From Cupriavidus taiwanensis (GTDB lineage Bacteria > Pseudomonadota > Gammaproteobacteria > Burkholderiales > Burkholderiaceae): DNA of 64,000 bases. The stretch is from positions 2,022,927-2,086,926 of the forward strand of contig NZ_LT976854.1 of NCBI RefSeq assembly GCF_900249755.1. The letters are read 5' to 3'. Positions 1-64,000 of the stretch are shown one piece after another. The first letter of the stretch is position 1. Each line of letters opens with the position of its first letter. Made by a program: the position numbers and the translations under genes. Under the pieces are notes generated by a model. That model made no database searches. It was not told the origin of the DNA and worked only from the letters and a program-made list of their open reading frames with translations.

Positions 1-1507
1 CGCCGGCGAACAGGCGCAGCATCTGCTGCACGGCGTGGCGGCCGGTTGCGCCGCTGGCCAGCGTGCCATGGTGCCGGGTCAGCAGCGTCACCAGCTGCCA
101 CAGGGTCTCGCTGCCCATGGGCGGGTTGCGCTGCGCGGTCGGCTCGTAGAGGCAGCGCACCTGCGCGTACTGCGACACATCCTCCAGCACCAGCCGCGCG
201 CCCACCGGAACCTGCTCCGCCAGCCGGCGGTTGGTGCACAGCACGTTGGCATACGCCACCGCTGCCGCCGGCAGCCGCTGCACGTTGCGCGCATCGACAA
301 AGCTCAGGTACATGTCGGTGCCGGACAGGCTGGCGCGCAGCGTCGGCTCGCGGCGGGCGTGCCAGAACAGTTCGCCCTCGGCCGGATCGCCGCTGGCCGC
401 GGCAAAGGGCGGCACGGCCAGGGCGCGCTCGCTGTCAGGGTCCGACAGCACCACCGAGCGGATCGAATGGATCTCGGTCATGGCCTCGCGGCGCTGGTCG
501 GCCACCAGCCGGTGCTCATAGTGGCGGTGGTCGAGCACGATGGGTTCGCTGGTCTGCGCAAACAGGTTGATCGCGGGCACGCAGCCAAGCCGGAACATGC
601 CGGCATGCACGCGGCCCAGCGCGGGCGCGCCGCGCCGCAGGCACAGCTCCACCTCGCAGCTGCGGCCGTTGCCGAGCCGCCCCGCCGGCAGGTCCAGCTC
701 GAAGAAATGGAACTTGCGCGCAAAGGCGAAGTATTCCTGCATCAGCCCGTAAGCGGGTTGGGCGTGCGGCGGCTGCGGCAGCACGTTCTCGTCGGCGCCA
801 TAGCCGGCCTCGCGCCACGCGCTGGCCGGCAGCCAGGTCTGGGGCGCGTTCGGCGGGGCCACCCGCACGCCCGCCACGCTGGTGACCAGCGCCTCGTACA
901 GCGGCACCGTCACCATCCAGTCGCCGTGCAGGTGCAGGCGCAGCGTGCCCAGTTCCAGTTCGGAAAAATCCACCCCGGGCGCGCACTCCAGCGTCAGCCT
1001 GAGCGCGTGGTCCTCGGTCATCCGGGCCTGCGTGACCGCGAGCGGCCACAGCGTCGTGTCCCAGGCGGTGCGGAAGCGGCAGGCCTCGCCGCTTTCGGTG
1101 CGCGCATGCAGCCCGGTGTGGCGCGGCACCGCGTAGCCTGCGGTCACCTTGCCCTGGCCGGCATCCAGCTCGAACTGCACCACCGTCATCGACGGCACCG
1201 GCTGTACCAGCGACGGGCACACGTTGTCCAGCAGCGCCGCGGCAAGCTGCGGGAAGGCCTGGTCCAGGTCGCGATGCACGCGCGCCGCGAGGAAGGCGGT
1301 GGCCTCGATCAGGCGCTCGGTATGCGGGTCCGGCGATTCGGTGCCATGCCACGCGATGCGCGCGGCCACGCTGGGATAGCGCTCGGCAAACGCGGCGCCC
1401 TCGGTGCGAAGATAGGCCAGCTCGCGCTTGTAGTAGGGCAGGATGCCGCCGTCGCCCGCGTCATCCAGGCCGGCTCCGTCGCCGCCGTTCGCCACACTTT
1501 CAGCCAT
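1..1507 (-). CDS. tssF: Type VI secretion baseplate subunit TssF (partial, cut by window edge)
   Basis: TssF forms the wedge of the type VI secretion baseplate together with TssG and TssE. About 502 codons are visible from the ATG at 1507; the frame is still open at position 2, so roughly the last 100 residues of the usual ~600 lie outside the window. Family features seen: a tyrosine-rich N-terminal motif YYKREL (residues 25-30), the DPHTERL motif (about 60-66), and a proline-rich stretch VCPSLVQPVPS soon after. The start overlaps the end of tssE by 8 bp, which indicates translational coupling. The identification rests on these motifs and on the tssB-tssC-hcp-tssE order upstream. Because it runs off the sequence it is easy to miss among long antisense frames on the plus strand. 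Confidence 0.9.
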   Translation of the reverse strand, partial: MAESVANGGDGAGLDDAGDGGILPYYKRELAYLRTEGAAFAERYPSVAARIAWHGTESPDPHTERLIEATAFLAARVHRDLDQAFPQLAAALLDNVCPSLVQPVPSMTVVQFELDAGQGKVTAGYAVPRHTGLHARTESGEACRFRTAWDTTLWPLAVTQARMTEDHALRLTLECAPGVDFSELELGTLRLHLHGDWMVTVPLYEALVTSVAGVRVAPPNAPQTWLPASAWREAGYGADENVLPQPPHAQPAYGLMQEYFAFARKFHFFELDLPAGRLGNGRSCEVELCLRRGAPALGRVHAGMFRLGCVPAINLFAQTSEPIVLDHRHYEHRLVADQRREAMTEIHSIRSVVLSDPDSERALAVPPFAAASGDPAEGELFWHARREPTLRASLSGTDMYLSFVDARNVQRLPAAAVAYANVLCTNRRLAEQVPVGARLVLEDVSQYAQVRCLYEPTAQRNPPMGSETLWQLVTLLTRHHGTLASGATGRHAVQQMLRLFAG

Positions 1508-1955
1508 GATCGCTCCAGCGCGGATCGGCCGGCTGGCCCGCCGCGGCAAGCTCGAAGGCCACGCGCACGGGCGCGGCGCCCAGCGCCAGTTCGCCGTCGA
1601 TCGCCAGCACCGGCCACGGCGTGTCGCGTTCGGCAAAGCGCACGCGCACACGGCGCAGGCGCGGCTCGAACAGCGCGATCGCATGCGCGGCCAGCGCCGC
1701 GATCGCGTCGCAGTCCGGCACCGACTGGAACGAGCGGAACGAGAAGTCCGGCACGCCATAGTCGAGCACGGTCCCGTCCGACGCCAGGAACTGCGCCTCG
1801 GTCAGCCGCGAGCGCGTATTGAGCAGCCGCGCCAGTTCGCGCGCCACCGACTGGCGCAGCGGCTCGCCTTGCAGCAAATGCGTGGCGGCGCCGTCGGCGC
1901 GCGCCGACAGGCGCTCGAACAGCGGCATCGGCGACCCGGTGACGATGACGGACAT
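1500..1955 (-). CDS. tssE: Type VI secretion baseplate protein TssE
   Basis: TssE is the small gp25-like (lysozyme-related fold) protein of the type VI secretion baseplate that helps anchor the sheath. The 151-residue product has the expected size. It shows the family pattern: an N-terminal PLFERL segment, a long helix with VARELARLLNTRS (about 37-49), the YGVPDFS turn (about 66-72) and a C-terminal basic strand RRVRVRFAE. It lies 27 bp after hcp and its 3' end overlaps the start of tssF, so it sits inside the operon. No catalytic lysozyme function is expected for this family. Confidence 0.88.
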   Translation of the reverse strand: MSVIVTGSPMPLFERLSARADGAATHLLQGEPLRQSVARELARLLNTRSRLTEAQFLASDGTVLDYGVPDFSFRSFQSVPDCDAIAALAAHAIALFEPRLRRVRVRFAERDTPWPVLAIDGELALGAAPVRVAFELAAAGQPADPRWSDHG

Positions 1956-1982
1956 AGGTGCTCGGCTGCGGTGCGGCTTTGC

Positions 1983-2507
1983 TTAGGCCGCCTTCTTCTG
2001 CGGCTCCGGCGGCGCCGACACCGCACACGCCACGTTCTCCACCAGGTCCCAGCCGAACGCCGCCGTGCCTTCCTTCTGCGCATCGCCCTTCTGCTGGGTG
2101 AAGAACGTGGTGATGCGGGTGAAGTCGAGCGTGAACGAGTCCGTCGGCTGGCCGCCGCCACCAGAGGTCTGGATCGACTCGACGATGGCGTCGCTCAGCG
2201 TGTAGGTCAGCTCCGAACGGAATGCACCGTCCTCGGTCCTGCCGATCTCCAGCTTGACCTCGCCCAGCGAGCGGCCCGCGGCGCAGGCCGCATACAGGCC
2301 CGGCGTGGCCTGGTCGGTCAGCTTGGTCAGCGACATGCTGTGGAAATTCGCCTTGCCGGAGGTCCGCTTGGAGTTGGCGGGATCATTGGTCACGGCCATC
2401 GCCACGCCATGCGAGAACGAATAGATCTGGATGCGCTCGGCGGCGCGGCCGGTCTGCTGCTTGTTGCTGCCCTTGATTTCCGGGATATCGAGGATGATGG
2501 TGTCCAT
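1983..2507 (-). CDS. hcp: Type VI secretion tube protein Hcp (TssD)
   Basis: Hcp forms stacked hexameric rings that make the inner tube fired by the type VI machine; it is also secreted and can act as a chaperone for effectors. The 174-residue product matches the Hcp1 class. It begins with MDTIILDIPEIKGSN, then RIQIYSFSHGVAM (about 27-39), and carries the strand pattern FTLDFTRITTFF in the C-terminal half. There is no signal peptide, as expected. It lies between tssC (47 bp upstream) and tssE (27 bp downstream). Such genes are usually the most highly expressed of the operon. Confidence 0.93.
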   Translation of the reverse strand: MDTIILDIPEIKGSNKQQTGRAAERIQIYSFSHGVAMAVTNDPANSKRTSGKANFHSMSLTKLTDQATPGLYAACAAGRSLGEVKLEIGRTEDGAFRSELTYTLSDAIVESIQTSGGGGQPTDSFTLDFTRITTFFTQQKGDAQKEGTAAFGWDLVENVACAVSAPPEPQKKAA

Positions 2508-2554
2508 GGCGTCTGTGCTCTCTCTGTACGGTTAGGTCCGGCAACAGCGGCCGG

Positions 2555-4066
2555 CTACGCGGCCGCGGCCGGCAGGTCGGCGACCAGGCGGATCGATGCG
2601 GTCAGTTCTTCCATCTGGAAATGCGGCTTGAGGAAGCACGTGGCACGGTAGGCGCCGGGCTTGCCGGGCACCTCGGTCACGTCGACGCGCGCCGCGCTCA
2701 GCGGAAAGCGCGACTTGGCCTCCGGTGTCGCCGCCGGGTTCAGCAGCACGTAGTCGGCGATCCAGTTGTTGAGGTAGCGCTCGACATCGCCGCGCGTCTG
2801 GAAGCTTCCCACCTTGTCGCGCATGATCACTTTCAGGTAGTGCGCGAAGCGCGAGGCCGCCAGCACGTACGGCAGCCGTGCGGACAGCTGCGCGTTGGCG
2901 TTGGCCTCGTCCTTGTTGTAGACCTTGGGCTTGTTCGCGGTCTGGCTGCCGAAGAAGGTCGCGCTGTTCGAGCCCTTGGCGTTGACGATGGCGATAAAGC
3001 CCAGGTCGTTCAGCTCTTTCTCGCGGCGATCGGTAATGGTGACTTCGGTCGGGCATTTGAGCGCGACGTCGCCTTCGTCGGTCTTGTAGGTGTGCGCGAC
3101 CAGTCCGTCGACCTTGCCGCCCCCTTCTACGCCGCGGATCGCCGTGGCCCAGCTGTACTTGGCGTGGGCGTCGGTGATGCGCAGGCCCAGCTGGTAGGCG
3201 GAGTTGGCCCACAGGTACTTGCCGTGGTCGGTGCCGTCGACGTCTTCTTCAAAACGGAAACTCTCCACGGGATTGGTCCGGGCGCCATAGGGCAGGCGTG
3301 CCGCGTACGACGGCAGCACCAGCGACACGTAGCGCGAATCCTCGCTGTCGCGGAAGCTGCGCCACTGCGCCAGCTCGGCACTCTCGAACACCTTCGCAAG
3401 GTCGCGCGTCACGCCCAGCTCGGTGAACGAGCGCAGGTCGAACAGGCTCGGCGCGGCGGCGGCGATGAACGGCGCATGGGCAGCGGCGGCGACCTTCGAG
3501 ATCCGCTCCAGCAGCGCCACGTCCTGCGGATGGCGGCCAAAGCTGTAGTCGCCGATCAGCAGCGTGTAGGGATGGCCGCCAAAGGTGCCGTACTCATCCT
3601 CGTAGATCTTCTTGAACAGCACGCTCATGTCGTGATCGACCGCGGTTTCCAGGTCCTTCAGCAGTTCGGCCTTGGTCACGTTGAGCAGGCGCAGCTTCAG
3701 GCTGGCACCGGTTTCGGTGCCGTAGACCATGTCGTGCAGGCCGGTCCATGCGCCCTCGAGCGCCTGGAACGCGGGATCGTGCATGATCGCGTTGAGCTGG
3801 TCGCTCAGCAGCCGGTCGATCTCGGCCACGCGTTCGTTGATGGTTGCCACCAGGCTCTTGTCCGGGCTGGTGCGCATGCCCTCGTCGAGAATCTGCGAAG
3901 CGAGCTGGCCGATCAGCTTCTTGGCATAGCCGCTCTGCGACGGCTCCACGGCCATATTGCCTTCCTGCACGATGCGGTCGAGCAGCGTCGGTTCGGGCCC
4001 GGCTGCCACCGTGGTGCTCCCCTTCGATTCAATGCCCGCGTTGTCCGCGGCGGCGTTCTTTGCCAT
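2555..4066 (-). CDS. tssC: Type VI secretion contractile sheath large subunit TssC
   Basis: TssC (VipB/ImpC) pairs with TssB to form the contractile sheath around the Hcp tube. The product is about 503 residues, the usual length. Family motifs include AIMHDPAFQALEGAWTGL early in the protein, LIGDYSFGRHP near the middle, and a C-terminal FLKPHFQMEELTASIRLV segment. I chose the ATG at 4066 because an AAGGGG ribosome site lies 8 nt upstream of it. A GTG three codons earlier (4075) abuts that site directly and is unlikely to be used. The gene starts 41 bp after tssB. Confidence 0.93.
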   Translation of the reverse strand: MAKNAAADNAGIESKGSTTVAAGPEPTLLDRIVQEGNMAVEPSQSGYAKKLIGQLASQILDEGMRTSPDKSLVATINERVAEIDRLLSDQLNAIMHDPAFQALEGAWTGLHDMVYGTETGASLKLRLLNVTKAELLKDLETAVDHDMSVLFKKIYEDEYGTFGGHPYTLLIGDYSFGRHPQDVALLERISKVAAAAHAPFIAAAAPSLFDLRSFTELGVTRDLAKVFESAELAQWRSFRDSEDSRYVSLVLPSYAARLPYGARTNPVESFRFEEDVDGTDHGKYLWANSAYQLGLRITDAHAKYSWATAIRGVEGGGKVDGLVAHTYKTDEGDVALKCPTEVTITDRREKELNDLGFIAIVNAKGSNSATFFGSQTANKPKVYNKDEANANAQLSARLPYVLAASRFAHYLKVIMRDKVGSFQTRGDVERYLNNWIADYVLLNPAATPEAKSRFPLSAARVDVTEVPGKPGAYRATCFLKPHFQMEELTASIRLVADLPAAAA

Positions 4067-4107
4067 CTGGTTCACCCCTTGTCAGTTGGTTGCGTGCCGC
4101 GGTGGCG

Positions 4108-4653
4108 TCATGCCGGCGTGGCGTCTGCGCTGTCGACCGGTGCCGCCGGTGCCGCCGCCGTGCCGGCATCGGCTTCGCTGCGCACGCGCTTGAGTTCGTC
4201 GGCGTTGTTGACGATGCGCTCGAGCAGCACGTCGAGCTCGTCGTTGCCGTCGAGCTTGCCGAGCAGGTCGCGCAGCTGCTGGCGCGCTTCGAGCAGCTTG
4301 GCCAGGCGCGGCACCTGCGCCACCAGGCTTTCGGGATGGAAGTCGCCGAACTTGCTGAAATGCAGCTCGACCTTGAGACTGGCGTCGCCCTTCATGGTGT
4401 CGGGCACCGACAGCTCCAGCCGCGGCGCGATCTTGCCCATGATCTCGTCGAAGTTGTCGCGATCGATCTCGATAAAGCGGCGCTCCTTGAGCTTGGGCGG
4501 CGGCACCGCCGGCTGCCCCGACAGGTCGGCCAGCAGGCCGACCACCATCGGCAGCTCGCGCTTCTCGACGGCATCGCCGACCTCTACGTCATACGAGATC
4601 TGGACCCGCGGCGGGCGATTGCGCCCCACCCACTTCTGCAGACTATTGGACAT
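4108..4653 (-). CDS. tssB: Type VI secretion contractile sheath small subunit TssB
   Basis: TssB (VipA/ImpB) interlocks with TssC to build the sheath. The 181-residue product starts MSNSLQKWVGRNRPPRVQISYDV, with the classic RPPRVQISYDVE motif, followed by LPMVVGLLADLSG (about 34-46) and ERRFIEIDRDNFDEIM (about 57-72). The frame stays open about 100 codons further upstream, but the ATG at 4653 has a GGAGAG ribosome site and the conserved N-terminus starts there. It is the first gene of the visible operon, so the promoter should lie in the long gap to the right. Confidence 0.94.
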   Translation of the reverse strand: MSNSLQKWVGRNRPPRVQISYDVEVGDAVEKRELPMVVGLLADLSGQPAVPPPKLKERRFIEIDRDNFDEIMGKIAPRLELSVPDTMKGDASLKVELHFSKFGDFHPESLVAQVPRLAKLLEARQQLRDLLGKLDGNDELDVLLERIVNNADELKRVRSEADAGTAAAPAAPVDSADATPA

Positions 4654-5054
4654 GGAACTCTCCGGAAGGACTCGAATGGGTCCGGTCAAAGCATCGGTTG
4701 CGCACGGTGCCCCGTGCCGCAGGCAAAGCCAGTCCCCCGGCCCGGAAAACCCGGTCCGTTGCAGAGGCGCAAGCGCTGCGCCGCGGCGCCGCCACGACGG
4801 CCCCGCGGGGCACGCACCCTCGCTGGCAAACCCACTGGTGTGTTGCCCGTTCCTGCCTGGCGCGGCGCGCCGGCAGCTGGCCGCTGCGCAATAGCGGCAT
4901 GCACGGCATGCCGCGGCAGGACGAAGGCACCTTGTCTTCGCGCGCCGTTCCATCGTTGACCCATGCTGTGTTTCTCATTGCGGCACGCAAATTCAAGCGG
5001 AATTTAAGGCGACGCGCCGGGCCGGCACAATCCCTGAGAATTGGTATTTTGCGA

Positions 5055-5076
5055 TTCACGGCAGGTTCACGGCAGG
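5055..5076. repeat. Perfect tandem duplication of an 11-mer
   Basis: TTCACGGCAGG occurs twice head-to-tail with no mismatch in the gap upstream of the type VI operon. It may be a pair of regulator half-sites one helical turn apart, or a recent duplication; the sequence alone does not decide. Confidence 0.6.
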
Positions 5077-5361
5077 CGTGGCGGCGCGCCCAGCGCGGCA
5101 GCACGGCGCCGTTCGCGGCCAGCGGATACGGTTGATGGCACCCGGGCATGGCACGGTCTGCGACGCGCTCTTTGCCTGATTTCAGGGATAGGAAAAACCC
5201 GCCGCTTCGTCTTTACTACAGCCGAAGGCCCAGCGGCCGGCAGCGTCCATGGCGCGGCCGGGAGCGCAGCCAAGGGTCGAACCAGAACACATTGAGGGGT
5301 CAGCCATGCCTAACGCATACGACAGTTGCCGTATTGCTCCGCCACGGGGTCCGATGATGAA

Positions 5362-5376
5362 ATCAGCACCGCTGAT
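5362..5376. promoter_or_regulatory. Perfect 6-bp dyad upstream of the response regulator gene
   Basis: ATCAGC and GCTGAT face each other across ACC, about 55 bp before the regulator start. The flanks (GATG and CATC) partly extend the symmetry. It is a candidate autoregulatory operator or a leader hairpin; function is inferred only from position and symmetry. Confidence 0.35.
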
Positions 5377-5431
5377 CATCTGAACCGCACCCGACCGGGC
5401 CCGCCGTTCGCACCCCTGGTCGCACCGCCCC

Positions 5432-6151
5432 ATGTCCGATTCCATGCCAACCCATGCGGCGCCCTCCGCTGGCCGCCCAAACCACCCCCGTGGCCAGCTG
5501 CTGCTGGTCGGGCATGATGGCCCGATGCGCGCGCGTCTCTGCGGCATCCTTGCGGTGCTCGGCTACCCGGCCGGCGCAATCGCCTTTGCCGACGGCATCG
5601 ACGCGGCCTGCGCGCGGCTGGAGCCCGGCAGCTTCGACATGGCTTTGGTCGATACCTGCCTGCCCCACGGCAGCGGCATCGAAATGATCCGGCGCCTGCG
5701 CGAACACACCGCGGAACTGCCCATCGTGCTGGTCACGTCGCCAGGCACGGACGCAGAAATCGTCGGCGCACTGATCGCCGGCGCCACCGGCTACCTGCTC
5801 AAGGAGCGCGACGACATCGAACTGACGGTGTGCCTGCGCGGCGCGCTGCGCGGCGAGACCCCGATCGACCCGTCGATCGCCAAGCGGCTGCTCGCCGCCC
5901 TGGTGCCCAAGACCGGCCTCGCGCAAGCCAGGCCCGCGCCGCCGGCCAGCGCCAAGCCGCTGCTGAGCGCGCGCGAGACCGAGATCCTGGTGTTCATCAA
6001 CAAGGGCTCGACCAACCGCGAGATCGCCGACGCGCTGTCGCTGTCGCGGCTGACGATCGAGTCGCACGTCAAGAATATCTACAAGAAGCTGGCGGTGAAG
6101 ACGCGGACCCAGGCGATTTTCGAGGCGCGGGCGTATGGGGTGTTGAATTGA
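5432..6151 (+). CDS. Receiver-LuxR (NarL/FixJ-type) response regulator
   Basis: This is a DNA-binding response regulator of 239 residues. The receiver domain (about 21-140) has a phospho-acceptor Asp in VDTCLPHGSG (D74), the conserved Thr in VLVTS (T102) and the Lys in GYLLK (K124). The acidic pocket near the start reads VGHDGP, with one acidic residue rather than the usual pair, so metal binding may be weakened. The LuxR helix-turn-helix (about 178-235) reads LSARETEILVFINKGSTNREIADALSLSRLTIESHVKNIYKKL. No histidine kinase gene lies beside it. Its divergent position relative to tssB makes it a candidate regulator of the type VI operon, but that is inference. No strong ribosome site precedes the start; an internal ATG five codons in is an alternative. 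Confidence 0.87.
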   Translation: MSDSMPTHAAPSAGRPNHPRGQLLLVGHDGPMRARLCGILAVLGYPAGAIAFADGIDAACARLEPGSFDMALVDTCLPHGSGIEMIRRLREHTAELPIVLVTSPGTDAEIVGALIAGATGYLLKERDDIELTVCLRGALRGETPIDPSIAKRLLAALVPKTGLAQARPAPPASAKPLLSARETEILVFINKGSTNREIADALSLSRLTIESHVKNIYKKLAVKTRTQAIFEARAYGVLN

Positions 6152-6444
6152 GGGGCATGGAATTGGCCCCGACATACCCCTAAAGGCTGGGTCAAAATTT
6201 GCCGATATCTTCGGTAAACTTGCGGCGGTTTCCGAACTTTTCCCCTCCCCGGCGCTGGTCAGGATGTCCGTTGATCGAAGCCGCCGGGCGCGAACTGGGT
6301 TGCTCACAGATGCCGGTCTGAATTGCTGGTTTTTGGCGCGGACAGCTGGATCGGGAAAATTCTTCGGGAATTATCCAAACCAACCGGAATACCGCGTCGC
6401 CCTGCTGGAAGCAGCAGGAAGTCAAACCGCAGTGAGCAGTCATC
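6152..6444 (+). other. Gene-free 293 bp with a possible remnant of a Rossmann-fold gene
   Basis: No complete gene is seen. Base composition drops towards A/T here and stays lower in the next gene. One frame (about 6323-6385) reads LVFGADSWIGKILREL, which resembles the nucleotide-binding N-terminus of NAD-dependent epimerases, but it runs into unrelated sequence and lacks a proper start. It could be the ghost of a replaced sugar-nucleotide gene or chance. A weak stem with GGGGC and GGCCCC arms just after the regulator stop could act in termination. Confidence 0.3.
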
Positions 6445-7623
6445 ATGTCAAAGCAGTGGAAGGTACGGCTGGCAAATCTCTGCATTGGGGCCTACCGCTT
6501 CCTTAGTATCAGCCCCAGGGCCAGACGCTCGCCGGTGCACGATCAGAGATTCAGCCGGCTCGTCGTATTCTCGACCACGGCCCTGGGCGACTTCATGCTG
6601 AATACCCCTGCGATCCGGGCCCTGCGCAACAGATTCCCGGACGCCAGTATTACGCTGGTGGCAAATCCGAGAAACCGGGACCTGGTCAGCGCATGTCCCT
6701 ATTTCAACGATGTCGTTTTCTGGGACCATAAGGCCAGGAGCATCGTCGCCACCATCTGGCGACTACGAAAGCGCAAGCCGCAGTTGGCGGTCATCCTGCA
6801 CTCGAAAGCGCCGTACGACCTGATCGCGGCGGTCTTCGCCGGGTGTTCTTACCTGTTCAAGAACATCTACGATGATGAACTGCCTGGCCAGGAACGGTGG
6901 CTCGAAGCCGGTACCTGGACACGTGACAAAGGCCACTTGATCCAGAGCAAGCTGGACCTGGTGGGCCATTTGGGCTGCGACACATCCAACACTGAGATGT
7001 TCGTGCCCGTCCGTCCTGTCATCGGCGGTTCGCCGGCGAACACTGTGATCGGTTTCCAGCTGGGCGCCTCACAGCCGATCCGGTGCTGGCCGATCGAGCA
7101 TTTCATCAAGCTGGCCAAGGCCCTGCTCGCCGAAGCGGAGGACACCGCGATCGCGCTGATCGGATCGGATAAGGAACGGAGCCTGGAGGCCAGGTTCATG
7201 GCCGGGCTGACGCCGCAGGAGAGGCAACGTGTTATCAGCCATGTCGGCCGAACCACGCTGCCCACGCTTCTTACCGTGATTCAGCGCATGAAGGTGCTGG
7301 TTACCGGCGATACGGGCCCGCTCCATCTGGCCATTGCACTCAAAGTCAGGACCGTCAGCCTTTTTGCCACGGCGAGTCCGGAGAAGACCGGCCCCTATCA
7401 AGACATGGCCCTGCACAAGGTGTTGCACGTGGCGATGGACTGGCGACAGCTAACCGAGGCTGGGCGCCCACCGATGGCTTTCATTGAAGTCGACGAGGTA
7501 CTGAGCTCTGTGGTGGCCTCGATGCGAAGTGGCGAACCCGGGCATCCCCGGTTGTTGCCAGCGCATGCACGCCCGGTCCAGCGGACGGCCGGACAGGAAG
7601 TGGCCGCCCTGGCGGTCTCGTAG
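6445..7623 (+). CDS. Glycosyltransferase family 9 (heptosyltransferase-like) protein
   Basis: Enzymes of this family transfer heptose or related sugars from an ADP-sugar to lipopolysaccharide core or similar acceptors in the cytoplasm. The 392-residue protein has the N-terminal Rossmann pattern VVFSTTALGDFMLNTPAIRALRNRFP (from about residue 40) with the conserved GD. The C-terminal nucleotide-sugar motif VTGDTGPLHLAIAL lies at about 286-299. It stands alone, not in a lipopolysaccharide operon. Codon use is visibly less GC-biased than in its neighbours, which suggests horizontal acquisition. The ribosome site is weak. The exact donor and acceptor cannot be read from the sequence. Confidence 0.85.
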   Translation: MSKQWKVRLANLCIGAYRFLSISPRARRSPVHDQRFSRLVVFSTTALGDFMLNTPAIRALRNRFPDASITLVANPRNRDLVSACPYFNDVVFWDHKARSIVATIWRLRKRKPQLAVILHSKAPYDLIAAVFAGCSYLFKNIYDDELPGQERWLEAGTWTRDKGHLIQSKLDLVGHLGCDTSNTEMFVPVRPVIGGSPANTVIGFQLGASQPIRCWPIEHFIKLAKALLAEAEDTAIALIGSDKERSLEARFMAGLTPQERQRVISHVGRTTLPTLLTVIQRMKVLVTGDTGPLHLAIALKVRTVSLFATASPEKTGPYQDMALHKVLHVAMDWRQLTEAGRPPMAFIEVDEVLSSVVASMRSGEPGHPRLLPAHARPVQRTAGQEVAALAVS

Positions 7624-7642
7624 CGGCTACGGCGCCGACGCC

Positions 7643-8446
7643 CTACCCTTCCCGCGCCACCCGCTCCCGGATCGCCGCGGCAAGCTTCATCAGCGGCGCC
7701 GCCAGGGCGGCCTCGACCGCCCCGGCATCCAGCGGCGTGGACATGCTCACGTTCAGGACGTGGACGGCGTATCCGTCAAACCGCATCGGTGTCGCCATGG
7801 CCACCACCTGGGGCTGCCATGACGCGACGCAGTAGCCCGTGGCGTGGACCGAAGCCACCGCGGCATCGATCTCACGCCGCAGCTCACTCCAGCCGCGTCC
7901 GCGGTTCTTGTCCGCCAGCGTCCGCATCGTCACGCTGAACACCTCCGGTGGCAGCGTTGCAAGGTGCGCGCGGCCGAGCGAGGTCAGCGCCATCGGGATG
8001 CGCTGTCCGCTCACCACCGTGCGCAGCGACTGGCGCCGGTTATAGCGGAACGACTCGAGGTAGACCATCTCGTCGGCCTCGGCCACCGCCAGCCCGACAT
8101 TGATCCGGTGCCGCATGGCCACCTCGACCATCAACGGCGCCGCCGCCTTGAGGACCTGCTCGCTGTCGCGCATGGCGTGCGCCATGCAGAGCACCGGCAC
8201 GCCCAGGCGGTAGGTACGGGATTTCGGCATGTACTCGAGCATGCCGGTCTCGACCAGCGATTGGGTCAGGCGGCTGACCGTGGAGCGCGACAAGCCGGTA
8301 CGCTCGGCGATCTCGCTGTTGCCGAGCACGGACGAGCCGGCGCGGAAGGCGCGCAGCACGGCAACGCCGCGTTCGAGCGAGCGGTTCGGCGTGGCCTTGC
8401 CCTTGCCTGGTTTGATCCGTTCGGAGTTGACGATGCTGTTTGCCAT
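7643..8446 (-). CDS. IclR-family transcriptional regulator
   Basis: This is a 267-residue IclR-type regulator. The winged helix-turn-helix (about 22-80) reads RSLERGVAVLRAF then NSEIAERTGLSRSTVSRLTQSL. The effector domain follows, with the typical segment DEMVYLESFRYNRRQSLRTVVSGQRIPMALTSLGRA. I start it at the ATG at 8446 because the open extension to 8521 is rich in unlikely residues. It is last in a minus-strand series after an MmgE/PrpD gene (102 bp gap), so it probably controls the catabolic genes upstream of it. The palindromes at 14027 and 15300 are candidate binding sites (inference). Confidence 0.9.
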   Translation of the reverse strand: MANSIVNSERIKPGKGKATPNRSLERGVAVLRAFRAGSSVLGNSEIAERTGLSRSTVSRLTQSLVETGMLEYMPKSRTYRLGVPVLCMAHAMRDSEQVLKAAAPLMVEVAMRHRINVGLAVAEADEMVYLESFRYNRRQSLRTVVSGQRIPMALTSLGRAHLATLPPEVFSVTMRTLADKNRGRGWSELRREIDAAVASVHATGYCVASWQPQVVAMATPMRFDGYAVHVLNVSMSTPLDAGAVEAALAAPLMKLAAAIRERVAREG

Positions 8447-8548
8447 GACGCGGAATCGCTGCCTGCCCTCATACGATCGATCGGCGGCATCCGTCGTGCC
8501 GCGCTGAAGACAACGTACCATACCCCGGCAGCTTTTCCGCGCCGCGGC

Positions 8549-9883
8549 TCAGTCGAACCACGCAACCACCGGCTCGGTCTCAAGGCCCCAGATCTTCCGC
8601 ACCAGCCGGCGCGCGCCATCAACGCCGATCACCGGCGACGCCAGTTCCATCAGCTTGCCGTCCAGGTCCGCATCTGTTAGCGGGTCCTCCGGATCGCCCT
8701 TGCGATTCGGCTGCAGGTAGTCTGCCGTGGCACCGCCCGTGGTTTCGATTTCGATCCTTGCGGCGCGCTTGCCAGGAAACCAGCCGTCGATCTCGGGGTC
8801 GACCTCGACCGTCATGCCGTCCATCAGCCGGCGCGTCTCGCTGTGCCACAGCCGTTCCGGTGTGTACGCCGACAGGCGCACGCTGCCATGCACCAGCGCG
8901 GCGGCGACGACGAACTTGAGGCTGAACTTGGCTTCGTTCTCGCTCTTTGGATCCAGATAGCAGGCGATATCGAGCGCCGGTCCATAGGTGGCGACGCGGA
9001 CGCGGCGGATCTGCGCGGCCTCGACGCCCAGCTTCGCTTTCAGCGCCAGCGCCCCGTCGATCGCGGCAAAGGTGTGGCCGCAGCCAATGTGGTTCTTGAA
9101 GGTCAGCCGGCAGATGTGGAAGTCCTGCCCGAGCGTCGAAGCCAGCGTGCTCCAGTCCGGCCCGTCCGACATCGCGCGGCCCATGCCCGTCTCGCCATCA
9201 AGCACATCGAGCGATCCGGTGATGCCGGCGATGGCGGCGCGGGCGGCCAGCAATCCACCCTCCGCGGCACGGCCCGCGTGCAGCGGCTTGGACATCGAAT
9301 CCATGCGGAACGCCTGCTGCAGTCCGGCGGCGAACGTCGCCGCCGTCGCCAGCGCGTGGGCAAGCTGTGCTTCGCTCGCGCCGTGGATGAAAGCCGCGGC
9401 GGCGGCCGCGCCAAAGGTGCCGACCGTGGCGGTGCTGTGCCAGTAGCGATAGTGCGCCCGGCCCAGCACCACGCCGATGCGCGTCGACACCTCATAGCCG
9501 ACCACGATGCCCTTGAGCAGCGTCTCGCCGCTGGCGCCCACGTCCTGTGCGGCCGCGATGGCGGCGGCGATGGTGGCGGCACCGGGGTGGTACATCGCAT
9601 CACGGAAGCTGTCGTCGATCTCGGCAGCGTGGGCGGCGGCGCCATTGAGCAGCGCCGCGGCGCGCGCGGTGGCCCGTTGCCCCATCGGCAGCGTGGCGTT
9701 GCCGCGGCCAAGCTCTTCGGCCAGCACGCGCTGCAGGCGCTGGACCGCGTCGGTGCCGATGCCCGGATACAGCGCCGCATGCCAGTCGACCAGCGCGCGC
9801 TTCGCATGATGCAGCACCTCGGCCGGCAGCGGCCCGGCCTTGACGGTGCTGAAGAGCGGCCCGAAGGCCTCGGTTGCGTGCAA
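8549..9883 (-). CDS. MmgE/PrpD family protein (first copy)
   Basis: MmgE/PrpD proteins include 2-methylcitrate dehydratase, cis-aconitate decarboxylase and iminodisuccinate epimerase, all acting on multi-carboxylate substrates. This 444-residue protein has family segments HHAKRALVDWHAALYPG (about 25-41), NGAAAHAAEIDD with the conserved acidic pair, and the Lys/His-bearing MDSMSKPLHAGRAAEGG. Near the C-terminus it has YLQPNRKGDPEDPL. It closely resembles the second copy at 15472-16797; long blocks around these motifs are nearly identical. No prpB or prpC lies nearby, so a methylcitrate-cycle role is unlikely and the substrate is unknown. It follows the synthetase gene on the same strand by 83 bp, a gap that holds a hexanucleotide repeat. 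Confidence 0.88.
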   Translation of the reverse strand: MHATEAFGPLFSTVKAGPLPAEVLHHAKRALVDWHAALYPGIGTDAVQRLQRVLAEELGRGNATLPMGQRATARAAALLNGAAAHAAEIDDSFRDAMYHPGAATIAAAIAAAQDVGASGETLLKGIVVGYEVSTRIGVVLGRAHYRYWHSTATVGTFGAAAAAAFIHGASEAQLAHALATAATFAAGLQQAFRMDSMSKPLHAGRAAEGGLLAARAAIAGITGSLDVLDGETGMGRAMSDGPDWSTLASTLGQDFHICRLTFKNHIGCGHTFAAIDGALALKAKLGVEAAQIRRVRVATYGPALDIACYLDPKSENEAKFSLKFVVAAALVHGSVRLSAYTPERLWHSETRRLMDGMTVEVDPEIDGWFPGKRAARIEIETTGGATADYLQPNRKGDPEDPLTDADLDGKLMELASPVIGVDGARRLVRKIWGLETEPVVAWFD

Positions 9884-9921
9884 GATGGGTTCTCCTCAGC
9901 CGGCCTGTGCCGGCGTGCCTG

Positions 9922-9945
9922 GCGCTCGCGCTCGCGCTCGCGCTC
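9922..9945. repeat. Hexanucleotide tandem repeat, four perfect GCGCTC units
   Basis: Four exact head-to-tail copies of GCGCTC, with a partial fifth, lie between the acyl-CoA synthetase and MmgE/PrpD genes. Short repeats of this kind are prone to slippage. Here a change would alter spacing between two genes of one operon rather than a reading frame. Confidence 0.85.
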
Positions 9946-9966
9946 GCTGCAAATGGTGGGGTCCGG

Positions 9967-12069
9967 TCAAGGCTTGCCGTTGCCGGCCAGCACCGCCACG
10001 CCATCGGCGGCCACCACGCCCTGCCCTGCGGGCAGCACGAACACCGGATTGATCTCCGCCTCGACCAGCCGGTCGCCAAGCGTGGCGACCATGCGCGAGA
10101 ACGCGACGATGGTATCGGCCAGCGCGTCCACGTCGGCTTTCGGGCGGCCCCGGTAGCCCTGCAGCAAGGGCGCCGTCTTCAGGCGCCCGATCATCGCCAG
10201 CGCGGCCTCGCGCGTCAGCCCGCGTGCGCCGGGCAGCAGCCGCAGCGTGGTGTCGCCGAACAGCTCCGCCGCCACCCCGCCCATGCCAAGCAGGATCGCG
10301 GTGCCGAGCGCATCGCGGTGCATGCCGAGGATGACTTCGACGCCGCCCTTGACCATTTCCTGCACCAGGAAGCGCCTGGGCGCGATCCCCGTGGCCGACT
10401 GCACATCGCTGGCCATCGTTGCCAGCCGGCCTGCCACGTCCGCGGTCGGGACATTGACGGCCACGCCGCCGACGTCGCTCTTGTGGGTGATCTCGGCCGA
10501 CAGGATCTTCAGCACGACGTTGCCGCTGAACGATCGCGCCGCCGCAGTCGCCTCGGCGCCATCGGCAACCACGACTTCCTTTGCGACCGGTACACCGAAG
10601 CCGGCGAACAGGCGCTTGGCCGCGGCTTCGTCGAGCGAGCCGGTGCCATAGGCCGAGAGATCGGGCAACGGCAGCGTGGGGGTGCCCGCTTCGTCAACCG
10701 CGCGGAGCCTGCCCGCATGCAGCATCGCGTCGATCGCCACGGTGCATGCCTCCGGCGCGGAAAACGCCGGCACGCCACGACGATTGAGCAACGATGCGAC
10801 TTCCGGCGCATGCGGGCTCACGTATGCAATCACCGGCTTGTCGCTGTCGGGCAGGCAGTCGCGAATGGCATTGGCCATCAGGTCTGGCATGGCCAGGCTG
10901 GACGAGCCCACGATTACCGCGACCGCGTCATAGCTCGGGCTGTCGAGCAGGATGCGGATCGCGGCGCGCAACAGGTCGGGCTGCAAGCCGGCGAGGGTCA
11001 CATCGATCGGATTGCGGTCAAGCGCCGCGTGGTCTCCTTGCTGCAGCGCGCGCAGCTTCGCCGCAGTGGCCTCGTCCGGCGCCGGCGTCTCGAAGCCGGC
11101 CACGCCCAGGCTGTCGGAGACCAGCGTGCCGGCGCCGCCGGTCGAGGTCAGGATCGCGACACGGTTGCCGGCCAGCTTGCGTCCGGTGGCCAAGGCGGCG
11201 GGCATGTCGAGCAGATCGGAGAAGGTTTGCGCGCGCATCACGCCGACCTGTTCGAACAGTGCGTCATACATGCGGTCCGCGCCGGCCAGCGCGCCGGTAT
11301 GCGACACCGCGGCGCGCGCGCCGCTCTCGGAGCGGCCGATCTTGAACGCCACCACCGGCTTGCCGGCGCGCGCCGCCTTCAGCGCGGCACGGCGGAACGT
11401 TTCCGGGTTGCGCACGCTCTCGACATACAGCGCGATCACGCGGGTGGCCTCGTCATCGGCCAGGTAGTCGATAAAGTCGGCCAGGTCCAGGTCGACTTCA
11501 TTGCTGGTGGACACCAGCTTGGACAGGCCGATGCCGCGCGCCGCGGCACGCGACAGCAAGGCGCCGAGGATGCCGCCGCTTTGCGACACCACGCCGATGC
11601 TGCCGGCCGGGAATTGGTCCATTTCCAGCGCACCGCTGGCCGATAGCGGGATATTGTCAGTCAGGTTGACCAGGCCGATGGTGTTGGGCCCCAGCAGGCG
11701 CATGCTGCCGGCCGCCTCGATCAGTTCGGCCTGGCGCCGCGCGCCCTCGGCGCCGGTCTCGGTATAGCCGCTCGCCAGCACGATGGCCGCACCCGCGCCG
11801 CGCGCCGCCAGCTCGCGCACCGCCAGGTGCGCGCGTTCGGCGCCCAGCAGCACGATGCCGACGTCCGGCACTTCGGGCAGCGAGGCGATGTCGGGATAGC
11901 AGCGCAGGCCGTCGATCGCCTGAACCTTGGGATTGACCGGGTAGATCGCCCCGCTGAAGCCATGCTTGCGCAGGTAGGAAACCGGGCGGCCGGCGGTCTT
12001 GGCGGGATCGGCGGATGCGCCGATCACGGCAACGCTGCGCGGCGCGACGAGTCGTTGGATCGCATTCAT
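9967..12069 (-). CDS. ADP-forming acetate/acyl-CoA synthetase family protein (first copy)
   Basis: These fused enzymes interconvert an acyl-CoA plus ADP and phosphate with the free acid, CoA and ATP. The 700-residue protein has an N-terminal CoA-binding domain (APRSVAVIGASADPAKTAGRPV, about 9-30) and succinyl-CoA-ligase-like domains (SIGVVSQSGGILGALLSRA, from about 157). The presumed phospho-histidine loop is SHTGALAG with H257. A C-terminal ATP-grasp domain (about 480-690) contains EITHKSDVGGVAVNV and ends EAEINPVFVLP. It starts 4 bp after the hydratase gene, implying tight coupling. Its likely role is CoA activation of the acid taken up by the linked Bug receptor. The exact acid is unknown. 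Confidence 0.88.
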   Translation of the reverse strand: MNAIQRLVAPRSVAVIGASADPAKTAGRPVSYLRKHGFSGAIYPVNPKVQAIDGLRCYPDIASLPEVPDVGIVLLGAERAHLAVRELAARGAGAAIVLASGYTETGAEGARRQAELIEAAGSMRLLGPNTIGLVNLTDNIPLSASGALEMDQFPAGSIGVVSQSGGILGALLSRAAARGIGLSKLVSTSNEVDLDLADFIDYLADDEATRVIALYVESVRNPETFRRAALKAARAGKPVVAFKIGRSESGARAAVSHTGALAGADRMYDALFEQVGVMRAQTFSDLLDMPAALATGRKLAGNRVAILTSTGGAGTLVSDSLGVAGFETPAPDEATAAKLRALQQGDHAALDRNPIDVTLAGLQPDLLRAAIRILLDSPSYDAVAVIVGSSSLAMPDLMANAIRDCLPDSDKPVIAYVSPHAPEVASLLNRRGVPAFSAPEACTVAIDAMLHAGRLRAVDEAGTPTLPLPDLSAYGTGSLDEAAAKRLFAGFGVPVAKEVVVADGAEATAAARSFSGNVVLKILSAEITHKSDVGGVAVNVPTADVAGRLATMASDVQSATGIAPRRFLVQEMVKGGVEVILGMHRDALGTAILLGMGGVAAELFGDTTLRLLPGARGLTREAALAMIGRLKTAPLLQGYRGRPKADVDALADTIVAFSRMVATLGDRLVEAEINPVFVLPAGQGVVAADGVAVLAGNGKP

Positions 12070-12073
12070 GGTG

Positions 12074-12868
12074 TCAGGCCCGGGCCGCGGTCTTGTTCAG
12101 GAATGCCAGCACGGAGTCGCGATGCTCGCTGCTGGTGTAGCAGATGCCCTGCGCCTGGCTGCCCTGGGCGAAGACCTGGTCGGCGGGCAGTTCGAAGGAC
12201 TGGTTCATGATGCTCTTGCCCAGGGCGATCGCAGTGGCAGAGCCCTGGCTCAGTTCTGCCGCCCACGCCAGCGCATCGTCGATCAGCGCTTCAGGCTGGC
12301 TCAGGCGATCGGCGATGCCGAGCGCCTTCGCTTCCTGCGCCTCGACCTTGCGGCCCGTGAAGACCAGCTCCTTGGCGGTCGACAGCCCCACCCGGCGCGG
12401 CAGGAAATACATGCCGCCACCGTCCGGGATCAGCCCGCGATGGATATAGGACCACGAGAACGACGCCGCTTCGGAAGCCAGCACAAAGTCACAGCACAGC
12501 GCGGTATCGGCACCCAGCCCGGCCGCGGCGCCGTTGACCGCGGCGATGGTGGGCTTGGGCATGGTGTGCAGCAGCTTGACGGTGTGATGGACGCGCTGCT
12601 GGCGGCTCCAGCCATTGAAGCCCACCTCGCCCTGCGGCGCTTCCATGCGGCGCTGCATGCCGGCCACGTCGCCGCCGGCGCAGAAACCCTTGCCGTTGCC
12701 GGTGAGCACCAGCGCGCGGATGGCCTGGTCTGCCGCCACGCGTTCCAGCGCGTGAATGAATTCCGAGCGCATGTCGTCGCTCATGGCATTGCGCTTGTCG
12801 GGGCGGTTGAAGGCGAGCAGCGCGATGCCAGCCTCGATCTTCAGTTCAATCAGGGAATAGTTGTCCAT
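12074..12868 (-). CDS. Enoyl-CoA hydratase/isomerase family protein
   Basis: A crotonase-fold enzyme of 264 residues, expected to hydrate or isomerise an enoyl-CoA. The oxyanion-hole segments are GKGFCAGGDVAGM and NGAAAGLGADTALCCDF. At the usual catalytic loop it reads RGLIPDGGGMYFLPR, with Asp where many hydratases have Gly-Ala, as in isomerase-like members. I start it at the ATG at 12868, where homology begins; the open frame extends further upstream into the neighbouring receptor gene. It lies 49 bp after the Bug receptor gene and 4 bp before the synthetase. Confidence 0.9.
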   Translation of the reverse strand: MDNYSLIELKIEAGIALLAFNRPDKRNAMSDDMRSEFIHALERVAADQAIRALVLTGNGKGFCAGGDVAGMQRRMEAPQGEVGFNGWSRQQRVHHTVKLLHTMPKPTIAAVNGAAAGLGADTALCCDFVLASEAASFSWSYIHRGLIPDGGGMYFLPRRVGLSTAKELVFTGRKVEAQEAKALGIADRLSQPEALIDDALAWAAELSQGSATAIALGKSIMNQSFELPADQVFAQGSQAQGICYTSSEHRDSVLAFLNKTAARA

Positions 12869-12917
12869 GGTCCTGTCCGGTTCCGTGTAGCTGATCTGTT
12901 TTTTGCGAGTGCCGCGC

Positions 12918-13913
12918 TCAGTCGGCCGTGATGTTGGCGTCTTTGATGACCTTGCTCCAGCGCTGTCTCTCGGCCTTGACGTAGCGGCCGAACTCGTCCG
13001 GGGTGCCACCGCCGATGGCCAGCCCTTCCTGCTCGGCGCGCTTGCGGAACGCTTCGGTGTGCACCGCCTTTTTCGCCGCCGCGTTCAGCCGCGTGATCAC
13101 TGCTGGCGGCGTGCCGGCCGGCACGAACAGGCCATACCAGCTATCCGCCGCGTAGCCGGGCACACCGCTTTCCGCGATCGTCGGCACCTTGCTAAGCGCC
13201 GGCGCCTGCGAGCGCTGCGCGGTCGTGACCGCCACCGCGCGCAGCTTGCCGCTCTCCAGGTGCGGCGCGACCGCCGCCGCGGTGGCGAACATCACATCGA
13301 CCTGCCCGCCGAGCAGGTCCGTGATCGCCGGGCCGGCGCCGCGATAAGGAATGTGGTTCATCTCGACCTTCGCCATCTTCTTGAACAACTCGCCGGCCAG
13401 GTGCGCCGAAGTGCCGGGCCCTTGCGAGGCATAGTTGAGCTTGCCCGGCTTCGCCGTGGCGGCTGCGATCAGGTCCTGCACGGTCTTGATGGCACTGTCC
13501 GGCTTCACCACCAGCACGTTGGGCGAGCGCCCCACCAGCATCACCGGCGCGAACGCCTTGTCCGTATCGAACGGCAGCTTCCTGTGCAGGCTGGGATTGA
13601 CCGCATGCGCCATCGTCGCCATCACCAGCGTGTAGCCGTCGGGCGCGCTCTTGGCCACCGCATCGGTGCCGATGATGGTGCCGCCGCCGGGCTTGTTCTC
13701 GACGATGACGGGCTGGCCCAGGTCCTCGCCCATGGTGATGCCCATCGCACGCGCCACCAGGTCGGTGCCGCCGCCGGCGGCGAACGGGACCACCAGGCGG
13801 ATGGGCTTGTCGGGGAAGGCTGCGAGCGCGGGCACGGGGGCTGCCGCGGCCATCAGGGTTGGGATGGCTGCGGTGGCAAGCCAGCGGAAGAGCCGGGTAC
13901 GGTACGGATACAT
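12918..13913 (-). CDS. Bug/TctC-type periplasmic solute receptor (first copy)
   Basis: This is a tripartite tricarboxylate transporter-type extracytoplasmic receptor of 331 residues. It has a Sec signal peptide (about 1-32: Arg-rich start, LMAAAAPVPALA, cleavage near AAFPDKP). The family signature PIRLVVPFAAGGGTDLVAR follows, with GQPVIVENKPGGGTIIGTD and the SAPDGYTLVMAT block. Such receptors bind carboxylates or aromatic acids; most beta-proteobacterial copies are orphan, without membrane partners, as here. It is the first gene of the minus operon with hydratase, synthetase and MmgE/PrpD genes. A candidate operator lies 114-130 bp upstream. Confidence 0.92.
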   Translation of the reverse strand: MYPYRTRLFRWLATAAIPTLMAAAAPVPALAAFPDKPIRLVVPFAAGGGTDLVARAMGITMGEDLGQPVIVENKPGGGTIIGTDAVAKSAPDGYTLVMATMAHAVNPSLHRKLPFDTDKAFAPVMLVGRSPNVLVVKPDSAIKTVQDLIAAATAKPGKLNYASQGPGTSAHLAGELFKKMAKVEMNHIPYRGAGPAITDLLGGQVDVMFATAAAVAPHLESGKLRAVAVTTAQRSQAPALSKVPTIAESGVPGYAADSWYGLFVPAGTPPAVITRLNAAAKKAVHTEAFRKRAEQEGLAIGGGTPDEFGRYVKAERQRWSKVIKDANITAD

Positions 13914-14026
13914 GCTTTGTCTCCTGGAACAAGTTCGAGACGCCGCGGGCGTTGGACTGCGTGCGCCGGGCGTGTTTCTTTGTTACAGGGAGCTTAGGCC
14001 TTGGCGGGCCGTTGCACAGCCCCACA

Positions 14027-14043
14027 ATTCCACTGAATGGAAT
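14027..14043. promoter_or_regulatory. Interrupted palindrome ATTCC-N7-GGAAT (candidate IclR-type operator 1)
   Basis: The site reads ATTCCACTGAATGGAAT; symmetry extends to 7 bp arms (AATTCCA/TGGAATT, 14026-14044). It lies upstream of the minus-strand Bug receptor operon. The same spacing and arms occur at 15300-15316 upstream of the plus-strand module. The assignment to the IclR regulator at 7643 is inference from linkage and from the general TTCC/GGAA character of many IclR sites. Confidence 0.5.
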
Positions 14044-14065
14044 TCTTGGGCTGCAGCTCGAGCGG

Positions 14066-14106
14066 AAAGAAAAAGGCCCTGCAGAGCGCACAAACTCTGC
14101 AGGGCC
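14066..14106 (-). terminator. Rho-independent terminator of the second Bug receptor gene
   Basis: A perfect 12-bp stem (GGCCCTGCAGAG at 14075-14086, CTCTGCAGGGCC at 14095-14106) closes an 8-nt loop. Read on the minus strand it is followed by TTTTTCTTT (14074 down to 14066). It begins 63 bp after the stop of the Bug receptor gene at 14169, so it separates that gene from the operon downstream. Confidence 0.9.
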
Positions 14107-14168
14107 AACCGTATCCCCGAAACCGGTATCGGCCGACCGGACACAATACGGCCGGCAGCCCCCTTTCT

Positions 14169-15149
14169 CTACAGCGCGATCTTCACGGTCTTGAACACCG
14201 CCCCCCAGCGCTCGACTTCCTGCCTCAGGTACTGCCTGAACTCCTCCCGCGAGCCGCCGACCACGATCGCGCCTTGCGACTCGAGCTTCTCGCGCATGTC
14301 CGGCGACGCCAGCGCCTTGTTCACTTCCGCATTGAGGCGGTCGAGAATCGGCTTGGGTGTGCCGGCCGGGGCCAGCAGCCCGTTCCAGGAGTCGGCTTCG
14401 AAGCCGGGCAGGCCCGCTTCATCCATGGTAGGAAGCTGCGGCATCTGCGGCAGGCGCTTCTTGGACGCGACCGCCAGCGCACGCGGGTTGCCGGACTTCA
14501 GCGCCGGCAGTGCCGACATCGAGGTCATGAAGACCATGTCGACGGTTCCGGCCATCAGGTCGGTCAGGGCCCCGGAGGCACCCTTGTAGGGGATATGGAG
14601 CATGTCGATACCCGCCTTCTGCTTGAGCAATTCGCCGGCCATGTGCTGCGACCCGCCCGCGCCGCTGGAGCCAAACGTCAGGCTGCCCGGACGCTGCTTT
14701 GCCAGGGCAATCAGTGACTTCAGGTCGCGCACCGGCAATCTGGTCGATACCGCCAGCACCGCCGGCGCGTTCATGACATTGGCGACCGGCTCGAAGCTCT
14801 TCTGAACATCGAACTTCAGTCCCTTGTACAGGTACTTGGTCATGGTGATCGGGGCCGCTGCCAGCAGCAGCGTATAGCCGTCCGGCGCGGCCGACGCGAC
14901 ATACTCCGAGGCAATGTTCGAGCCGGCGCCGACCTTGTTCTCCACGACCACGGGCTGGCCCATCGACGCCTGCAACTTGCTGGCCAGGAGCCGCGCCGTG
15001 AGGTCGGTCGGACCGCCGGCCTGGTAGCCGACGATGATGCGGATCGGCTCGGACGGGTAGGCACCGGCGGCCAAGGCTGCGGTCGGGGCCAGGGCCAGCG
15101 CCAGCAGGATGCCAGCCACTGCGCCTCTGGACGTGTGAAGGGGTTGCAT
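14169..15149 (-). CDS. Bug/TctC-type periplasmic solute receptor (second copy)
   Basis: This 326-residue receptor starts at the ATG at 15149, with a GGAG ribosome site. It has a clear signal peptide (MQPLHTSRGAVAGILLALALAPTAALA), then the family blocks PIRIIVGYQAGGPTDLTARLL, GQPVVVENKVGAGSNIASE and AAPDGYTLLLAA. The C-terminal FEADSWNGLLAPAGTPKPI pattern is typical. It is transcribed alone, divergent from the plus-strand MmgE/PrpD gene, and ends at a strong terminator. It probably supplies the substrate for one or both neighbouring modules; the ligand is unknown. Confidence 0.92.
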   Translation of the reverse strand: MQPLHTSRGAVAGILLALALAPTAALAAGAYPSEPIRIIVGYQAGGPTDLTARLLASKLQASMGQPVVVENKVGAGSNIASEYVASAAPDGYTLLLAAAPITMTKYLYKGLKFDVQKSFEPVANVMNAPAVLAVSTRLPVRDLKSLIALAKQRPGSLTFGSSGAGGSQHMAGELLKQKAGIDMLHIPYKGASGALTDLMAGTVDMVFMTSMSALPALKSGNPRALAVASKKRLPQMPQLPTMDEAGLPGFEADSWNGLLAPAGTPKPILDRLNAEVNKALASPDMREKLESQGAIVVGGSREEFRQYLRQEVERWGAVFKTVKIAL

Positions 15150-15471
15150 ATTGTTGTCTCCATTGTGATCGGGAATGCGGACGCCTTTGATGCGGACCGG
15201 GCGCTTTGCCGCTCGCTTCGTGCCGCATTGCGGCAGGCCCGTGCGGGCAGTCGGTTCCAGCGCAATAGTGGGCGATTGCGGCGCGCAGGAGAAATTCCGA
15301 TTCCGTTGTGTGGAATGATAAAAACTCAACCCTGGAGAGAACACCATGCAAACGCCATGGCCCTTCCAAAAAGTCATGGCTCGTTCCGCAATTGGAAGTT
15401 CTCGTCCGGCCCCCCGTCGGCGACGATCAGGCTCCAGCCACGTTGCGCCCGTGCGCGCGCAGACCAACACC
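15150..15471. other. 322-bp divergent control region between Bug receptor and MmgE/PrpD genes
   Basis: No gene is supported here. The plus-strand frame is open from 15346 but the region lacks MmgE/PrpD similarity before 15472. The stretch holds the 15300-15316 palindrome, a nearby direct repeat ATTCCG-ATTCCG overlapping its left arm, and an A/T-rich patch (15317-15328). It should contain promoters for both neighbours. Confidence 0.6.
15300..15316. promoter_or_regulatory. Interrupted palindrome ATTCC-N7-GGAAT (candidate IclR-type operator 2)
   Basis: The site reads ATTCCGTTGTGTGGAAT. Its arms and 7-nt spacing match the site at 14027-14043. It sits about 150 bp from both the minus-strand Bug receptor start and the plus-strand MmgE/PrpD start, the right place for a shared operator. 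The binding protein is inferred, not shown. Confidence 0.5.
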
Positions 15472-16797
15472 ATGACGATCATCGAGACCTTTGCGGCCTA
15501 CGCGGCCAATCCCGGCGCGGGGGTCGACGCCCCGGAAGTCATCCATCACGCCAAGCGTGCGGTGGTCGACTGGTACGCCGCGCTGATTCCTGGCGCGGTC
15601 GAGGCGCCGGCGACGCTGCTGGAACGGGCGCTCGCCGACGACCTCGACCGGGGCCGCGCGCGCCTGGCGCTGGGACGCAGTGCCAGCGCCAGGACGGCCG
15701 CGCTGATCAACGGCACCGCCGCGCACACGGTCGAGGTCGACGATATCTACAAGCACGCCATCTATCATCCCGGCGCGCCGACCATTGCCGCCGCACTCGC
15801 CGCGGGGCAGCAGCGCCAGGTCAGCGGCATGGACTTCTTGCGCGCCGTAATCGTCGGCTACGAGGTGTCGACCCGCATCGGCGCCGCCATGGGCCGCACC
15901 CATTACCGCTACTGGCACAACACCGGCACGGTCGGGACCTTTGGCGCGGCGGCGGCCGCGGCCGCCATCCTGAAGCTGGACGCCAGCCGGAGCGCGCATG
16001 CGCTGGCAACTTGCGCGACCTGCGCCGCGGGGCTGCAGCAGGCGTTCCGCATGGACTCGATGTCCAAGCCGCTGCATGCCGGCCGCGCCGCCGAAGGCGG
16101 GCTGCTGGCGGCACTGGCTGCCGACGCTGGGGTCACCGGCTCGCTGGACGTGATCGATGGCGACGCCGGCCTCGGGCGAGCCATGAGCGACGGCCCGGAC
16201 TGGGCGGCCGCTGCCGCGACGCTGGGCCGCGAGTACCACATCACGCAGATGACCTTCAAGAACCACGCTTGCTGCGGCCACACCTTTGCCGCCATCGATG
16301 GTGCGCTGGCGCTGCAGCGCGAGCACCGATTCAGCGTGGACGAGATCGAGAGCGTGCGCGTGGCCACCTACGGACCGGCGCTGGAGGTCGCCGGCAACCG
16401 CAATCCGCGCACCGCCGCCGAAGCCCGCTTCAGCCTGCCCTATGCCATGGCAAGTGCGCTGATTCATGGCAGCGTGCGGCTCGCCGCGTTTACCCCGCAA
16501 CGTCTTGCCGACCCCGCCATCCGAGCGTTGATGAGCGGTATCGAACTGCAGGTCGACCCCCGGCTCGATGCCGCGTTCCCCGGCCAGCGCGCGGCGCGTG
16601 TCACGGTGCGGACCCGCGATGGCCGGGAGCTGGAATACCTGCAGCCCAACCGTAAGGGCGATCCGGAGGAGCCGCTCAGCGACGCCGAGCTCAACGACAA
16701 GTTCCTCGAGCTCGCCGCGCCGGTACTGGGTGCGTCGGCGGCAACGGACCTGCTGCAGCGCCTGTGGCAGCTCGACTCCGCGATCTCGTTGCCGTAA
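15472..16797 (+). CDS. MmgE/PrpD family protein (second copy)
   Basis: This 441-residue protein is a close paralogue of the one at 8549-9883. They share VIVGYEVSTRIG, YRYWHNTGTVGTFGAAAAAA, AFRMDSMSKPLHAGRAAEGG, FKNHACCGHTFAAIDGAL and YLQPNRKGDPEEPL. I start it at the ATG at 15472, where alignment with the paralogue begins; an upstream ATG at 15346 would add 42 residues of low-quality sequence. It heads the plus-strand module and is followed by a LysR gene 77 bp on. Having two copies in facing modules suggests either two related acids or two stereoisomers (inference). Confidence 0.87.
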   Translation: MTIIETFAAYAANPGAGVDAPEVIHHAKRAVVDWYAALIPGAVEAPATLLERALADDLDRGRARLALGRSASARTAALINGTAAHTVEVDDIYKHAIYHPGAPTIAAALAAGQQRQVSGMDFLRAVIVGYEVSTRIGAAMGRTHYRYWHNTGTVGTFGAAAAAAAILKLDASRSAHALATCATCAAGLQQAFRMDSMSKPLHAGRAAEGGLLAALAADAGVTGSLDVIDGDAGLGRAMSDGPDWAAAAATLGREYHITQMTFKNHACCGHTFAAIDGALALQREHRFSVDEIESVRVATYGPALEVAGNRNPRTAAEARFSLPYAMASALIHGSVRLAAFTPQRLADPAIRALMSGIELQVDPRLDAAFPGQRAARVTVRTRDGRELEYLQPNRKGDPEEPLSDAELNDKFLELAAPVLGASAATDLLQRLWQLDSAISLP

Positions 16798-16840
16798 CAG
16801 GGTGCGGGTAATCCCGTCGCGCCCCGCGTTGCCTGGCCGA

Positions 16841-16846
16841 TATAAT
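16841..16846 (+). promoter_or_regulatory. Perfect -10 hexamer TATAAT before the LysR gene
   Basis: TATAAT lies 29 bp before the LysR-type regulator start. No good -35 hexamer is found at 16-18 bp upstream, so it would be an activator-dependent or weak promoter. Confidence 0.4.
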
Positions 16847-16874
16847 CAACACCCACCTACAGGCATGCAAACCG

Positions 16875-17792
16875 ATGGCGCGGCGTATCCCACCCATGAA
16901 CCCGTTGCGGGTTTTCGAAGTCGTTGCCCGCACCCAGAACCTCACGCTGGCTGCGCAGGAACTGCATGTCTCGCAATCGGCGGTAAGCCGGCAGATTGCG
17001 GTCCTTGAAGGCTATCTTGGCGTGGAACTGTTCCGCCGCGAACGGCACGGCGTCACGCTGACGCGTGCCGGCCAGGCTTACGCCGAAGAGGTCGTGCCTG
17101 CGTTCGATGCCATCGCCAATGCCACCGCGCGACTGTTGCGCAGCACGTCGCAGGGCGCATTGCGGGTCCGCACCTACACCACCTTCGCCGCCAAGTGGCT
17201 GATCCCGCGGCTGCCAGATTTCCAGAAGCAGTATCCCAGCATCGAGGTCCGCATCGACAACGCCATCCCGGATGTGGATTTCGACCGCGACCCCGCCGAT
17301 GTCGCGATTCAGTACGGCGACGGACGCTGGCCACGGGTCAGTGCCGAGCTGCTGTTCCATGACAAGATCGAGCCCGTCTGCACGCCGGCTTACCTGCGCG
17401 CGCACCGCGCGCCGCGGGGCAGGCTGGAGCCGCTGCTGCGCCACCGCCTGCTGGTGTCGCACTACCGGCGCACCGACTGGGACGACTGGCTTGCCTTTGC
17501 CGGCCTGGCCGACATCGCGCACGGCACCGAGCGCATGAGCTTCGGCAGTTCGGTGCTGACGTGGCAGGCCGCGCTGGACGGACTGGGCATTGCAATCGGG
17601 CAGACCGCGATGCTGAAGGCCGAGTTCGACGATGGCCGGCTGGTGCGACCGTTCGCGCTGCCGCTGACGCGCGACAAGGGCCATTACCTCGTGCGTCCCG
17701 CCGTGCAGCGCGAATCGCGCAAGGTGGCGGCGTTCCGCGAATGGTTGCTGGAGACGGTGGCGCGCGAGAGAGCCGAGGCCACCGAACCCTGA
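16875..17792 (+). CDS. LysR-family regulator (GcvA-like subgroup)
   Basis: A 305-residue LysR-type regulator. The N-terminal helix-turn-helix (about 8-66) reads PLRVFEVVARTQNLTLAAQELHVSQSAVSRQI followed by LGVELFRRERHGVTLT. The effector domain shows the GcvA-like ALRVRTYTTFAAKWLIPRLPDFQKQYPSIEVRI. It lies between the second MmgE/PrpD gene and an acyl-CoA dehydrogenase on the same strand, so it probably controls this module and perhaps itself. LysR regulators usually act from a divergent site; here there is no divergent partner, so the target must be inferred. Confidence 0.92.
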   Translation: MARRIPPMNPLRVFEVVARTQNLTLAAQELHVSQSAVSRQIAVLEGYLGVELFRRERHGVTLTRAGQAYAEEVVPAFDAIANATARLLRSTSQGALRVRTYTTFAAKWLIPRLPDFQKQYPSIEVRIDNAIPDVDFDRDPADVAIQYGDGRWPRVSAELLFHDKIEPVCTPAYLRAHRAPRGRLEPLLRHRLLVSHYRRTDWDDWLAFAGLADIAHGTERMSFGSSVLTWQAALDGLGIAIGQTAMLKAEFDDGRLVRPFALPLTRDKGHYLVRPAVQRESRKVAAFREWLLETVARERAEATEP

Positions 17793-17931
17793 GCCACAGG
17801 TCGTCCAACCGGGCCGCGCGGCGCCGCTGGCATGAGTTTTTGTTCTGGCTGCGGGCCAAACGCGAAGTTCACAACGTTCCCGATATCACCGATCCTGACC
17901 CTGTCAACGATCCGAATCCAAGAGAACGAAT

Positions 17932-19089
17932 ATGAACTTTGAACTCAGCGAAGAACATCAGGCATTCGCCGAATCGGTGCGCCGCTTCGCGCAGGACCGG
18001 CTCGCCGCCGGGGCGCTGGAGCGCGCCCATTCCGCGCAGTACCCGTGGGAAGTGGCGCGCATGCTGGCCGAGCAAGGCCTGCTCGGCATCGCCTTTGCCG
18101 AAGCAGACGGCGGCCAGGGCGGCACGCTGATGCACGCGGTGATCGCGATCCAGGAGATCGCACTGGTCTGCCCGAAGAGCGCCGACATCGTGCAGGCGGG
18201 CAATTTCGGCCCCATCCGCACCTTTGTCGAATACGCCAGCGCCGAACAGAAGGCACGCTTCCTGCCGGACCTGCTGGCCGGCAGGAAGCTGATTGCGCTG
18301 GGCATGACGGAGCCGGATGCCGGCTCCGCCGTGACCGAGTTGAAGACTTCCGCGCGCCGCGACGGCGAGCACTATGTGATCAACGGCAGCAAGATTTTCT
18401 CGACCCACAGCCCGGAGGCCGAGCTGTTCCTGGTCTATGTGCGCTTCGGCCCGGGCGTGGGCGGCATCGGATCAGTGCTGGTGGAGCGCGGCACGCCGGG
18501 CTTCGAGGTCGGCGAGCCGTCGAAGTTCATGAGCGGCGAGGAATGGTGCCAGCTTTACTTCGAGGACTGCCGCATCCCCGCCGGCAACCTGCTGCTCGGC
18601 GAGGGCGGCTTCAAGCGCCAGATTTCCGGCTTCAACGTCGAGCGCCTGGGCAATTCGTCGCGCTCGCTGGCGCTCGGCCGCCATTGCTTCAACGTGGCGC
18701 GCGAGCACGCACGCATCCGCAAGCAGTTCGGGCGCGACCTGTGCGAATTCCAGGGCGTACAGTGGAAATTCGCGGAGATGGCGCTCAAGCTGGAATCGGC
18801 GCAGTTGCTGCTGTATCGCGCCGCGATGGAAGGCGAGCACGGCTTGCCCTCGGCCCACAGCACCGCCATGGCCAAATTGGCCTGCAACCAGGCTGGCTGG
18901 GACGTTGCCAACGAGGCGCTGCAGATCATGGGCGGCATGGGCTACAGCCAGGAATCGATCGTGGAATACTGCCTGCGCCGGATCCGCGGCTGGATGATTG
19001 CCGGGGGCTCGATCGAGATGCTGAAGAACCGCATCGCGGAAGGCGTCTTCGAGCGCACGTTCCCGCAGCGCGGGCCCAAGGCAGGCTGA
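17932..19089 (+). CDS. Acyl-CoA dehydrogenase
   Basis: A flavoprotein of 385 residues expected to introduce an alpha-beta double bond into an acyl-CoA. It has the FAD-site blocks LIALGMTEPDAGSAVTELKTSA (about 120-141) and the C-terminal ALQIMGGMGYSQESIVEYCLRRIRGWMIAGGS. The MCAD catalytic Glu position near the C-terminus is replaced (MIAGGS). Glu237 in FNVERLG lies at the helix position that supplies the base in isovaleryl-CoA dehydrogenase, which suggests a branched acyl-CoA substrate (family inference). It is followed 68 bp on by the second ADP-forming synthetase. Confidence 0.9.
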   Translation: MNFELSEEHQAFAESVRRFAQDRLAAGALERAHSAQYPWEVARMLAEQGLLGIAFAEADGGQGGTLMHAVIAIQEIALVCPKSADIVQAGNFGPIRTFVEYASAEQKARFLPDLLAGRKLIALGMTEPDAGSAVTELKTSARRDGEHYVINGSKIFSTHSPEAELFLVYVRFGPGVGGIGSVLVERGTPGFEVGEPSKFMSGEEWCQLYFEDCRIPAGNLLLGEGGFKRQISGFNVERLGNSSRSLALGRHCFNVAREHARIRKQFGRDLCEFQGVQWKFAEMALKLESAQLLLYRAAMEGEHGLPSAHSTAMAKLACNQAGWDVANEALQIMGGMGYSQESIVEYCLRRIRGWMIAGGSIEMLKNRIAEGVFERTFPQRGPKAG

Positions 19090-19157
19090 CCGGCGCTTTC
19101 GCCCCGGGCGGTTAGCGGATATACAAAGACAAGACAGGCAGGCATCAAAGGCAATCC

Positions 19158-21257
19158 ATGAACACCAGAAACACCGCTCCCTTCCACGTGGACCCCGCAC
19201 TGGCCCAGGCGCTGCTGGCCCCGCGCAGCGTGGCGCTGTTCGGCGCCTCGGACGACGCGGCCAAGACCGCCGGGCGGCCGCTGAAGTTCCTGCGTGCGGC
19301 GGGATACGCGGGCAACATCTACCCGATCAACCCCAACCGCAGCACGGTGCAGGGCGAAGCGGCGTATGCGAGCCTGGCCGCATTGCCCGAAGTCCCCGAG
19401 CATGTGTTTATCCTGACGCCGACCGACACGGTGCCGGATGCGGTGCGCGAATGCTCCCGGCTCGGCGTGAAGGTGGTCACCATTTTGGCGAGCGGCTTCT
19501 CGGAAGCCGGCGCCGAAGGCGCGGCGCGCGAAGCCGCGTTGCGCGCGCTGTGCGAGCACGGCGAGACTCGCGTGCTTGGCCCCAGCAGCCTTGGCGTGGT
19601 CAACCCGCGCGCTGGCCTGGTGCTGACCGCCAACGCGGCCTTCGCCGAGCCGGAACTGCCGCAGGGCCGCGTGTTCGTGGCCTCGCACAGCGGCAGCATG
19701 CTCGGCGCCCTGGTATCGCGCGGCAAGGCGCGCGGCGTCGGCTTTGCCGGGCTGGTGTCGGTGGGCAGCGAATCGGACCTGTGCGTGGGCGAGATCTGCA
19801 TGGCCACGCTGGACGATCCCGCCATCGACGGCTACCTGCTGTTCCTGGAGAGCCTGCGCCACGGCGACAATCTGCGCGCCTTCGCGCTGGAGGCGGCAAG
19901 GCGGGGCAAGCCTGTAATTGCCTACAAGCTCGGGCGTTCGGCCGCCGCGGCCGAGATGGCAGCCACCCATACCGGCGCGCTGGCCGGCGAGGACGATATC
20001 GCCGATGCCTTTCTCAAGGATCTCGGCATTGCCCGCGTCGGCGTGCTCGAAGCGCTTCTCGAGGCCTTCCCGCTCGCCAGGCGCATCCCGCTGCACGGCG
20101 CCGGTGCGCCGCTGCGCCGCGTGGGCGTGGTGACCACCACGGGCGGCGGCGCGGCGATGGTGGTGGACCAGCTCGGCATCCGCGACGTGGTGGTGGAGCC
20201 GGCCTCAGCGGCCACGCTGGAGAAGCTGGCGGCAGCGGGCATCGCCGTGTCGGCGGGCCGCGTGCTCGACCTGACCCTGGCCGGCACCAACTACAACGTG
20301 ATGAAGGGCGCGCTCGACATCATGTTCGAGGCGCCGGAATTCGATATCGTGCTGGCGGTGGTCGGTTCGTCCGCACGCTTCCAGCCGCAGCTTGCGGTCA
20401 AGCCCATCATCGACAGCGCGGACCGGACCAAGCCGCTGGCGGCGATGCTGGTGCCCGACGCGCCCGAAGCACTCGCCGCGCTGACCGCGGCAGAGGTGCC
20501 TTGCTTCCGCTCGCCCGAGGCCTGCGCGGACGCCATCGCCGCGCTGCTGGCGCGCAGGACACCCGGCGCGCAGCCGACAGTGCGGGGCGCGAGCGCTGCG
20601 CGCGCCGCTGCGCTGAGCGAAGCGCAGGCGTATGCAATCCTCGGCGAACTGGGCGTGCCGCACGCCCCCGCCGTGACCATGCCCCTCGCTGGCCCCGCAG
20701 ACAAACTACCCTTTGCCTTCCCGGTGGTGGCGAAGGTCTGCTCCGCGCAGATCCCGCACAAGACCGAGGTCGGCGGCGTGGTGCTGGGCATCCAGGACCA
20801 CGCCGGCCTGGACGCCGCGCTGGCCACGCTGCGGCAGAACCTGGCCGAGCGCGCGCCCGGCACGCCGTGCGACGAAGTGCTGGTGCAGCCCATGACCCGC
20901 GGGCTGGCTGAAGTCCTGGTGGGCTATCGCGTCGACCCCGAAGCCGGCCCCGTGATCATGCTTGCCGCCGGTGGCATCTGGGCCGAAGTCGCGCGTGACC
21001 GCAGCATCCGGCTCGCCCCGGTCAGCGTCGAGGTCGCACGCGAGATGATCGCCGAAGTGAAGGCGCTGCAAACCGTAGCGGGCCTGCGCGGCAGGCAGCG
21101 CGGCGACCTCGATGCGCTCGCGCAGGCCGTCAGCGCGCTGTCGCAGCTCGCATGCAAGCCGCAGTTGCGCATTGCCGAGGCGGAGGTAAATCCCATGATG
21201 GTCCTGCCCGAAGGCCAGGGTGTGCTCGCTGTCGATGCGCTGGTGCTCAGAGCATGA
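19158..21257 (+). CDS. ADP-forming acetate/acyl-CoA synthetase family protein (second copy)
   Basis: This 699-residue protein has the same architecture as the copy at 9967: CoA-binding domain (APRSVALFGASDDAAKTAGRPL, about 21-42), ligase domains with SHSGSMLGALVSRG, the histidine loop THTGALAGEDD with H271, and an ATP-grasp domain near the end (IPHKTEVGGVVLGIQ, EAEVNPMMVLPEGQG). An AAAGG-type ribosome site precedes it. Its stop overlaps the start of the next gene in an ATGA arrangement. It probably activates an acid to its CoA ester, or makes ATP from a CoA ester at the end of the pathway. Confidence 0.88.
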   Translation: MNTRNTAPFHVDPALAQALLAPRSVALFGASDDAAKTAGRPLKFLRAAGYAGNIYPINPNRSTVQGEAAYASLAALPEVPEHVFILTPTDTVPDAVRECSRLGVKVVTILASGFSEAGAEGAAREAALRALCEHGETRVLGPSSLGVVNPRAGLVLTANAAFAEPELPQGRVFVASHSGSMLGALVSRGKARGVGFAGLVSVGSESDLCVGEICMATLDDPAIDGYLLFLESLRHGDNLRAFALEAARRGKPVIAYKLGRSAAAAEMAATHTGALAGEDDIADAFLKDLGIARVGVLEALLEAFPLARRIPLHGAGAPLRRVGVVTTTGGGAAMVVDQLGIRDVVVEPASAATLEKLAAAGIAVSAGRVLDLTLAGTNYNVMKGALDIMFEAPEFDIVLAVVGSSARFQPQLAVKPIIDSADRTKPLAAMLVPDAPEALAALTAAEVPCFRSPEACADAIAALLARRTPGAQPTVRGASAARAAALSEAQAYAILGELGVPHAPAVTMPLAGPADKLPFAFPVVAKVCSAQIPHKTEVGGVVLGIQDHAGLDAALATLRQNLAERAPGTPCDEVLVQPMTRGLAEVLVGYRVDPEAGPVIMLAAGGIWAEVARDRSIRLAPVSVEVAREMIAEVKALQTVAGLRGRQRGDLDALAQAVSALSQLACKPQLRIAEAEVNPMMVLPEGQGVLAVDALVLRA

Positions 21258-22135
21258 CCACGCGCGCAGCCGATCTCCATGCCGCGGATGATGCAGGTTT
21301 ACTGGCCCGGCTCGAGCGCATGGGCGTTCGCCACGACGTGGCGCACCTCGGGCGCAACGTGGTATGGCGCCGCTTTGGCGAAGGTCCGCCGCTGGTGCTG
21401 CTTCATGGCGGCCACGGCAACTGGATGCACTGGGTGCGCAATATCGAGGCGCTGGCCGCGCGGCATACGCTGTGGCTGGCGGACATGCCGGGCTTCGGCG
21501 ACTCCGATGCGCTGGCCGGCGACGACCATGCCCCCGACCGGCTCGAGCGCCTGGTGCAGGCCCTGATTGCCACGCTCGACCACCTCGTCGGCGAAAACAG
21601 CGAGATTGCCATCGCCGGCTTCTCCTTCGGGGCGCTGGTCGCCGCGCACATTGCGGCGCGACGGCCCCGGGTCACGCGGCTTGCCCTGCTGGGCCCGGCG
21701 GGCCATGGCGGCGCGCGGCGCCAAGGCCAGCCCATGCAGGACTGGCGCATCGATGACGAGCACGAAATGCGGCGCCGGTTGCGCCACAACCTGCTGGCAC
21801 TGATGCTGCACGACGAGAAACTCGCCGACGGACTCGCCATGGCCGTCCATGAGCAGGCATGCAAGGCAACCCGTTTCCGCAGCCGCACGATCTCGCGCCA
21901 GGCAAGCCTCGGCAACTTGCTAGCGGCATACCGCCGGCCGACCTTGCTGATGTGGGGCGAGCATGACGTCACCGCCGTGCCGGTGGAGGCCGCCCAGCAG
22001 CTGGCCTCCAGCGCAAGCCACCGGGACTGGTGCGTAATCCCGGCGGCCGGGCATTGGGTGCAATTCGAGCGCTGGCAGGAAGTCAATCCGATGCTGCTGC
22101 GCTGGTTCTCCGACGCTTCTGCCAGCACGGCTTAG
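21254..22135 (+). CDS. Alpha/beta hydrolase
   Basis: The 293-residue product has the alpha/beta-hydrolase fold: oxyanion-loop LVLLHGGHGNWMHWVRN (about 46-62), the nucleophile elbow AGFSFGALVAA, an acid residue in LMWGEHDVTAVP, and the histidine in AAGHWVQFERWQEVNP. The ATG at 21254 overlaps the upstream stop (ATGA), so translation is coupled to the synthetase gene. An earlier ATG in the open frame lies inside that gene and is rejected. A likely role is hydrolysis of an ester, thioester or lactone in the same pathway; the substrate is not evident. Confidence 0.88.
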   Translation: MTTRAADLHAADDAGLLARLERMGVRHDVAHLGRNVVWRRFGEGPPLVLLHGGHGNWMHWVRNIEALAARHTLWLADMPGFGDSDALAGDDHAPDRLERLVQALIATLDHLVGENSEIAIAGFSFGALVAAHIAARRPRVTRLALLGPAGHGGARRQGQPMQDWRIDDEHEMRRRLRHNLLALMLHDEKLADGLAMAVHEQACKATRFRSRTISRQASLGNLLAAYRRPTLLMWGEHDVTAVPVEAAQQLASSASHRDWCVIPAAGHWVQFERWQEVNPMLLRWFSDASASTA

Positions 22136-22275
22136 CCAGGCTTGATGCCGAGCGCTTCATAATCTCTGACCAGGTCTTCTCTTCGCGGCCGATCGGCGCG
22201 GCAAGCCGCCCGAAGTCGTTATCGCGTGGGCCTTTTCTCGTAAGCGCTTCATTCGAATGCAACCACTCGATTGCT

Positions 22276-22305
22276 TTGCGCTTCGCCGCTGCCCGGTCCT
22301 ATACT
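22276..22305 (+). promoter_or_regulatory. Possible sigma-70 promoter for the ArsR-type regulator
   Basis: A TATACT hexamer (22300-22305) lies 18 bp after TTGCGC (22276-22281), about 30 bp before the start codon. The -10 is good and the -35 poor. This short spacing is typical of a self-regulated ArsR gene. Confidence 0.4.
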
Positions 22306-22336
22306 CCGCATCAAACCCTCCACCCCACCCCAAACC

Positions 22337-23026
22337 ATGGATTACACCCCCGGCATCAGCCACCTCGCCAGCCTGCTCGCCGACCCCGGCCGCGCCGCCA
22401 TGCTATGGGCGCTGATGGACGGCAGCGCCCGCCCCGCGGGCGAGCTGGCACTGATCGCGGGCCTGTCGGCGTCTTCCACCAGCGGGCACCTGGCGCGGCT
22501 GTCCGAAGGCGGGCTGCTGGTGGCGGAGACGCGTGGGCGCAACCGCTATTACCGGCTGGCGGCGCCGGAGATCGGCGTGGCGATCGAGGCGCTGGCGTCG
22601 GCGTCGCTGGCGAGCCAGCCGCCGCGGCTGCGCGCGGTGCCGGTGTCGCGCACGGCGCCGCCGGCGCTGCGGCAGGCGCGCACCTGCTATGACCATCTGG
22701 CGGGGGAGCTGGCGGTGGGCCTGTTCGAGCGCATGACGCAGTCGCGCTGGCTGATGCTGGACGGGCAGCGCCTGGAGCTCAGCGGTGACGGCGCGCAGGC
22801 GCTGGCGAGGCTGGGCGTGGATGTGGATGCGGCGCGCCGCAAGCGGCGGCAGTTTGCCTGCACCTGCCCGGACTGGAGCGAGCGCAAGCCGCACCTGGGC
22901 GGCGCGCTGGGCGCGGCGCTGCTGGGCAGCCTGCTGGCGCGCGGCTGGGTCGAGCCGACGCGCACTTCGCGCGCGCTGCGCGTGACACCGGCGGGCCAAC
23001 GCGAGATCATCCGCATCGCGGCCTAG
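22337..23026 (+). CDS. ArsR-family transcriptional regulator with C-terminal extension
   Basis: A 229-residue winged-helix regulator. The ArsR-type helix-turn-helix (about 9-80) reads HLASLLADPGRAAMLWALMDGSARPAGELALIAGLSASSTSGHLARLSEGGLLVAETRGRNRYYRLA. The protein is roughly twice the length of a minimal ArsR; the C-terminal half has ARTCYDHLAGELAVGLFERM, as in the ArsR group that carries a second winged-helix-like domain. A CTCPDW motif could bind a metal or sense thiols. It is followed 26 bp on by a small acidic protein, with which it is probably cotranscribed. Confidence 0.88.
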   Translation: MDYTPGISHLASLLADPGRAAMLWALMDGSARPAGELALIAGLSASSTSGHLARLSEGGLLVAETRGRNRYYRLAAPEIGVAIEALASASLASQPPRLRAVPVSRTAPPALRQARTCYDHLAGELAVGLFERMTQSRWLMLDGQRLELSGDGAQALARLGVDVDAARRKRRQFACTCPDWSERKPHLGGALGAALLGSLLARGWVEPTRTSRALRVTPAGQREIIRIAA

Positions 23027-23052
23027 CGCGCCGCGGCAACCGGAGAAAAAAG

Positions 23053-23559
23053 ATGGCCACACCGCTGGACGACGACACGCAGGACGCGATCGCGCGTTTC
23101 TTCGCCCTGATCAACCTTGACGACAGCGCCCAGACTTCGGCGCAGCTGGCGATGTTCGAGGATGCCCTGCTCGATGCCGAGGACGACGACACCGAAGGGC
23201 CGGAACTGCTGTGGGTGGTCCGCGAGGTGATCGACTGGCAGTCCGGCTTCTTCGTCGACTGGAAGGATGCGCAGTCCTTTATCGGCTGCCTGAACCAGCT
23301 GTGCGAACGCATGGACCTGGAGCTGGACTGGGGTACCGACGACCCCGAGGACGAGGCCTTCCTGGAGAGCACCAGCGTGCCGGAGCTGATGGAGCTGGCG
23401 CACAACCAGCTGCGCGTGGCCGGCTATACGCTGTGGAACTGGGATACCGGCGGCGACGCCTACGCCGGCTGGATCACGCGCAGCGAGGACGACGAGGAGA
23501 TGCTGGACCTGGCCGAGATCCTGCGCTTCGACGTGCGGCCGGCGGATCAGCCTTTTTGA
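23053..23559 (+). CDS. Small acidic conserved hypothetical protein (possibly DUF6630)
   Basis: I do not recognise a function. The 168-residue protein is very acidic, with runs such as DAEDDDTEG and SEDDEEMLD, and has no signal peptide or membrane segment. Tryptophan-rich blocks (VDWKDAQSFIGCLNQLCERMDLELDWGTDD, then YTLWNWDTGGDAYAGWI) suggest a folded domain. From memory it resembles DUF6630, which I could not verify. It has a good ribosome site (GGAGA) and lies 26 bp after the ArsR-type regulator. Confidence 0.75.
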   Translation: MATPLDDDTQDAIARFFALINLDDSAQTSAQLAMFEDALLDAEDDDTEGPELLWVVREVIDWQSGFFVDWKDAQSFIGCLNQLCERMDLELDWGTDDPEDEAFLESTSVPELMELAHNQLRVAGYTLWNWDTGGDAYAGWITRSEDDEEMLDLAEILRFDVRPADQPF

Positions 23560-23604
23560 TCGCGACGCCGGGGCCTTGCACGGCGTGCGCGGGATGGGCA
23601 GCGG

Positions 23605-24537
23605 CTATGCGCTCTCGCGCCGCTTGCCGGCCGGGCGCCGCGTCTCGGGCACGCCCAGGGTCTGCTCCAGCATGTCCAGCAGCACCCGCACGCTGGCCGG
23701 CATCAGCTTGCGCGCCGGCATCAGGACATAGACCTTCAGCGGCGACGAGGCATAGGCCGGCAGCACGCGCACCAGCTGCCCCTGCGCCACCGCGTCCTGC
23801 ACGAAGCGCGGCGACAGCCGCGTCACGCCCAGCCCGTCGAGCGCAGCCTTGAGCCGCAGCTCGGCGTTGTGGGTGCTGATGCGAGGCGCCACCTCCAGGC
23901 GCGCGATCTCGACGCCGTCGCGCAGGAACTCCCAGTGCCGGTCGTCGGCGTTGCCCAGCGTGGGCCAGCCCTGCAGGTCCTGCGGCGTGCGCGGCAGGCC
24001 GCGCGCCTTGATCAGCGCGGGCGCGGCGTAGAAGGCGCGCTCGACCAGCACCACCCGCTTGCTGGCGAACGAGGTGTCGTGCAGCGCGGTGTCGGTCATC
24101 ACGAAGGCCAGGTCATAGCCGTGGCGCACCAGGTCGGGCTGGTCCCAGCTGACGTCGACCTGCACGCGCAGCCCGGGGTGGGCGCGCAGCACGCGCGTCA
24201 GGCTTTCCGACAGGTGCTGCGAGCCGACTTCATACGGGGTGGAGATGCGCAGCAGGCCGCTGACTTCGGCGCTGTCCGAGGCGGCCTCGGCGCTGATTTC
24301 ATGCAGCTCGGCAAACAGCGGCGCCACGCGCTCGTACAGCCGCTGGCCGCGCTCGGTCACGCGCACGCGGCGCGTGGTGCGTTCGAACAGCCGCACGCCG
24401 AGCTGGCTCTCTAGCCGCGCCACCGCGGCGCTGGCGGAAGACTTGGGCACCTCGGCCAGCTCTGCCCCCTGGGTAAAGCCGCCGCCTTCCACCACGCGGC
24501 AGAAAATCTCCCAGTCTTTCCATTCGATGGTCTTCAT
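23605..24537 (-). CDS. LysR-family transcriptional regulator
   Basis: A 310-residue LysR-type regulator. The helix-turn-helix starts at DWEIFCRVVEGGGFTQGAELAEVPKSSASAAVARLESQLGVRLFERTTRRVRVTERG (about 8-65), followed by an effector domain with VSGLLRISTPYEVGSQ. The ATG at 24537 is the natural start. The frame stays open for another 400 codons upstream, but that extension is antisense to the alcohol dehydrogenase gene and is artefactual. It lies 107 bp downstream of that gene on the same strand and probably controls it. Confidence 0.92.
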   Translation of the reverse strand: MKTIEWKDWEIFCRVVEGGGFTQGAELAEVPKSSASAAVARLESQLGVRLFERTTRRVRVTERGQRLYERVAPLFAELHEISAEAASDSAEVSGLLRISTPYEVGSQHLSESLTRVLRAHPGLRVQVDVSWDQPDLVRHGYDLAFVMTDTALHDTSFASKRVVLVERAFYAAPALIKARGLPRTPQDLQGWPTLGNADDRHWEFLRDGVEIARLEVAPRISTHNAELRLKAALDGLGVTRLSPRFVQDAVAQGQLVRVLPAYASSPLKVYVLMPARKLMPASVRVLLDMLEQTLGVPETRRPAGKRRESA

Positions 24538-24644
24538 GCGGCGCCTCGTGATTGCGGTGCGCCGCGATTGTCCCACAGGGCCGGCGAAGGTGCAGCGGCC
24601 CCTGCACCGGCCCTCCACCGCCCCCCGCCGGCCTGGCGATGCGC

Positions 24645-25730
24645 CTAGTCGAACAGGATCACCGAGCGCGCCAGTTCGCCGCGGCGCAGTTCGTCGAAGG
24701 CGTCGTTGATGCGCTCGAGCGGCAGCCGCTGCGCGATCAGCTCGTCCAGGTGCAGGCGGCCGGCCATGTAGAAATCGACCATGCGCGGCATGTCCACGGG
24801 GAAGCGGTTGGAGCCCATCAGCGAGCCCTGGATGCGCTTCTCGCCGAGGAAATCGCTGCCCTTGAGCTCGATCTTGACGCCCGGCGCGATCATGCCGATG
24901 ACCGTGGCGGTGCCGCCGCGGCGCAGCATGGCAAAGGCCTGCTCGGTGGTCTGCTTCAGGCCGATGGCTTCGAAGGCATGGTGCACGCCGCTGCCGGTGA
25001 GGGCGCGCACGGCGTCCACCACGTTGTCTTCGCTGGCATCGATCACGTCGGTGGCGCCGAACTTGCGCGCCAGTTCCAGCTTGCCGGGCACGCGGTCGAT
25101 GGCGATGATGCGGCCGGCGCCGGCAATGGCGGCGCTGTTGACCGTGGCCAGGCCGATGCCGCCGCAGCCGATCACGGCGACGGTCTCGCCCGGCTGCACC
25201 TTCGCGGTATGGATCACGGCCCCCATGCCGGTGGTCACCGCGCAGCCGATCAGCGCGGCGCGGTCCAGCGGCATGTCGCGCCGGATCGCCACCAGCGCGT
25301 GTTCGTGGATCAGCATCTGCTCGGCGAACGCCGACAGGTTCAGGAACTGGTGCATGGCCTTGCCCTGCGGCGCCAGCAGGCGCGGCTCCTGGTCTTCGCG
25401 GCGGCGCGTATCGGGCTCGGTGCACAGCGACAGGTGGCCGGTCAGGCAATGCTCGCAGTGGCCGCAGTAGGCCGACAGGCAGGTGATCACGTGGTCGCCG
25501 GGCTTGACCGTGCGGACTTCCGAGCCGACCTGCTCGACCACGCCGGCGGCCTCGTGGCCCGGGATGGTGGGGACCGGGTGCGGATAGGCGCCGTCGACGA
25601 AGTGCAGGTCCGAGTGGCACACGCCGACGGCGGCGGTGCGCACCAGCACTTCGCGCGGTCCGGGCTTGCCGATGGCCACGTCTTCGATCACCAGCGGCGT
25701 CTTGGGTTGATGCAGCACTGCAGCTTTCAT
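24645..25730 (-). CDS. Zinc-dependent alcohol dehydrogenase
   Basis: A medium-chain, NAD(P)-dependent alcohol/aldehyde oxidoreductase of 361 residues. Catalytic zinc ligands: C38 in VGVCHSDLHF and H59/E60 in IPGHEAAG. Structural zinc cysteines: C89, C92, C95 and C103 in CGHCEHCLTGHLSLC. The Rossmann motif is AVIGCGGIGLATVNSA. An Asp in IAIDRVPGKL favours NAD over NADP. I start at the ATG at 25730. The same frame is open for 6.4 kb to 31049, but upstream it is antisense to other genes. Close relatives are broad-range alcohol dehydrogenases; the substrate is not clear. Confidence 0.92.
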   Translation of the reverse strand: MKAAVLHQPKTPLVIEDVAIGKPGPREVLVRTAAVGVCHSDLHFVDGAYPHPVPTIPGHEAAGVVEQVGSEVRTVKPGDHVITCLSAYCGHCEHCLTGHLSLCTEPDTRRREDQEPRLLAPQGKAMHQFLNLSAFAEQMLIHEHALVAIRRDMPLDRAALIGCAVTTGMGAVIHTAKVQPGETVAVIGCGGIGLATVNSAAIAGAGRIIAIDRVPGKLELARKFGATDVIDASEDNVVDAVRALTGSGVHHAFEAIGLKQTTEQAFAMLRRGGTATVIGMIAPGVKIELKGSDFLGEKRIQGSLMGSNRFPVDMPRMVDFYMAGRLHLDELIAQRLPLERINDAFDELRRGELARSVILFD

Positions 25731-25819
25731 GGGTGTCCTCTGGAGGGGAGCTACGGTGCCGCAAAAAATACCCCCAAACCGCGGTTCAGGAAAGCCGCCT
25801 GGCGCGCACCGGGTCCGTT

Positions 25820-27496
25820 TTAAAGCTCTTCCTTGATCGGCAGCACACGCAACACGCCAATCCCCAGATGCTGCAGCGGGCCCATGCCGGGCTCGCTGTC
25901 GTAGACCACCAGCTTGCCCTTCTCGCGCGTGGTCCAGGTCAGGCGCGGGTTGCCGCCGTCGCCATCGGTCTGCAGGCCGACGCGGTAGGCCATGTCGAGC
26001 AGGCCGTCCTCGGTGGACCGGGTCATGCGCTCGGCCAGCGCCGGGCTGTCGAGCACCACGCCCATCTCGGTATTCAGCCTGGCCGAACGCGGGTCCATGT
26101 TGAGCGAGCCGATAAACACCAGGCGCCGGTCCACGATGTAGTTCTTGGCGTGCAGGCTGGCGCGGCTGGACGACAGCCAGGCGCGCGAGCGCGAGCCGCG
26201 CGCGGCCTTGCCGCGGTTGGCCAGCTCGGCATAGGCGCTGGGCTTGAGCTCGTACAGCTCGACGCCGGCGGCCACCAGCGCCTTGCGGTGCGGCGCGTAG
26301 CCCGCGTGCACCGGGCTGACGTCGGTGGCGGCAAACGAGTTGGTCAGGATGCGCACGCGGATGCCGCGCCGCGCCAGCGCGATCAGCCACGCTTCGCCGT
26401 CGTCGTCGGGGACGAAGTAGGGCGAGATCAGCAGCACCTCCTTCTGCGCGGCGCTGATCATCTTCTCCAGCCGGGCGGTGGCGTGGCCGGGGTCGTCGTG
26501 GGTCTGGTGGGTGATCTTGGCGGCCTTGTCGGACACCACCACGGCCTTGCCGTAGTAGCCGGGCATATGGCCGCTCTCGATTCCCTTGGCCAGGCCGGAA
26601 TCCAGCAGCTCCTGCACGTAGGGGCTGGCCACCGCCTGGTCGCCGCGCGCCTCCAGCCGCTTGCGCAGGCTGCGCATCTCCACCGGCGTCTCCTTGCCTG
26701 CGGGGATCAGTGCCACCACGGGATAGGACGAGGCGTCGTTCCAGTATTCGTCGAACACGGCGGACACCTGCGGCACGGCCGGCCCGGCCACCAGCACGTC
26801 GAGGTCGCTGAAGTCCATGTCGGTGCGCGCCGAGAAATACGCGTCGCCGACATTGCGCCCGCCCAGCAGCGTGATCTGGTTGTCCACCGTCATCGTCTTG
26901 TTGTGCATGCGCCGGTCCAGGCGGTTGAAGCTGACGAGCATTTCGAGCCAGCGCACGCTGCGGTTGGCGAACGGGTTGAACAGCCGCACTTCGATATTGG
27001 GATGCGAGTCGATCGCGGACAGGACCTTGTCCAGCCCGCCGGTATGCAGGTCGTCGAGCAGCATGCGCACGCGCACGCCGCGGTCGGCCGCGTCGAGGAT
27101 GTCGCCCAGCACCGCTGCGCCGGTGCCGGTCGGCTCGAAGATATAGGTCTGCAGGTCCAGGCTGCGCTGCGCCGCGCGCGCCATCGCCAGCCGCGCGGCG
27201 AGCGCGTCGGGGCCGGACTGCAGCGGGTAGAACAGCGACTCGCCCGGGCGCTTGGCCAGGCGCGGCGCGAGCACCTTGCCCAGGGGCGTGTCGCTGGTAT
27301 TGGCCGGCGCGGTCGACGGGGTGCGCCCGGCCTGCGCCGGCAGGCTGGCGCAGCCGCCCAGCACCGCGGTGCCGATCAGGCCGGCCAGCACGATCGCCGC
27401 CAGCCGGCCCGCGCGGCGGCACCATCGAGTGCCGGCACGCCCCGCGGTCAACGCGCGCCGGGCAGCGGGCGGAACATCGCTGTGCGTCTGGAACAT
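25820..27496 (-). CDS. Phospholipase D-family lipoprotein (cardiolipin synthase C-like)
   Basis: The 558-residue protein has two HKD motifs: HNKTMTVD (H198, K200, D205) followed by LLGGRN, and HAKNYIVD (H449, K451, D456) followed by IGSLN. This duplicated layout is typical of ClsC/YmdC-type cardiolipin synthases, which join phosphatidylglycerol with a second phospholipid at the inner membrane. A lipobox LGGC with C49 follows a hydrophobic stretch, so the protein is likely a lipoprotein; the N-terminal region before it is unusually long and the true start could be an internal codon. No clsC partner (ymdB-like) gene is adjacent. Confidence 0.87.
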   Translation of the reverse strand: MFQTHSDVPPAARRALTAGRAGTRWCRRAGRLAAIVLAGLIGTAVLGGCASLPAQAGRTPSTAPANTSDTPLGKVLAPRLAKRPGESLFYPLQSGPDALAARLAMARAAQRSLDLQTYIFEPTGTGAAVLGDILDAADRGVRVRMLLDDLHTGGLDKVLSAIDSHPNIEVRLFNPFANRSVRWLEMLVSFNRLDRRMHNKTMTVDNQITLLGGRNVGDAYFSARTDMDFSDLDVLVAGPAVPQVSAVFDEYWNDASSYPVVALIPAGKETPVEMRSLRKRLEARGDQAVASPYVQELLDSGLAKGIESGHMPGYYGKAVVVSDKAAKITHQTHDDPGHATARLEKMISAAQKEVLLISPYFVPDDDGEAWLIALARRGIRVRILTNSFAATDVSPVHAGYAPHRKALVAAGVELYELKPSAYAELANRGKAARGSRSRAWLSSSRASLHAKNYIVDRRLVFIGSLNMDPRSARLNTEMGVVLDSPALAERMTRSTEDGLLDMAYRVGLQTDGDGGNPRLTWTTREKGKLVVYDSEPGMGPLQHLGIGVLRVLPIKEEL

Positions 27497-27932
27497 CCGT
27501 CAGTCTCCCTGCACCGGTGAATAAAGGAACGGGGATGGGCCGGTTCCTCACACCGGCCGGCGTGCGGTGCCTGCTACTTCGCAAGATATACCGCGCGCGC
27601 CGGCATCGGCAGCGGTGCCATTCCTGTCCGCGCCGGGAGTTTGTCCTACACCGCAACAGGTCCGGCGGGCGGGCCGGCCTCCGGCGGCGCGTGCGGCACT
27701 TCGCGCGGGTGGCCGGGCAAGGCAAGCTGGGCAGCGGCTTTCCCTGCACAGCGATTTCTCTTATGATGCCGCCCAATATACCGGCCGGTAGCACCGGGAG
27801 GAGGCCCCTGCGGCATGTGTCGCCGCCCGTGCGGCTGGCGCCTGGCGCAGCTTGCGGCCGCCCGGCGATGCCGGCATAGTTGCGCGCCTTCGCGCCCTGC
27901 ATGGGCAGGGCGCGCGCCCTGACCGGATCCCG
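27497..27932 (+). other. 436-bp region with a structured leader for the amino-acid permease
   Basis: The left part is an unremarkable divergent gap. On the right, a weak promoter (TTTCCC at 27739, 17 bp, TATGAT at 27762-27767) is followed by a strong ribosome-like sequence GGGAGGAGG (27797-27805). A 35-codon reading frame (27815-27922, MCRRPCGWRLAQ..., eight Arg) then begins and ends 10 bp before the permease start. Its last third overlaps a 10-bp hairpin (27891-27914). This layout resembles a translation-dependent leader, but high GC content also favours Arg codons by chance. Confidence 0.35.
27891..27914 (+). promoter_or_regulatory. Perfect 10-bp hairpin in the permease leader
   Basis: CGCGCCCTGC and GCAGGGCGCG pair across the loop ATGG, ending 18 nt before the permease ATG. 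There is no T-run after it, so it is more likely to influence translation initiation than termination. Confidence 0.5.
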
Positions 27933-29465
27933 ATGCCGACCCAACCTTCCCAGCCTTCCTCGCCCGGCGCACCTGCGCCCACGCTGCGCCGCACCCTGCG
28001 CGCACGCCATCTCACCATGATCGCCATCGGCGGCTCCATCGGCACGGGACTGTTCGTTGCCTCTGGCGCCACCATTGCGCAGGCCGGGCCCGGCGGCGCG
28101 CTGGCCGCCTACATCCTGATCGGCGCGATGGTGTATTTCCTGATGACCAGCCTGGGCGAGCTGGCGGCCTACATGCCGGTGTCGGGCTCGTTCGCCACCT
28201 ATGGCGCGCGCTATGTCGACGAGGGCTTCGGCTTCGCGCTGGGCTGGAACTACTGGTACAACTGGGCGGTGACGATCGCGGTGGAACTGGCCGCGGCCCA
28301 GCTGGTGATGCAGTACTGGTTCCCGGACACGCCCGGGGTGCTGTGGAGCGCGCTGTTCCTGGGCCTGATGTTCGCGCTCAACGCGATCTCGGTGCGCGGC
28401 TTCGGCGAGGCCGAATACTGGTGCGCGCTGGTCAAGGTGGTGACGGTGATCGCCTTTATCGGCATCGGCACGCTGATGATCTTCGGCATCCTGCGCGGCG
28501 ACATGTCGGGCAGCCACGGGCTCGCCAACCTGACCACCGGCGATGCGCCCTTCGTCGGCGGGCTGCCGGCGCTGATCGGCGTGGCCATGATTGCCGGCTT
28601 CTCGTTCCAGGGCACGGAACTGATCGGCGTGGCCGCCGGCGAATCGGCCGACCCGGCCAAGAACATCCCGCGCGCGGTGCGCCAGGTGTTCTGGCGCATC
28701 CTGCTGTTCTATGTGCTGGCGATCCTGATCATCGGCATCCTGATCCCCTACACCGACCCCAGCCTGCTCAAGAGCGACGTGCAGACCGTCGGCGTGAGCC
28801 CGTTCACGCTGGTGTTCCGCCATGCGGGGCTGGCCTTTGCCGCCGGCGTGATGAACGCGGTGATCCTGACCGCCGTGCTGTCGGCGGGCAACTCCGGCAT
28901 GTATGCGTCGACCCGCATGCTGTACAACCTGGCCACCGAGGGCCGCGCCCCGCGCGTGTTCGCGCGGCTGACGCGCAACGGCGTGCCGCTGGCGGCGCTG
29001 CTGGCCACCACCGCGGTCGGTGCGCTGTGCTTTTTGACCTCGCTGTTCGAAAGCAAGTCGGTGTACCTGTGGCTGCTGAACCTGTCGGGAATGACCGGCT
29101 TCATTGCGTGGCTGGGCATCGCCGTCAGCCATTACCGCTTCCGCAAGGGCTTCGTCGCGCAGGGGCTTGACCTGGACCGCCTGCCCTACCGCTCGCCGTT
29201 CTTTCCCTACGGGCCGATCTTCGCCTTCGCGCTGTGCCTGGTGGTGACGCTGGGCCAGAACTACCAGGCCTTTACCAGCGGCAAGATCGACTGGGTCAGC
29301 GTGGCCGCCACCTACATCGGCATCCCGATCTTCCTGCTGATCTGGCTGGGCTACCGCATCGCGCGCAAGACGCGCTTCGTGCCCTATGCCGAGATGAAAT
29401 TCCCCGCGCTGCCGGCCCGCGATGCCGCCGCGACGCGCGCCGCCGTGCCGGCGGCCGGTGAATAG
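27933..29465 (+). CDS. Amino-acid permease (AAT/LysP-type, APC superfamily)
   Basis: An inner-membrane secondary transporter of about 510 residues with roughly twelve membrane segments. The first segment carries the APC signature LTMIAIGGSIGTGLFVASG, and the PGGALAAYILIGAMVYFLMTSLGELAAYMPVSGSF block matches the lysine/aromatic/arginine permease group. The loop AGFSFQGTELIGVAAGESADPAKNIPRAV is the conserved AAT-family signature. I start at the ATG at 27933; the frame is open upstream but that is the leader. The substrate cannot be fixed from sequence; LysP-like basic or neutral amino acids are plausible. Confidence 0.92.
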   Translation: MPTQPSQPSSPGAPAPTLRRTLRARHLTMIAIGGSIGTGLFVASGATIAQAGPGGALAAYILIGAMVYFLMTSLGELAAYMPVSGSFATYGARYVDEGFGFALGWNYWYNWAVTIAVELAAAQLVMQYWFPDTPGVLWSALFLGLMFALNAISVRGFGEAEYWCALVKVVTVIAFIGIGTLMIFGILRGDMSGSHGLANLTTGDAPFVGGLPALIGVAMIAGFSFQGTELIGVAAGESADPAKNIPRAVRQVFWRILLFYVLAILIIGILIPYTDPSLLKSDVQTVGVSPFTLVFRHAGLAFAAGVMNAVILTAVLSAGNSGMYASTRMLYNLATEGRAPRVFARLTRNGVPLAALLATTAVGALCFLTSLFESKSVYLWLLNLSGMTGFIAWLGIAVSHYRFRKGFVAQGLDLDRLPYRSPFFPYGPIFAFALCLVVTLGQNYQAFTSGKIDWVSVAATYIGIPIFLLIWLGYRIARKTRFVPYAEMKFPALPARDAAATRAAVPAAGE

Positions 29466-29534
29466 GCGCCGTTCCCGGGCGCCTGGCAATTTGCAGCAAC
29501 CAAGCAAGACAGCACAACAACAAGGAGCATCGCT

Positions 29535-31211
29535 TTGAAACAAGCAATCCGCATGAGCCTGCTGGCGTTCGGCGCCGGCATGGCCCTGGGCCTGCCCGCG
29601 CACGCCGCGCCCACGCTGGTGGAATCGGTGCAGGGCTATACCCTGAAGCAGGACCAGGTCACCCGTTTCACCGGGCTGGTATTCGACCAGGGCAAGGTAC
29701 TGGCCACCGGCGACGCCGCCGCGCTGCGCGCGCAGTATCCCGGCGCGCAACGAATCGACGGCCACGGCAAGACCCTGCTGCCGGGCCTGATCGACGCCCA
29801 CGGCCATGTGTTCCGCCTGGGCTTCAAGACCACCGAGATCTCGCTGTCCGGCACGCGCACGCTGGCCGAGGCGCAGGGCATGATCCGCGCCTATGGCGAC
29901 AAGAACCCGCAGCGCAAGTGGCTGCTGGGCTATGGCTGGAACCAGGTGAACTGGAAGCTGGGCCGCTTCCCGACCGCGGCCGAGCTCGATGCCGCGGTAT
30001 CGGACCGGCCGGTGCGGCTGGTGCGCGTCGACGGCCACGCCGCGTGGCTCAACACCAAGGCGCTGCAGGCCGCCGGCATCACGCGCGACACCAAAGACCC
30101 GGCCGGCGGGCGCATCGAGCGCGATGCCAGCGGCAATCCCACCGGCGTGCTGGTCGACAAGGCCATGGCGCTGGTCAACAACGTGATCCCGCCGTACAGC
30201 GACGACGACCGCCGCGCCGCGCTGGCCGCCGCGCTGAAGCATATGAACGCGCTCGGCCTGACCGCCGCGGGCGACGCCGGCGTGACCGTTGCCGAAGACC
30301 GCATCTATCGCGAGTTCGCCGACCAGGGCAAGCTGACCACGCGCATCTACGGCATGATCCGCGACACCGGCGACGACTTCAAGGCGCTGTCGGCCAAGGG
30401 CCCGCTGTCGGGCTACGGCAATGACCGCTACTACCTGCGCGCGGTCAAGCTGTATGGCGACGGCGCGCTCGGCAGCCGCGGCGCGGCGCTGATGGCCCCG
30501 TACTCGGACGACCACGTACACAGCGGCCTGCTGTTCATGAGCGATGCCGCGATGCAGGCCGCGGTCAAGACCGCGATCAAGGCCGGCTACCAGGTAAACA
30601 TCCACGCCATCGGTGACGCCACCAACCACCAGGTGCTCGACGCGATGGAAGCGGCGTACAAGGACGTGGGCGGGCGCGAACTGCGCAACCGCGTCGAGCA
30701 CGCACAGGTGATCGCGCTGCCGGACATCCCGCGCTTCAAGACGCTGGACCTGATCGCGTCGATGCAGCCCACGCATGCGACCAGCGACATGAACATGGCC
30801 GAAGACCGCGTCGGCAAGGACCGCATCAAGGGCGCCTATGCCTGGCAGACGCTGCTCAGGCAAGGCACCGTGATCGCCGGCGGCTCGGACTTTCCGGTGG
30901 AATCGGCCAATCCGTTCTACGGCCTGCACGCGGCGGTGACCCGCACCGACCATGAAGGCCGCCCCATCAAGGGCTGGCATCCGGAAGAAGCCATGACGCT
31001 GGCGCAGGCCTTCCGCGCCTTCACGCTGGACGCGGCCTACGCCGAGCACCAGGAGAAGACGCTGGGCTCGCTCGAGCCGGGCAAGTGGGCGGACTTTATC
31101 CTGGTCGACCAGGACCTGTTCAAGGTCAAGCCTGCCGATATCTGGAAGACGCAGGTGCTGGAGACCTGGGTGGCCGGAGAGCGCGTGTACGCGAAGGACG
31201 GCAAGCAGTAA
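29535..31211 (+). CDS. Exported amidohydrolase (YtcJ-like, amidohydrolase 3 family)
   Basis: A metal-dependent hydrolase of 558 residues. It starts with TTG at 29535, chosen because AAGGAG (29522-29527) lies 7 nt upstream and a Sec signal peptide (KQAIRMSLLAFGAGMALGLPAHA) begins there. The metal-site motif is DAHGHVF (H89, H91). Later metal ligands are likely in VNIHAIGD and NRVEHAQ, with the final Asp in GGSDFPVESANP. The family hydrolyses N-acyl or amide bonds; the periplasmic location suggests a scavenging role. It follows the permease by 69 bp, so imported amino acids may be its products (inference). It ends at a strong terminator. Confidence 0.88.
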   Translation: MKQAIRMSLLAFGAGMALGLPAHAAPTLVESVQGYTLKQDQVTRFTGLVFDQGKVLATGDAAALRAQYPGAQRIDGHGKTLLPGLIDAHGHVFRLGFKTTEISLSGTRTLAEAQGMIRAYGDKNPQRKWLLGYGWNQVNWKLGRFPTAAELDAAVSDRPVRLVRVDGHAAWLNTKALQAAGITRDTKDPAGGRIERDASGNPTGVLVDKAMALVNNVIPPYSDDDRRAALAAALKHMNALGLTAAGDAGVTVAEDRIYREFADQGKLTTRIYGMIRDTGDDFKALSAKGPLSGYGNDRYYLRAVKLYGDGALGSRGAALMAPYSDDHVHSGLLFMSDAAMQAAVKTAIKAGYQVNIHAIGDATNHQVLDAMEAAYKDVGGRELRNRVEHAQVIALPDIPRFKTLDLIASMQPTHATSDMNMAEDRVGKDRIKGAYAWQTLLRQGTVIAGGSDFPVESANPFYGLHAAVTRTDHEGRPIKGWHPEEAMTLAQAFRAFTLDAAYAEHQEKTLGSLEPGKWADFILVDQDLFKVKPADIWKTQVLETWVAGERVYAKDGKQ

Positions 31212-31230
31212 GCAAGCGGCATCAATGACA

Positions 31231-31265
31231 AGCGCGGCACCGGTACCGGTGCCGCGCTTTTTTTT
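31231..31265 (+). terminator. Rho-independent terminator after the amidohydrolase gene
   Basis: A perfect 28-bp palindrome with AGCGCGGCACCGGT as one arm (31231-31258) is followed by eight T residues (31258-31265). It lies 20 bp after the stop codon. The opposite strand has no T-run, so it acts mainly on plus-strand transcripts. Confidence 0.95.
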
Positions 31266-31300
31266 GCGCCGTCGCCGCGCCGGGGCCTCGCTTACCGCGG

Positions 31301-32173
31301 TCAGCCCGCGTCAGCCCCCGCGGCCTGCGCCAGGAACCGGCGCCACACCGCGCGGCCGAGCGTGTCGAACCGGTCCATCGCCGCGATCAGCGTCTGCAGC
31401 GCGTCGATGCGGCACAACTCGTCGGGCAGCAGCGGGTCATGCACGATGCGCCGCACCGCCTCGCGCCCGGCCTGCAGCGTCAGCGCCGCCGCCGCGGCAT
31501 CGGGCAGCTTTGCCACCGCCGCCGTGTAGCGCTCCAGCGCCGCCGCCATCGCCAGGTGCTCGCGGGTCATTCGCGCGGCCTGCCACAGCCGACGGAAGCG
31601 CTGGTCGCGTGCGGCGTCGAGATCGCGCGCGCTGGCCACCAGCAGCGTGGGCGCATGGCGCAGTTCGGCCAGCCGCGCGCGCGCCTGTTCGGCGCCGCCG
31701 CGCAGGTTGTCGGGGCGCACGAACAGGTTCGGCTCGGCTTCCTTGAACCCATCGAAGTCCAGCGCCTGCAGCGTGCGCCGCCAGGCGGCGCGGTCGGCGC
31801 GCTCGCGTGCGCTGGCGATGGCCAGCAGCCACGCGCCGCGCCAGGGCTCGCGGCGCTCGGGCACGCTGCGCCACGTCACCAGGCGCTGCTGCAGCGCCAC
31901 GCTGTCCGGGCCCAGCACGTAGGCGCCGCGCCCGACTTGCTGCAGGCGCCCGTCGGCCTTCAGCCGCGCCATGGCGGTGCGCATGCCGGTGGCCTCGATG
32001 CCGAACGCGGTGCCCGCCAGCGACAGTTCCGCGGCCGTGTAGACCCGGCCGGGATCTGTCGACACCAGGTCGAGAATCAGCGTGCCCGCGCTGACGGGCG
32101 GCAGTTCGCTGCCGAGCGCGGCAGAGACCGCGGCAGACTTTGGTGTCAAATTCAATGTTGCAGTTTTTTGCAT
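31301..32173 (-). CDS. PaaX-family transcriptional repressor
   Basis: A 290-residue PaaX-like regulator. PaaX represses phenylacetate catabolism and responds to phenylacetyl-CoA. Here the N-terminal winged helix (about 28-85) reads AGTLILDLVSTDPGRVYTAAELSLAGTAFGIEATGMRTAMARLKADGRLQQVGRGAYVLG. The central domain starts at RREPWRGAWLLAIASARERADR. It faces a CoA-transferase/hydratase/desaturase operon across 43 bp. No paa ring-epoxidation genes lie nearby, so it most likely senses the CoA ester made by that operon (inference). Confidence 0.88.
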   Translation of the reverse strand: MQKTATLNLTPKSAAVSAALGSELPPVSAGTLILDLVSTDPGRVYTAAELSLAGTAFGIEATGMRTAMARLKADGRLQQVGRGAYVLGPDSVALQQRLVTWRSVPERREPWRGAWLLAIASARERADRAAWRRTLQALDFDGFKEAEPNLFVRPDNLRGGAEQARARLAELRHAPTLLVASARDLDAARDQRFRRLWQAARMTREHLAMAAALERYTAAVAKLPDAAAAALTLQAGREAVRRIVHDPLLPDELCRIDALQTLIAAMDRFDTLGRAVWRRFLAQAAGADAG

Positions 32174-32216
32174 CGTTTCCTATAGTTTGCCACATCGCCA
32201 TCACCGGACAAGCCCC
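32174..32216. promoter_or_regulatory. 43-bp divergent promoter region between PaaX-type and CoA-transferase genes
   Basis: This compact A/T-enriched gap must hold both promoters, so one bound repressor would shut off both genes. A TATAGT hexamer is visible (32191-32196). A TTGCA/TGCA repeat just inside the repressor gene (32158-32172) may be part of the operator. Confidence 0.5.
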
Positions 32217-33395
32217 ATGCGCCCCCTGGACGGTCTTACCATCATCGATCTTACAAGCGTTGTCGCCGGGCCTTTCGCGACCCAGCTGCTGGCCCAGCAA
32301 GGCGCGCGCGTGATCAAGGTCGAGCCGCCCGAGGGCGACCGCGCGCGCATGCTCGGTGTCATCGGCGCGCCGCAGTTCAGCTCCGCGCATGCGTTCCTGA
32401 ACAGCGGCAAGGAATCCGTGGGGCTGGACCTGGGCAAGGACGGCGGCGTCGCCATGCTCAGGCAGCTGGCCGGCAGCGCCGACGCGCTGGTCCACAACTT
32501 CCGCCCGGGCGTGATGGACCGGCTCGGGCTGGGCGTGGCGGTGCTGCATGCGCTCAACCCGCGCCTGGTGATCGCCCGCATCAGCGGCTTCGGCCAGGAC
32601 GGTCCCTGCCGCGGCGAGCGCGCCTACGACCCCATCCTGCAGGCCGAGTCCGGCATGGCGATGCGCGACGACAACGGCGTGCCGCACCTGCTGCCGCAGT
32701 ACATCTGCGACAAGATCGCCGGGCTGTATGCCGCGCAGGCGGTCAGCGCCGCGCTGTTCGAACGCGCGCGCAGCGGGCACGGCAGCGTGGTCGACCTGTC
32801 GATGCTCGAGGCCGCCGTCGCCTTTGGCTGGGTCGACGTGCATGCGCGCGAGACCTTCCAGGTCACGCCGCCGCCATCGATGCTAGCCACCGTCTACCGC
32901 CCGTGGGCAACCCGCGACGGCTGGGTGGTGATCGTGATGCTGTCGCAGGCCGAGTTCGAAGGCTGGGCCCATGCGCTCGCGCTGCCGGCCTTGCTGGACG
33001 ACCCGCGCTTCTGCGACATGCCAACGCGCTTTCGCCACTGGGACGCGCTGCGCGAACTCGGCGGCGAGGCCTTGGCCGCGTTGTCCACGGACGAGGCCGT
33101 GGCACGGCTGCAGGCGGCCGGGGTGCCGTGCGGCATCGCCCGCACCTCGGCGCAGCTGCGCAGCCATGCGCAGCTTGCCGCCGACCAGTTCCTGGCCACG
33201 CACCACCATGCCAGCACCGGGCCCACGACGCTGCCGTTGCCGGTGGCCCGCTTCAACCACACGCGGCGGCCGCCGCCTGGCCCGGCCCCCGCGCTGGGCG
33301 AGCACACCCGTACCGTACTGACGCATTTCGGCTTTACCCAACCACAGATCGATGCCGCTTTCGCCAACGGCACGGCACACACCATCCCGAGGTAG
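32217..33395 (+). CDS. CaiB/BaiF-family CoA transferase
   Basis: Class III CoA transferases move CoA from one acyl-CoA to another acid through a covalent aspartyl intermediate. The 392-residue protein has the N-terminal LDGLTIIDLTSVVAGPFATQLLAQQGARVIKVEPPEGD. The likely catalytic Asp is D138 in RAYDPILQAESGM. I start at the ATG at 32217; the frame is open back to 32082 but that part is antisense to the repressor gene. It ends 3 bp before the next gene, so translation is coupled. The substrate is unknown; the PaaX-type repressor hints at an aromatic or unsaturated acid. Confidence 0.9.
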   Translation: MRPLDGLTIIDLTSVVAGPFATQLLAQQGARVIKVEPPEGDRARMLGVIGAPQFSSAHAFLNSGKESVGLDLGKDGGVAMLRQLAGSADALVHNFRPGVMDRLGLGVAVLHALNPRLVIARISGFGQDGPCRGERAYDPILQAESGMAMRDDNGVPHLLPQYICDKIAGLYAAQAVSAALFERARSGHGSVVDLSMLEAAVAFGWVDVHARETFQVTPPPSMLATVYRPWATRDGWVVIVMLSQAEFEGWAHALALPALLDDPRFCDMPTRFRHWDALRELGGEALAALSTDEAVARLQAAGVPCGIARTSAQLRSHAQLAADQFLATHHHASTGPTTLPLPVARFNHTRRPPPGPAPALGEHTRTVLTHFGFTQPQIDAAFANGTAHTIPR

Positions 33396-33398
33396 ACG

Positions 33399-34268
33399 AT
33401 GACATTCCGGACATTGCGGTACGACGCCGACGGCAGGGTCGCGACCATCACGCTGAACCGCCCCGAGCACTTCAACGCCATCGCCCATGGCATGCCGGCG
33501 GAGATCCGCCGTGCCGTCGAGCAGGCCGAGGCCGACCCGGACATCCACGTGATCGTGGTGCGCGGGGCCGGCCCGGGCTTCTGCGGCGGCTATGACCTGA
33601 AGCACTATGCCGAGCGCAAGGGCGAAACCGGCGGCTCGCAGGAGATGCCGTGGGACCCGACGCTCGACTTCGCCGCGATGTGGCGCAACACGCAGGACTT
33701 CATGTCGCTGTGGCGCGCGTCCAAGCCCACCGTGGCCCGCGTCCACGGCGCGGCGGTGGCCGGCGGCTCCGATATCGCGCTGTGCTGCGACTTCCTGATC
33801 ATGGCCGAGGACGCGCGCATCGGTTATCCGCCGGCCCGGGTCTGGGGCGTGCCGACGCCGGCGATGTGGGTCTACCGCCTCGGCCCGCAGATGGCCAAGC
33901 GCATGATGATGACCGGCGACCTGATCGACGGGCGCGAGGCGGTGCGCATCGGCCTGGCGCTCGAAGCCGTTCCCGAAGCCGGGCTCGATGCCGCGGTGGA
34001 GCGCCTGGTCGGCCGCCTGCGCGGCATTCCGCGCAACCAGCTGATGATGACCAAGACCGTGGTCAACCAGGCCTATGACAACATGGGCCTGAACAACACG
34101 CAGATGTTCGCCACCTTGTTCGACGGCGTGGCGCGCCACTCGCCCGAAGGACTGTGGTTCCGCGAACGCGCGCAGGAGGTCGGCTTCAAGCAGGCGGTGG
34201 CCGAACGCGACAGCGGCGCGCCGATCGCCGCGCATGTGTCGCGGCGCCCGCCGCGGCCGGCGGAATAA
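33399..34268 (+). CDS. Enoyl-CoA hydratase/isomerase family protein (crotonase)
   Basis: A 289-residue crotonase-fold enzyme. Oxyanion-hole blocks are [14 protein letters not shown] (about 49-62) and [30 protein letters not shown]. The usual catalytic-Glu loop reads [27 protein letters not shown], without the second Glu of classic hydratases, so it may be an isomerase, lyase or thioesterase-like crotonase. It starts 3 bp after the CoA-transferase stop. Together the pair would activate an acid and then rearrange its CoA ester. Confidence 0.88.
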
Positions 34269-34298
34269 GCGCCGCGGCGTCAGCACACAGGAGACCTT

Positions 34299-35267
34299 AT
34301 GCACGCAGCCCCTGCTCCAGACCACGACAGCGCCGAACGCCGCGTCAACCTGACGCGCTACCTGAGCCCCGACGAGATCGCGCAGGTGCGCGCGCGCTCG
34401 ACCTGGCGCGGCATCGGCATGATTGCCCATTGCTGGGCCACCATCGCCGCGATGATGGCACTGGTGGCGATGTTTCCCAACCCGCTGACCATCGTGCTGG
34501 CGATCATGGTGATCGGCTCGCGCCAGCTCGGGCTGGCCATCCTGATGCACGAGGGCGCGCACGGCGGCCTGGCCGTCGACGGCAAGCTCAACCTGTGGCT
34601 CAGCCAGTGGCTGTGCGCCTATCCGGTCGGCGCCGAAACGCTGGCCTATCGCCGCTACCATCTGCAGCATCACGCCCACGCCCAGACCGAACGCGACCCT
34701 GACCTGCCGCTGTCGGCGCCCTTCCCGACCACGCGCGCCAGCCTGCGGCGCAAGCTGCTGCGCGACCTCAGCGGGCGCACCGGGCTCAAGCAGCGCCTGG
34801 CACAGCTGCGCGGCGCCGCCGGCACCGCCGGCACCGCCGGCATGCCGGTGGGCGAGCGGCGGGCCACGTTCCTGGCCAGGCTCGGCCGTCCGCTGCTGGT
34901 CAACGCGATCATGCTGGCGGCGCTGGCCGCGGCCGGGTTCTGGTGGCTCTATCCGCTGCTGTGGCTGCTGCCGCTGCTGACCTGGTTCCAGGCGGTCACG
35001 CGCATCCGCAACATTGCCGAGCATTCGGTGCTGCCCGCGGGCGATGCGTGGCGTGTGGCGCGCACCACGCGCGCCGGCTGGATCGAACGCGCGCTGCTGG
35101 CGCCATACTGGGTGAACTACCACGCCGAGCATCACATGATGGCGTCGGTGCCCTGCTACCGGCTGGCGCGCCTGCACCAGTTGCTACAGGCAAAGGGCCT
35201 CGATGCCAGGCTGGAAATCAAGCCGGGCTACCTGGCAATGCTGCGCGTGGCCGCCCCGCAACGGTAG
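34299..35267 (+). CDS. Fatty-acid desaturase family protein
   Basis: A membrane di-iron enzyme of 322 residues with three histidine clusters: HEGAH (84-88), HLQHH (121-125) and HAEHH (275-279). Membrane segments flank them (about 42-80 and 195-225). It has an in-frame nonamer repeat that encodes AGT-AGT-AGM in the central loop (34818-34844). It lies 30 bp after the hydratase gene on the same strand and is probably in the same operon. Family members desaturate or hydroxylate acyl chains or related hydrophobic substrates; this one is not assignable further. Confidence 0.88.
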   Translation: MHAAPAPDHDSAERRVNLTRYLSPDEIAQVRARSTWRGIGMIAHCWATIAAMMALVAMFPNPLTIVLAIMVIGSRQLGLAILMHEGAHGGLAVDGKLNLWLSQWLCAYPVGAETLAYRRYHLQHHAHAQTERDPDLPLSAPFPTTRASLRRKLLRDLSGRTGLKQRLAQLRGAAGTAGTAGMPVGERRATFLARLGRPLLVNAIMLAALAAAGFWWLYPLLWLLPLLTWFQAVTRIRNIAEHSVLPAGDAWRVARTTRAGWIERALLAPYWVNYHAEHHMMASVPCYRLARLHQLLQAKGLDARLEIKPGYLAMLRVAAPQR

Positions 35268-35415
35268 CCGCATTGCGTGCCGGCGCATCGAGCCGGCGGG
35301 ATGCGGCTTGCGTTGCCGGCGCGGCGTGCTATGTTGGCTTGAAGGGTCGGTGGCGCGGCCCCGCAAGTCAAAGCAAAGCCAGACCGCAGCCAAACCCAAC
35401 GCAGCGAGCATCCCC

Positions 35416-36822
35416 TTGGCCCGTCATCCCGCGCTTGCGCTCGCCCTGTTCGCCGTGTCGGCCAACGCGCTGGCGCAGGCGCCGGCAGCGGCTGGCGCGC
35501 CTGCCTACAAGCCGCTGCGCTACGACGAAGACTACCGCTACCTGCAGGGCGCCGGCGCTGACGCGACGCGCCGCGATCCGTGGGACCCCATCAAGTACAT
35601 CCCGCTTGGCGGGCCCGATACCTACCTGAGCCTGGGCGGCGAGATCCGCGAACGCTTCGAGCACTACTCGGCACCGAACTTCGGCACGCCGGGCCCCGAC
35701 GCCGACGGCTACCTGCTGCATCGCATCCTGTTGCACGCCGACCTGCATGCGGGCGAACGCTTGCGCGCCTTCGTCCAGTTGGGCAATCACCTCGCCGCAG
35801 GCAAGGATGTGGCCATGCCGCCGTATGAAGACCGGCTGGACCTGCAGCAGGCCTTTGTCGACGCGCGCCTGCCGCTGTCCGGCAACGCCGCGGCCGATCC
35901 CAGCGTGCGCGTGGGCCGGCAGGAAATGGCGTTCGGCTCGCAGCGGCTGGTGTCAGTGCGCGACGCCCCGAACGTGCGCCGCGCCTTCGACGGCGTCCGC
36001 CTCGGCGGCCAGGCCAGCGACGTCCGCATCGATGCCTTCGCCACGCGGCCCGTGCTGCTCAAGGCCGGCAACTTCGATGACCACCCCAATCATGCGCAGG
36101 GCTTCTGGGGCGTGTACACGACATTCCCGCGCAGCTTCGTGCCGGCATCCGGCGTGGACCTGTACTACCTGGGCTTCGAGAACAGCCGCGCGCTGTACAG
36201 CGTCGGCGCGGGCGTGGAGCGCCGCCATTCCGTGGGCGGGCGCATCTTCGGCGGCCAGGGCCGGTGGGACTGGGACTGGGAGGCGCTGGCGCAGTTCGGC
36301 AGCTTCGGCAGGCAAGACCTGCGCGCGTGGGGCGTCTCGACGGATACGGGCTACGGCTTCGCGGTGGCCGGGTGGAACGTGCGCGCCGGCGTGAAAGCCA
36401 CCGCCGGCAGCGGCGACAAGGATCCCGCCGACGGCCGGCTTGGCACCTACGGCGGTCTCTTCCCCAAGCTGGCCTACTTCAACCAGGCCGGCCTGGTCGG
36501 CGCCTCCAACGTGCTGGACCTGCAGCCGTCGCTGACGCTCAGGCCCACCGCCTCGCTGCGGCTGACGGTGTCGTGGGATTTCATCTGGCGCCAGACCACC
36601 GGCGATGCGGTCTATACCGCGGCCGCCGTCCCCATCGCCGGCACCGCGGGCCGCCCCGGGCGCTACACCGGCAGCCAGCTCGCCTTCGACGTGTTCTGGC
36701 AGGTGGACCGCCATGTCACGGTCAACGCCGGGCTGGTGCATGTGGAGGTGGCGCCGGTGCTGCGCACGGCGGGCGGGCGCAATACTAACTTCACGTACCT
36801 GTCGGCGGCTTATACCTTCTGA
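35416..36822 (+). CDS. Outer-membrane channel, alginate-export (AlgE-like) family
   Basis: A predicted outer-membrane beta-barrel of about 468 residues that ends with a terminal Phe (YLSAAYTF), as barrel proteins do. Family features include DPWDPIKYIPLGGPDTYLSLGGEIRERFEHY, the RVGRQEMAFGSQRLVSVRD block, and repeated amphipathic strands. I chose the TTG at 35416 because it gives a normal 20-residue signal peptide (ARHPALALALFAVSANALA); a GTG at 35350 is possible but its ribosome site is too close. Such channels outside alginate operons serve in uptake of small anionic compounds, in line with the catabolic genes beside it. Confidence 0.82.
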   Translation: MARHPALALALFAVSANALAQAPAAAGAPAYKPLRYDEDYRYLQGAGADATRRDPWDPIKYIPLGGPDTYLSLGGEIRERFEHYSAPNFGTPGPDADGYLLHRILLHADLHAGERLRAFVQLGNHLAAGKDVAMPPYEDRLDLQQAFVDARLPLSGNAAADPSVRVGRQEMAFGSQRLVSVRDAPNVRRAFDGVRLGGQASDVRIDAFATRPVLLKAGNFDDHPNHAQGFWGVYTTFPRSFVPASGVDLYYLGFENSRALYSVGAGVERRHSVGGRIFGGQGRWDWDWEALAQFGSFGRQDLRAWGVSTDTGYGFAVAGWNVRAGVKATAGSGDKDPADGRLGTYGGLFPKLAYFNQAGLVGASNVLDLQPSLTLRPTASLRLTVSWDFIWRQTTGDAVYTAAAVPIAGTAGRPGRYTGSQLAFDVFWQVDRHVTVNAGLVHVEVAPVLRTAGGRNTNFTYLSAAYTF

Positions 36823-36837
36823 GCGGGCGTGCCGTGC

Positions 36838-37890
36838 TCAGTCGGCGCGGATCTTCGCTGTCGCCGCCACCCTGGCCCAGCGCGGAGCTTCCTCCGCCAC
36901 ACGCCGGGCCAGTGCTTCGGGGGAACCCGCCACCACGGCGAAGCCCATTTCCACCAGGCGCTGCCGCACAGCCGCTTCGGCGAGCACGCTTGTGACGTCG
37001 CGGTGCAGGCGATCGATCGCGGCCGCGGGCGTGCCCGCCGGCGCGTAAAGCGCTTGCATGGTTTCGGAGCGATACCCGGCAAAGCCGGATTCCGCGATCG
37101 TCGGCACGCCGGGCAGGGTGTGCCAGCGCGCGGTGCCGCCCACGGCAAGCGCGCGCAGCTTGCCCGCGGCCAGCAATGGCAAGGCCGGCGGCAACGCGCT
37201 GAGGGCACAGTCGACCTGCCCGCCCAGCGCCGCCTGGATTGCCGGCGCGGCGCCGTTGTAGGGCACATGCAGCAACTTGACGCCGGCCTTTTGCCAGAGC
37301 AGTTCGGCGCCAAGGTGCACGCTGTTGCCATTGCCCGGCGTCGCATAGCTGACGGTACCAGGACTTGCCTTCGCCCTGGCCATCAGATCGCCGAGGCTTG
37401 AGAACGGGCTGCCGGACCGTACCAGGATCAAGTCCGGTGCGCTGACCAGCTCGCTGATCGCAGCGAACTGGCGCACCGGATCGTACGGCGGCCTGTCGGG
37501 GTGCAACGCAGGATTGGTCAGGAACGCCGTCGACGCCAGCAGCAGCGTGCGGCCGTCGGGCACCGCACGCGCAACGCTGACGATGCCGATATTGCCGCCG
37601 GCGCCGACGCGGTTGTCGATGATCACCGGCTGGCCAAGGCGCCTGGCGAGGCCTTCGGCCAGCAGCCGCGCAACCAGGTCGGCGGTGCCGCCCGCGGCAA
37701 ACGGCACGACGATCCGGACCGTACCGCCCGGCGCCCAACGCTGCCCCGCTTGCGCCGGTGCGGCCAGCCCAACTGGCGGCATGCTGCCGAACCCCGCCAG
37801 CATGGCCGCATGCAGCACGCGGCGGCGTAGCAGCGACGGCAGCGGGTCCGACGCGTCGGGATTGCGCGACTGGCTTGCGGGCCGGGCCAT
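36838..37890 (-). CDS. Bug/TctC-type periplasmic solute receptor (third copy) with Tat-like signal
   Basis: A 350-residue receptor. The N-terminus has a long basic region and a twin-arginine pattern (LLRRRVLHAAMLAGFG), so it may use the Tat route rather than Sec, unusual for this family. Family blocks follow: VRIVVPFAAGGTADLVARLL, GQPVIIDNRVGAGGNIG and AVPDGRTLLLAS. It converges on the outer-membrane channel gene (15 bp between stops) and has no transporter partner nearby. The ligand is unknown. Confidence 0.9.
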   Translation of the reverse strand: MARPASQSRNPDASDPLPSLLRRRVLHAAMLAGFGSMPPVGLAAPAQAGQRWAPGGTVRIVVPFAAGGTADLVARLLAEGLARRLGQPVIIDNRVGAGGNIGIVSVARAVPDGRTLLLASTAFLTNPALHPDRPPYDPVRQFAAISELVSAPDLILVRSGSPFSSLGDLMARAKASPGTVSYATPGNGNSVHLGAELLWQKAGVKLLHVPYNGAAPAIQAALGGQVDCALSALPPALPLLAAGKLRALAVGGTARWHTLPGVPTIAESGFAGYRSETMQALYAPAGTPAAAIDRLHRDVTSVLAEAAVRQRLVEMGFAVVAGSPEALARRVAEEAPRWARVAATAKIRAD

Positions 37891-38283
37891 TCATCGTCTC
37901 CTTACACACCATGGGAAGTACCCCCGGTGCATGAATTCCGACTGGGCTTCGCGTTTGAACTCGGCTGCGTCGGACGCAGGGGATTCGCCGCGAAAGCAGC
38001 GTTCTGAACCCAGTACCTTATGCGCGCCCGATCACCACATCCAATCACTTTTTTGTTCGGACGCCATCAGCATTCGGTATCGACCGCCGTCGCGATGCAG
38101 GGCAGTATGCCCTCGACTGCAGCGCGGCTGAAATAGTTGCGGATTGCGCGCCGACCTCCTAGATTCATTTCACCCGCGCGAGTACGCCGAGTTCCCGGTA
38201 CCAGGTCCAGCCAGCCGCAGTCGTCCCTGGCAGTCATCCCTTTACCTGATGTTCACGCATCCCCCTTCCAAAGGAGACCCACC
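37891..38283 (+). other. 393-bp gap with a probable promoter for the isochorismatase-like gene
   Basis: No gene is supported. The frame from 38137 is open but lacks homology before 38284. A candidate promoter is TTGCGG (38137-38142), 17 bp, TAGATT (38160-38165), about 120 bp before the start codon. A T-rich patch (about 38049-38054) and a short dyad-rich area are otherwise unassigned. Confidence 0.4.
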
Positions 38284-38961
38284 ATGAGCAGCCCTGCCAA
38301 CTTCAACGGCAAGCGCCCGGCCATCGACCCCGACGATACCGCCATGCTGCTGATCGACCACCAGAGCGGCCTGTTCCAGACCGTGGGCGACATGCCCATG
38401 CCGGAGCTGCGCCTGCGCGCCGCGGCGCTGGCCAAGATGGCCACGCTGTCGAAGATGCCGGTGATCACCACGGCGTCGGTGCCGCAAGGCCCGAACGGTC
38501 CGCTGATCCCGGAGATCCATGAGAACGCGCCGCACGCCAAGTATGTGGCACGCAAGGGCGAGATCAACGCCTGGGACAACCCCGAGTTCGTCGCCGCGGT
38601 GGAAGCCACCGGCAAGAAGAGCCTGATCATCGCCGGCACCATCACCAGCGTGTGCATGGCCTTCCCGTCGATCAGCGCGGTGGCTGACGGCTACCGGGTC
38701 TTCGCCGTGGTCGATGCTTCGGGCACGTACTCGAAGATGGCGCAGGAAATCACGCTGGCGCGCGTGGTGCAGGCGGGCGTGGTGCCGATGGATACCGCGG
38801 CCGTCGCGTCGGAGCTGCAGCGCACGTGGCATCGCGACGATGCCCAGCAATGGGCCGAGATCTACACCAAGATCTTCCCGGCTTACCAGCTGCTGATCGA
38901 AAGCTACATGAAGGCGCAGGCCGTGCAGAAGGATGGAGAAGTCCTGGATTCGGCACGCTGA
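38284..38961 (+). CDS. Isochorismatase-family cysteine hydrolase (YcaC-like)
   Basis: A 225-residue hydrolase. The catalytic triad of the family is visible: D25 in [10 protein letters not shown]91 in [12 protein letters not shown] and Cys124 in [11 protein letters not shown]. The nearby cis-peptide region SVCMAF is typical. It is preceded by a good ribosome site (AAGGAG). It resembles the YcaC subgroup, whose physiological substrates are poorly known, rather than nicotinamidases. It stands alone between a Bug receptor and aceE. Confidence 0.9.
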
Positions 38962-39015
38962 TCCGGCAGGCGCGGCGCGGCGTCGCTGCCGTGCCGCGCC
39001 GCCACGCGCGCCCGC

Positions 39016-41724
39016 TCAGAGCATTGACGGCGCCGGCTTGCCGGCGTCGATGCCGTAGCGCGCCAGCGCCTGCGCCACCCGCTCCGCCGGGATCTCGCCC
39101 TGCGCCGCCAGCGCCCGCAGCGCCGCCACGCACACATAGGCGCGATCCACCTCGAAGAAGCGGCGCAGCGACGGCCGGTTGTCGCTGCGGCCATAGCCAT
39201 CGGTGCCGAGCACCGTGAACGGTGCGCGCACATAGGGCGCGATCAGCTGCGGATAGGCGCGCACGTAGTCGGTGGCGGCGACCACCGGCGCATCGCCCGC
39301 CAGCAGCTGCTCGACATGGCTCGGTGCGATCTCCGCCTGCGGCTGGTGCAGGCGTTGCCGCGCCACCTCGCGCGCTTCTCGCTCCAGTTCGGCAAAGCTG
39401 GTCACGCTGAACACTTCGCTGTCGACCTGCCAGTCGTCGGCCAGCATGCGCGCCGCGGCCTCGACCTCGCGCAGGATCGCGCCGCTGCCCAGCAGGCGCA
39501 CCTTGCCGCGCGCACCGCCCGCAGGCTGCGCCAGCCGGTACATGCCGCGCACGATATCGCCCTCCACGCCGGCCGGCATCGACGGCTGCGCGTAGTTCTC
39601 GTTCATCACGGTCAGGTAGTAGAAGACGTCTTCCTGCCGCTCCATCATCGCGCGCATGCCGGCGTCGACGATCACGGCCAGCTCGTAGGCGTAGGCGGGA
39701 TCATAGGCGCGGCAGTTGGGAATGGTCGCGGCGATGACGTGGCTGGTGCCGTCCTGGTGCTGCAGGCCTTCGCCGGACAGCGTGGTGCGCCCCGCGGTGG
39801 CGCCGACCAGGAAGCCGCGCGCGCGCTGGTCGCCCGCGGCCCAGACCAGGTCGCCGATGCGCTGGAAGCCGAACATCGAGTAGTAGATGTAGAGCGGCAG
39901 CATGGCGGTGCCGTGGGTGCTGTACGCGGTGCCCGCGGCGATCCACGACGACATCGCGCCGGCTTCGGTGATGCCCTCCTCCAGGATCTGGCCGCTGACT
40001 TCCTCGCGGTAGTACAGCATCGAGCCCGCGTCCTCGGGCTCGTACAGCTGTCCTTGCGACGAATAGATGCCGACCTGGCGGAACAGGCTGGCCATGCCGA
40101 AGGTGCGCGCCTCGTCGGCGACGATGGGCACCACGCGCGGGCCCAGTGTCTTGTCCTTGAGCAGCCCGGTCAGCATGCGCACCATCGCCATGGTGGTCGA
40201 CATCTCTTTCTGCGCCGCGTCGACGGCGAACTGGCCGTACTGCGCCAGCGGCGGCACCGGCACGGCATCGGCGCGGCAGCGCCGCGCCGGCAGGTAGCCG
40301 CCCAGCGCCGCGCGGCGCTCGCGCAGGTAGCGCAGCTCGGGGCTGTCCTCGGCCGGGCGATAGAAGCGCATCGCTTCCAGGTCGGCGTCGGACAGGTCCA
40401 GGCCGAAGCGGCTGCGGAAGGCCTTGAGCGCGTCGAGGTCGAGCTTCTTCTGCTGGTGCGTGGTGTTCTGCGCCTGGCCGGCATCGCCCATGCCGTAGCC
40501 CTTGACGGTCTTGGCCAGGATCACCGTGGGCTGCCCCTTGTGCGCGCGCGCCGCGGCAAAGGCGGCATGCAGCTTGCGCAGGTCATGGCCGCCGCGGTTG
40601 AGCGCCGCCACTTCCTCCGGCGTCATGTGGGCCACCAGCGCCTTCAGTTCCTCGTTCTGCCCGAAGAAGTGGCTGCGCCCGTAGTGGCCGTCCTTGGCCT
40701 TGTAGGTCTGGAACTGCCCGTCCATGGTGGCGGCGAAGGCGCGCAGCAGCGCGCCGCTGTGGTCGCGCGCGAAGATCGGGTCCCAGGCGCTGCCCCACAG
40801 CACCTTGATCACGTTCCAGCCGGCGCCGCGGAACAGGGCCTCCAGCTCCTGCACGATCTGGCCATTGCCGCGCACCGGCCCGTCCAGGCGCTGCAGGTTG
40901 CAGTTGATGACGAAGGTGAGGTTGTCGAGCTGCTCGCGCGCGGCCAGCGGGACCGCGGCGATCGATTCGGGCTCGTCCATCTCGCCGTCGCCGAACACGC
41001 CCCAGACATGGCGGCCGGCCGTGACCTGCAGCCCGCGATGCTCCAGGTAGCGCATGAAGCGCGCCTGGTACACCGCCTGGATCGGCCCCAGCCCCATCGA
41101 GCCGGTCGGGAACTGCCAGAACTCCGGCATCAGCCACGGATGCGGATACGAGCACAGCCCCTTGCCGTCGGACTCGCGCCGGAAGTTGTCCAGCTGCGCC
41201 TCGGACAGGCGCCCTTCCAGGAAGGCGCGCGCGTAGACGCCGGGGGCCGAATGCGGCTGGAAGTAGACCAGGTCGCCGCCGTTGCCGGCATCGGCGCCGC
41301 GGAAGAAATGGTTGAAGCCCACCTCGAAGATGTCCGCGGCCGAGGCATAGCTGGAGATATGGCCGCCCAGCTCGCCATAGGCCTTGTTGGCGCGCACCAC
41401 CATGGCCAGCGCATTCCAGCGCACGATCGCGGTGATGCGCTCTTCCATCGCGGCATCGCCGGGATAGGGCAGCTGCCGCTCGACCGGGATGGTGTTCAGG
41501 TAGGGCGTATTGCTCTGCGCGAGGGTCGACACCCCCAGCGCCGGCGCCGCATCCAGCAGCCGGCCCAGCAGGTAGCGCGCGCGCTCATGCCCGCATTGCG
41601 CCACCACCGCCTGCAGCGCCTCCAGCCACTCCTGCGTTTCCTGCGGATCGTCGTCGCGCTGCCGCGCGGCGTGGGCGAGGGCGAGGTCGAGCAAGCGGGT
41701 ATGGGGGGACGCGAGGTCGGTCAT
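39016..41724 (-). CDS. aceE: Pyruvate dehydrogenase E1 component, homodimeric AceE type
   Basis: A 902-residue thiamine-diphosphate enzyme of the homodimeric E1 type, which decarboxylates pyruvate and acetylates the E2 lipoyl group. The thiamine motif starts at GDGEMDEPES (245-254) and ends at NCNLQRLDGPVRG (about 274-286). The N-terminal part has SNTPYLNTIPVERQLPYPG, as in E. coli AceE (887 residues). Unlike usual operons, no E2 (aceF) or E3 (lpd) gene lies beside it, so this is probably a second, accessory copy that borrows E2/E3 from elsewhere, or acts on another 2-oxo acid. I start at the ATG at 41724, where homology begins. Confidence 0.9.
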   Translation of the reverse strand: MTDLASPHTRLLDLALAHAARQRDDDPQETQEWLEALQAVVAQCGHERARYLLGRLLDAAPALGVSTLAQSNTPYLNTIPVERQLPYPGDAAMEERITAIVRWNALAMVVRANKAYGELGGHISSYASAADIFEVGFNHFFRGADAGNGGDLVYFQPHSAPGVYARAFLEGRLSEAQLDNFRRESDGKGLCSYPHPWLMPEFWQFPTGSMGLGPIQAVYQARFMRYLEHRGLQVTAGRHVWGVFGDGEMDEPESIAAVPLAAREQLDNLTFVINCNLQRLDGPVRGNGQIVQELEALFRGAGWNVIKVLWGSAWDPIFARDHSGALLRAFAATMDGQFQTYKAKDGHYGRSHFFGQNEELKALVAHMTPEEVAALNRGGHDLRKLHAAFAAARAHKGQPTVILAKTVKGYGMGDAGQAQNTTHQQKKLDLDALKAFRSRFGLDLSDADLEAMRFYRPAEDSPELRYLRERRAALGGYLPARRCRADAVPVPPLAQYGQFAVDAAQKEMSTTMAMVRMLTGLLKDKTLGPRVVPIVADEARTFGMASLFRQVGIYSSQGQLYEPEDAGSMLYYREEVSGQILEEGITEAGAMSSWIAAGTAYSTHGTAMLPLYIYYSMFGFQRIGDLVWAAGDQRARGFLVGATAGRTTLSGEGLQHQDGTSHVIAATIPNCRAYDPAYAYELAVIVDAGMRAMMERQEDVFYYLTVMNENYAQPSMPAGVEGDIVRGMYRLAQPAGGARGKVRLLGSGAILREVEAAARMLADDWQVDSEVFSVTSFAELEREAREVARQRLHQPQAEIAPSHVEQLLAGDAPVVAATDYVRAYPQLIAPYVRAPFTVLGTDGYGRSDNRPSLRRFFEVDRAYVCVAALRALAAQGEIPAERVAQALARYGIDAGKPAPSML

Positions 41725-41901
41725 GGCAAGTCTCCGTAGGCTTTTTTTTATTCTATGGAGAGGCCTGCGGCACGAGGTGCTGACTTTCCACGCGCGGCTT
41801 GCCGGTTGCGGCATATGACGCTGCGGCAGGCGCCATTCACGCGCAACGATGCTGCGCAGCGCTCGGGTTGCCGGCAGCGCATGCCGCCACCGGCAGCTGG
41901 C

Positions 41902-42573
41902 TTACGGCCGGAACGAGTCCGCCGGCATGCGGTCGATGAAGTCGCTGGCGCGCCGCAGGTGTTCGCGGATCAGCTGCGCCGACTTGTCGGCATCGCCGCT
42001 GACGATGGCCTGCGCAATCATGCGGTGCTCATTGACCGATTCCTGCAGCGCTTCGCCGTGGATGGCATTGCCAAGCTGGAACATGATCATCGGCAGTTGC
42101 AGCCGGCCGATGAAGTCGGTGAGCTGCGCATTGCCGCACTCGTCGGCGATGGCCTGGTGGAAGCGGCGGTTCTCTTCGAAGTAGGCCGCCGGGCTCATGG
42201 CGTGGTGGTCTTCCCAGATCGGCCGGGTCGCGTTGAGGAAGCGTTCGCGCACACAGGCCTCGTCCATGCGGCTGGCGGTGCGCCGCGCCGCGAGGGCCTC
42301 GAGTTCGGCACGTACCTCGAACAGCTCTTTCATCTCGAGGTGGGTGTAGCGCCGCACCATGGTGGTCTGGTTCGGGACGCTCTCGACCAGCCCCTCGGCG
42401 GCCAGGCGGCGGAACGATTCGCGCACCGGGCCGCGGCTGACGCCGAGCTCGCGCGTCAGGTCGGCCTCGACCAGGCGCTGGCCGGGCACCAGCCGTCCGC
42501 TCAGGATGGCCTGCCTGAGGGTATCGACAACATACTCGAGCGTGCTGCGCTGCGGTTCGGACGTATTGGTCAT
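41902..42573 (-). CDS. GntR-family regulator of the FCD subfamily
   Basis: A 223-residue regulator: winged helix (about 13-75) with DTLRQAILSGRLVPGQRLVEADLTRELGVSRGPVRESFRRLAAEGLVE, then an all-helical FCD effector domain whose metal ligands would include Asp/His residues in ELEALAARRTAS, ENRRFHQAIADEC and EHRMIAQAI. FCD proteins bind carboxylic acids or sugars and repress transport and catabolic genes. It faces the transporter operon, and two copies of an FCD-type operator lie between them. Confidence 0.93.
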   Translation of the reverse strand: MTNTSEPQRSTLEYVVDTLRQAILSGRLVPGQRLVEADLTRELGVSRGPVRESFRRLAAEGLVESVPNQTTMVRRYTHLEMKELFEVRAELEALAARRTASRMDEACVRERFLNATRPIWEDHHAMSPAAYFEENRRFHQAIADECGNAQLTDFIGRLQLPMIMFQLGNAIHGEALQESVNEHRMIAQAIVSGDADKSAQLIREHLRRASDFIDRMPADSFRP

Positions 42574-42628
42574 ATCAGGGGGCTGGGCTCGCGATAACCC
42601 TGATTGTATCCCACGCTGACGAACACTA

Positions 42629-42639
42629 TTGTCCTACAA
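42629..42639. promoter_or_regulatory. FCD/FadR-type operator, copy 1 (TTGTCCTACAA)
   Basis: The site fits the FadR-subfamily consensus TNGTNNNACNA exactly. It lies 56 bp upstream of the regulator start, so it is the likely autoregulatory operator. The identical 12-mer (ATTGTCCTACAA) recurs at 42781-42792. Confidence 0.75.
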
Positions 42640-42780
42640 CATCGTATGTTCATCGGACAGTAAAGCGCCGCATCGAACACGGGATGAGCGCGGGCGTGTT
42701 GACTAAACAAGCGACACGTCGTGCATTTTCTGCTTCTGGCGCCAGAACATGGCCGCACAGCAGCGCATGCGATCGCTGGT

Positions 42781-42793
42781 ATTGTCCTACAAT
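42781..42793. promoter_or_regulatory. FCD/FadR-type operator, copy 2 (ATTGTCCTACAAT)
   Basis: A full interrupted palindrome, ATTGT-CCT-ACAAT, 66 bp before the transporter start. It shares its first twelve bases with copy 1. Two identical sites in a divergent intergenic region strongly suggest coordinated control by the FCD regulator next to them. Confidence 0.78.
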
Positions 42794-42858
42794 CAGGTCG
42801 AGCAACTCGGCGGCGATCGGGACCATAACGAAACGCGCAAAGCGAAACGGAGACATTG

Positions 42859-44208
42859 ATGGCCGCAAGCATCCAGCAAAGCCCGATCGAGGCCGTGTTG
42901 CCCGATCTCGAGAAGACCGCGTACGACAAGGTGTTCTGGCGCACCGTGCCGCTGTTCTTCGTCTGCTACGTGGTGTCCTACCTCGACCGCGTCAACATCG
43001 GCTTCGCCAAGCTGCAGATGCTCGGCGACCTGGACCTGACCGACAACGTCTACGCGCTGGCGGCCAGCATGCTGTTCTGGGGCTATGTGCTGTTCGAAAT
43101 GCCGAGCAACCTGGTGCTGCACCGCGTCGGCGCGCGCCGCTGGATCTCGCGCATCATGATCAGCTGGGGCATCGTCTCGATCTCGATGATGTATATCGGC
43201 CCGCTGGCGACGCTGTTCCACACCACGCCGGCGAACGTGTTCTACGTGCTGCGTTTCCTGCTGGGCGTCTGCGAGGCGGGCTTCTTTCCGGGCGTGGTGC
43301 TGTACCTGAACCAGTGGTTCCCCTCGCACAAGCAGAACCGCGTGCTGGCCGGCTTTATGTTCGCGCTGCCGCTGAGCCTGTGCATCGGCGGCCCGGTATC
43401 GGGCTGGATCCTGCAGAACATGCAGGACACGCTGGGGCATCGCGGCTGGCAGTGGATGCTGCTGATCGAAGGCTTGCCCGCGGTGATCCTGGGCCTGGTG
43501 GTGCTGGCCCGGCTGACCGACTCGGTCGACCACGCGCACTGGCTGACCGCCGAAGAGAAGGCGCTGGTCAAGCGCAACCTTGCCACCGACAACGCGCACA
43601 AGGCGCACAACTTCGGCGCGGCGCTGAAAAGCCCGGTGATCTGGCTGCTGTGCGCGATCCTGCTGGCGATGAACACCGGCTTCTACGGCCTCTCGTTCTG
43701 GCTGCCGTCGATCATCCAGGCCAGCGGCATCCACAACGCCTACCACATCGGCCTGCTGTCCGCGCTGCCCTACGTGGTGGCGGGCGCGTTCATCGTCGCC
43801 AATGCCATGCATGCCAACCGCACCGGCGAACGGCGGCTGCACGCGGCGATTCCGGCAGGCTGCGCCGGCATCGCACTGATCCTGAGCGCCGCGCTGGCGA
43901 GCCACCTGCCCCTGTCGCTGCTGCTGATCTGCGTGGCCGCGGCCGGCATCCTGGGGGTGGCGCCGCTGTTCTGGATCTTCTCGGGCCGCGCCCTCACCGG
44001 CGCCGCGGCGGCGGCGGGGCTGGCCATGATCAATTCGGTCGGCAGCCTGGCCGGCATCACCGGCGCCATGGTCTCGAATGTCGCCAAGAACATCACCGGC
44101 AACGTCCACAGCGGCACCTACGTGCTCGGCGCCTGCCTGCTGCTGTGCTGCGCGCTGATCCTGCTGCTGCCGCGCGCGATCGTGTCGGCGCAGGCGCCGC
44201 AGCGCTGA
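42859..44208 (+). CDS. MFS transporter, anion:cation symporter (ACS) family
   Basis: An inner-membrane transporter of 449 residues with about twelve membrane segments. The first segment region VPLFFVCYVVSYLDRVNIGFAKL carries the ACS-family signature DRVNIGFA, and LMFWGYVLFEMPSNLVLHRVGARRWISRIM-like sequence follows. ACS members move organic anions such as tartrate, phthalate or hexuronates. I use the ATG at 42859 with AACGGAGA upstream; a TTG codon lies just before it. It heads the operon of lyase and CoA-transferase genes and sits under the FCD operators. Confidence 0.92.
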   Translation: MAASIQQSPIEAVLPDLEKTAYDKVFWRTVPLFFVCYVVSYLDRVNIGFAKLQMLGDLDLTDNVYALAASMLFWGYVLFEMPSNLVLHRVGARRWISRIMISWGIVSISMMYIGPLATLFHTTPANVFYVLRFLLGVCEAGFFPGVVLYLNQWFPSHKQNRVLAGFMFALPLSLCIGGPVSGWILQNMQDTLGHRGWQWMLLIEGLPAVILGLVVLARLTDSVDHAHWLTAEEKALVKRNLATDNAHKAHNFGAALKSPVIWLLCAILLAMNTGFYGLSFWLPSIIQASGIHNAYHIGLLSALPYVVAGAFIVANAMHANRTGERRLHAAIPAGCAGIALILSAALASHLPLSLLLICVAAAGILGVAPLFWIFSGRALTGAAAAAGLAMINSVGSLAGITGAMVSNVAKNITGNVHSGTYVLGACLLLCCALILLLPRAIVSAQAPQR

Positions 44209-44244
44209 GCACCGGTGCGCCAACCAATTCCAACAGGAGACACC

Positions 44245-45039
44245 ATGGAACAACCCCCACTGCGATCGGAGATGGGCTGGAGCACGGCCGATCGCATCAC
44301 GGTGCGCGGACTGGACCTGTGCCAGGACGTGCTGGGCAAGCTTGCGCTGGGCGACTTTGCCTTCCTCGAGATCACCGGCAGGAAGCCGGGCGCGGCCGAG
44401 TCGACCGTCTTCAACGCCCTGCTGGCGGTGCTGGTGGAACACGGCATGACGCCTTCGGCGATGGTGGCGCGGCTGACCTACCTGGGCGCGCCGGAATCGA
44501 TGCAGGCCGCGATTGCGGCGGGCCTGTGCGGCATGGGCACCACCTTTGCCGGCACCGCCGAAGGCGCGGCGCGCCTGCTGCAGGGCGTGCAGCCGCTTGG
44601 CACGGCCGCGCAGTATGACGCGGCGCAGATGGCTGCGCGCATCGTGCAGGAACACCGGGAGCAGCGCCTGCCGATCCCGGGCATCGGCCACCCCGTGCAC
44701 AAGCCGGTCGATCCGCGTGCCGTCAGGCTGTTCGCGATCGCGCAGGAACAGGGCCTGGCCGGGCCCTACGTCACGCTGATGCAGGCGATCTCGCAAGAGG
44801 CCGAGCGCGCCTTCGGCAAGCCCGGCCGGCTGCCCGTCAACGCCACCGGCGCCATCGGCGCGCTGGCCTCCGAACTGGGCCTGTCGTGGAAGCTGTGCCG
44901 CGGACTGGCGGTGGCCAGCCGCGCGATCGGCCTGCTCGGCCACCTGGCCGAAGAGATCGAGAACCCCATCGCCAACACGCTGTGGGTGCGCACCGAGGAA
45001 GAAGCGTCGGCGCACCTGGTACCGAAGGAGCCGCAATGA
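44245..45039 (+). CDS. Citryl-CoA lyase-like protein (citrate synthase superfamily)
   Basis: The 264-residue protein has the citrate-synthase C-terminal fold used by citryl-CoA lyases, which split a 3-hydroxy-3-carboxyacyl-CoA into acetyl-CoA and a 2-oxo acid. The motif IPGIGHPVHKPVDPRA (144-159) contains the catalytic-type His149. The position of the usual catalytic Asp (NVDG in many relatives) reads NATG (N199-G202), so Thr201 replaces Asp. I believe this change is common in this subgroup, but the chemistry may differ. Ribosome site AGGAG; the stop overlaps the next start (ATGA). Confidence 0.8.
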   Translation: MEQPPLRSEMGWSTADRITVRGLDLCQDVLGKLALGDFAFLEITGRKPGAAESTVFNALLAVLVEHGMTPSAMVARLTYLGAPESMQAAIAAGLCGMGTTFAGTAEGAARLLQGVQPLGTAAQYDAAQMAARIVQEHREQRLPIPGIGHPVHKPVDPRAVRLFAIAQEQGLAGPYVTLMQAISQEAERAFGKPGRLPVNATGAIGALASELGLSWKLCRGLAVASRAIGLLGHLAEEIENPIANTLWVRTEEEASAHLVPKEPQ

Positions 45040-46241
45040 AGATCCTGCAGAACATCCGCGTCATCGAGATCGGCCGCTTTATCACCGCGCCGCTGGCCGC
45101 GCAGTTGCTGGGCGAACTTGGCGCGGAGGTGATCAAGATCGAGTCGCCCAGGGTGGTGGACCCGTTCCGCACCTTCGACGGCGGCATGTACGCCGGGCAT
45201 TTCCAATCCCATAACCGCAACAAGCGTTCGCTCGCGCTGGACTTCGCCACGCCCGAGGGCCGCGAGGTGCTGCAGGAACTGCTGCGCGACGCCGATGTGC
45301 TGCTGCTGAACATGCGCCCCGGCAGCGAGGGCAAGCTGGGGCTGGACGCCGCCCACCTGCACCGGGTCAATCCGCGGCTGGTGCATTGCTCGATCACCGG
45401 CTTCGGCGCCGACGGCCCCTATGCGCACCGCCCCGCCTTCGACAATGTCGGCCAGGCCCTGTCCGGCTGGATGTCGATGTTCCATCGCGGCAGCGATGCG
45501 CGCGTGCCGGGGCCGCCGGTGTCCGACACCATCTCGGGCCTCTACGCCTGCATCGGCATCCTCGGCGCGCTGGTGGAGCGCGCCAGCACCGGCCGCGGCC
45601 GGAAGGTGGAGGTGTCGATGCTGGAAGCGATGATCGCGCTGGCGACCGAGCCGCTCGGGCAATTGTCGGCGTATGGCAGCGCGCCGGAATTCTTCAGCCG
45701 CGCGTCGAAGTCGCAGTCCTACCTGGTCACGTGCCGGTGCGGGCGCCGCATCGGCATCCACCTGTCGTCGCCGGAGAAGTTCTGGCAAAGCCTGCTCGAC
45801 GCGATCGAGCGCCCCGACCTGGCGCAGGCGTATCCGGACCGCATGAGCCGGGTGCAGGGCTATGACGCCATTGCCGCCGAACTCGCCGCGGTCTTCGCCG
45901 GCGCCGACCGCGATACCTGGATGGCACGGCTGCAGCAGCACGACGTGCCGGCGGCGCCGGAACTGCGCCTGGACGAGCTGGACCACGACGCGCAGGTGCG
46001 GCATCTGGGCGTCTTCTACAAAATGGAGCATCCGGACTACGGCACCGTGCGTGCGGCCAACCGCGCCATCCGCTACGATGGCGACAACGCCAGCGGCTTC
46101 CGCGTGCCGCCCGCATTCGGCGAGCATTCGGTCGAACTGCTGCGCGAGGCCGGCCTCGACGAGGCGCGCATCGAGCAGCTGCTCGCTTCGCGCACCGTCG
46201 TCGACCACCACCGGCAGCCCGCCCCCGCAACGCCAGGCTGA
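45036..46241 (+). CDS. CaiB/BaiF-family CoA transferase
   Basis: A 401-residue class III CoA transferase. N-terminal signature ILQNIRVIEIGRFITAPLAAQLLGELGAEVIKIESP, and the likely catalytic Asp is D136 in RPAFDNVGQALSGWMS. Its ATG overlaps the lyase stop by 4 bp (ATGA), so translation is coupled. With the transporter and lyase it forms a plausible short pathway: import of a hydroxy-carboxylic acid, CoA transfer, then cleavage. Citrate, citramalate or a related acid are candidates; the sequence does not decide. Confidence 0.9.
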   Translation: MKILQNIRVIEIGRFITAPLAAQLLGELGAEVIKIESPRVVDPFRTFDGGMYAGHFQSHNRNKRSLALDFATPEGREVLQELLRDADVLLLNMRPGSEGKLGLDAAHLHRVNPRLVHCSITGFGADGPYAHRPAFDNVGQALSGWMSMFHRGSDARVPGPPVSDTISGLYACIGILGALVERASTGRGRKVEVSMLEAMIALATEPLGQLSAYGSAPEFFSRASKSQSYLVTCRCGRRIGIHLSSPEKFWQSLLDAIERPDLAQAYPDRMSRVQGYDAIAAELAAVFAGADRDTWMARLQQHDVPAAPELRLDELDHDAQVRHLGVFYKMEHPDYGTVRAANRAIRYDGDNASGFRVPPAFGEHSVELLREAGLDEARIEQLLASRTVVDHHRQPAPATPG

Positions 46242-46268
46242 GGCCATTGCCGTCAACCACGATTTGCC

Positions 46269-46760
46269 ATGATCGAACTCGACAAGACCGACCTCAGGAT
46301 ACTGGCCGAGCTCCAGCGCGATGCCAGCCTCACCAACGTGGAGCTGGCCGCGCGCGTCAACCTGTCGCCCTCGCCGTGCCTGGCGCGGGTGCGCGTGATG
46401 AAGCAGTCCGGGCTGATCAGCAAGCACGTGACGCTGCTCGATCCGCGCAAGCTTGGCCTCAACGTCAATGTCTTTATCCAGGTAAGCCTGGAAAAGCAGA
46501 CGCGCGCCGGGCTGGAATCGTTCGAGCGCGCCGTGCTGGCGCTGCCGCAGGTGATGGAGTGCTACCTGATGAGCGGCGATTCCGATTACCTGATCCGGGT
46601 GCTGGTGCCTGAAGTGCAGGCGCTCGAGCACTTCATCGTCGACAAGCTGACGCGGCTGGCCGGCGTCGCCAGCATCCGCTCCAGCTTCGCGCTCAAGCAG
46701 GTGAAGTACCAGACCGCGCTGCCGCTGCCCGAACCGGTGCAGAAGAAGCAGGGGCGATAG
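46269..46760 (+). CDS. Lrp/AsnC-family transcriptional regulator
   Basis: A 163-residue Lrp-type regulator. The helix-turn-helix (about 5-50) reads [47 protein letters not shown]. The RAM effector domain follows ([43 protein letters not shown]). It lies 27 bp after the CoA-transferase gene on the same strand and may be cotranscribed. A hairpin follows it. Confidence 0.92.
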
Positions 46761-46781
46761 CGGCGCGCGGCGCACCCACCG

Positions 46782-46800
46782 TGCTGCGGTCTCCGCAGCA
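46782..46800 (+). terminator. Hairpin after the Lrp-type gene, possible terminator
   Basis: A perfect 8-bp stem TGCTGCGG/CCGCAGCA with a 3-nt loop lies 22 bp after the stop. No T-run follows, so it may need Rho or only protect the 3' end. Confidence 0.45.
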
Positions 46801-46924
46801 ACCCCAATTGTTGCCCGCCACACTCCCCCGGTACATTCACGTCGGCCATGCCGGCCGCAGCAGCATCGCGGGGCCGGTTGCCCTTCGCAGGCGGGCCGAT
46901 CGACTGAACCAACAGGAGTAGCAG

Positions 46925-47779
46925 ATGGCAGAGCGGTACATGGCGCAGATCCTGCAGGGCGAGTTCGGGCGTGCCACGATCAACACGACCGGGCAGCCCA
47001 TCGTCGAGCACGCCCATCGCGAGTTCAACGTCATCATCAAGCTCAGTGGCGCGGATACGTGCCTGCAGTCAGGCGAGGTGTCGCTGTCGGTCGATGATGA
47101 CTCGGTGGTGCTGCTCAATCCATGGGTGGTGCATGCCAAGCATCCCAGCGACAGCGGCCCCGCGACGATCCTGTCGCTGTTCCTGAATCCGTCCTGGCTG
47201 GCGAGCGAATTCCCGCATACCGCGCTGCACCTGGATCACCTGTTTCCCGCACCGCGGGTCGCGCTGGTCGACGAGCTGCGCGACAACGTGCAGCTGCTTG
47301 TTGCCGCGATCTCGATGCACTCGCTAGCGTCGCCCGGGCTGTGCGAGGAACGCCTGAAGGCAGTGGTGGACACGGTGGTGCGGCACTATGCGAATCTCGA
47401 TGCCGCGGGCGCGGCGCTGCGCCATACGCGACCGAGCGACCGCCGCATCCGCAAGGCGATCGCCTATATCCACGAGCACGCTGCCGAGAATCCGAAGGTC
47501 GGCGACATTACGCGCTCGGCCGGCATCTCGCGTTCGCATTTCTTTTCGCAGTTCAGCCGCTGCGTCGGGGTCTCGCCGCGGCACTACATCGACAGCCTGC
47601 GCCTGGGCATCGCCACGCGCTGGCTGGCCACCACGGACAGGCCGCTGACCGACCTGGCCGATGAGCTCGGCTTCGGCACCCACAGCAACTTCACGCGCTT
47701 CTTCACCCGGCACATGGCGCTGTCGCCGAGCGAATTCCGCCGGCGCGCGACCGATCTCGCGCTGCTGGAACGGCAGTGA
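46925..47779 (+). CDS. AraC-family transcriptional regulator with cupin-type sensor domain
   Basis: A 284-residue regulator. The N-terminal part has a cupin-like sensor pattern (VEHAHREFNVIIKLSGADTCLQSG, then SVVLLNPWVVHAKHP). The C-terminal AraC double helix-turn-helix (about 178-275) has KAIAYIHEHAAENPKVGDITRSAGISRSHFFSQFSRCVGVSPRHYI and the second helix block LTDLADELGFGTHSNFTRFFTRHMALSPSEFRR. It converges on the GST gene (3 bp between stops). It is the natural candidate regulator for the minus-strand genes that follow. Confidence 0.92.
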   Translation: MAERYMAQILQGEFGRATINTTGQPIVEHAHREFNVIIKLSGADTCLQSGEVSLSVDDDSVVLLNPWVVHAKHPSDSGPATILSLFLNPSWLASEFPHTALHLDHLFPAPRVALVDELRDNVQLLVAAISMHSLASPGLCEERLKAVVDTVVRHYANLDAAGAALRHTRPSDRRIRKAIAYIHEHAAENPKVGDITRSAGISRSHFFSQFSRCVGVSPRHYIDSLRLGIATRWLATTDRPLTDLADELGFGTHSNFTRFFTRHMALSPSEFRRRATDLALLERQ

Positions 47780-47782
47780 ACG

Positions 47783-48403
47783 CTAGACGCGCCGCTGCCC
47801 GGTCATCGGCGTGAAGGCGGCGCGCTGGCCGATGCGGGCGTACCACGCGTCCAGCGCAGGAAACTGCGCGCACGCCGGCTCCATGATCTTCCACAGGTTG
47901 TAGCTGATCGCCAGCGGGATATCGGCAATGGTGAATTGCTGTCCCGCGAAATAATCGCAGCGGCCGAGCGCGCGGTCGGCCAGCCGCAGCAGCGGCACGA
48001 TGCCGTCGCGCGCGGCGTCGATTTCCTGCGCAGTGGGCGGCGTGCTGCGGGGCTTGACCACGAGCACCGCCAGCGCGCGCACGGCCGGCGCCAGGTGCGC
48101 GCACTGCCAGTCCATCCATTGATCGATGGTGGCGCGCACGCGCAGGTCGTCCGAGGTCAGCCGCCGCTGCGGATCCTTCGCGGCCAGATAGCGCAGGATG
48201 GCGTGGGATTCCCACACGGTGTGGCCATCGTCTTCGAGCGTCGGCACGCGGCCGTTCGGATTCCTGACCAGGTATTCGGGCGTGTCCGTGCCGCCGGCGG
48301 CACCGCCGGTCTCCTTCAGGACATAGGGCAAGCCCAGCTCCTCGCAGGCCCACAGCACCTTCTGCACGTTAGGCGAGCCACGGTGGCCCCAGACGGTCAG
48401 CAT
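47783..48403 (-). CDS. Glutathione S-transferase family protein
   Basis: A 206-residue GST-fold protein. The thioredoxin-like N-terminal domain begins MLTVWGHRGSPNVQKVLWACEELGLPYVLKE, with Ser10/Asn12 near the glutathione site, and TLEDDGHTVWESHAILRYLA contains the glutathione gamma-glutamyl-binding Glu-Ser pair. A strong ribosome site (AAAGGAGG) fixes the start at 48403. In ring-cleavage clusters such proteins can be maleylpyruvate or fumarylpyruvate-type isomerases, a tempting role here given the FAH-family hydrolase nearby, but not proven. Confidence 0.88.
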   Translation of the reverse strand: MLTVWGHRGSPNVQKVLWACEELGLPYVLKETGGAAGGTDTPEYLVRNPNGRVPTLEDDGHTVWESHAILRYLAAKDPQRRLTSDDLRVRATIDQWMDWQCAHLAPAVRALAVLVVKPRSTPPTAQEIDAARDGIVPLLRLADRALGRCDYFAGQQFTIADIPLAISYNLWKIMEPACAQFPALDAWYARIGQRAAFTPMTGQRRV

Positions 48404-48446
48404 CGATCCTCCTTTGGACGGCGATGGCAATGGCGATGACATTGCG

Positions 48447-48920
48447 CTATTGCGCGCGCACGGGCGGCGTCACCGAGCCGCCGATCGACTCGATCGCGCG
48501 GGTCAGCGTCTCTTCCTCGACCTCGGCCTGGCCGCCGCTGGCCGCCACGGCACCAATCAGCGCGCCATCGACCCAGACCGGCAGCGAGCCGATGGCGGGC
48601 AGCAGCGGCGCGCCGTATCCGAGCGACGCGATATTGCCCCACACCATCGGATGATCGACATAGCGCTGGCGCAGCGCCCGCCCCGACTGCCCGCCGGTGG
48701 CGACGCAGGCAAAGGCCTTGCCGCGCGCCACTTCCATCGTGACGAAGGGGGCGCCGTCCATGCGCGCGGCGGCGACCAGGTGGCCGGCGCTGTCGACCAC
48801 GACAAAGCTCAGTGCGCTGCCGTGGGCTTGCGCCTGCTGCATGGCGCTTTCGAGGATCTGGCTGGCCTGGCGGTAGCTGATCAGCGTGAGGCAATTGAGA
48901 TTGGATTGTTCGGTGTTCAT
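48447..48920 (-). CDS. GlcG/HbpS-family heme-degrading-domain protein
   Basis: A 157-residue protein of the GlcG/HbpS-like family. The pattern ALSFVVVDSAGHLVAAARMDGAPFVTMEVARGKAFACVATGG is typical, as is the C-terminal LPVWVDGALIGAVAASGGQAEVEEETL. Members are often found beside organic-acid oxidation genes; some bind heme, many have no known function. It lies 43 bp before the GST gene on the same strand and 54 bp after the transporter gene, probably in one operon. Confidence 0.85.
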   Translation of the reverse strand: MNTEQSNLNCLTLISYRQASQILESAMQQAQAHGSALSFVVVDSAGHLVAAARMDGAPFVTMEVARGKAFACVATGGQSGRALRQRYVDHPMVWGNIASLGYGAPLLPAIGSLPVWVDGALIGAVAASGGQAEVEEETLTRAIESIGGSVTPPVRAQ

Positions 48921-48974
48921 GGGTCTCTCGTATTTCAACGTCTTGAAGTCTTCCCCGCTATCGCGGCATGGTGG

Positions 48975-50249
48975 CTAGCGGATCGCCGCGCGGAAGGTGG
49001 GGGTGCGGCTCAGCAGCAATACCGATACCGCAGCGATGACGCCGGGCACCGCGATCGCGCCATAGATACTGGCCGGCGGCCACTGCCAGCCGACCAGCAC
49101 TCCGACGCCCAGCGGGCCCAGCACCGCGCCGATGCGCGCGACCCCCATCGACCAGCCGACACCGGTGGCGCGCACGCGTTCCGGATAGAGGCTGGCCGAC
49201 AGCGCCAGCAGCGACCCGCCCGCGGCGGAAGAGAAGAAGCCGGCCAGCGTTGCGGCGATGGCGACGGCCGCAACGCTCTGCGCCAGCGCCCCCAGGCACG
49301 CGATCGACGCGGCCGCCGCGGTCAGCGCGACCACCAGCGCCCGTTGCGGCGACACGTAGCGCAGCGCGGCGCTGATCAGCACCGTGCCGGCGACGCCGCC
49401 GGCGTTGAGCAGGCCCAGCATCGATGCGGCAACGGGCACGCTCCAGCCGGCCCGCTGCAGCAATGCCGGGGTCCACACGCCCACCACCACCAGCACGGTC
49501 CAGGTCATCCAGCACGCCAGCCACAGCCACGCCGTGGCGGTGCCGCGGCCCTCGCCGAACAGCGTGCGCAGCGGCGCCACGCGCGGCGCGGGGCCGGCAT
49601 CGTGCTGCCCGCCGCGCTGCACTTCGCGTGATTCCGGCAGCAGCCACGCCAGCACCGGCACCAGCAGCAGCGGCGCCGCCCCGCCCAGCAGGAAGATCGC
49701 CTGCCAGCCGAAGCGCGGCAGCGTGAAGGCGCTCAGGAACGAGCCCGCCATGCCGCCGATCGGCACCGCCGCCCACAGCAGCGTGACCACCCGCGCGCGC
49801 AGCGCGGGCGGCGTGAACTCCGACGCCAGGCTGATAAAGTTGGGGGCCACCCCGCCCAGGCCGATGCCCGCCAGGATGCGGATCAGCAGCAGCTGGCTGT
49901 ACGAGCCCGCCAGCGCGGTGCCCAGCGAACTGAGCGCGATCAGCATCGTTCCCGCCACCAGCAGCCGCTTGCGGCCAAAGCGGTCGCCCAGCGCGCTGAA
50001 CGTCACCGCGCCGATCAGGAAGCCGATCTGCGAGGCACTGAAGAGCGGGCCGAAGGCCTGGATGTCGATGCCGATCGACGCCGCCATGGCATCGGCCGCG
50101 GGGCCGACGGACTGAGTATCGAAGCCGTCCAGGAACGCCACCAGCCCGCACAGCAGGTAGACGCGCCAGGGCAGGCGCTGCGCGCCGTCGGGCGCCGACG
50201 GCGCAGCGTCCGCTTGCGCAGCGCGGATTTCCGGTTGAAGAGAGACCAT
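48975..50249 (-). CDS. MFS transporter, aromatic acid:H+ symporter (AAHS) family
   Basis: An inner-membrane transporter of 424 residues with about twelve membrane segments. The first segment has LCGLVAFLDGFDTQSVGPAADAM, the AAHS signature with two conserved Asp residues. The loop GDRFGRKRLLVAG is the MFS signature between segments 2 and 3, and LASEFTPPALRARVV follows. AAHS members (PcaK, BenK, MhpT) import aromatic acids. I start at the ATG at 50249; the open frame upstream is antisense or unrelated. It suggests that the surrounding cluster handles an aromatic or heteroaromatic acid. Confidence 0.92.
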   Translation of the reverse strand: MVSLQPEIRAAQADAAPSAPDGAQRLPWRVYLLCGLVAFLDGFDTQSVGPAADAMAASIGIDIQAFGPLFSASQIGFLIGAVTFSALGDRFGRKRLLVAGTMLIALSSLGTALAGSYSQLLLIRILAGIGLGGVAPNFISLASEFTPPALRARVVTLLWAAVPIGGMAGSFLSAFTLPRFGWQAIFLLGGAAPLLLVPVLAWLLPESREVQRGGQHDAGPAPRVAPLRTLFGEGRGTATAWLWLACWMTWTVLVVVGVWTPALLQRAGWSVPVAASMLGLLNAGGVAGTVLISAALRYVSPQRALVVALTAAAASIACLGALAQSVAAVAIAATLAGFFSSAAGGSLLALSASLYPERVRATGVGWSMGVARIGAVLGPLGVGVLVGWQWPPASIYGAIAVPGVIAAVSVLLLSRTPTFRAAIR

Positions 50250-50326
50250 GGTCACGGCCCGGGCATGCCGGGCATTGAAGGAAGCAAGGAACGCCTGCGG
50301 TGCGCTGCAGGCCCCGTCAGCATGCG

Positions 50327-51565
50327 CTAGGCCCCGGCGCGCAGCGATTGCGATATCTGCGCCTGCCGCGCCGCGCTGAAGATGCGCTTGGGCAGCATGG
50401 CCTGGACCACCTTGGGCGACTGGAAGCGGTAGTTGCTCTGCGTCTGGTTGGCGTACTGCGTCACGCGGAAGCTGCCCTCGATGCTGCAGAGCGCATACAC
50501 GTCGTGCCAGGACAGCGCGGTGGCCGCGCTGACCCAGCCGATCATCTGCCGCAGCCCGGCGGTGAGCGCATCTTCCAGGCTTGGCCCCGAGCCGAGCACG
50601 ATCCAGTGCGTCGGCGTTTCGGCCACCGGCGCGCTCAGCGCGATGCGCTTGTGCAGCACGTACTGGATGCGCAGGTCTTCCATCGCGGTTTCGATGCCGG
50701 TCTGGTTGACCGCGCCGTCTCCCTGCGCGGCGTTCGAGTCGCCGGTCCACATGCGCGCGCCGGGCACCTGCACCGCTACGAACAGCGCGGTGCCTTCGAC
50801 CAGCGCCGGCAGCGACAGGTTGCCGCCGTTGGCACCCAGCAGCAACGCACTGGTCGGCTTGTCGCCGGCGGGCTGCGCGGCGATCGCGCCTTGCACCGGC
50901 GCCAGCGGAATGCGCACGCCGGCGGCGAATTCGGCATGGCGCCGCTCGGCGTCGAAGCGGAAATAGTGCAGGTACGGTTCCTGGAAATCCCCCGGCAACG
51001 CGCCCATGCCCTTCACCGTCGAATTCCAGCCCCAGTCGATCGGGCGCAGACGCAGCATCCTGCACTCGATCACGTCGCCCGGCATCGCGCCCTTGATGCT
51101 GACCGGCCCGACCAGCGATTGCGGCCCCTGCGGATAGCGCTTGCGCACCACGTTGCGCTCGGCAAACGACATGCCGTACTTCGCTTCGTTGCCCCAGTGC
51201 ACCCACGTGTCGGGGTAGTGCACGACATCGCCCGATTCGATCTCCAGCACCGGCGGCGCGGCCGGGTCCAGCTCGCCGACGCGCACCGTCTGCGGCGTCG
51301 AGCGCAGCGTGTGCACCTTGCCATGCTGGTTCGGGTCGAACACGCGCAGCTGGCTGCCCTCGCCCTCGGCGGCACTGCCCGATGCGGCGTGCGCGGTCGC
51401 GCCCACCAGCATCGACGCCCCGCCGATGCCGGCCAGCTTCAGCATGCCGCGCCGGCTGAGCCCGGTGCCGACCCCGGCTGCAAGCCGGCGGATGGCGTCG
51501 AGGTTCGATGCGTCGGCGTCATCGCAGGCATTGGCCTGGCCGATGTTGGTTGTCTCTGTGGTCAC
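50327..51565 (-). CDS. Tat-exported acetamidase/formamidase family protein
   Basis: Members hydrolyse short amides to the acid and ammonia. The protein has a twin-arginine signal (GLSRRGMLKLAGIGGASMLVGATAHAA), so it is likely periplasmic, unusual for this family. Family blocks: VVHYPDTWVHWGNE, VGPVSIKGAMPGDVIECRML, and VQVPGARMWTGDSNAAQGDGAVNQTGIETAME, containing Asp/His likely metal ligands. The start is uncertain: GTG at 51565 has a G-rich ribosome site (GGGGGAAA); GTG at 51598 would add 11 residues. It lies between the AAHS transporter and a cupin gene. Confidence 0.85.
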   Translation of the reverse strand: MTTETTNIGQANACDDADASNLDAIRRLAAGVGTGLSRRGMLKLAGIGGASMLVGATAHAASGSAAEGEGSQLRVFDPNQHGKVHTLRSTPQTVRVGELDPAAPPVLEIESGDVVHYPDTWVHWGNEAKYGMSFAERNVVRKRYPQGPQSLVGPVSIKGAMPGDVIECRMLRLRPIDWGWNSTVKGMGALPGDFQEPYLHYFRFDAERRHAEFAAGVRIPLAPVQGAIAAQPAGDKPTSALLLGANGGNLSLPALVEGTALFVAVQVPGARMWTGDSNAAQGDGAVNQTGIETAMEDLRIQYVLHKRIALSAPVAETPTHWIVLGSGPSLEDALTAGLRQMIGWVSAATALSWHDVYALCSIEGSFRVTQYANQTQSNYRFQSPKVVQAMLPKRIFSAARQAQISQSLRAGA

Positions 51566-51706
51566 TTGCTTTCCCCCAAGTTTTGTCCGGTCGGTCACTG
51601 CCGGTCCCGGCGCTGCGCTCGCACGTGGCGATCGGTCCGACGATACCCGCGGTGGTGCGGCAGCCCTTGCTCGGCGCGTCGGCTCGCTTATCAGATCGTC
51701 CGATTT

Positions 51707-52252
51707 TCAGCGCGGCGCCGCGCTGCGTGCACCGAGCACCACCGCGGCGAGCCACGCGCGTTCGGTCCCGTGGTTCATCCAGCGATGGCGCACGCCGTTC
51801 TGGACCACCGTGTCGCCCGCGTGCAAGGTGGTCGCGACGCCACCGTCCAGCTCCAGCGTGATGGACCCGCCGAGCACCACGACGAAATCGATCGACGTGG
51901 TCGCATGCATACCGGGCACCTCGGGGTCCATCAGTTCCAGCAGCCCGGGAATGTCCCGCTCCATTTCTTCCCTGGCCCGTTCCGGGTCGGCCGGCGGCTG
52001 GGCGCGCAGGGCCTCGGCCAGCGGCGGCACGCTGAAGATCGAGAAGTGATAGCCGCCTGGTGGCGGCGAGAACTTCGGTGCATCCGCCGCCTCGCCGGGA
52101 TTCGGCACTGCGGGCGCCGCCGCCGCGCCCCACAAGGGCACCGTGGTCACGCCGCCCGCCAGCGCCGGCGCGCGTTCCGGCACTTCGATATCGGAGGCGA
52201 TCACCGCCTTGCCGTGCTGCAAACCTGTCACTACCCGCCTGACCGTCTTCAT
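51707..52252 (-). CDS. Cupin-domain protein
   Basis: A 181-residue single-cupin protein. The beta-barrel signature is VPGMHATTSIDFVVVLGGSITLELDGG, followed by LHAGDTVVQNGVRHRWMN; His residues in these blocks would bind metal. The ribosome site GGGAGACG fixes the start at 52252. Similar proteins lie beside catabolic operons as dioxygenases, isomerases or effector-binding proteins. It is probably first gene of a minus-strand series (cupin, amidase, transporter, GlcG-like, GST). Confidence 0.82.
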   Translation of the reverse strand: MKTVRRVVTGLQHGKAVIASDIEVPERAPALAGGVTTVPLWGAAAAPAVPNPGEAADAPKFSPPPGGYHFSIFSVPPLAEALRAQPPADPERAREEMERDIPGLLELMDPEVPGMHATTSIDFVVVLGGSITLELDGGVATTLHAGDTVVQNGVRHRWMNHGTERAWLAAVVLGARSAAPR

Positions 52253-52544
52253 GGCTCGTCTCCCGGAGCGTTGCGCTGTTGGCATGCGGGCCGGCAACGG
52301 CAGATCCGCTACTGCGAGCCCATTCCTGATGCAGCGCGAGTCTAGGACCTGCCTCGCCATGCCCGGCACGCGCCCACGAAATTTTTGGACTGCCGGTTAA
52401 ACCTGCGGGCTATCGGGTCACGTCGATCGGCCGCTGCGCGCTTACGCTGGGTCCTCAACGGCGGCGGGCTGCCGGCTCGCCAGACACGAACCCGGCCAGC
52501 CGCCTGGTCCCGCCTTCCTTCGACACGCTGCACCAGCCCACAAC

Positions 52545-53483
52545 ATGAAGATCATTGCTTATGCGGACGGCAACGCCACTGCGCTTGGCGTCGTCACCAG
52601 CCCCACGCATTTCGTCGCGGTCGCGCAGATCGCCCCGGAGCTGCCCTCCAGCCTGATCGCGATCCTGGAAAGCGAGCACGGCCTGGCGCGGCTGCGCGAG
52701 GCCGCGGCCGGCGTGGCGGGCAACCGCGCGCTGGACTCGGTGCGGCTCAGGCCGTTTCTCGAGCGCCCCAATGCCATGTGGGCGCTGGCGCTGAACTTCA
52801 AGAGCCACCTCGCCGAAACCGGGCTGCAGACCAACGGCGACTATCCGCATCTGTTCCTGCGGATGCCGGCGTCCTACGTCGGCGCGGGCGAAGCGATCGT
52901 CGCCCCGCCCGAAGCCGTTGCGCGCGCGTTCGATTACGAAGGCGAACTGGGGGTCGTTATCGGCAAGCCGGGACGCTTCATCCCCGAAGCGCGCGCGCTG
53001 GAGCACGTGGCCGGATACACCTGCATCAACGAAGGCTCGGTGCGCGAGTACCAGGTGCACAACCGCCAGTTCGGGCTGGGCAAGAACTTTGAAGCCTCGG
53101 GTGCGTACGGGCCGTGGCTGATGACCGCCGACGAGTTCGGGGATCCCGCCACGCACTCGGTGCTGACCCGCCTCAACGGCGTGGTGCGCCAGCGCGCGCG
53201 GCTCGACGACATGCTGTGCGGCGTGGCCAGGGTCATCAGCTACCTGAGCGAGGGCTACAGGCTGCGGCCCGGCGACCTGATCGCGATGGGCACGCCGGGT
53301 GCGCTCAAGCCGCAGCCCGACGACGTGGCCGGCCGCGACCTGTCGCGCCAGTACGGCCTGTTCAAGGTGCCGGGGCTGGTCCACATGCGGCCCGGCGACG
53401 TGGTCGAGGTGGAGATCGACGGACTGGGCACCCTGCGCAACCCGGTGGTTCGGGACGACGCGCATCCGGAAACCCCGCGGTAG
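52545..53483 (+). CDS. Fumarylacetoacetate hydrolase (FAH) family protein
   Basis: A 312-residue FAH-fold hydrolase or decarboxylase that cleaves C-C bonds in 2-keto acids, typically after ring cleavage. The metal-site motif is FDYEGELGVVIGKPGRFI, with E132 and E134, and YTCINEGSVREYQ follows. C-terminal signatures are VISYLSEGYRLRPGDLIAMGTPGAL and MRPGDVVEVEIDGLGTLRNPVV. Members include fumarylpyruvate hydrolase and 4-oxalocrotonate decarboxylase. It heads the plus-strand half of the ring-cleavage cluster, divergent from the cupin gene. Confidence 0.9.
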   Translation: MKIIAYADGNATALGVVTSPTHFVAVAQIAPELPSSLIAILESEHGLARLREAAAGVAGNRALDSVRLRPFLERPNAMWALALNFKSHLAETGLQTNGDYPHLFLRMPASYVGAGEAIVAPPEAVARAFDYEGELGVVIGKPGRFIPEARALEHVAGYTCINEGSVREYQVHNRQFGLGKNFEASGAYGPWLMTADEFGDPATHSVLTRLNGVVRQRARLDDMLCGVARVISYLSEGYRLRPGDLIAMGTPGALKPQPDDVAGRDLSRQYGLFKVPGLVHMRPGDVVEVEIDGLGTLRNPVVRDDAHPETPR

Positions 53484-53589
53484 ACGCAAGCGCCACCTGC
53501 CTGCCGCCCGTTGCCCAACGGCGCTGTGTGCCAGCGCGCCGGCCGTGTTCCTTTTTTCGCATTCATAACAAGAGAGAGTGGAGGAGAAG

Positions 53590-54624
53590 ATGTTGGAAGC
53601 ACGTCATTGCCTGAAGCACAGCCTGACCATTGCATTGCTCACCTGTCTGTGCGCCTCGGCCACGGCACATGCCGGCGGGGTCCGGCTCTACGGCCTGATC
53701 GACACCTATGTCGGCAGCATCAAGCCGAGCGGCGCGCCGCGCAGTTCCTGGCAGCTCGACAACGGTGGCGAAACCACGCCGTTCTGGGGCATGGGCGGCG
53801 AGGAAGACCTGGGCGGCGGCCTGAGCACGGTGTTTGCCATCGAGAGCTTTTTCCGCCCCGACACCGGCGAGATGGGCCGCAGCCCGGTCGACGCGATGTT
53901 TGCCCGCAACGCCTATGTCGGCCTGTCTTCGAACAAGTTCGGCGAGCTGCGCATCGGCCGGAATTCCACGCCCATGCTCTATCTGACCGGGCAGTTCAAT
54001 CCCTTTGCCGGCTCGACGCGCTTCTCGCCGCTGAACGTGCAGAACTGGATTCCCACGTTCGGGCGCCTGATCCATGGCGATACCGGCTGGAGCAACGCGG
54101 TGCGCTACCTGTCGCCGAACTTTGGCGGGCTGAGCTTCCAGCTCATCTACGGACTGGGCGAGGCCGCCACCAACAATGGCACCAACAACATGGGCGCCAT
54201 GATCCGCTACCAGAACGGCCCGCTGGACCTGGCCGTGGGCGGCAACCACACCAAGACCGGCGCGGCCATCACGGCGCTGGAGCCGAGCCAGAAGGTGCTG
54301 TTCACCGGCGCTTCGTACGACTTCAAGGTGCTGAAGCTGTTCGGCACTTTCAACATGACGAAGAACGGGCGCTCCGAAGTGCGCACCTATACCTACCAGG
54401 CCGGGGTCTCGGCGCCGCTCGGACCCGGCCGCCTCAATGCCAGCTACGCTTGGACGCGGAACGACCGCCGCACCCTGGATGACTTCAACCGCACCACGGC
54501 AGCGATCGGCTATAGCTACGACCTGTCCAAGCGCACCGACGTCTATGCCAACTACCTCTACGACAAGCTGACCACCGCCGGCACCGGCAACACCTTCGGC
54601 GTGGGACTGCGGCACAAGTTCTGA
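53590..54624 (+). CDS. Gram-negative porin
   Basis: A 344-residue outer-membrane trimeric-type porin. A signal peptide (HCLKHSLTIALLTCLCASATAHA) is followed by GGVRLYGLIDTYVG, the classic beta-proteobacterial porin start, with FRPDTGEMGRSP and NAYVGLSSNKFGELRIGRNSTPM blocks. It ends in terminal Phe (VGLRHKF). I use the ATG at 53590 with GGAGGAGA upstream; a GTG at 53578 lies inside that ribosome site. It is followed by a strong hairpin and then a Bug receptor. Confidence 0.92.
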   Translation: MLEARHCLKHSLTIALLTCLCASATAHAGGVRLYGLIDTYVGSIKPSGAPRSSWQLDNGGETTPFWGMGGEEDLGGGLSTVFAIESFFRPDTGEMGRSPVDAMFARNAYVGLSSNKFGELRIGRNSTPMLYLTGQFNPFAGSTRFSPLNVQNWIPTFGRLIHGDTGWSNAVRYLSPNFGGLSFQLIYGLGEAATNNGTNNMGAMIRYQNGPLDLAVGGNHTKTGAAITALEPSQKVLFTGASYDFKVLKLFGTFNMTKNGRSEVRTYTYQAGVSAPLGPGRLNASYAWTRNDRRTLDDFNRTTAAIGYSYDLSKRTDVYANYLYDKLTTAGTGNTFGVGLRHKF

Positions 54625-54658
54625 GTGCGCAGGCGCGCAGCACGTCGTGCTGCCACAG

Positions 54659-54694
54659 GCCGGGCAAGGCGAAACAAGCCGCGCTTTGCCCGGC
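54659..54694 (+). terminator. 13-bp hairpin between porin and Bug receptor genes
   Basis: GCCGGGCAA/TTGCCCGGC (9 bp) is extended by GGCG/CGCT with one G-U pair around a 10-nt loop. There is no T-run, so it could be a Rho-assisted terminator or a processing barrier that sets different levels for porin and receptor. Confidence 0.5.
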
Positions 54695-54796
54695 GCATCT
54701 TCCATGCAAACGGCACATGCTGCCGCGCACCGGTCCTTAGAATGGACTGCGGCGTGGTATCGCCGCCCTCAGAACGATAATTCGACAGGAGACCGC

Positions 54797-55780
54797 ATGC
54801 GCTATCCGAGAACCCTCCTCGGCCTGCTAAGCATCACCGCAACGATGCTCGCCGCCGTGCCCGCCATCGCCGGCGCGCAGGAATACCCCAGCCGTCCCAT
54901 CCGCCTGGTGGTGCCGTTCGTGCCCGGCGGCGTCACCGACGCCAGCGCGCGCCTGGTGGCCAACAAGCTGGGGCAGTCGCTGGGCCAGAACGTGGTCGTC
55001 GACAACCGTCCCGGCGCCTCCGGCAACATCGGCGCCGAGATCGTGGCGCGGTCCGGTGCCGACGGCTACACGCTGCTGCTGGGCTTCGACGGCGCGCTGG
55101 TCACCGGCACGCACATCACCCGGCCGCGCTTCGACGTGCTGAAGGACTTCGCCCCCGTGACCAAGATCGGCGATGCCACCCTGATTTTCGTCACCAACCC
55201 TTCCGTTCCGGCGCGCAGCTTCAGCGAGCTGGTGACGTACTCGCGCACCAGCAAGGGCGCGGGGCTGTCGTTCGGCAGTTCCGGCACCGGCACCACCTGC
55301 CATCTCGCCGGCGAGCTGTTGCGCGAACAGGCCGGCATCCAGCTGCAGCACATCGCCTACAAGGGCGGCTCGCAGGCGCTGACCGACGTGCTCGGCGGCT
55401 CGCTGCCGGTGCTGTGCACGGCGGTCGCCAGCGTGTCGCAGTATGTGAAGAACGGGCAGGTTCGCGCGATTGCGGTGACCGGCAGCCACCGTGTCGCCTC
55501 GCTGCCCGAGGTGCCGACCCTGATGGAATCGGGAGTGAAGAACTTCAGCGTCGATTCCTGGGTAGGCATCCTCGCGCCGGCGGGCACGCCGGCCGCTGTC
55601 GTGACCCGCCTGCAGCAGGAAATCCGCAAGGTGCTGGACCAGCCGGAAATACGCAGCAAGATGCTCGAGCTGGGCATTACCCCGGTCGGCAATACGCCGG
55701 AAGACTTCGGCCGGCAGATCCACCACGACTATGCAAGATACGGCGAGGTGGTGAAGAAGGCCGGCATCACACTCAACTAG
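54797..55780 (+). CDS. Bug/TctC-type periplasmic solute receptor (fourth copy)
   Basis: A 327-residue receptor with signal peptide (MRYPRTLLGLLSITATMLAAVPAIAGA) and family blocks PIRLVVPFVPGGVTDASARLV, GQNVVVDNRPGASGNIGAE and SGADGYTLLLGF. Ribosome site AGGAG at good spacing. It sits between the porin and the RraA-like aldolase, suggesting that porin and receptor serve the same substrate. The ligand is unknown; neighbours suggest an aromatic or keto acid. Confidence 0.93.
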   Translation: MRYPRTLLGLLSITATMLAAVPAIAGAQEYPSRPIRLVVPFVPGGVTDASARLVANKLGQSLGQNVVVDNRPGASGNIGAEIVARSGADGYTLLLGFDGALVTGTHITRPRFDVLKDFAPVTKIGDATLIFVTNPSVPARSFSELVTYSRTSKGAGLSFGSSGTGTTCHLAGELLREQAGIQLQHIAYKGGSQALTDVLGGSLPVLCTAVASVSQYVKNGQVRAIAVTGSHRVASLPEVPTLMESGVKNFSVDSWVGILAPAGTPAAVVTRLQQEIRKVLDQPEIRSKMLELGITPVGNTPEDFGRQIHHDYARYGEVVKKAGITLN

Positions 55781-55850
55781 GCGCGGCCGGAACCGGCAAC
55801 GGCGTTGCCGCGGGACTGCCAGCGCGCTTCCATTCCTCACCCTGACGATC

Positions 55851-56351
55851 ATGTTCTCTACCAGCGATCTTTCCGACGATCACCCCGACACCACTTCCGT
55901 GTGCCAGCTGCAGTTCCGCAGCTTCGGCCTGCGCGAGCAGTTTGCCGGTCCCTGCGCAACGCTGCGCGTGCAGGAAGACCATCGGCCCGTGCTGCGCCAG
56001 CTGTCCACGCCCGGCGAGGGGCGCGTGCTGGTGGTCGACGTGGGCGGCTCATTGCGCATCGGCGTCTTCGGCGACCGGCTTGCAGCGCTGGCGGCCGGCA
56101 ACGGCTGGGCCGGCCTGGTGATCCATGGCGTGATCCGCGACAGCAAGGCCGTCAACGGCATCGATATCGGCGTCAAGGCGCTGGGGACCACGGCGCTGCG
56201 CAATGCGATCGAGCAGCCCGGCGCCGCCGACAACATCCCGCTGAGCTTCGGCAACGTGACGTTCCGGCCGGGCGACTGGGTGTACTGCGACGCGGACGCC
56301 GTGCTGATCAGCCCGGAGCCGATCCGCGCCGGCGCGCCGCAAGACTACTGA
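55851..56351 (+). CDS. RraA-like 4-hydroxy-4-methyl-2-oxoglutarate aldolase
   Basis: A 166-residue RraA-fold protein. The family signature ATLRVQEDHRPVLRQLSTPGEGRVLVVDVGG is followed by GWAGLVIHGVIRDSKAVNGIDIGVKALG; the R96-D97 pair is the conserved substrate/metal site of the aldolases (and of RraA). In catabolic clusters such proteins cleave 4-hydroxy-4-methyl-2-oxoglutarate or 4-carboxy-4-hydroxy-2-oxoadipate to pyruvate and a partner acid. Its place among ring-cleavage genes favours the aldolase role over RNase E control. Confidence 0.85.
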   Translation: MFSTSDLSDDHPDTTSVCQLQFRSFGLREQFAGPCATLRVQEDHRPVLRQLSTPGEGRVLVVDVGGSLRIGVFGDRLAALAAGNGWAGLVIHGVIRDSKAVNGIDIGVKALGTTALRNAIEQPGAADNIPLSFGNVTFRPGDWVYCDADAVLISPEPIRAGAPQDY

Positions 56352-56366
56352 CCGTGGAGCCGACCC

Positions 56367-56948
56367 ATGTCCCTGCCCAACCAACCTGAGCGGCCAGCGC
56401 CCGGCATCGGCGTGCCGGTGCACGGCCTGCACCACTTTGCCTGGCGTTGCCGCGATGCCGAGGAGACGCGCCACTTCTATGAAGACCTGCTGGGCCTGCC
56501 GCTGGTCCACATGGTCCGCGCCGACGTGGTGCCCAGCACCGGCGAACGCTGCCCGTACGCGCATTTGTTCTTCGAGATGCAGGACGGCGGCTGCATCGCC
56601 TTCTTCGACCTGGGCGACGACCAGGCGGCGCTGCCTTCTCCGAACACGCCGCCGTGGGTCAACCATCTCGCGCTGCGCGTGGCCTCGCGCGAGGACCTGC
56701 TGCAGGCCTGCGACCGGCTGCGTGCCGCCGGCGTCGAAGTGCTGGGCGTGACCGACCATCACTTCCTTGAATCGATCTACTTCTTCGACCCCAACGGCAT
56801 TCGCCTGGAGCTGACCACGCCGGCCGGCGACCCGGACCACGCCCGCGCGGCGCGCGAGAGCGCCCATCGCCAATGCGCGGAATGGGTGGCGGAGAAAGCC
56901 AGCGCGCGGCAGCAGCGCGAGGCGGCGCAACGACCCGGACCGGGCTGA
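56367..56948 (+). CDS. VOC (glyoxalase/bleomycin-resistance/extradiol dioxygenase) family protein
   Basis: A 193-residue single-domain VOC protein. The pattern VHGLHHFAWRCRDAEETRHFYEDLLGLPLVHMV starts the first beta-alpha-beta unit; likely metal ligands are His22 or His23, His100 (PPWVNHLALRV) and the Glu in FDPNGIRLELTTPAGD. It starts 15 bp after the aldolase gene. It could be a small extradiol-type dioxygenase or an isomerase; neighbours fit a ring-cleavage role. Confidence 0.85.
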   Translation: MSLPNQPERPAPGIGVPVHGLHHFAWRCRDAEETRHFYEDLLGLPLVHMVRADVVPSTGERCPYAHLFFEMQDGGCIAFFDLGDDQAALPSPNTPPWVNHLALRVASREDLLQACDRLRAAGVEVLGVTDHHFLESIYFFDPNGIRLELTTPAGDPDHARAARESAHRQCAEWVAEKASARQQREAAQRPGPG

Positions 56949-57127
56949 ACGCGCAGCAGCGCGCAACAACGCCAACACGCGCCACACCCGCCACGCCAGC
57001 GACGCGGCGCCCATTCACGATGGGCGCCTGTACGCGGCCGTCCCTGCAAACGCTCACACGCACTGCGGAGACATCCGCGCGCGGGCGTTCCTCTTTCCCT
57101 ATCCAGAACCTCACCACGAGATGCGCA

Positions 57128-58309
57128 ATGCCTGACCTCACACGCAAATACGAGTTCGACCGGCTGCCGGTCACCATCCAGTTCCAGGAGCCGGCCGGCA
57201 TGGCCGAGACCTATGGCTTTGCCGGCAGCCAGGGCTACACCTTCCTCGAAGGGCAGCGGCTGGTGCCGCGCGGCGCGCCGTCCGGCGTGGTCTACCTGTT
57301 CATGCACCCGTCGTCCACGCTGCAGCTGATGCCCATGCCGACTGCACTGGCGCAAGCCGGCATGCACGTGATCTGCGCCGCCAGCCGCTACGCGAAGAAC
57401 GATACCGCGCTGATCATGGAGAAAGTGGCGTTCGACCTCGGCGCTTACATCCGCCATGCGCGCGAGGTGCTCGGCTATGAAAAGGTGGTGCTGGTCGGCT
57501 GGTCGGGCGGGGGCGCGCTGTCGCTGTTCTACCAGGCCCAGGCCGAGTGCCCGACCATCACGCACACGCCGGCCGGCGATCCGTACGACCTGACGCAGGC
57601 GCGCCTGATACCGGCCGATGCGCTGATCTTCGTCGCCGCCCACCTGAGCCGCCCCGAGACCCTGACCGAGTGGCTCGACCCGTCCGTCACCGACGAACTC
57701 GATCCCGACCGGCGCGACCTGGAACTCGATATTTACGACCCGCGCTGTCCGCATCAGCCGGCGTACACCGCGGAGTTCATCGCGCGCTTCCGCCAGGCGC
57801 AACGCGCACGCAACCGCCGCATCAGCGACTGGGCCATCGACATGCTGGCGCGGCTCAAACGCGGCGGCACGGAACTGGAACGCGGCTTCGTCGTGCATCG
57901 CACCATGTGCGATGTGCGCTGGCGCGATACCAGCATCGACCCGAACGGCCGCAAGGCGGACTGGTGCTACCTGGGCGATCCTCGCGTGGTCAACTCGGGG
58001 CCGGTGGGCCTGGCGCGTTTTTCGACGCTGCGCAGCTGGCTGTCGCAATGGTCGTATGACCATTCCAACATCAAGGGCCCGGTGAACGCGGCGCGCATCC
58101 GCCATACGCCGGTGCTGCAGATCGAGAACGGCGCCGACGACGCCGTGCCCGCGACGCACAACCCACTGGTATTCGAGGCGCTGGCGACCGCCGACAAGGA
58201 ATTCGTGCGCATCGAGGGCGCCACGCACTACTACCTCGGGCAGCCGCGGCAAATGCAGCAGTGCCTGGAGATCGTGGCAGATTGGTCCAGGCGCAAGATT
58301 GGCGCTTGA
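57128..58309 (+). CDS. Alpha/beta hydrolase
   Basis: A 393-residue alpha/beta-hydrolase. The nucleophile elbow is VVLVGWSGGGALSLFYQAQ, the acid is likely in ENGADDAVPATHN, and the His in EGATHYYLGQPRQMQQC. I start at the ATG at 57128; the frame is open further upstream but without homology. The size and HTPAGDPYDLTQARLIPADALIFVAAHLSRPETLTEWLDPSVTDE insertion suggest a lid domain. It could hydrolyse a ring-cleavage product or an ester; the substrate is unknown. Confidence 0.86.
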   Translation: MPDLTRKYEFDRLPVTIQFQEPAGMAETYGFAGSQGYTFLEGQRLVPRGAPSGVVYLFMHPSSTLQLMPMPTALAQAGMHVICAASRYAKNDTALIMEKVAFDLGAYIRHAREVLGYEKVVLVGWSGGGALSLFYQAQAECPTITHTPAGDPYDLTQARLIPADALIFVAAHLSRPETLTEWLDPSVTDELDPDRRDLELDIYDPRCPHQPAYTAEFIARFRQAQRARNRRISDWAIDMLARLKRGGTELERGFVVHRTMCDVRWRDTSIDPNGRKADWCYLGDPRVVNSGPVGLARFSTLRSWLSQWSYDHSNIKGPVNAARIRHTPVLQIENGADDAVPATHNPLVFEALATADKEFVRIEGATHYYLGQPRQMQQCLEIVADWSRRKIGA

Positions 58310-58322
58310 CCCGGCAACAACG

Positions 58323-58352
58323 GCAAAGCGGCGGCCCAGGCCGCCGCTTTGC
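58323..58352. terminator. Bidirectional terminator-like palindrome between converging genes
   Basis: A perfect 14-bp inverted repeat (GCAAAGCGGCGGCC/GGCCGCCGCTTTGC) separated by 2 nt lies between the stops of the alpha/beta hydrolase (58309) and the dioxygenase (58377). Short A/T runs lie inside the outer stem. The position and symmetry fit a two-way terminator. Confidence 0.75.
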
Positions 58353-58376
58353 GCTACCGGCGCAAGCCAGCGAGGC

Positions 58377-59297
58377 TCACGGCAGCGGCGGCTTGGGCAG
58401 GCGCGTCTCGCCCGGCTCGAGCTTCAGTTCGACATCGAGGCGGAAACCGCCGTTGCCGTCCGGCTCGAAGTCGCGCAGCAGCGAACCGACCGCGCCGAAC
58501 GCCGCGTCGCTGAAGGCATAGGGATCCAGCGCATCGAAGATCTGCGTGGTCAGCACCTTGTGCCCCGGCGCGATGGCGATGAAGTGCAGGTGCGCCGGGC
58601 GCATATGGTCGCGGTTCTGCAGCTTCAGCAGTTCGCCGCACGGGCCGTCGATCGGCACGCCATAGCCCGACGGCCGCACGCTTTCGAACCAGAAGCGCCC
58701 TTCGGCGTCGGTCTCGAACACGGCACGCAGGTTCATGTCTTCCTGGTGGTCGTCCTGGTTCTCGTAGAGGCCGCTGGGCGCGGCCTGCCAGGTCTCGATG
58801 CGCGCGCCGGCGATCGGCGTGCCGTCGATCGACACCACGCGACCGTGTACCGTCAGCGGGTCGCCGGTGGTGTCGGGCGTGGCGATATGCGCGCCGTTGG
58901 GCCGCACCGGCTGGTTGGCGCGCCAGAACGGGCCGATCAGCGCGGGCTCGGTGCCGCCGGCGGCCAGCACGGCCTTGGCGTCCATCAGCAGCACCAGCGT
59001 GGCGAGGCCCAGGATATCCGCCAGCAGGATGCCCTCGTGCTTCTTGGGGCCGGTGGCCTGGCCGATGCGGACCATGAAGTCCAGGCCGGCGTGGAGTTCT
59101 TCATAGGTCAGTTGCACCTCGGACGCGAACGCGTGCGCATGCCGGATCAGGGCATCGAGGATGGTGCGGGTACGTGCGTCGGCGGTGCCGGCATTGGCCT
59201 TGAGCACGGCTTCCAGCAGCGCCTCGGGGGTGGCGGGAATCGATTGCGGGGACGCCGCGGAAGCGGCGCTTGCGCGGGCTACGGAAGCAGAAGTCAT
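58377..59297 (-). CDS. Intradiol ring-cleavage dioxygenase (catechol/hydroxyquinol 1,2-dioxygenase-like)
   Basis: A 306-residue iron(III) enzyme that opens catechol-type rings between the two hydroxyls. The four iron ligands are visible: Tyr178 in PSGLYENQ, Tyr212 in PSGYGVPIDGPCG, and His236/His238 in RPAHLHF. The N-terminal helical domain (about 20-110) is that of the catechol/hydroxyquinol group. The ribosome site AGGAG and start at 59297 fit well. No muconate cycloisomerase or maleylacetate reductase gene lies nearby, so the next step in the pathway is unclear. Confidence 0.92.
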   Translation of the reverse strand: MTSASVARASAASAASPQSIPATPEALLEAVLKANAGTADARTRTILDALIRHAHAFASEVQLTYEELHAGLDFMVRIGQATGPKKHEGILLADILGLATLVLLMDAKAVLAAGGTEPALIGPFWRANQPVRPNGAHIATPDTTGDPLTVHGRVVSIDGTPIAGARIETWQAAPSGLYENQDDHQEDMNLRAVFETDAEGRFWFESVRPSGYGVPIDGPCGELLKLQNRDHMRPAHLHFIAIAPGHKVLTTQIFDALDPYAFSDAAFGAVGSLLRDFEPDGNGGFRLDVELKLEPGETRLPKPPLP

Positions 59298-59423
59298 AGT
59301 GTGGTCAGCTCCTGTGGGAAGTGGGGATGGAATCTGGCGCGGAGCGGGACGTCGCGATGACGCCCCGCTCGATGCCGCAGGCGCCTGCTCGTTGACCACG
59401 CCTCCGGGTCGCCGCGGACGTCG

Positions 59424-59978
59424 TCAGCCTTCGGAGCGCGGCTGCGCCGAGTCCGCCGCGCTTTCCTTGATGTAGCCGTCGTCGCCGTAGACCAGGCCGG
59501 TGGACTCGGCCGCCTTGACCACGTCCGGGTGCCAGGCGATACGGCCGCATTCCTCGTCGGTGCCGCCCACCACAGAGTAGACCACCAGCGCGTGGTCGTT
59601 GGGGTTGCGGAAGCCGCGCATCACGCCGATCGGGCACGAGATCACGTCCCACTGGTTCAGCATCAGCGAATACTGGCCCTTCTCGCCCCAGATCACTTCC
59701 ATCTGGCCATTCAGCGGGCAGAACACTTCCTCGGTCTTGTGCGCGTGCAGGCTGGCGCCCTGCCCGACCGGGATTTCGATAAAGGTCACGCCGAAGCGGT
59801 GGTTGCCCGGGATCGCGGGCTCGACGCCCTTGTTCTCGAGCACGCCGCGGTTCATGATCTTGTAGATGTTCTTCTTCATCCCCGGCAGGCGGCTTTCGAT
59901 GAAGGTCTCGCCGTAAGGCTTGACCTTGCCCCAGCGCGCGATGCGGGTGGCTTCCATTTCCTGTGGCGTCGGATCCAT
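59424..59978 (-). CDS. Cupin-domain protein
   Basis: A 184-residue cupin. The metal-binding motif is GASLHAHKTEEVFCPLNGQMEVIWGEKG, with H78, H80 and E84 as likely ligands, and a second motif around SCPIGVMRGFRNPNDHALVVYSVVGG. It starts at the ATG at 59978 with AGGAA upstream. It lies upstream of the intradiol dioxygenase on the same strand (126 bp gap) and has its own predicted promoter. It may be a second ring-active dioxygenase or an isomerase; the role is not established. Confidence 0.84.
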   Translation of the reverse strand: MDPTPQEMEATRIARWGKVKPYGETFIESRLPGMKKNIYKIMNRGVLENKGVEPAIPGNHRFGVTFIEIPVGQGASLHAHKTEEVFCPLNGQMEVIWGEKGQYSLMLNQWDVISCPIGVMRGFRNPNDHALVVYSVVGGTDEECGRIAWHPDVVKAAESTGLVYGDDGYIKESAADSAQPRSEG

Positions 59979-60065
59979 GTGATTCCTCGATGTCGTGAAG
60001 TTGGGGAAACAAGAGGGCGATTGCCTCTGTCGCTGTAACTTTACGAAGCGCCTTACCACAGGTCT

Positions 60066-60095
60066 ATTATCATTTTTCGCCGGGCGCGATAACAA
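60066..60095 (-). promoter_or_regulatory. Sigma-70-type promoter for the cupin/dioxygenase genes
   Basis: Read on the minus strand: TTGTTA (60095-60090), 18 bp, GATAAT (60071-60066), 88 bp before the cupin start. A small odd palindrome ATACGGTAT (60095-60103) sits at the -35 edge and may be an operator. Confidence 0.65.
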
Positions 60096-60120
60096 TACGG
60101 TATGGCTCGGGCATGCAGTA

Positions 60121-61899
60121 TCACGCCCCCGACGCCGGCAGCACCGCACTCTCCCCCAGCAACATCTCCCCCAGCCCGCGCCCGCCGCGGATCATCGGCC
60201 AGACGTTCTCGCTGCCGTCCACGCGGATATCGAGCAGCACCGTGCGCGAGGTTTGCGCCAGCGCCTCGCGCAGCGCGGGTTCGACCTCGGCCTCGGTGGT
60301 CGCCGACAGGCCGATGTGGCCATACGCACGCGCCAGCGCGGGAAAATCCGGCAGCGCTTCCAGGTAGGACTGCGCGTAGCGCCGCTCGTATTCGACGTGC
60401 TGCAGCTGCCGCACCATGCCCAGGTAGCCGTTGTTGAGCAGCACGATCTTGACCGGCAGGTCGTACTGCTTGCACGTCGACAGTTCTTGAATGCACATCT
60501 GGATCGAGCCATCGCCGGTGATGGCAATCACGTCGCGCGACGGGAAGGCGTGCTTGACCCCCATCGCATAGGGCAGGCCCACGCCCATGGTGCCGAGCCC
60601 GCCCGAGTTGATCCAGCGGCGCGGCTGCGTGAAGCCGTAATGCTGCGCGGCCCACATCTGGTGCTGGCCCACGTCGGAGCAGATGATGGCATCGCCGGCC
60701 AGCCGGCTCAGGGTCTCGATCACATACTGCGGCTTGATGCGCCGGCCATCGCGCGCATAGGCCAGGCAACGCCGCGCGCGCCAGCCCGCGATGCGCTGCC
60801 ACCAGTCGGCATGGTCGGCCAGCGGCGCCTGCGCTTCGCGCAGCGCGGCGTTGAGCGCATCCAGCACGCGCCGCGCGTCGCCGACGATCGGCACGGTGGG
60901 CCGCACGCGCTTGCCGATGCTGGCGGGATCGATGTCGATATGGATGATCTGCCGCGGCGTGGCGCAGAAGTCCGCGACATCGCCGATCACGCGGTCATCG
61001 AAACGCGCGCCGATAGCGACCAGCACATCGCATTCCTGCATGGCGCGGTTGGCCTCGTAGGTGCCGTGCATGCCCGGCATGCCGAGGTAGCGCGCATCGG
61101 CGGCGGAGAACGCGCCCAGCGCCATCAGCGTGGTGGTGACCGGTGCATCCGCAAGCGTCGCCAGTTCGCGCACCGCGGCGGACGCGCCGGCCGTCACCGC
61201 GCCGCCGCCCACGTACAGGTACGGACGGCGCGCCTCCTGCAGCAAGCGGGCGGCCTGCCGGATCTGCCCCGCATGACCGTCCATGGCTGGCCGGTATGAC
61301 CGCATCTCGACCTTGTCCGGATAGTGGAACGGCGCCGTGGCCAGCGCGACATCCTTCGGGATATCGACCAGCACCGGTCCCGGGCGCCCGCTGCGCGCGA
61401 GGTGGAAGGCTTTCTTCAGCGTCACGGCGAGGCTGCCGATGTCGGACACCAGGAAGTTGTGCTTGACGATGGGCCGCGTAATGCCGACCGCATCGCATTC
61501 CTGGAACGCGTCTTCGCCGATCATCGAGGTCGGCACGTTGCCCGACAGCACCACCAGCGGGATCGAATCGAAGTAGGCCGTGGCGATGCCGGTGACGGCG
61601 TTGGTCACGCCCGGGCCGGACGTCACCAGCGCCACGCCGACCTCGCCGGTGGCGCGCGCATAGCCGTCCGCGGCATGCACGGCGGCCTGCTCGTGGCGCA
61701 CCAGCAGGTGGCGCAACAACGCCTGGCCGGCGATGGCGTCGTAGATCGGCAGCACCGCGCCGCCCGGATAGCCCCACACCGTGCGCACGCCTTCGGCGAG
61801 CAGGGCTTCGACAATCATCTCGGCGCCGCGCAGCATGCGCTGCCGGGGTTCGCCGCGCCTGGCAGCGGTATTGCGGAATTCGGGGTGGGGCAGGTTCAT
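60121..61899 (-). CDS. Acetolactate synthase large-subunit-like thiamine diphosphate enzyme
   Basis: A 592-residue enzyme of the acetohydroxyacid synthase type. The catalytic Glu70 lies in VRHEQAAVHAADGYARATGEVG, the FAD/substrate block is CDAVGITRPIVKHNFLV, and the thiamine motif runs from GDGSIQM to IVLLNNGYLG (about 462-492). No regulatory small subunit (ilvN/ilvH) gene lies adjacent, so it is probably not the main biosynthetic enzyme but an accessory carboligase. I start at the ATG at 61899; the open extension upstream lacks homology. Confidence 0.88.
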   Translation of the reverse strand: MNLPHPEFRNTAARRGEPRQRMLRGAEMIVEALLAEGVRTVWGYPGGAVLPIYDAIAGQALLRHLLVRHEQAAVHAADGYARATGEVGVALVTSGPGVTNAVTGIATAYFDSIPLVVLSGNVPTSMIGEDAFQECDAVGITRPIVKHNFLVSDIGSLAVTLKKAFHLARSGRPGPVLVDIPKDVALATAPFHYPDKVEMRSYRPAMDGHAGQIRQAARLLQEARRPYLYVGGGAVTAGASAAVRELATLADAPVTTTLMALGAFSAADARYLGMPGMHGTYEANRAMQECDVLVAIGARFDDRVIGDVADFCATPRQIIHIDIDPASIGKRVRPTVPIVGDARRVLDALNAALREAQAPLADHADWWQRIAGWRARRCLAYARDGRRIKPQYVIETLSRLAGDAIICSDVGQHQMWAAQHYGFTQPRRWINSGGLGTMGVGLPYAMGVKHAFPSRDVIAITGDGSIQMCIQELSTCKQYDLPVKIVLLNNGYLGMVRQLQHVEYERRYAQSYLEALPDFPALARAYGHIGLSATTEAEVEPALREALAQTSRTVLLDIRVDGSENVWPMIRGGRGLGEMLLGESAVLPASGA

Positions 61900-62129
61900 G
61901 GTTGCGCTCTCGATGCGGCCGGCGCGACAGCGCGCGGACCGGAACGAAAATTCTAGGGAGAGGCACACGGCATGGGCTGCCGAAATCCGCTGCCCGCGGC
62001 GGCCGCGGGCGCGGATCATGCCGCGACTGGCGGCGAGTACGAGGCGAATGTTCTGCCGGGCGTTCGGGACACTGCGCGGAACACCGCGCGCGGACGCCAA
62101 TGCCAGTTAAGGCATCGAACACTACCGTC

Positions 62130-62149
62130 ATTCCCGCGCAGGCGGGAAT
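62130..62149. repeat. REP-like dispersed repeat hairpin
   Basis: ATTCCCGC and GCGGGAAT form an 8-bp stem with loop GCAG, within the context CGTCATTCCCGCGCAGGCGG...AATCCAG. This is a well-known type of repeated extragenic element in beta-proteobacteria. I see only one copy in this window. Confidence 0.65.
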
Positions 62150-62265
62150 CCAGCGTCTTTCACGTCCCCTTCGGGGATGTTCCCACCGTCCGTTGCTTTC
62201 TTCCCAACACCGGTTTCGCTGCTTGACGCCACACCCGCGGGATGGGCATCATTCGGTCTTTTCGT

Positions 62266-62286
62266 AAATGCGAATTATTCGCATTT
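62266..62286. promoter_or_regulatory. Fur box (perfect 10-1-10 palindrome)
   Basis: AAATGCGAAT and ATTCGCATTT face each other around a single T. The core matches the Fur 7-1-7 rule TGNNAATNATTNNCA. It lies about 50 bp before the TonB-dependent receptor start and immediately before a TTGACA hexamer, so iron-bound Fur should block transcription when iron is sufficient. Confidence 0.9.
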
Positions 62287-62333
62287 GTATTGACATTTAC
62301 ATACAGGTCTGCCTGTCTTCTGCTGTTCTCCTC

Positions 62334-64000
62334 ATGAGCCGCCAAGTCCGAAGCGCCGCGCGTGCGCGCGCACCCCAACCCCGCCATCTCGCCGTGCTGG
62401 CGCAATTTGCCGTGCTCGCCGGCTTTCCGGCGACGGCCGCGCTGGCGCAGCAAGCCGCGGCGCCGGCCGATGCCGCGTCGCTGCCGGCAGTCACCGTGAG
62501 CGCCTCGGCGGTGGACGATTCCGGCCTGCAGCTTGAGAAAAAGGCCAGCACCGGCGCGCTGGGCTCGCGCACGCAGCTGGACACGCCCTACTCCACCACC
62601 ATCGTCACCGGCGAAGACCTGGCCGAGCGCCAGGTGGCCAAGCTTGGCGATGTGTTCACCATGGATGCGTCGGTCAGCGACAACGGCAACGGCTACAACA
62701 GCTGGTCCAGCTACCTGAGCGTGCGCGGCCTGCAGATCGACTGGCAGAACGGCTTCAAGATCAACGGCCTGCCGTTCGTCGCCTACGGCATCACGCTGCC
62801 CTACGAGCATATGGAGCAGGTCGAGCTGCTCAAGGGACTGCCGGGCTTCATGTACGGCTTCGCCACGCCGGGCGGCATCGTCAACTACGTCACCAAGAAG
62901 CCGACCGACACCTTTACCGCGTCGTTCGAGCTGGGCTACCGCGCCGCCAATGTCTGGAGCGAGCACGTCGACCTGGGCGGCCGCGCCGGCCCCGGCGACA
63001 TGTTCGGCTACCGCCTGAACGCGACGCACGAGGAAGGCACCCCCTACAACGCGCGCAATATCCGGCGCGACAGCGTGTCGCTGGGCCTGGACGCGCGCCT
63101 GACCAGGGACCTGACCTGGACCTTCGATTCGATCTACCAGGACCGCCGCGCCACCGGCCAGATGCCGTCGTTCAGCCTGTGGAGCTACGGCGATACCGCG
63201 CTGCCGGGCGCCGTGTCAGGGCGCATCCGCAATTTCGCCGGCGCCGACCAGCACCTGAACACCAACCTGCAGCTGTACAGCACCGGCCTGCGCTACCAGA
63301 TCAATCCGGACTGGGCGGTCAGCACCAGCTACAGCTTCACCAAGGTCAACCGCAGCCGCAATGAAAGCACCTACAACCTGCTGAACCAGGCCGGCGACTA
63401 CATCGACCAGCGCTACGACACCGCGCAGAACCAGCAGGTGGGGCAATGGCAGGCGATGCTGGAGGGCAAGTTCCGCACCGGCCCGTTCCGGCACCAGCTG
63501 GTGGCGGGACTGTCGTGGCAGAAGCAGATCGACCGCTATGACAACAACGGCTTCGGCGCGGTCATCGGCACCGGCAATATCTTCGCGCCCAACACCAACA
63601 CCTATTACAGCTCGACCGCCTTCAACAAGGTGCGCAACAGCGACATCACGCAGAAATCGGTGTTCGCCAGCGATACCGTGCAGCTGAGCGAGCGCTGGTC
63701 GGTGCTGGCCGGCCTGCGCGTGACCAATTTCGAGCAGAACGGCTATGTGCCGGTCAGCTCCAGCTACAGCAAGAACGGCGTGGTCACGCCGACGCTGGCG
63801 CTGATGTTCAAGCCGGTGCCCACGGCGACCGTCTATGCCAGCTATGTCGAGGCGCTGGAGCCCGGCTCGATCGTGCCGGACGGCTACACCAACGCTCGCC
63901 AGCTGCTCAGCCCGATCCGCAGCAAGCAGTATGAAATCGGCGTCAAGGCCGACCAGGCCGCGTGGAGCGCCACCGCCGCCGCCTTCCGCATCGAGCGCGG
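62334..64000 (+). CDS. TonB-dependent siderophore-type receptor (partial, cut by window edge)
   Basis: An outer-membrane receptor for ferric siderophores. About 555 codons are visible and the frame is open at the right edge. A signal peptide ends near AALAQQ (about residue 39). A TonB-box-like PAVTVSASA follows (about 51-59). The plug domain has TPYSTTIVTGEDLAERQVAKLGDVF, VRGLQIDWQNGFKINGLP and LLKGLPGFMYGFATPGGIVNYVTKKP, as in siderophore receptors of the FhuA/FpvA type. The barrel follows. The Fur box upstream supports iron control. No transporter or esterase partner is seen in the window. Confidence 0.93.
   Translation, partial: MSRQVRSAARARAPQPRHLAVLAQFAVLAGFPATAALAQQAAAPADAASLPAVTVSASAVDDSGLQLEKKASTGALGSRTQLDTPYSTTIVTGEDLAERQVAKLGDVFTMDASVSDNGNGYNSWSSYLSVRGLQIDWQNGFKINGLPFVAYGITLPYEHMEQVELLKGLPGFMYGFATPGGIVNYVTKKPTDTFTASFELGYRAANVWSEHVDLGGRAGPGDMFGYRLNATHEEGTPYNARNIRRDSVSLGLDARLTRDLTWTFDSIYQDRRATGQMPSFSLWSYGDTALPGAVSGRIRNFAGADQHLNTNLQLYSTGLRYQINPDWAVSTSYSFTKVNRSRNESTYNLLNQAGDYIDQRYDTAQNQQVGQWQAMLEGKFRTGPFRHQLVAGLSWQKQIDRYDNNGFGAVIGTGNIFAPNTNTYYSSTAFNKVRNSDITQKSVFASDTVQLSERWSVLAGLRVTNFEQNGYVPVSSSYSKNGVVTPTLALMFKPVPTATVYASYVEALEPGSIVPDGYTNARQLLSPIRSKQYEIGVKADQAAWSATAAAFRIER

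Follow-up and report, generated by a model that had tools for sequence, protein, structure and literature searches.

Two catabolic modules lie side by side in the window (the whole 64,000-nucleotide stretch of DNA analysed here), each apparently with its own regulator, and both carry the same 10-letter palindrome, ATTCC-N7-GGAAT. The question is whether one protein, the IclR-family regulator of the left module, reads both copies and joins the two modules into one regulon, as a first-pass annotation of this DNA had proposed. We consider it likely that there are instead two regulons, governed by IclR on the left and by a LysR-family protein on the right, and that the second palindrome is a look-alike.

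The palindromes themselves are as the annotation described them. Both are exact, reading ATTCC-ACTGAAT-GGAAT at 14027-14043 (site 1) and ATTCC-GTTGTGT-GGAAT at 15300-15316 (site 2). The annotation put each site 110-150 bp before a gene that starts an arm. Counted from the coordinates, site 1 is separated by 113 bases from the start of the receptor gene Bug1 (13913), and site 2 by 150 from that of the second receptor gene, Bug2 (15149), and by 155 from the start of PrpD2 that is conserved in relatives (15472). The 5,954,828-base Cupriavidus genome contains exact matches to ATTCC-N7-GGAAT at six places, sites 1 and 2 included, and none to the reversed control pattern; the remaining four copies were read as lying within coding stretches. 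When one mismatch was allowed, sites 1 and 2 were still the only matches in the window (2 vs. 0.77 expected), and at this loose setting 16 of 100 shuffled windows gave two or more. The spacing from site 1 to site 2 is 1,273 bp, for which the chance with two of six genome copies is ~0.006, calculated post hoc with the pair already known. A search of a plasmid collection with 13880-15500 gave no match. The two sites are not equivalent. Site 1 forms part of a longer palindrome, AATTCC-N7-GGAATT, and is its sole exact copy in the genome; the outer A/T pair is absent from site 2.

Site 1 stands before the left operon, which runs on the reverse strand in the order Bug1-ECH-ACD1-PrpD1-iclR when read leftwards. 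Its first gene, Bug1 (12918..13913, Pfam PF03401), encodes a tripartite tricarboxylate (TctC/Bug) receptor. It is followed by ECH, of the enoyl-CoA hydratase/isomerase family (12074..13009 as listed, PF00378), whose true start is probably further in because the listed ORF overlaps Bug1, then by ACD1, an NDP-forming acyl-CoA ligase-like protein (9967..12069; PF13607, PF13549, PF13380), and by PrpD1, of the MmgE/PrpD family (8549..9883; PF03972, PF19305). The last gene encodes the IclR-family regulator (7643..8521; PF09339, PF01614), the predicted binder of site 1. The best NCBIfam model for this protein is PcaR/PcaU/PobR (TIGR02431), but its 95.5 bits are far below the cut-off of 284.75 and it is therefore not a member of that group; a PDB sequence search returned 11 distant IclR-type sequences. 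A type VI secretion VipA-like gene (4108-4953, PF05591) is also present towards the left edge of the window.

Conservation of site 1 was assessed in loci found by searching the IclR query in 60 Cupriavidus genomes and 200 genomes of the family. Forty nine loci were collected: the 20 best IclR places (window excluded), nine picked by pattern (L076-L084, fetched for carrying the extended palindrome) and a final 20 chosen by IclR similarity, three of which are from other genera. A locus was assessable if it contained a Bug1 homologue of at least 60% identity, the 300 bases upstream of which were examined, and 40 of the 49 qualified, all nine pattern-picked loci among them. Site 1 was exact upstream of Bug1 in 30 of these 40, had one mismatch in 7 and two mismatches in 2, and was absent from 1. 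Without the pattern-picked loci, the corresponding figures are 21, 7, 2 and 1 of 31. The site is thus present with 0-2 mismatches in 39/40 assessable operons, or 30/31 without the pattern-picked loci. Amongst the first 20 loci, which were chosen by IclR similarity alone, 17 contained the exact site, one had a single mismatch and two had a symmetric variant. In this variant, which accounts for the two-mismatch cases (L051 and L052), the operator reads ATTTCC...GGAAAT; both arms bear the same change and the palindrome is therefore kept, as would be expected if a dimer binds. The commonest form among relatives is AATTCCA-N5-TGGAATT.

Nine loci (L041, L158, L164, L165, L168, L173, L174, L175 and L176) could not be assessed, being without a Bug1 homologue of at least 60% identity in the tested orientation. 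L041 nevertheless contains an exact site, and matches to a model of the IclR site were found in L168 (32.3), L173 (21.8), L175 (18.7) and L176 (17.2); L158, L164, L165 and L174 gave no model match of 15 or more. The one assessable locus counted as without the site upstream of Bug1 (L166) has a model match of 28.9 elsewhere in the locus. Named Cupriavidus records matching these loci include C. necator A5-1, C. respiraculi, C. pauculus, C. gilardii and C. cauae. Site 1 is conserved together with the IclR gene across orthologous operons, the two being linked in relatives, and this conservation rules out a chance origin. A role as a LysR site was also set aside, because the 20 first-fetched IclR neighbourhoods, in which site 1 is conserved, hold no LysR homologue. 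In all probability, site 1 is a conserved operator for IclR. Three loci show other arrangements. L081 (genome G044) has the left operon and an exact site 1, but its fetched neighbourhood gave no match to IclR; one of 56% lies elsewhere on the same contig. L175 and L176, which come from two other genera, have iclR oriented divergently from a Bug-ECH-ACD-PrpD operon, with a weaker palindrome upstream of the IclR match, as derived from the coordinates.

The placing of site 1 is also consistent with an operator. The 19-bp palindrome AATTCC-N7-GGAATT at 14026..14044 scores 35.0 in the IclR-site model, and next to it is a predicted core promoter on the reverse strand (13991..14019), comprising a -35-like CTGTGC (14019-14014), a 17-nt spacer and a -10-like TAAGCT (13996-13991). 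Among 40 operator-aligned rows (39 loci and the window), the -10-like pattern [CG][CG][CT]TA[ATC]NCT occurs at a constant offset from the operator in 35; this pattern and the TGGCTN8AAN3GAAGTTC pattern described below were both devised after the alignments had been inspected. Few columns beyond the operator and promoter attain 60-80% agreement. A sigma-70 consensus scan of 13850-15520 found no promoter. If transcription starts ~7 bases past the -10 element, as we infer, the operator would be centred near -51, a position that favours activation over repression. An IclR dimer or tetramer would then bind AATTCCA-N5-TGGAATT just upstream of the -35 region and, with an acid or CoA ester as effector, would most simply activate the left operon, iclR included. 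A predicted intrinsic terminator on the reverse strand (14075..14106), with a 13-bp stem, 9 of its pairs G-C, and a T-rich tail, lies past the end of Bug2, where it would stop the Bug2 transcript short of site 1; two terminator-like sites were found, against 1.6 expected from shuffles. Its position suggests a separate transcription unit for Bug2, parted from the left operon.

The right arm reads rightwards as PrpD2, LysR, ACAD, ACD2 and a hydrolase, with Bug2 divergent. Bug2, the second TctC/Bug receptor, lies on the reverse strand (14169..15149, PF03401), and the other genes lie on the forward strand. PrpD2, of the MmgE/PrpD family, is placed at 15472..16797; the Pfam assignment was made on a longer listed ORF, opened by an upstream ATG at 15346, and the start at 15472 was set by alignment. 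As the start at 15346 is unconserved, 15346-15471 is better read as a set of conserved non-coding elements than as coding sequence. There follow a LysR-family protein (16875..17792; PF00126, PF03466), an acyl-CoA dehydrogenase (ACAD, 17932..19089; PF00441, PF02770, PF02771), a second NDP-forming acyl-CoA ligase-like protein (ACD2, 19158..21257; PF13549, PF13607) and an alpha/beta hydrolase (ABH, 21152..22135 as listed, PF00561), the true start of which is probably downstream because the listed ORF overlaps ACD2. The LysR protein, the predicted regulator of the right arm, belongs to the GcvA subfamily, matching NF008352 with 305.5 bits (cut-off 288). The known targets of GcvA (glycine cleavage) are unrelated to the right arm.

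The 60 Cupriavidus genomes were searched for orthologues of PrpD2 and of the LysR protein of the right arm, and right arms containing Bug2, PrpD2, ACAD and ACD2 were found in seven others (G033, G020, G036, G011, G009, G031 and G013), none of which adjoins an IclR operon within the fetched stretches. Alignment of the Bug2/PrpD2 intergenic regions of the eight right arms, window included, revealed several conserved blocks. The palindrome at site 2 is not one of them. All five arm pairs are present in this genome and in G020, four in G033 and G036, three in G031 and G013, and two in G011 and G009; it is thus complete in two of the eight. Six genomes have both arms and an IclR orthologue, and in these the palindrome is complete in two and broken in four, one of the latter being G031, whose IclR orthologue has only 58% identity. 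G036 and G013 have no IclR match of at least 50% identity, and G036 still holds its four pairs. The pairing at site 2 does not track the presence of IclR. The IclR-site model gives site 2 a score of 19.0, within the training range of 17.5-35.6, and its equivalents 17.1 (G020), 9.2 (G033) and 8.1 (G036); the best matches in the other four right-arm loci fall outside the site-2 position. Of the control of both modules that had been ascribed to IclR, the part that concerns site 1 and the left operon is strongly supported by conservation, by the fixed offset of the -10-like element and by an IclR-type sequence, and the part that concerns site 2 is not supported. Lack of conservation in related clusters, which the annotation had named as grounds for refutation, is seen for site 2 and not for site 1.

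What is conserved around site 2 is of another kind. A predicted LysR box, ATGATAAAAACTCAA (15315..15329), starts on the final two bases of site 2 and contains a T-N11-A (15316/15328), the T and A of which are invariant in all eight right arms. In the window it takes the form ATGA-N7-TCAA, an imperfect inverted repeat with 3/4 arm pairs in each of the eight. It is found in the seven right arms with a LysR gene and also in G013, which has kept the right-arm blocks in a cluster without a LysR gene and has a 55% LysR homologue elsewhere. Sites of LysR-type regulators are typically described as T-N11-A (PMC3382589), usually centred near -65 (PMC12016517). The centre of the box here would lie at ~-64 from a predicted Bug2 start, in a stretch where the scan found no consensus promoter. 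This start is placed from a conserved block on the reverse strand, AATAGTGGGCGA (15264..15275), with 0.85 identity among five divergent right arms compared with 0.53 for the whole region, within which CACTAT (15270-15265) would be the -10 region of the Bug2 promoter.

A second conserved element on the forward strand, AAAAAGTCATGGCT-N8-AATTGGAAGTTC (15368..15401), resembles a region before ACAD (17832..17870, forward strand), with equal spacing. The latter begins with a box, ATGAGTTTTTGTTCT (17832-17846, forward strand), that has two mismatches to ATGA-N7-TCAT. Their common signature, TGGCTN8AAN3GAAGTTC, has just two matches in this genome, at 15377-15401 before PrpD2 and at 17846-17870 before ACAD; G020 and G033 likewise have two apiece, at equivalent places. 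Across the 60 genomes it matches 17 times. Nine of these matches fall in right arms or LysR-ACAD loci and 8 elsewhere, the 8 comprising two recurring sequence types. The signature is found solely before ACAD in G031, G013 and G035, and no exact copy was found in the right-arm genomes G036, G011 and G009. Three LysR-bearing genomes whose locus lacks PrpD2 also have related blocks before ACAD. By its score in the subfamily model and the invariant T-N11-A in its divergent promoter region, the right-arm regulator resembles GcvA-type proteins. It would read the Bug2/PrpD2 region through the box at 15315-15329 and would also use the element at 15368-15401. Site 2 would then belong to the right arm, its ATTCC/GGAAT pairing having arisen in a few close relatives atop letters that were already conserved. 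What is conserved at site 2 is the T-N11-A box and the blocks near it, one of them common to the ACAD promoter of this arm.

A nearby second target would in itself not be strange for this IclR regulator, because second sites of its type lie beside the operon in relatives. Site 2 also matches the IclR-site model better than almost all of the other DNA examined. The related loci L037-L084 (610 kb, with much of the training set of the model among them) give 34 matches of 19.0 or more, and every one comes from a locus retrieved on account of the IclR operon or its site; the 799 kb of loci retrieved through LysR homologues outside Cupriavidus contain two. In G053, G014, G027 and G030, a neighbouring gene for a receptor or a 2-hydroxyacid dehydrogenase has a second IclR-type site close to its start, and G035 has a similar second site with an ORF. 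By locus, second IclR-type palindromes beside the IclR operon in L082, L163, L169, L171 and L172 score 19.6-27.6; in four of these the adjacent gene start is that of a TctC receptor or D-2-hydroxyacid dehydrogenase, and in L171 that of an ORF, which hints that the substrate or effector may be a 2-hydroxyacid. The idea of a strong second IclR site elsewhere in this genome was set aside. The extended palindrome with up to two mismatches occurs at 86 places, of which site 1 and 20 others, among 50 listed, were scored. The best of those scored besides site 1 (23.9) lies just past the ATG of an ORF read as LutB-like. The 45 two-mismatch places among those listed are all on one contig (C1), and genuine weaker sites may have gone unnoticed in the remainder.

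Could IclR nonetheless bind both sites, with site 2 as a weaker operator and both arms and Bug2 as one regulon? That both palindromes are exact at two of only six places genome-wide, that the score of site 2 falls inside the training range and that relatives hold second sites beside the operon would all fit such an arrangement. Against it are the broken palindrome in most right arms and in four of the six genomes where both arms and IclR co-occur, the pairs kept by G036 without an IclR orthologue of at least 50%, the missing outer A/T pair, the LysR-type box overlapping site 2 and the separation of right arms from the IclR operon elsewhere. One joint regulon through IclR at site 2 is not supported by these comparisons, and we regard it as unlikely; the model score of site 2, the second sites of relatives and the case of G013 leave it a modest residual chance. 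An origin of site 2 as an IclR operator once the arms had become neighbours was rejected, because the copy in G020 is exact with the arms ~290 kb apart and that in G033 has one mismatch with the arms >2.6 Mb apart.

A third regulator, such as another IclR-family protein, might instead read site 2 beside LysR. The genome does have 23 matches to the IclR query, and among the five divergent right arms the arms of site 2 are 0.78 identical as opposed to 0.53 for the whole region. However, the best-conserved arm letters belong to runs that continue into the flanking blocks and several of the pairing letters vary, so that we consider a third regulator very unlikely. The notion that both palindromes are chance occurrences and neither is bound could appeal to the shuffled windows, but it is hardly credible given the retention of site 1 in all but one of the assessable operons and the -10-like element at a constant offset from it. 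Two regulons, with IclR at site 1, LysR at the right arm and site 2 a look-alike, is the reading that we carry forward.

The motif at site 1 is of an already described kind. A site reported for GenR, an IclR-family protein of Corynebacterium glutamicum, is ATTCC-N7(5)-GGAAT (PMC8222616), with arms and spacing identical to those of sites 1 and 2. GenR serves the gentisate/3-hydroxybenzoate pathway in a different phylum, and the Cupriavidus site differs in extending to AATTCCA-N5-TGGAATT. The same survey of IclR-family sites describes, within its group 1, a WTT-11-AAW subgroup with the consensus WTTYCRYW3RYGRAAW (PMC8222616). Site 1 fits its arms and spacing at WTT, YC, GR and AAW, and most copies of site 1 add the outer A/T pair.

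For neighbouring modules of this sort, identical short palindromes 1.3 kb apart should each be compared with their own homologues before being merged into one regulon. A weak IclR operator may still have evolved inside the LysR-controlled divergent promoter, overlapping the LysR box, in this species and C. necator A5-1. We think this improbable; if true, IclR and LysR would compete or cooperate at the right-arm promoter, and modules that are apart in other Cupriavidus would have become wired together, a regulatory link in formation. The two-regulon reading provides a testable operator, AATTCCA-N5-TGGAATT near -51, and a predicted regulon for the IclR protein of many Cupriavidus genomes, and supplies a candidate LysR box for the second, rarer module.
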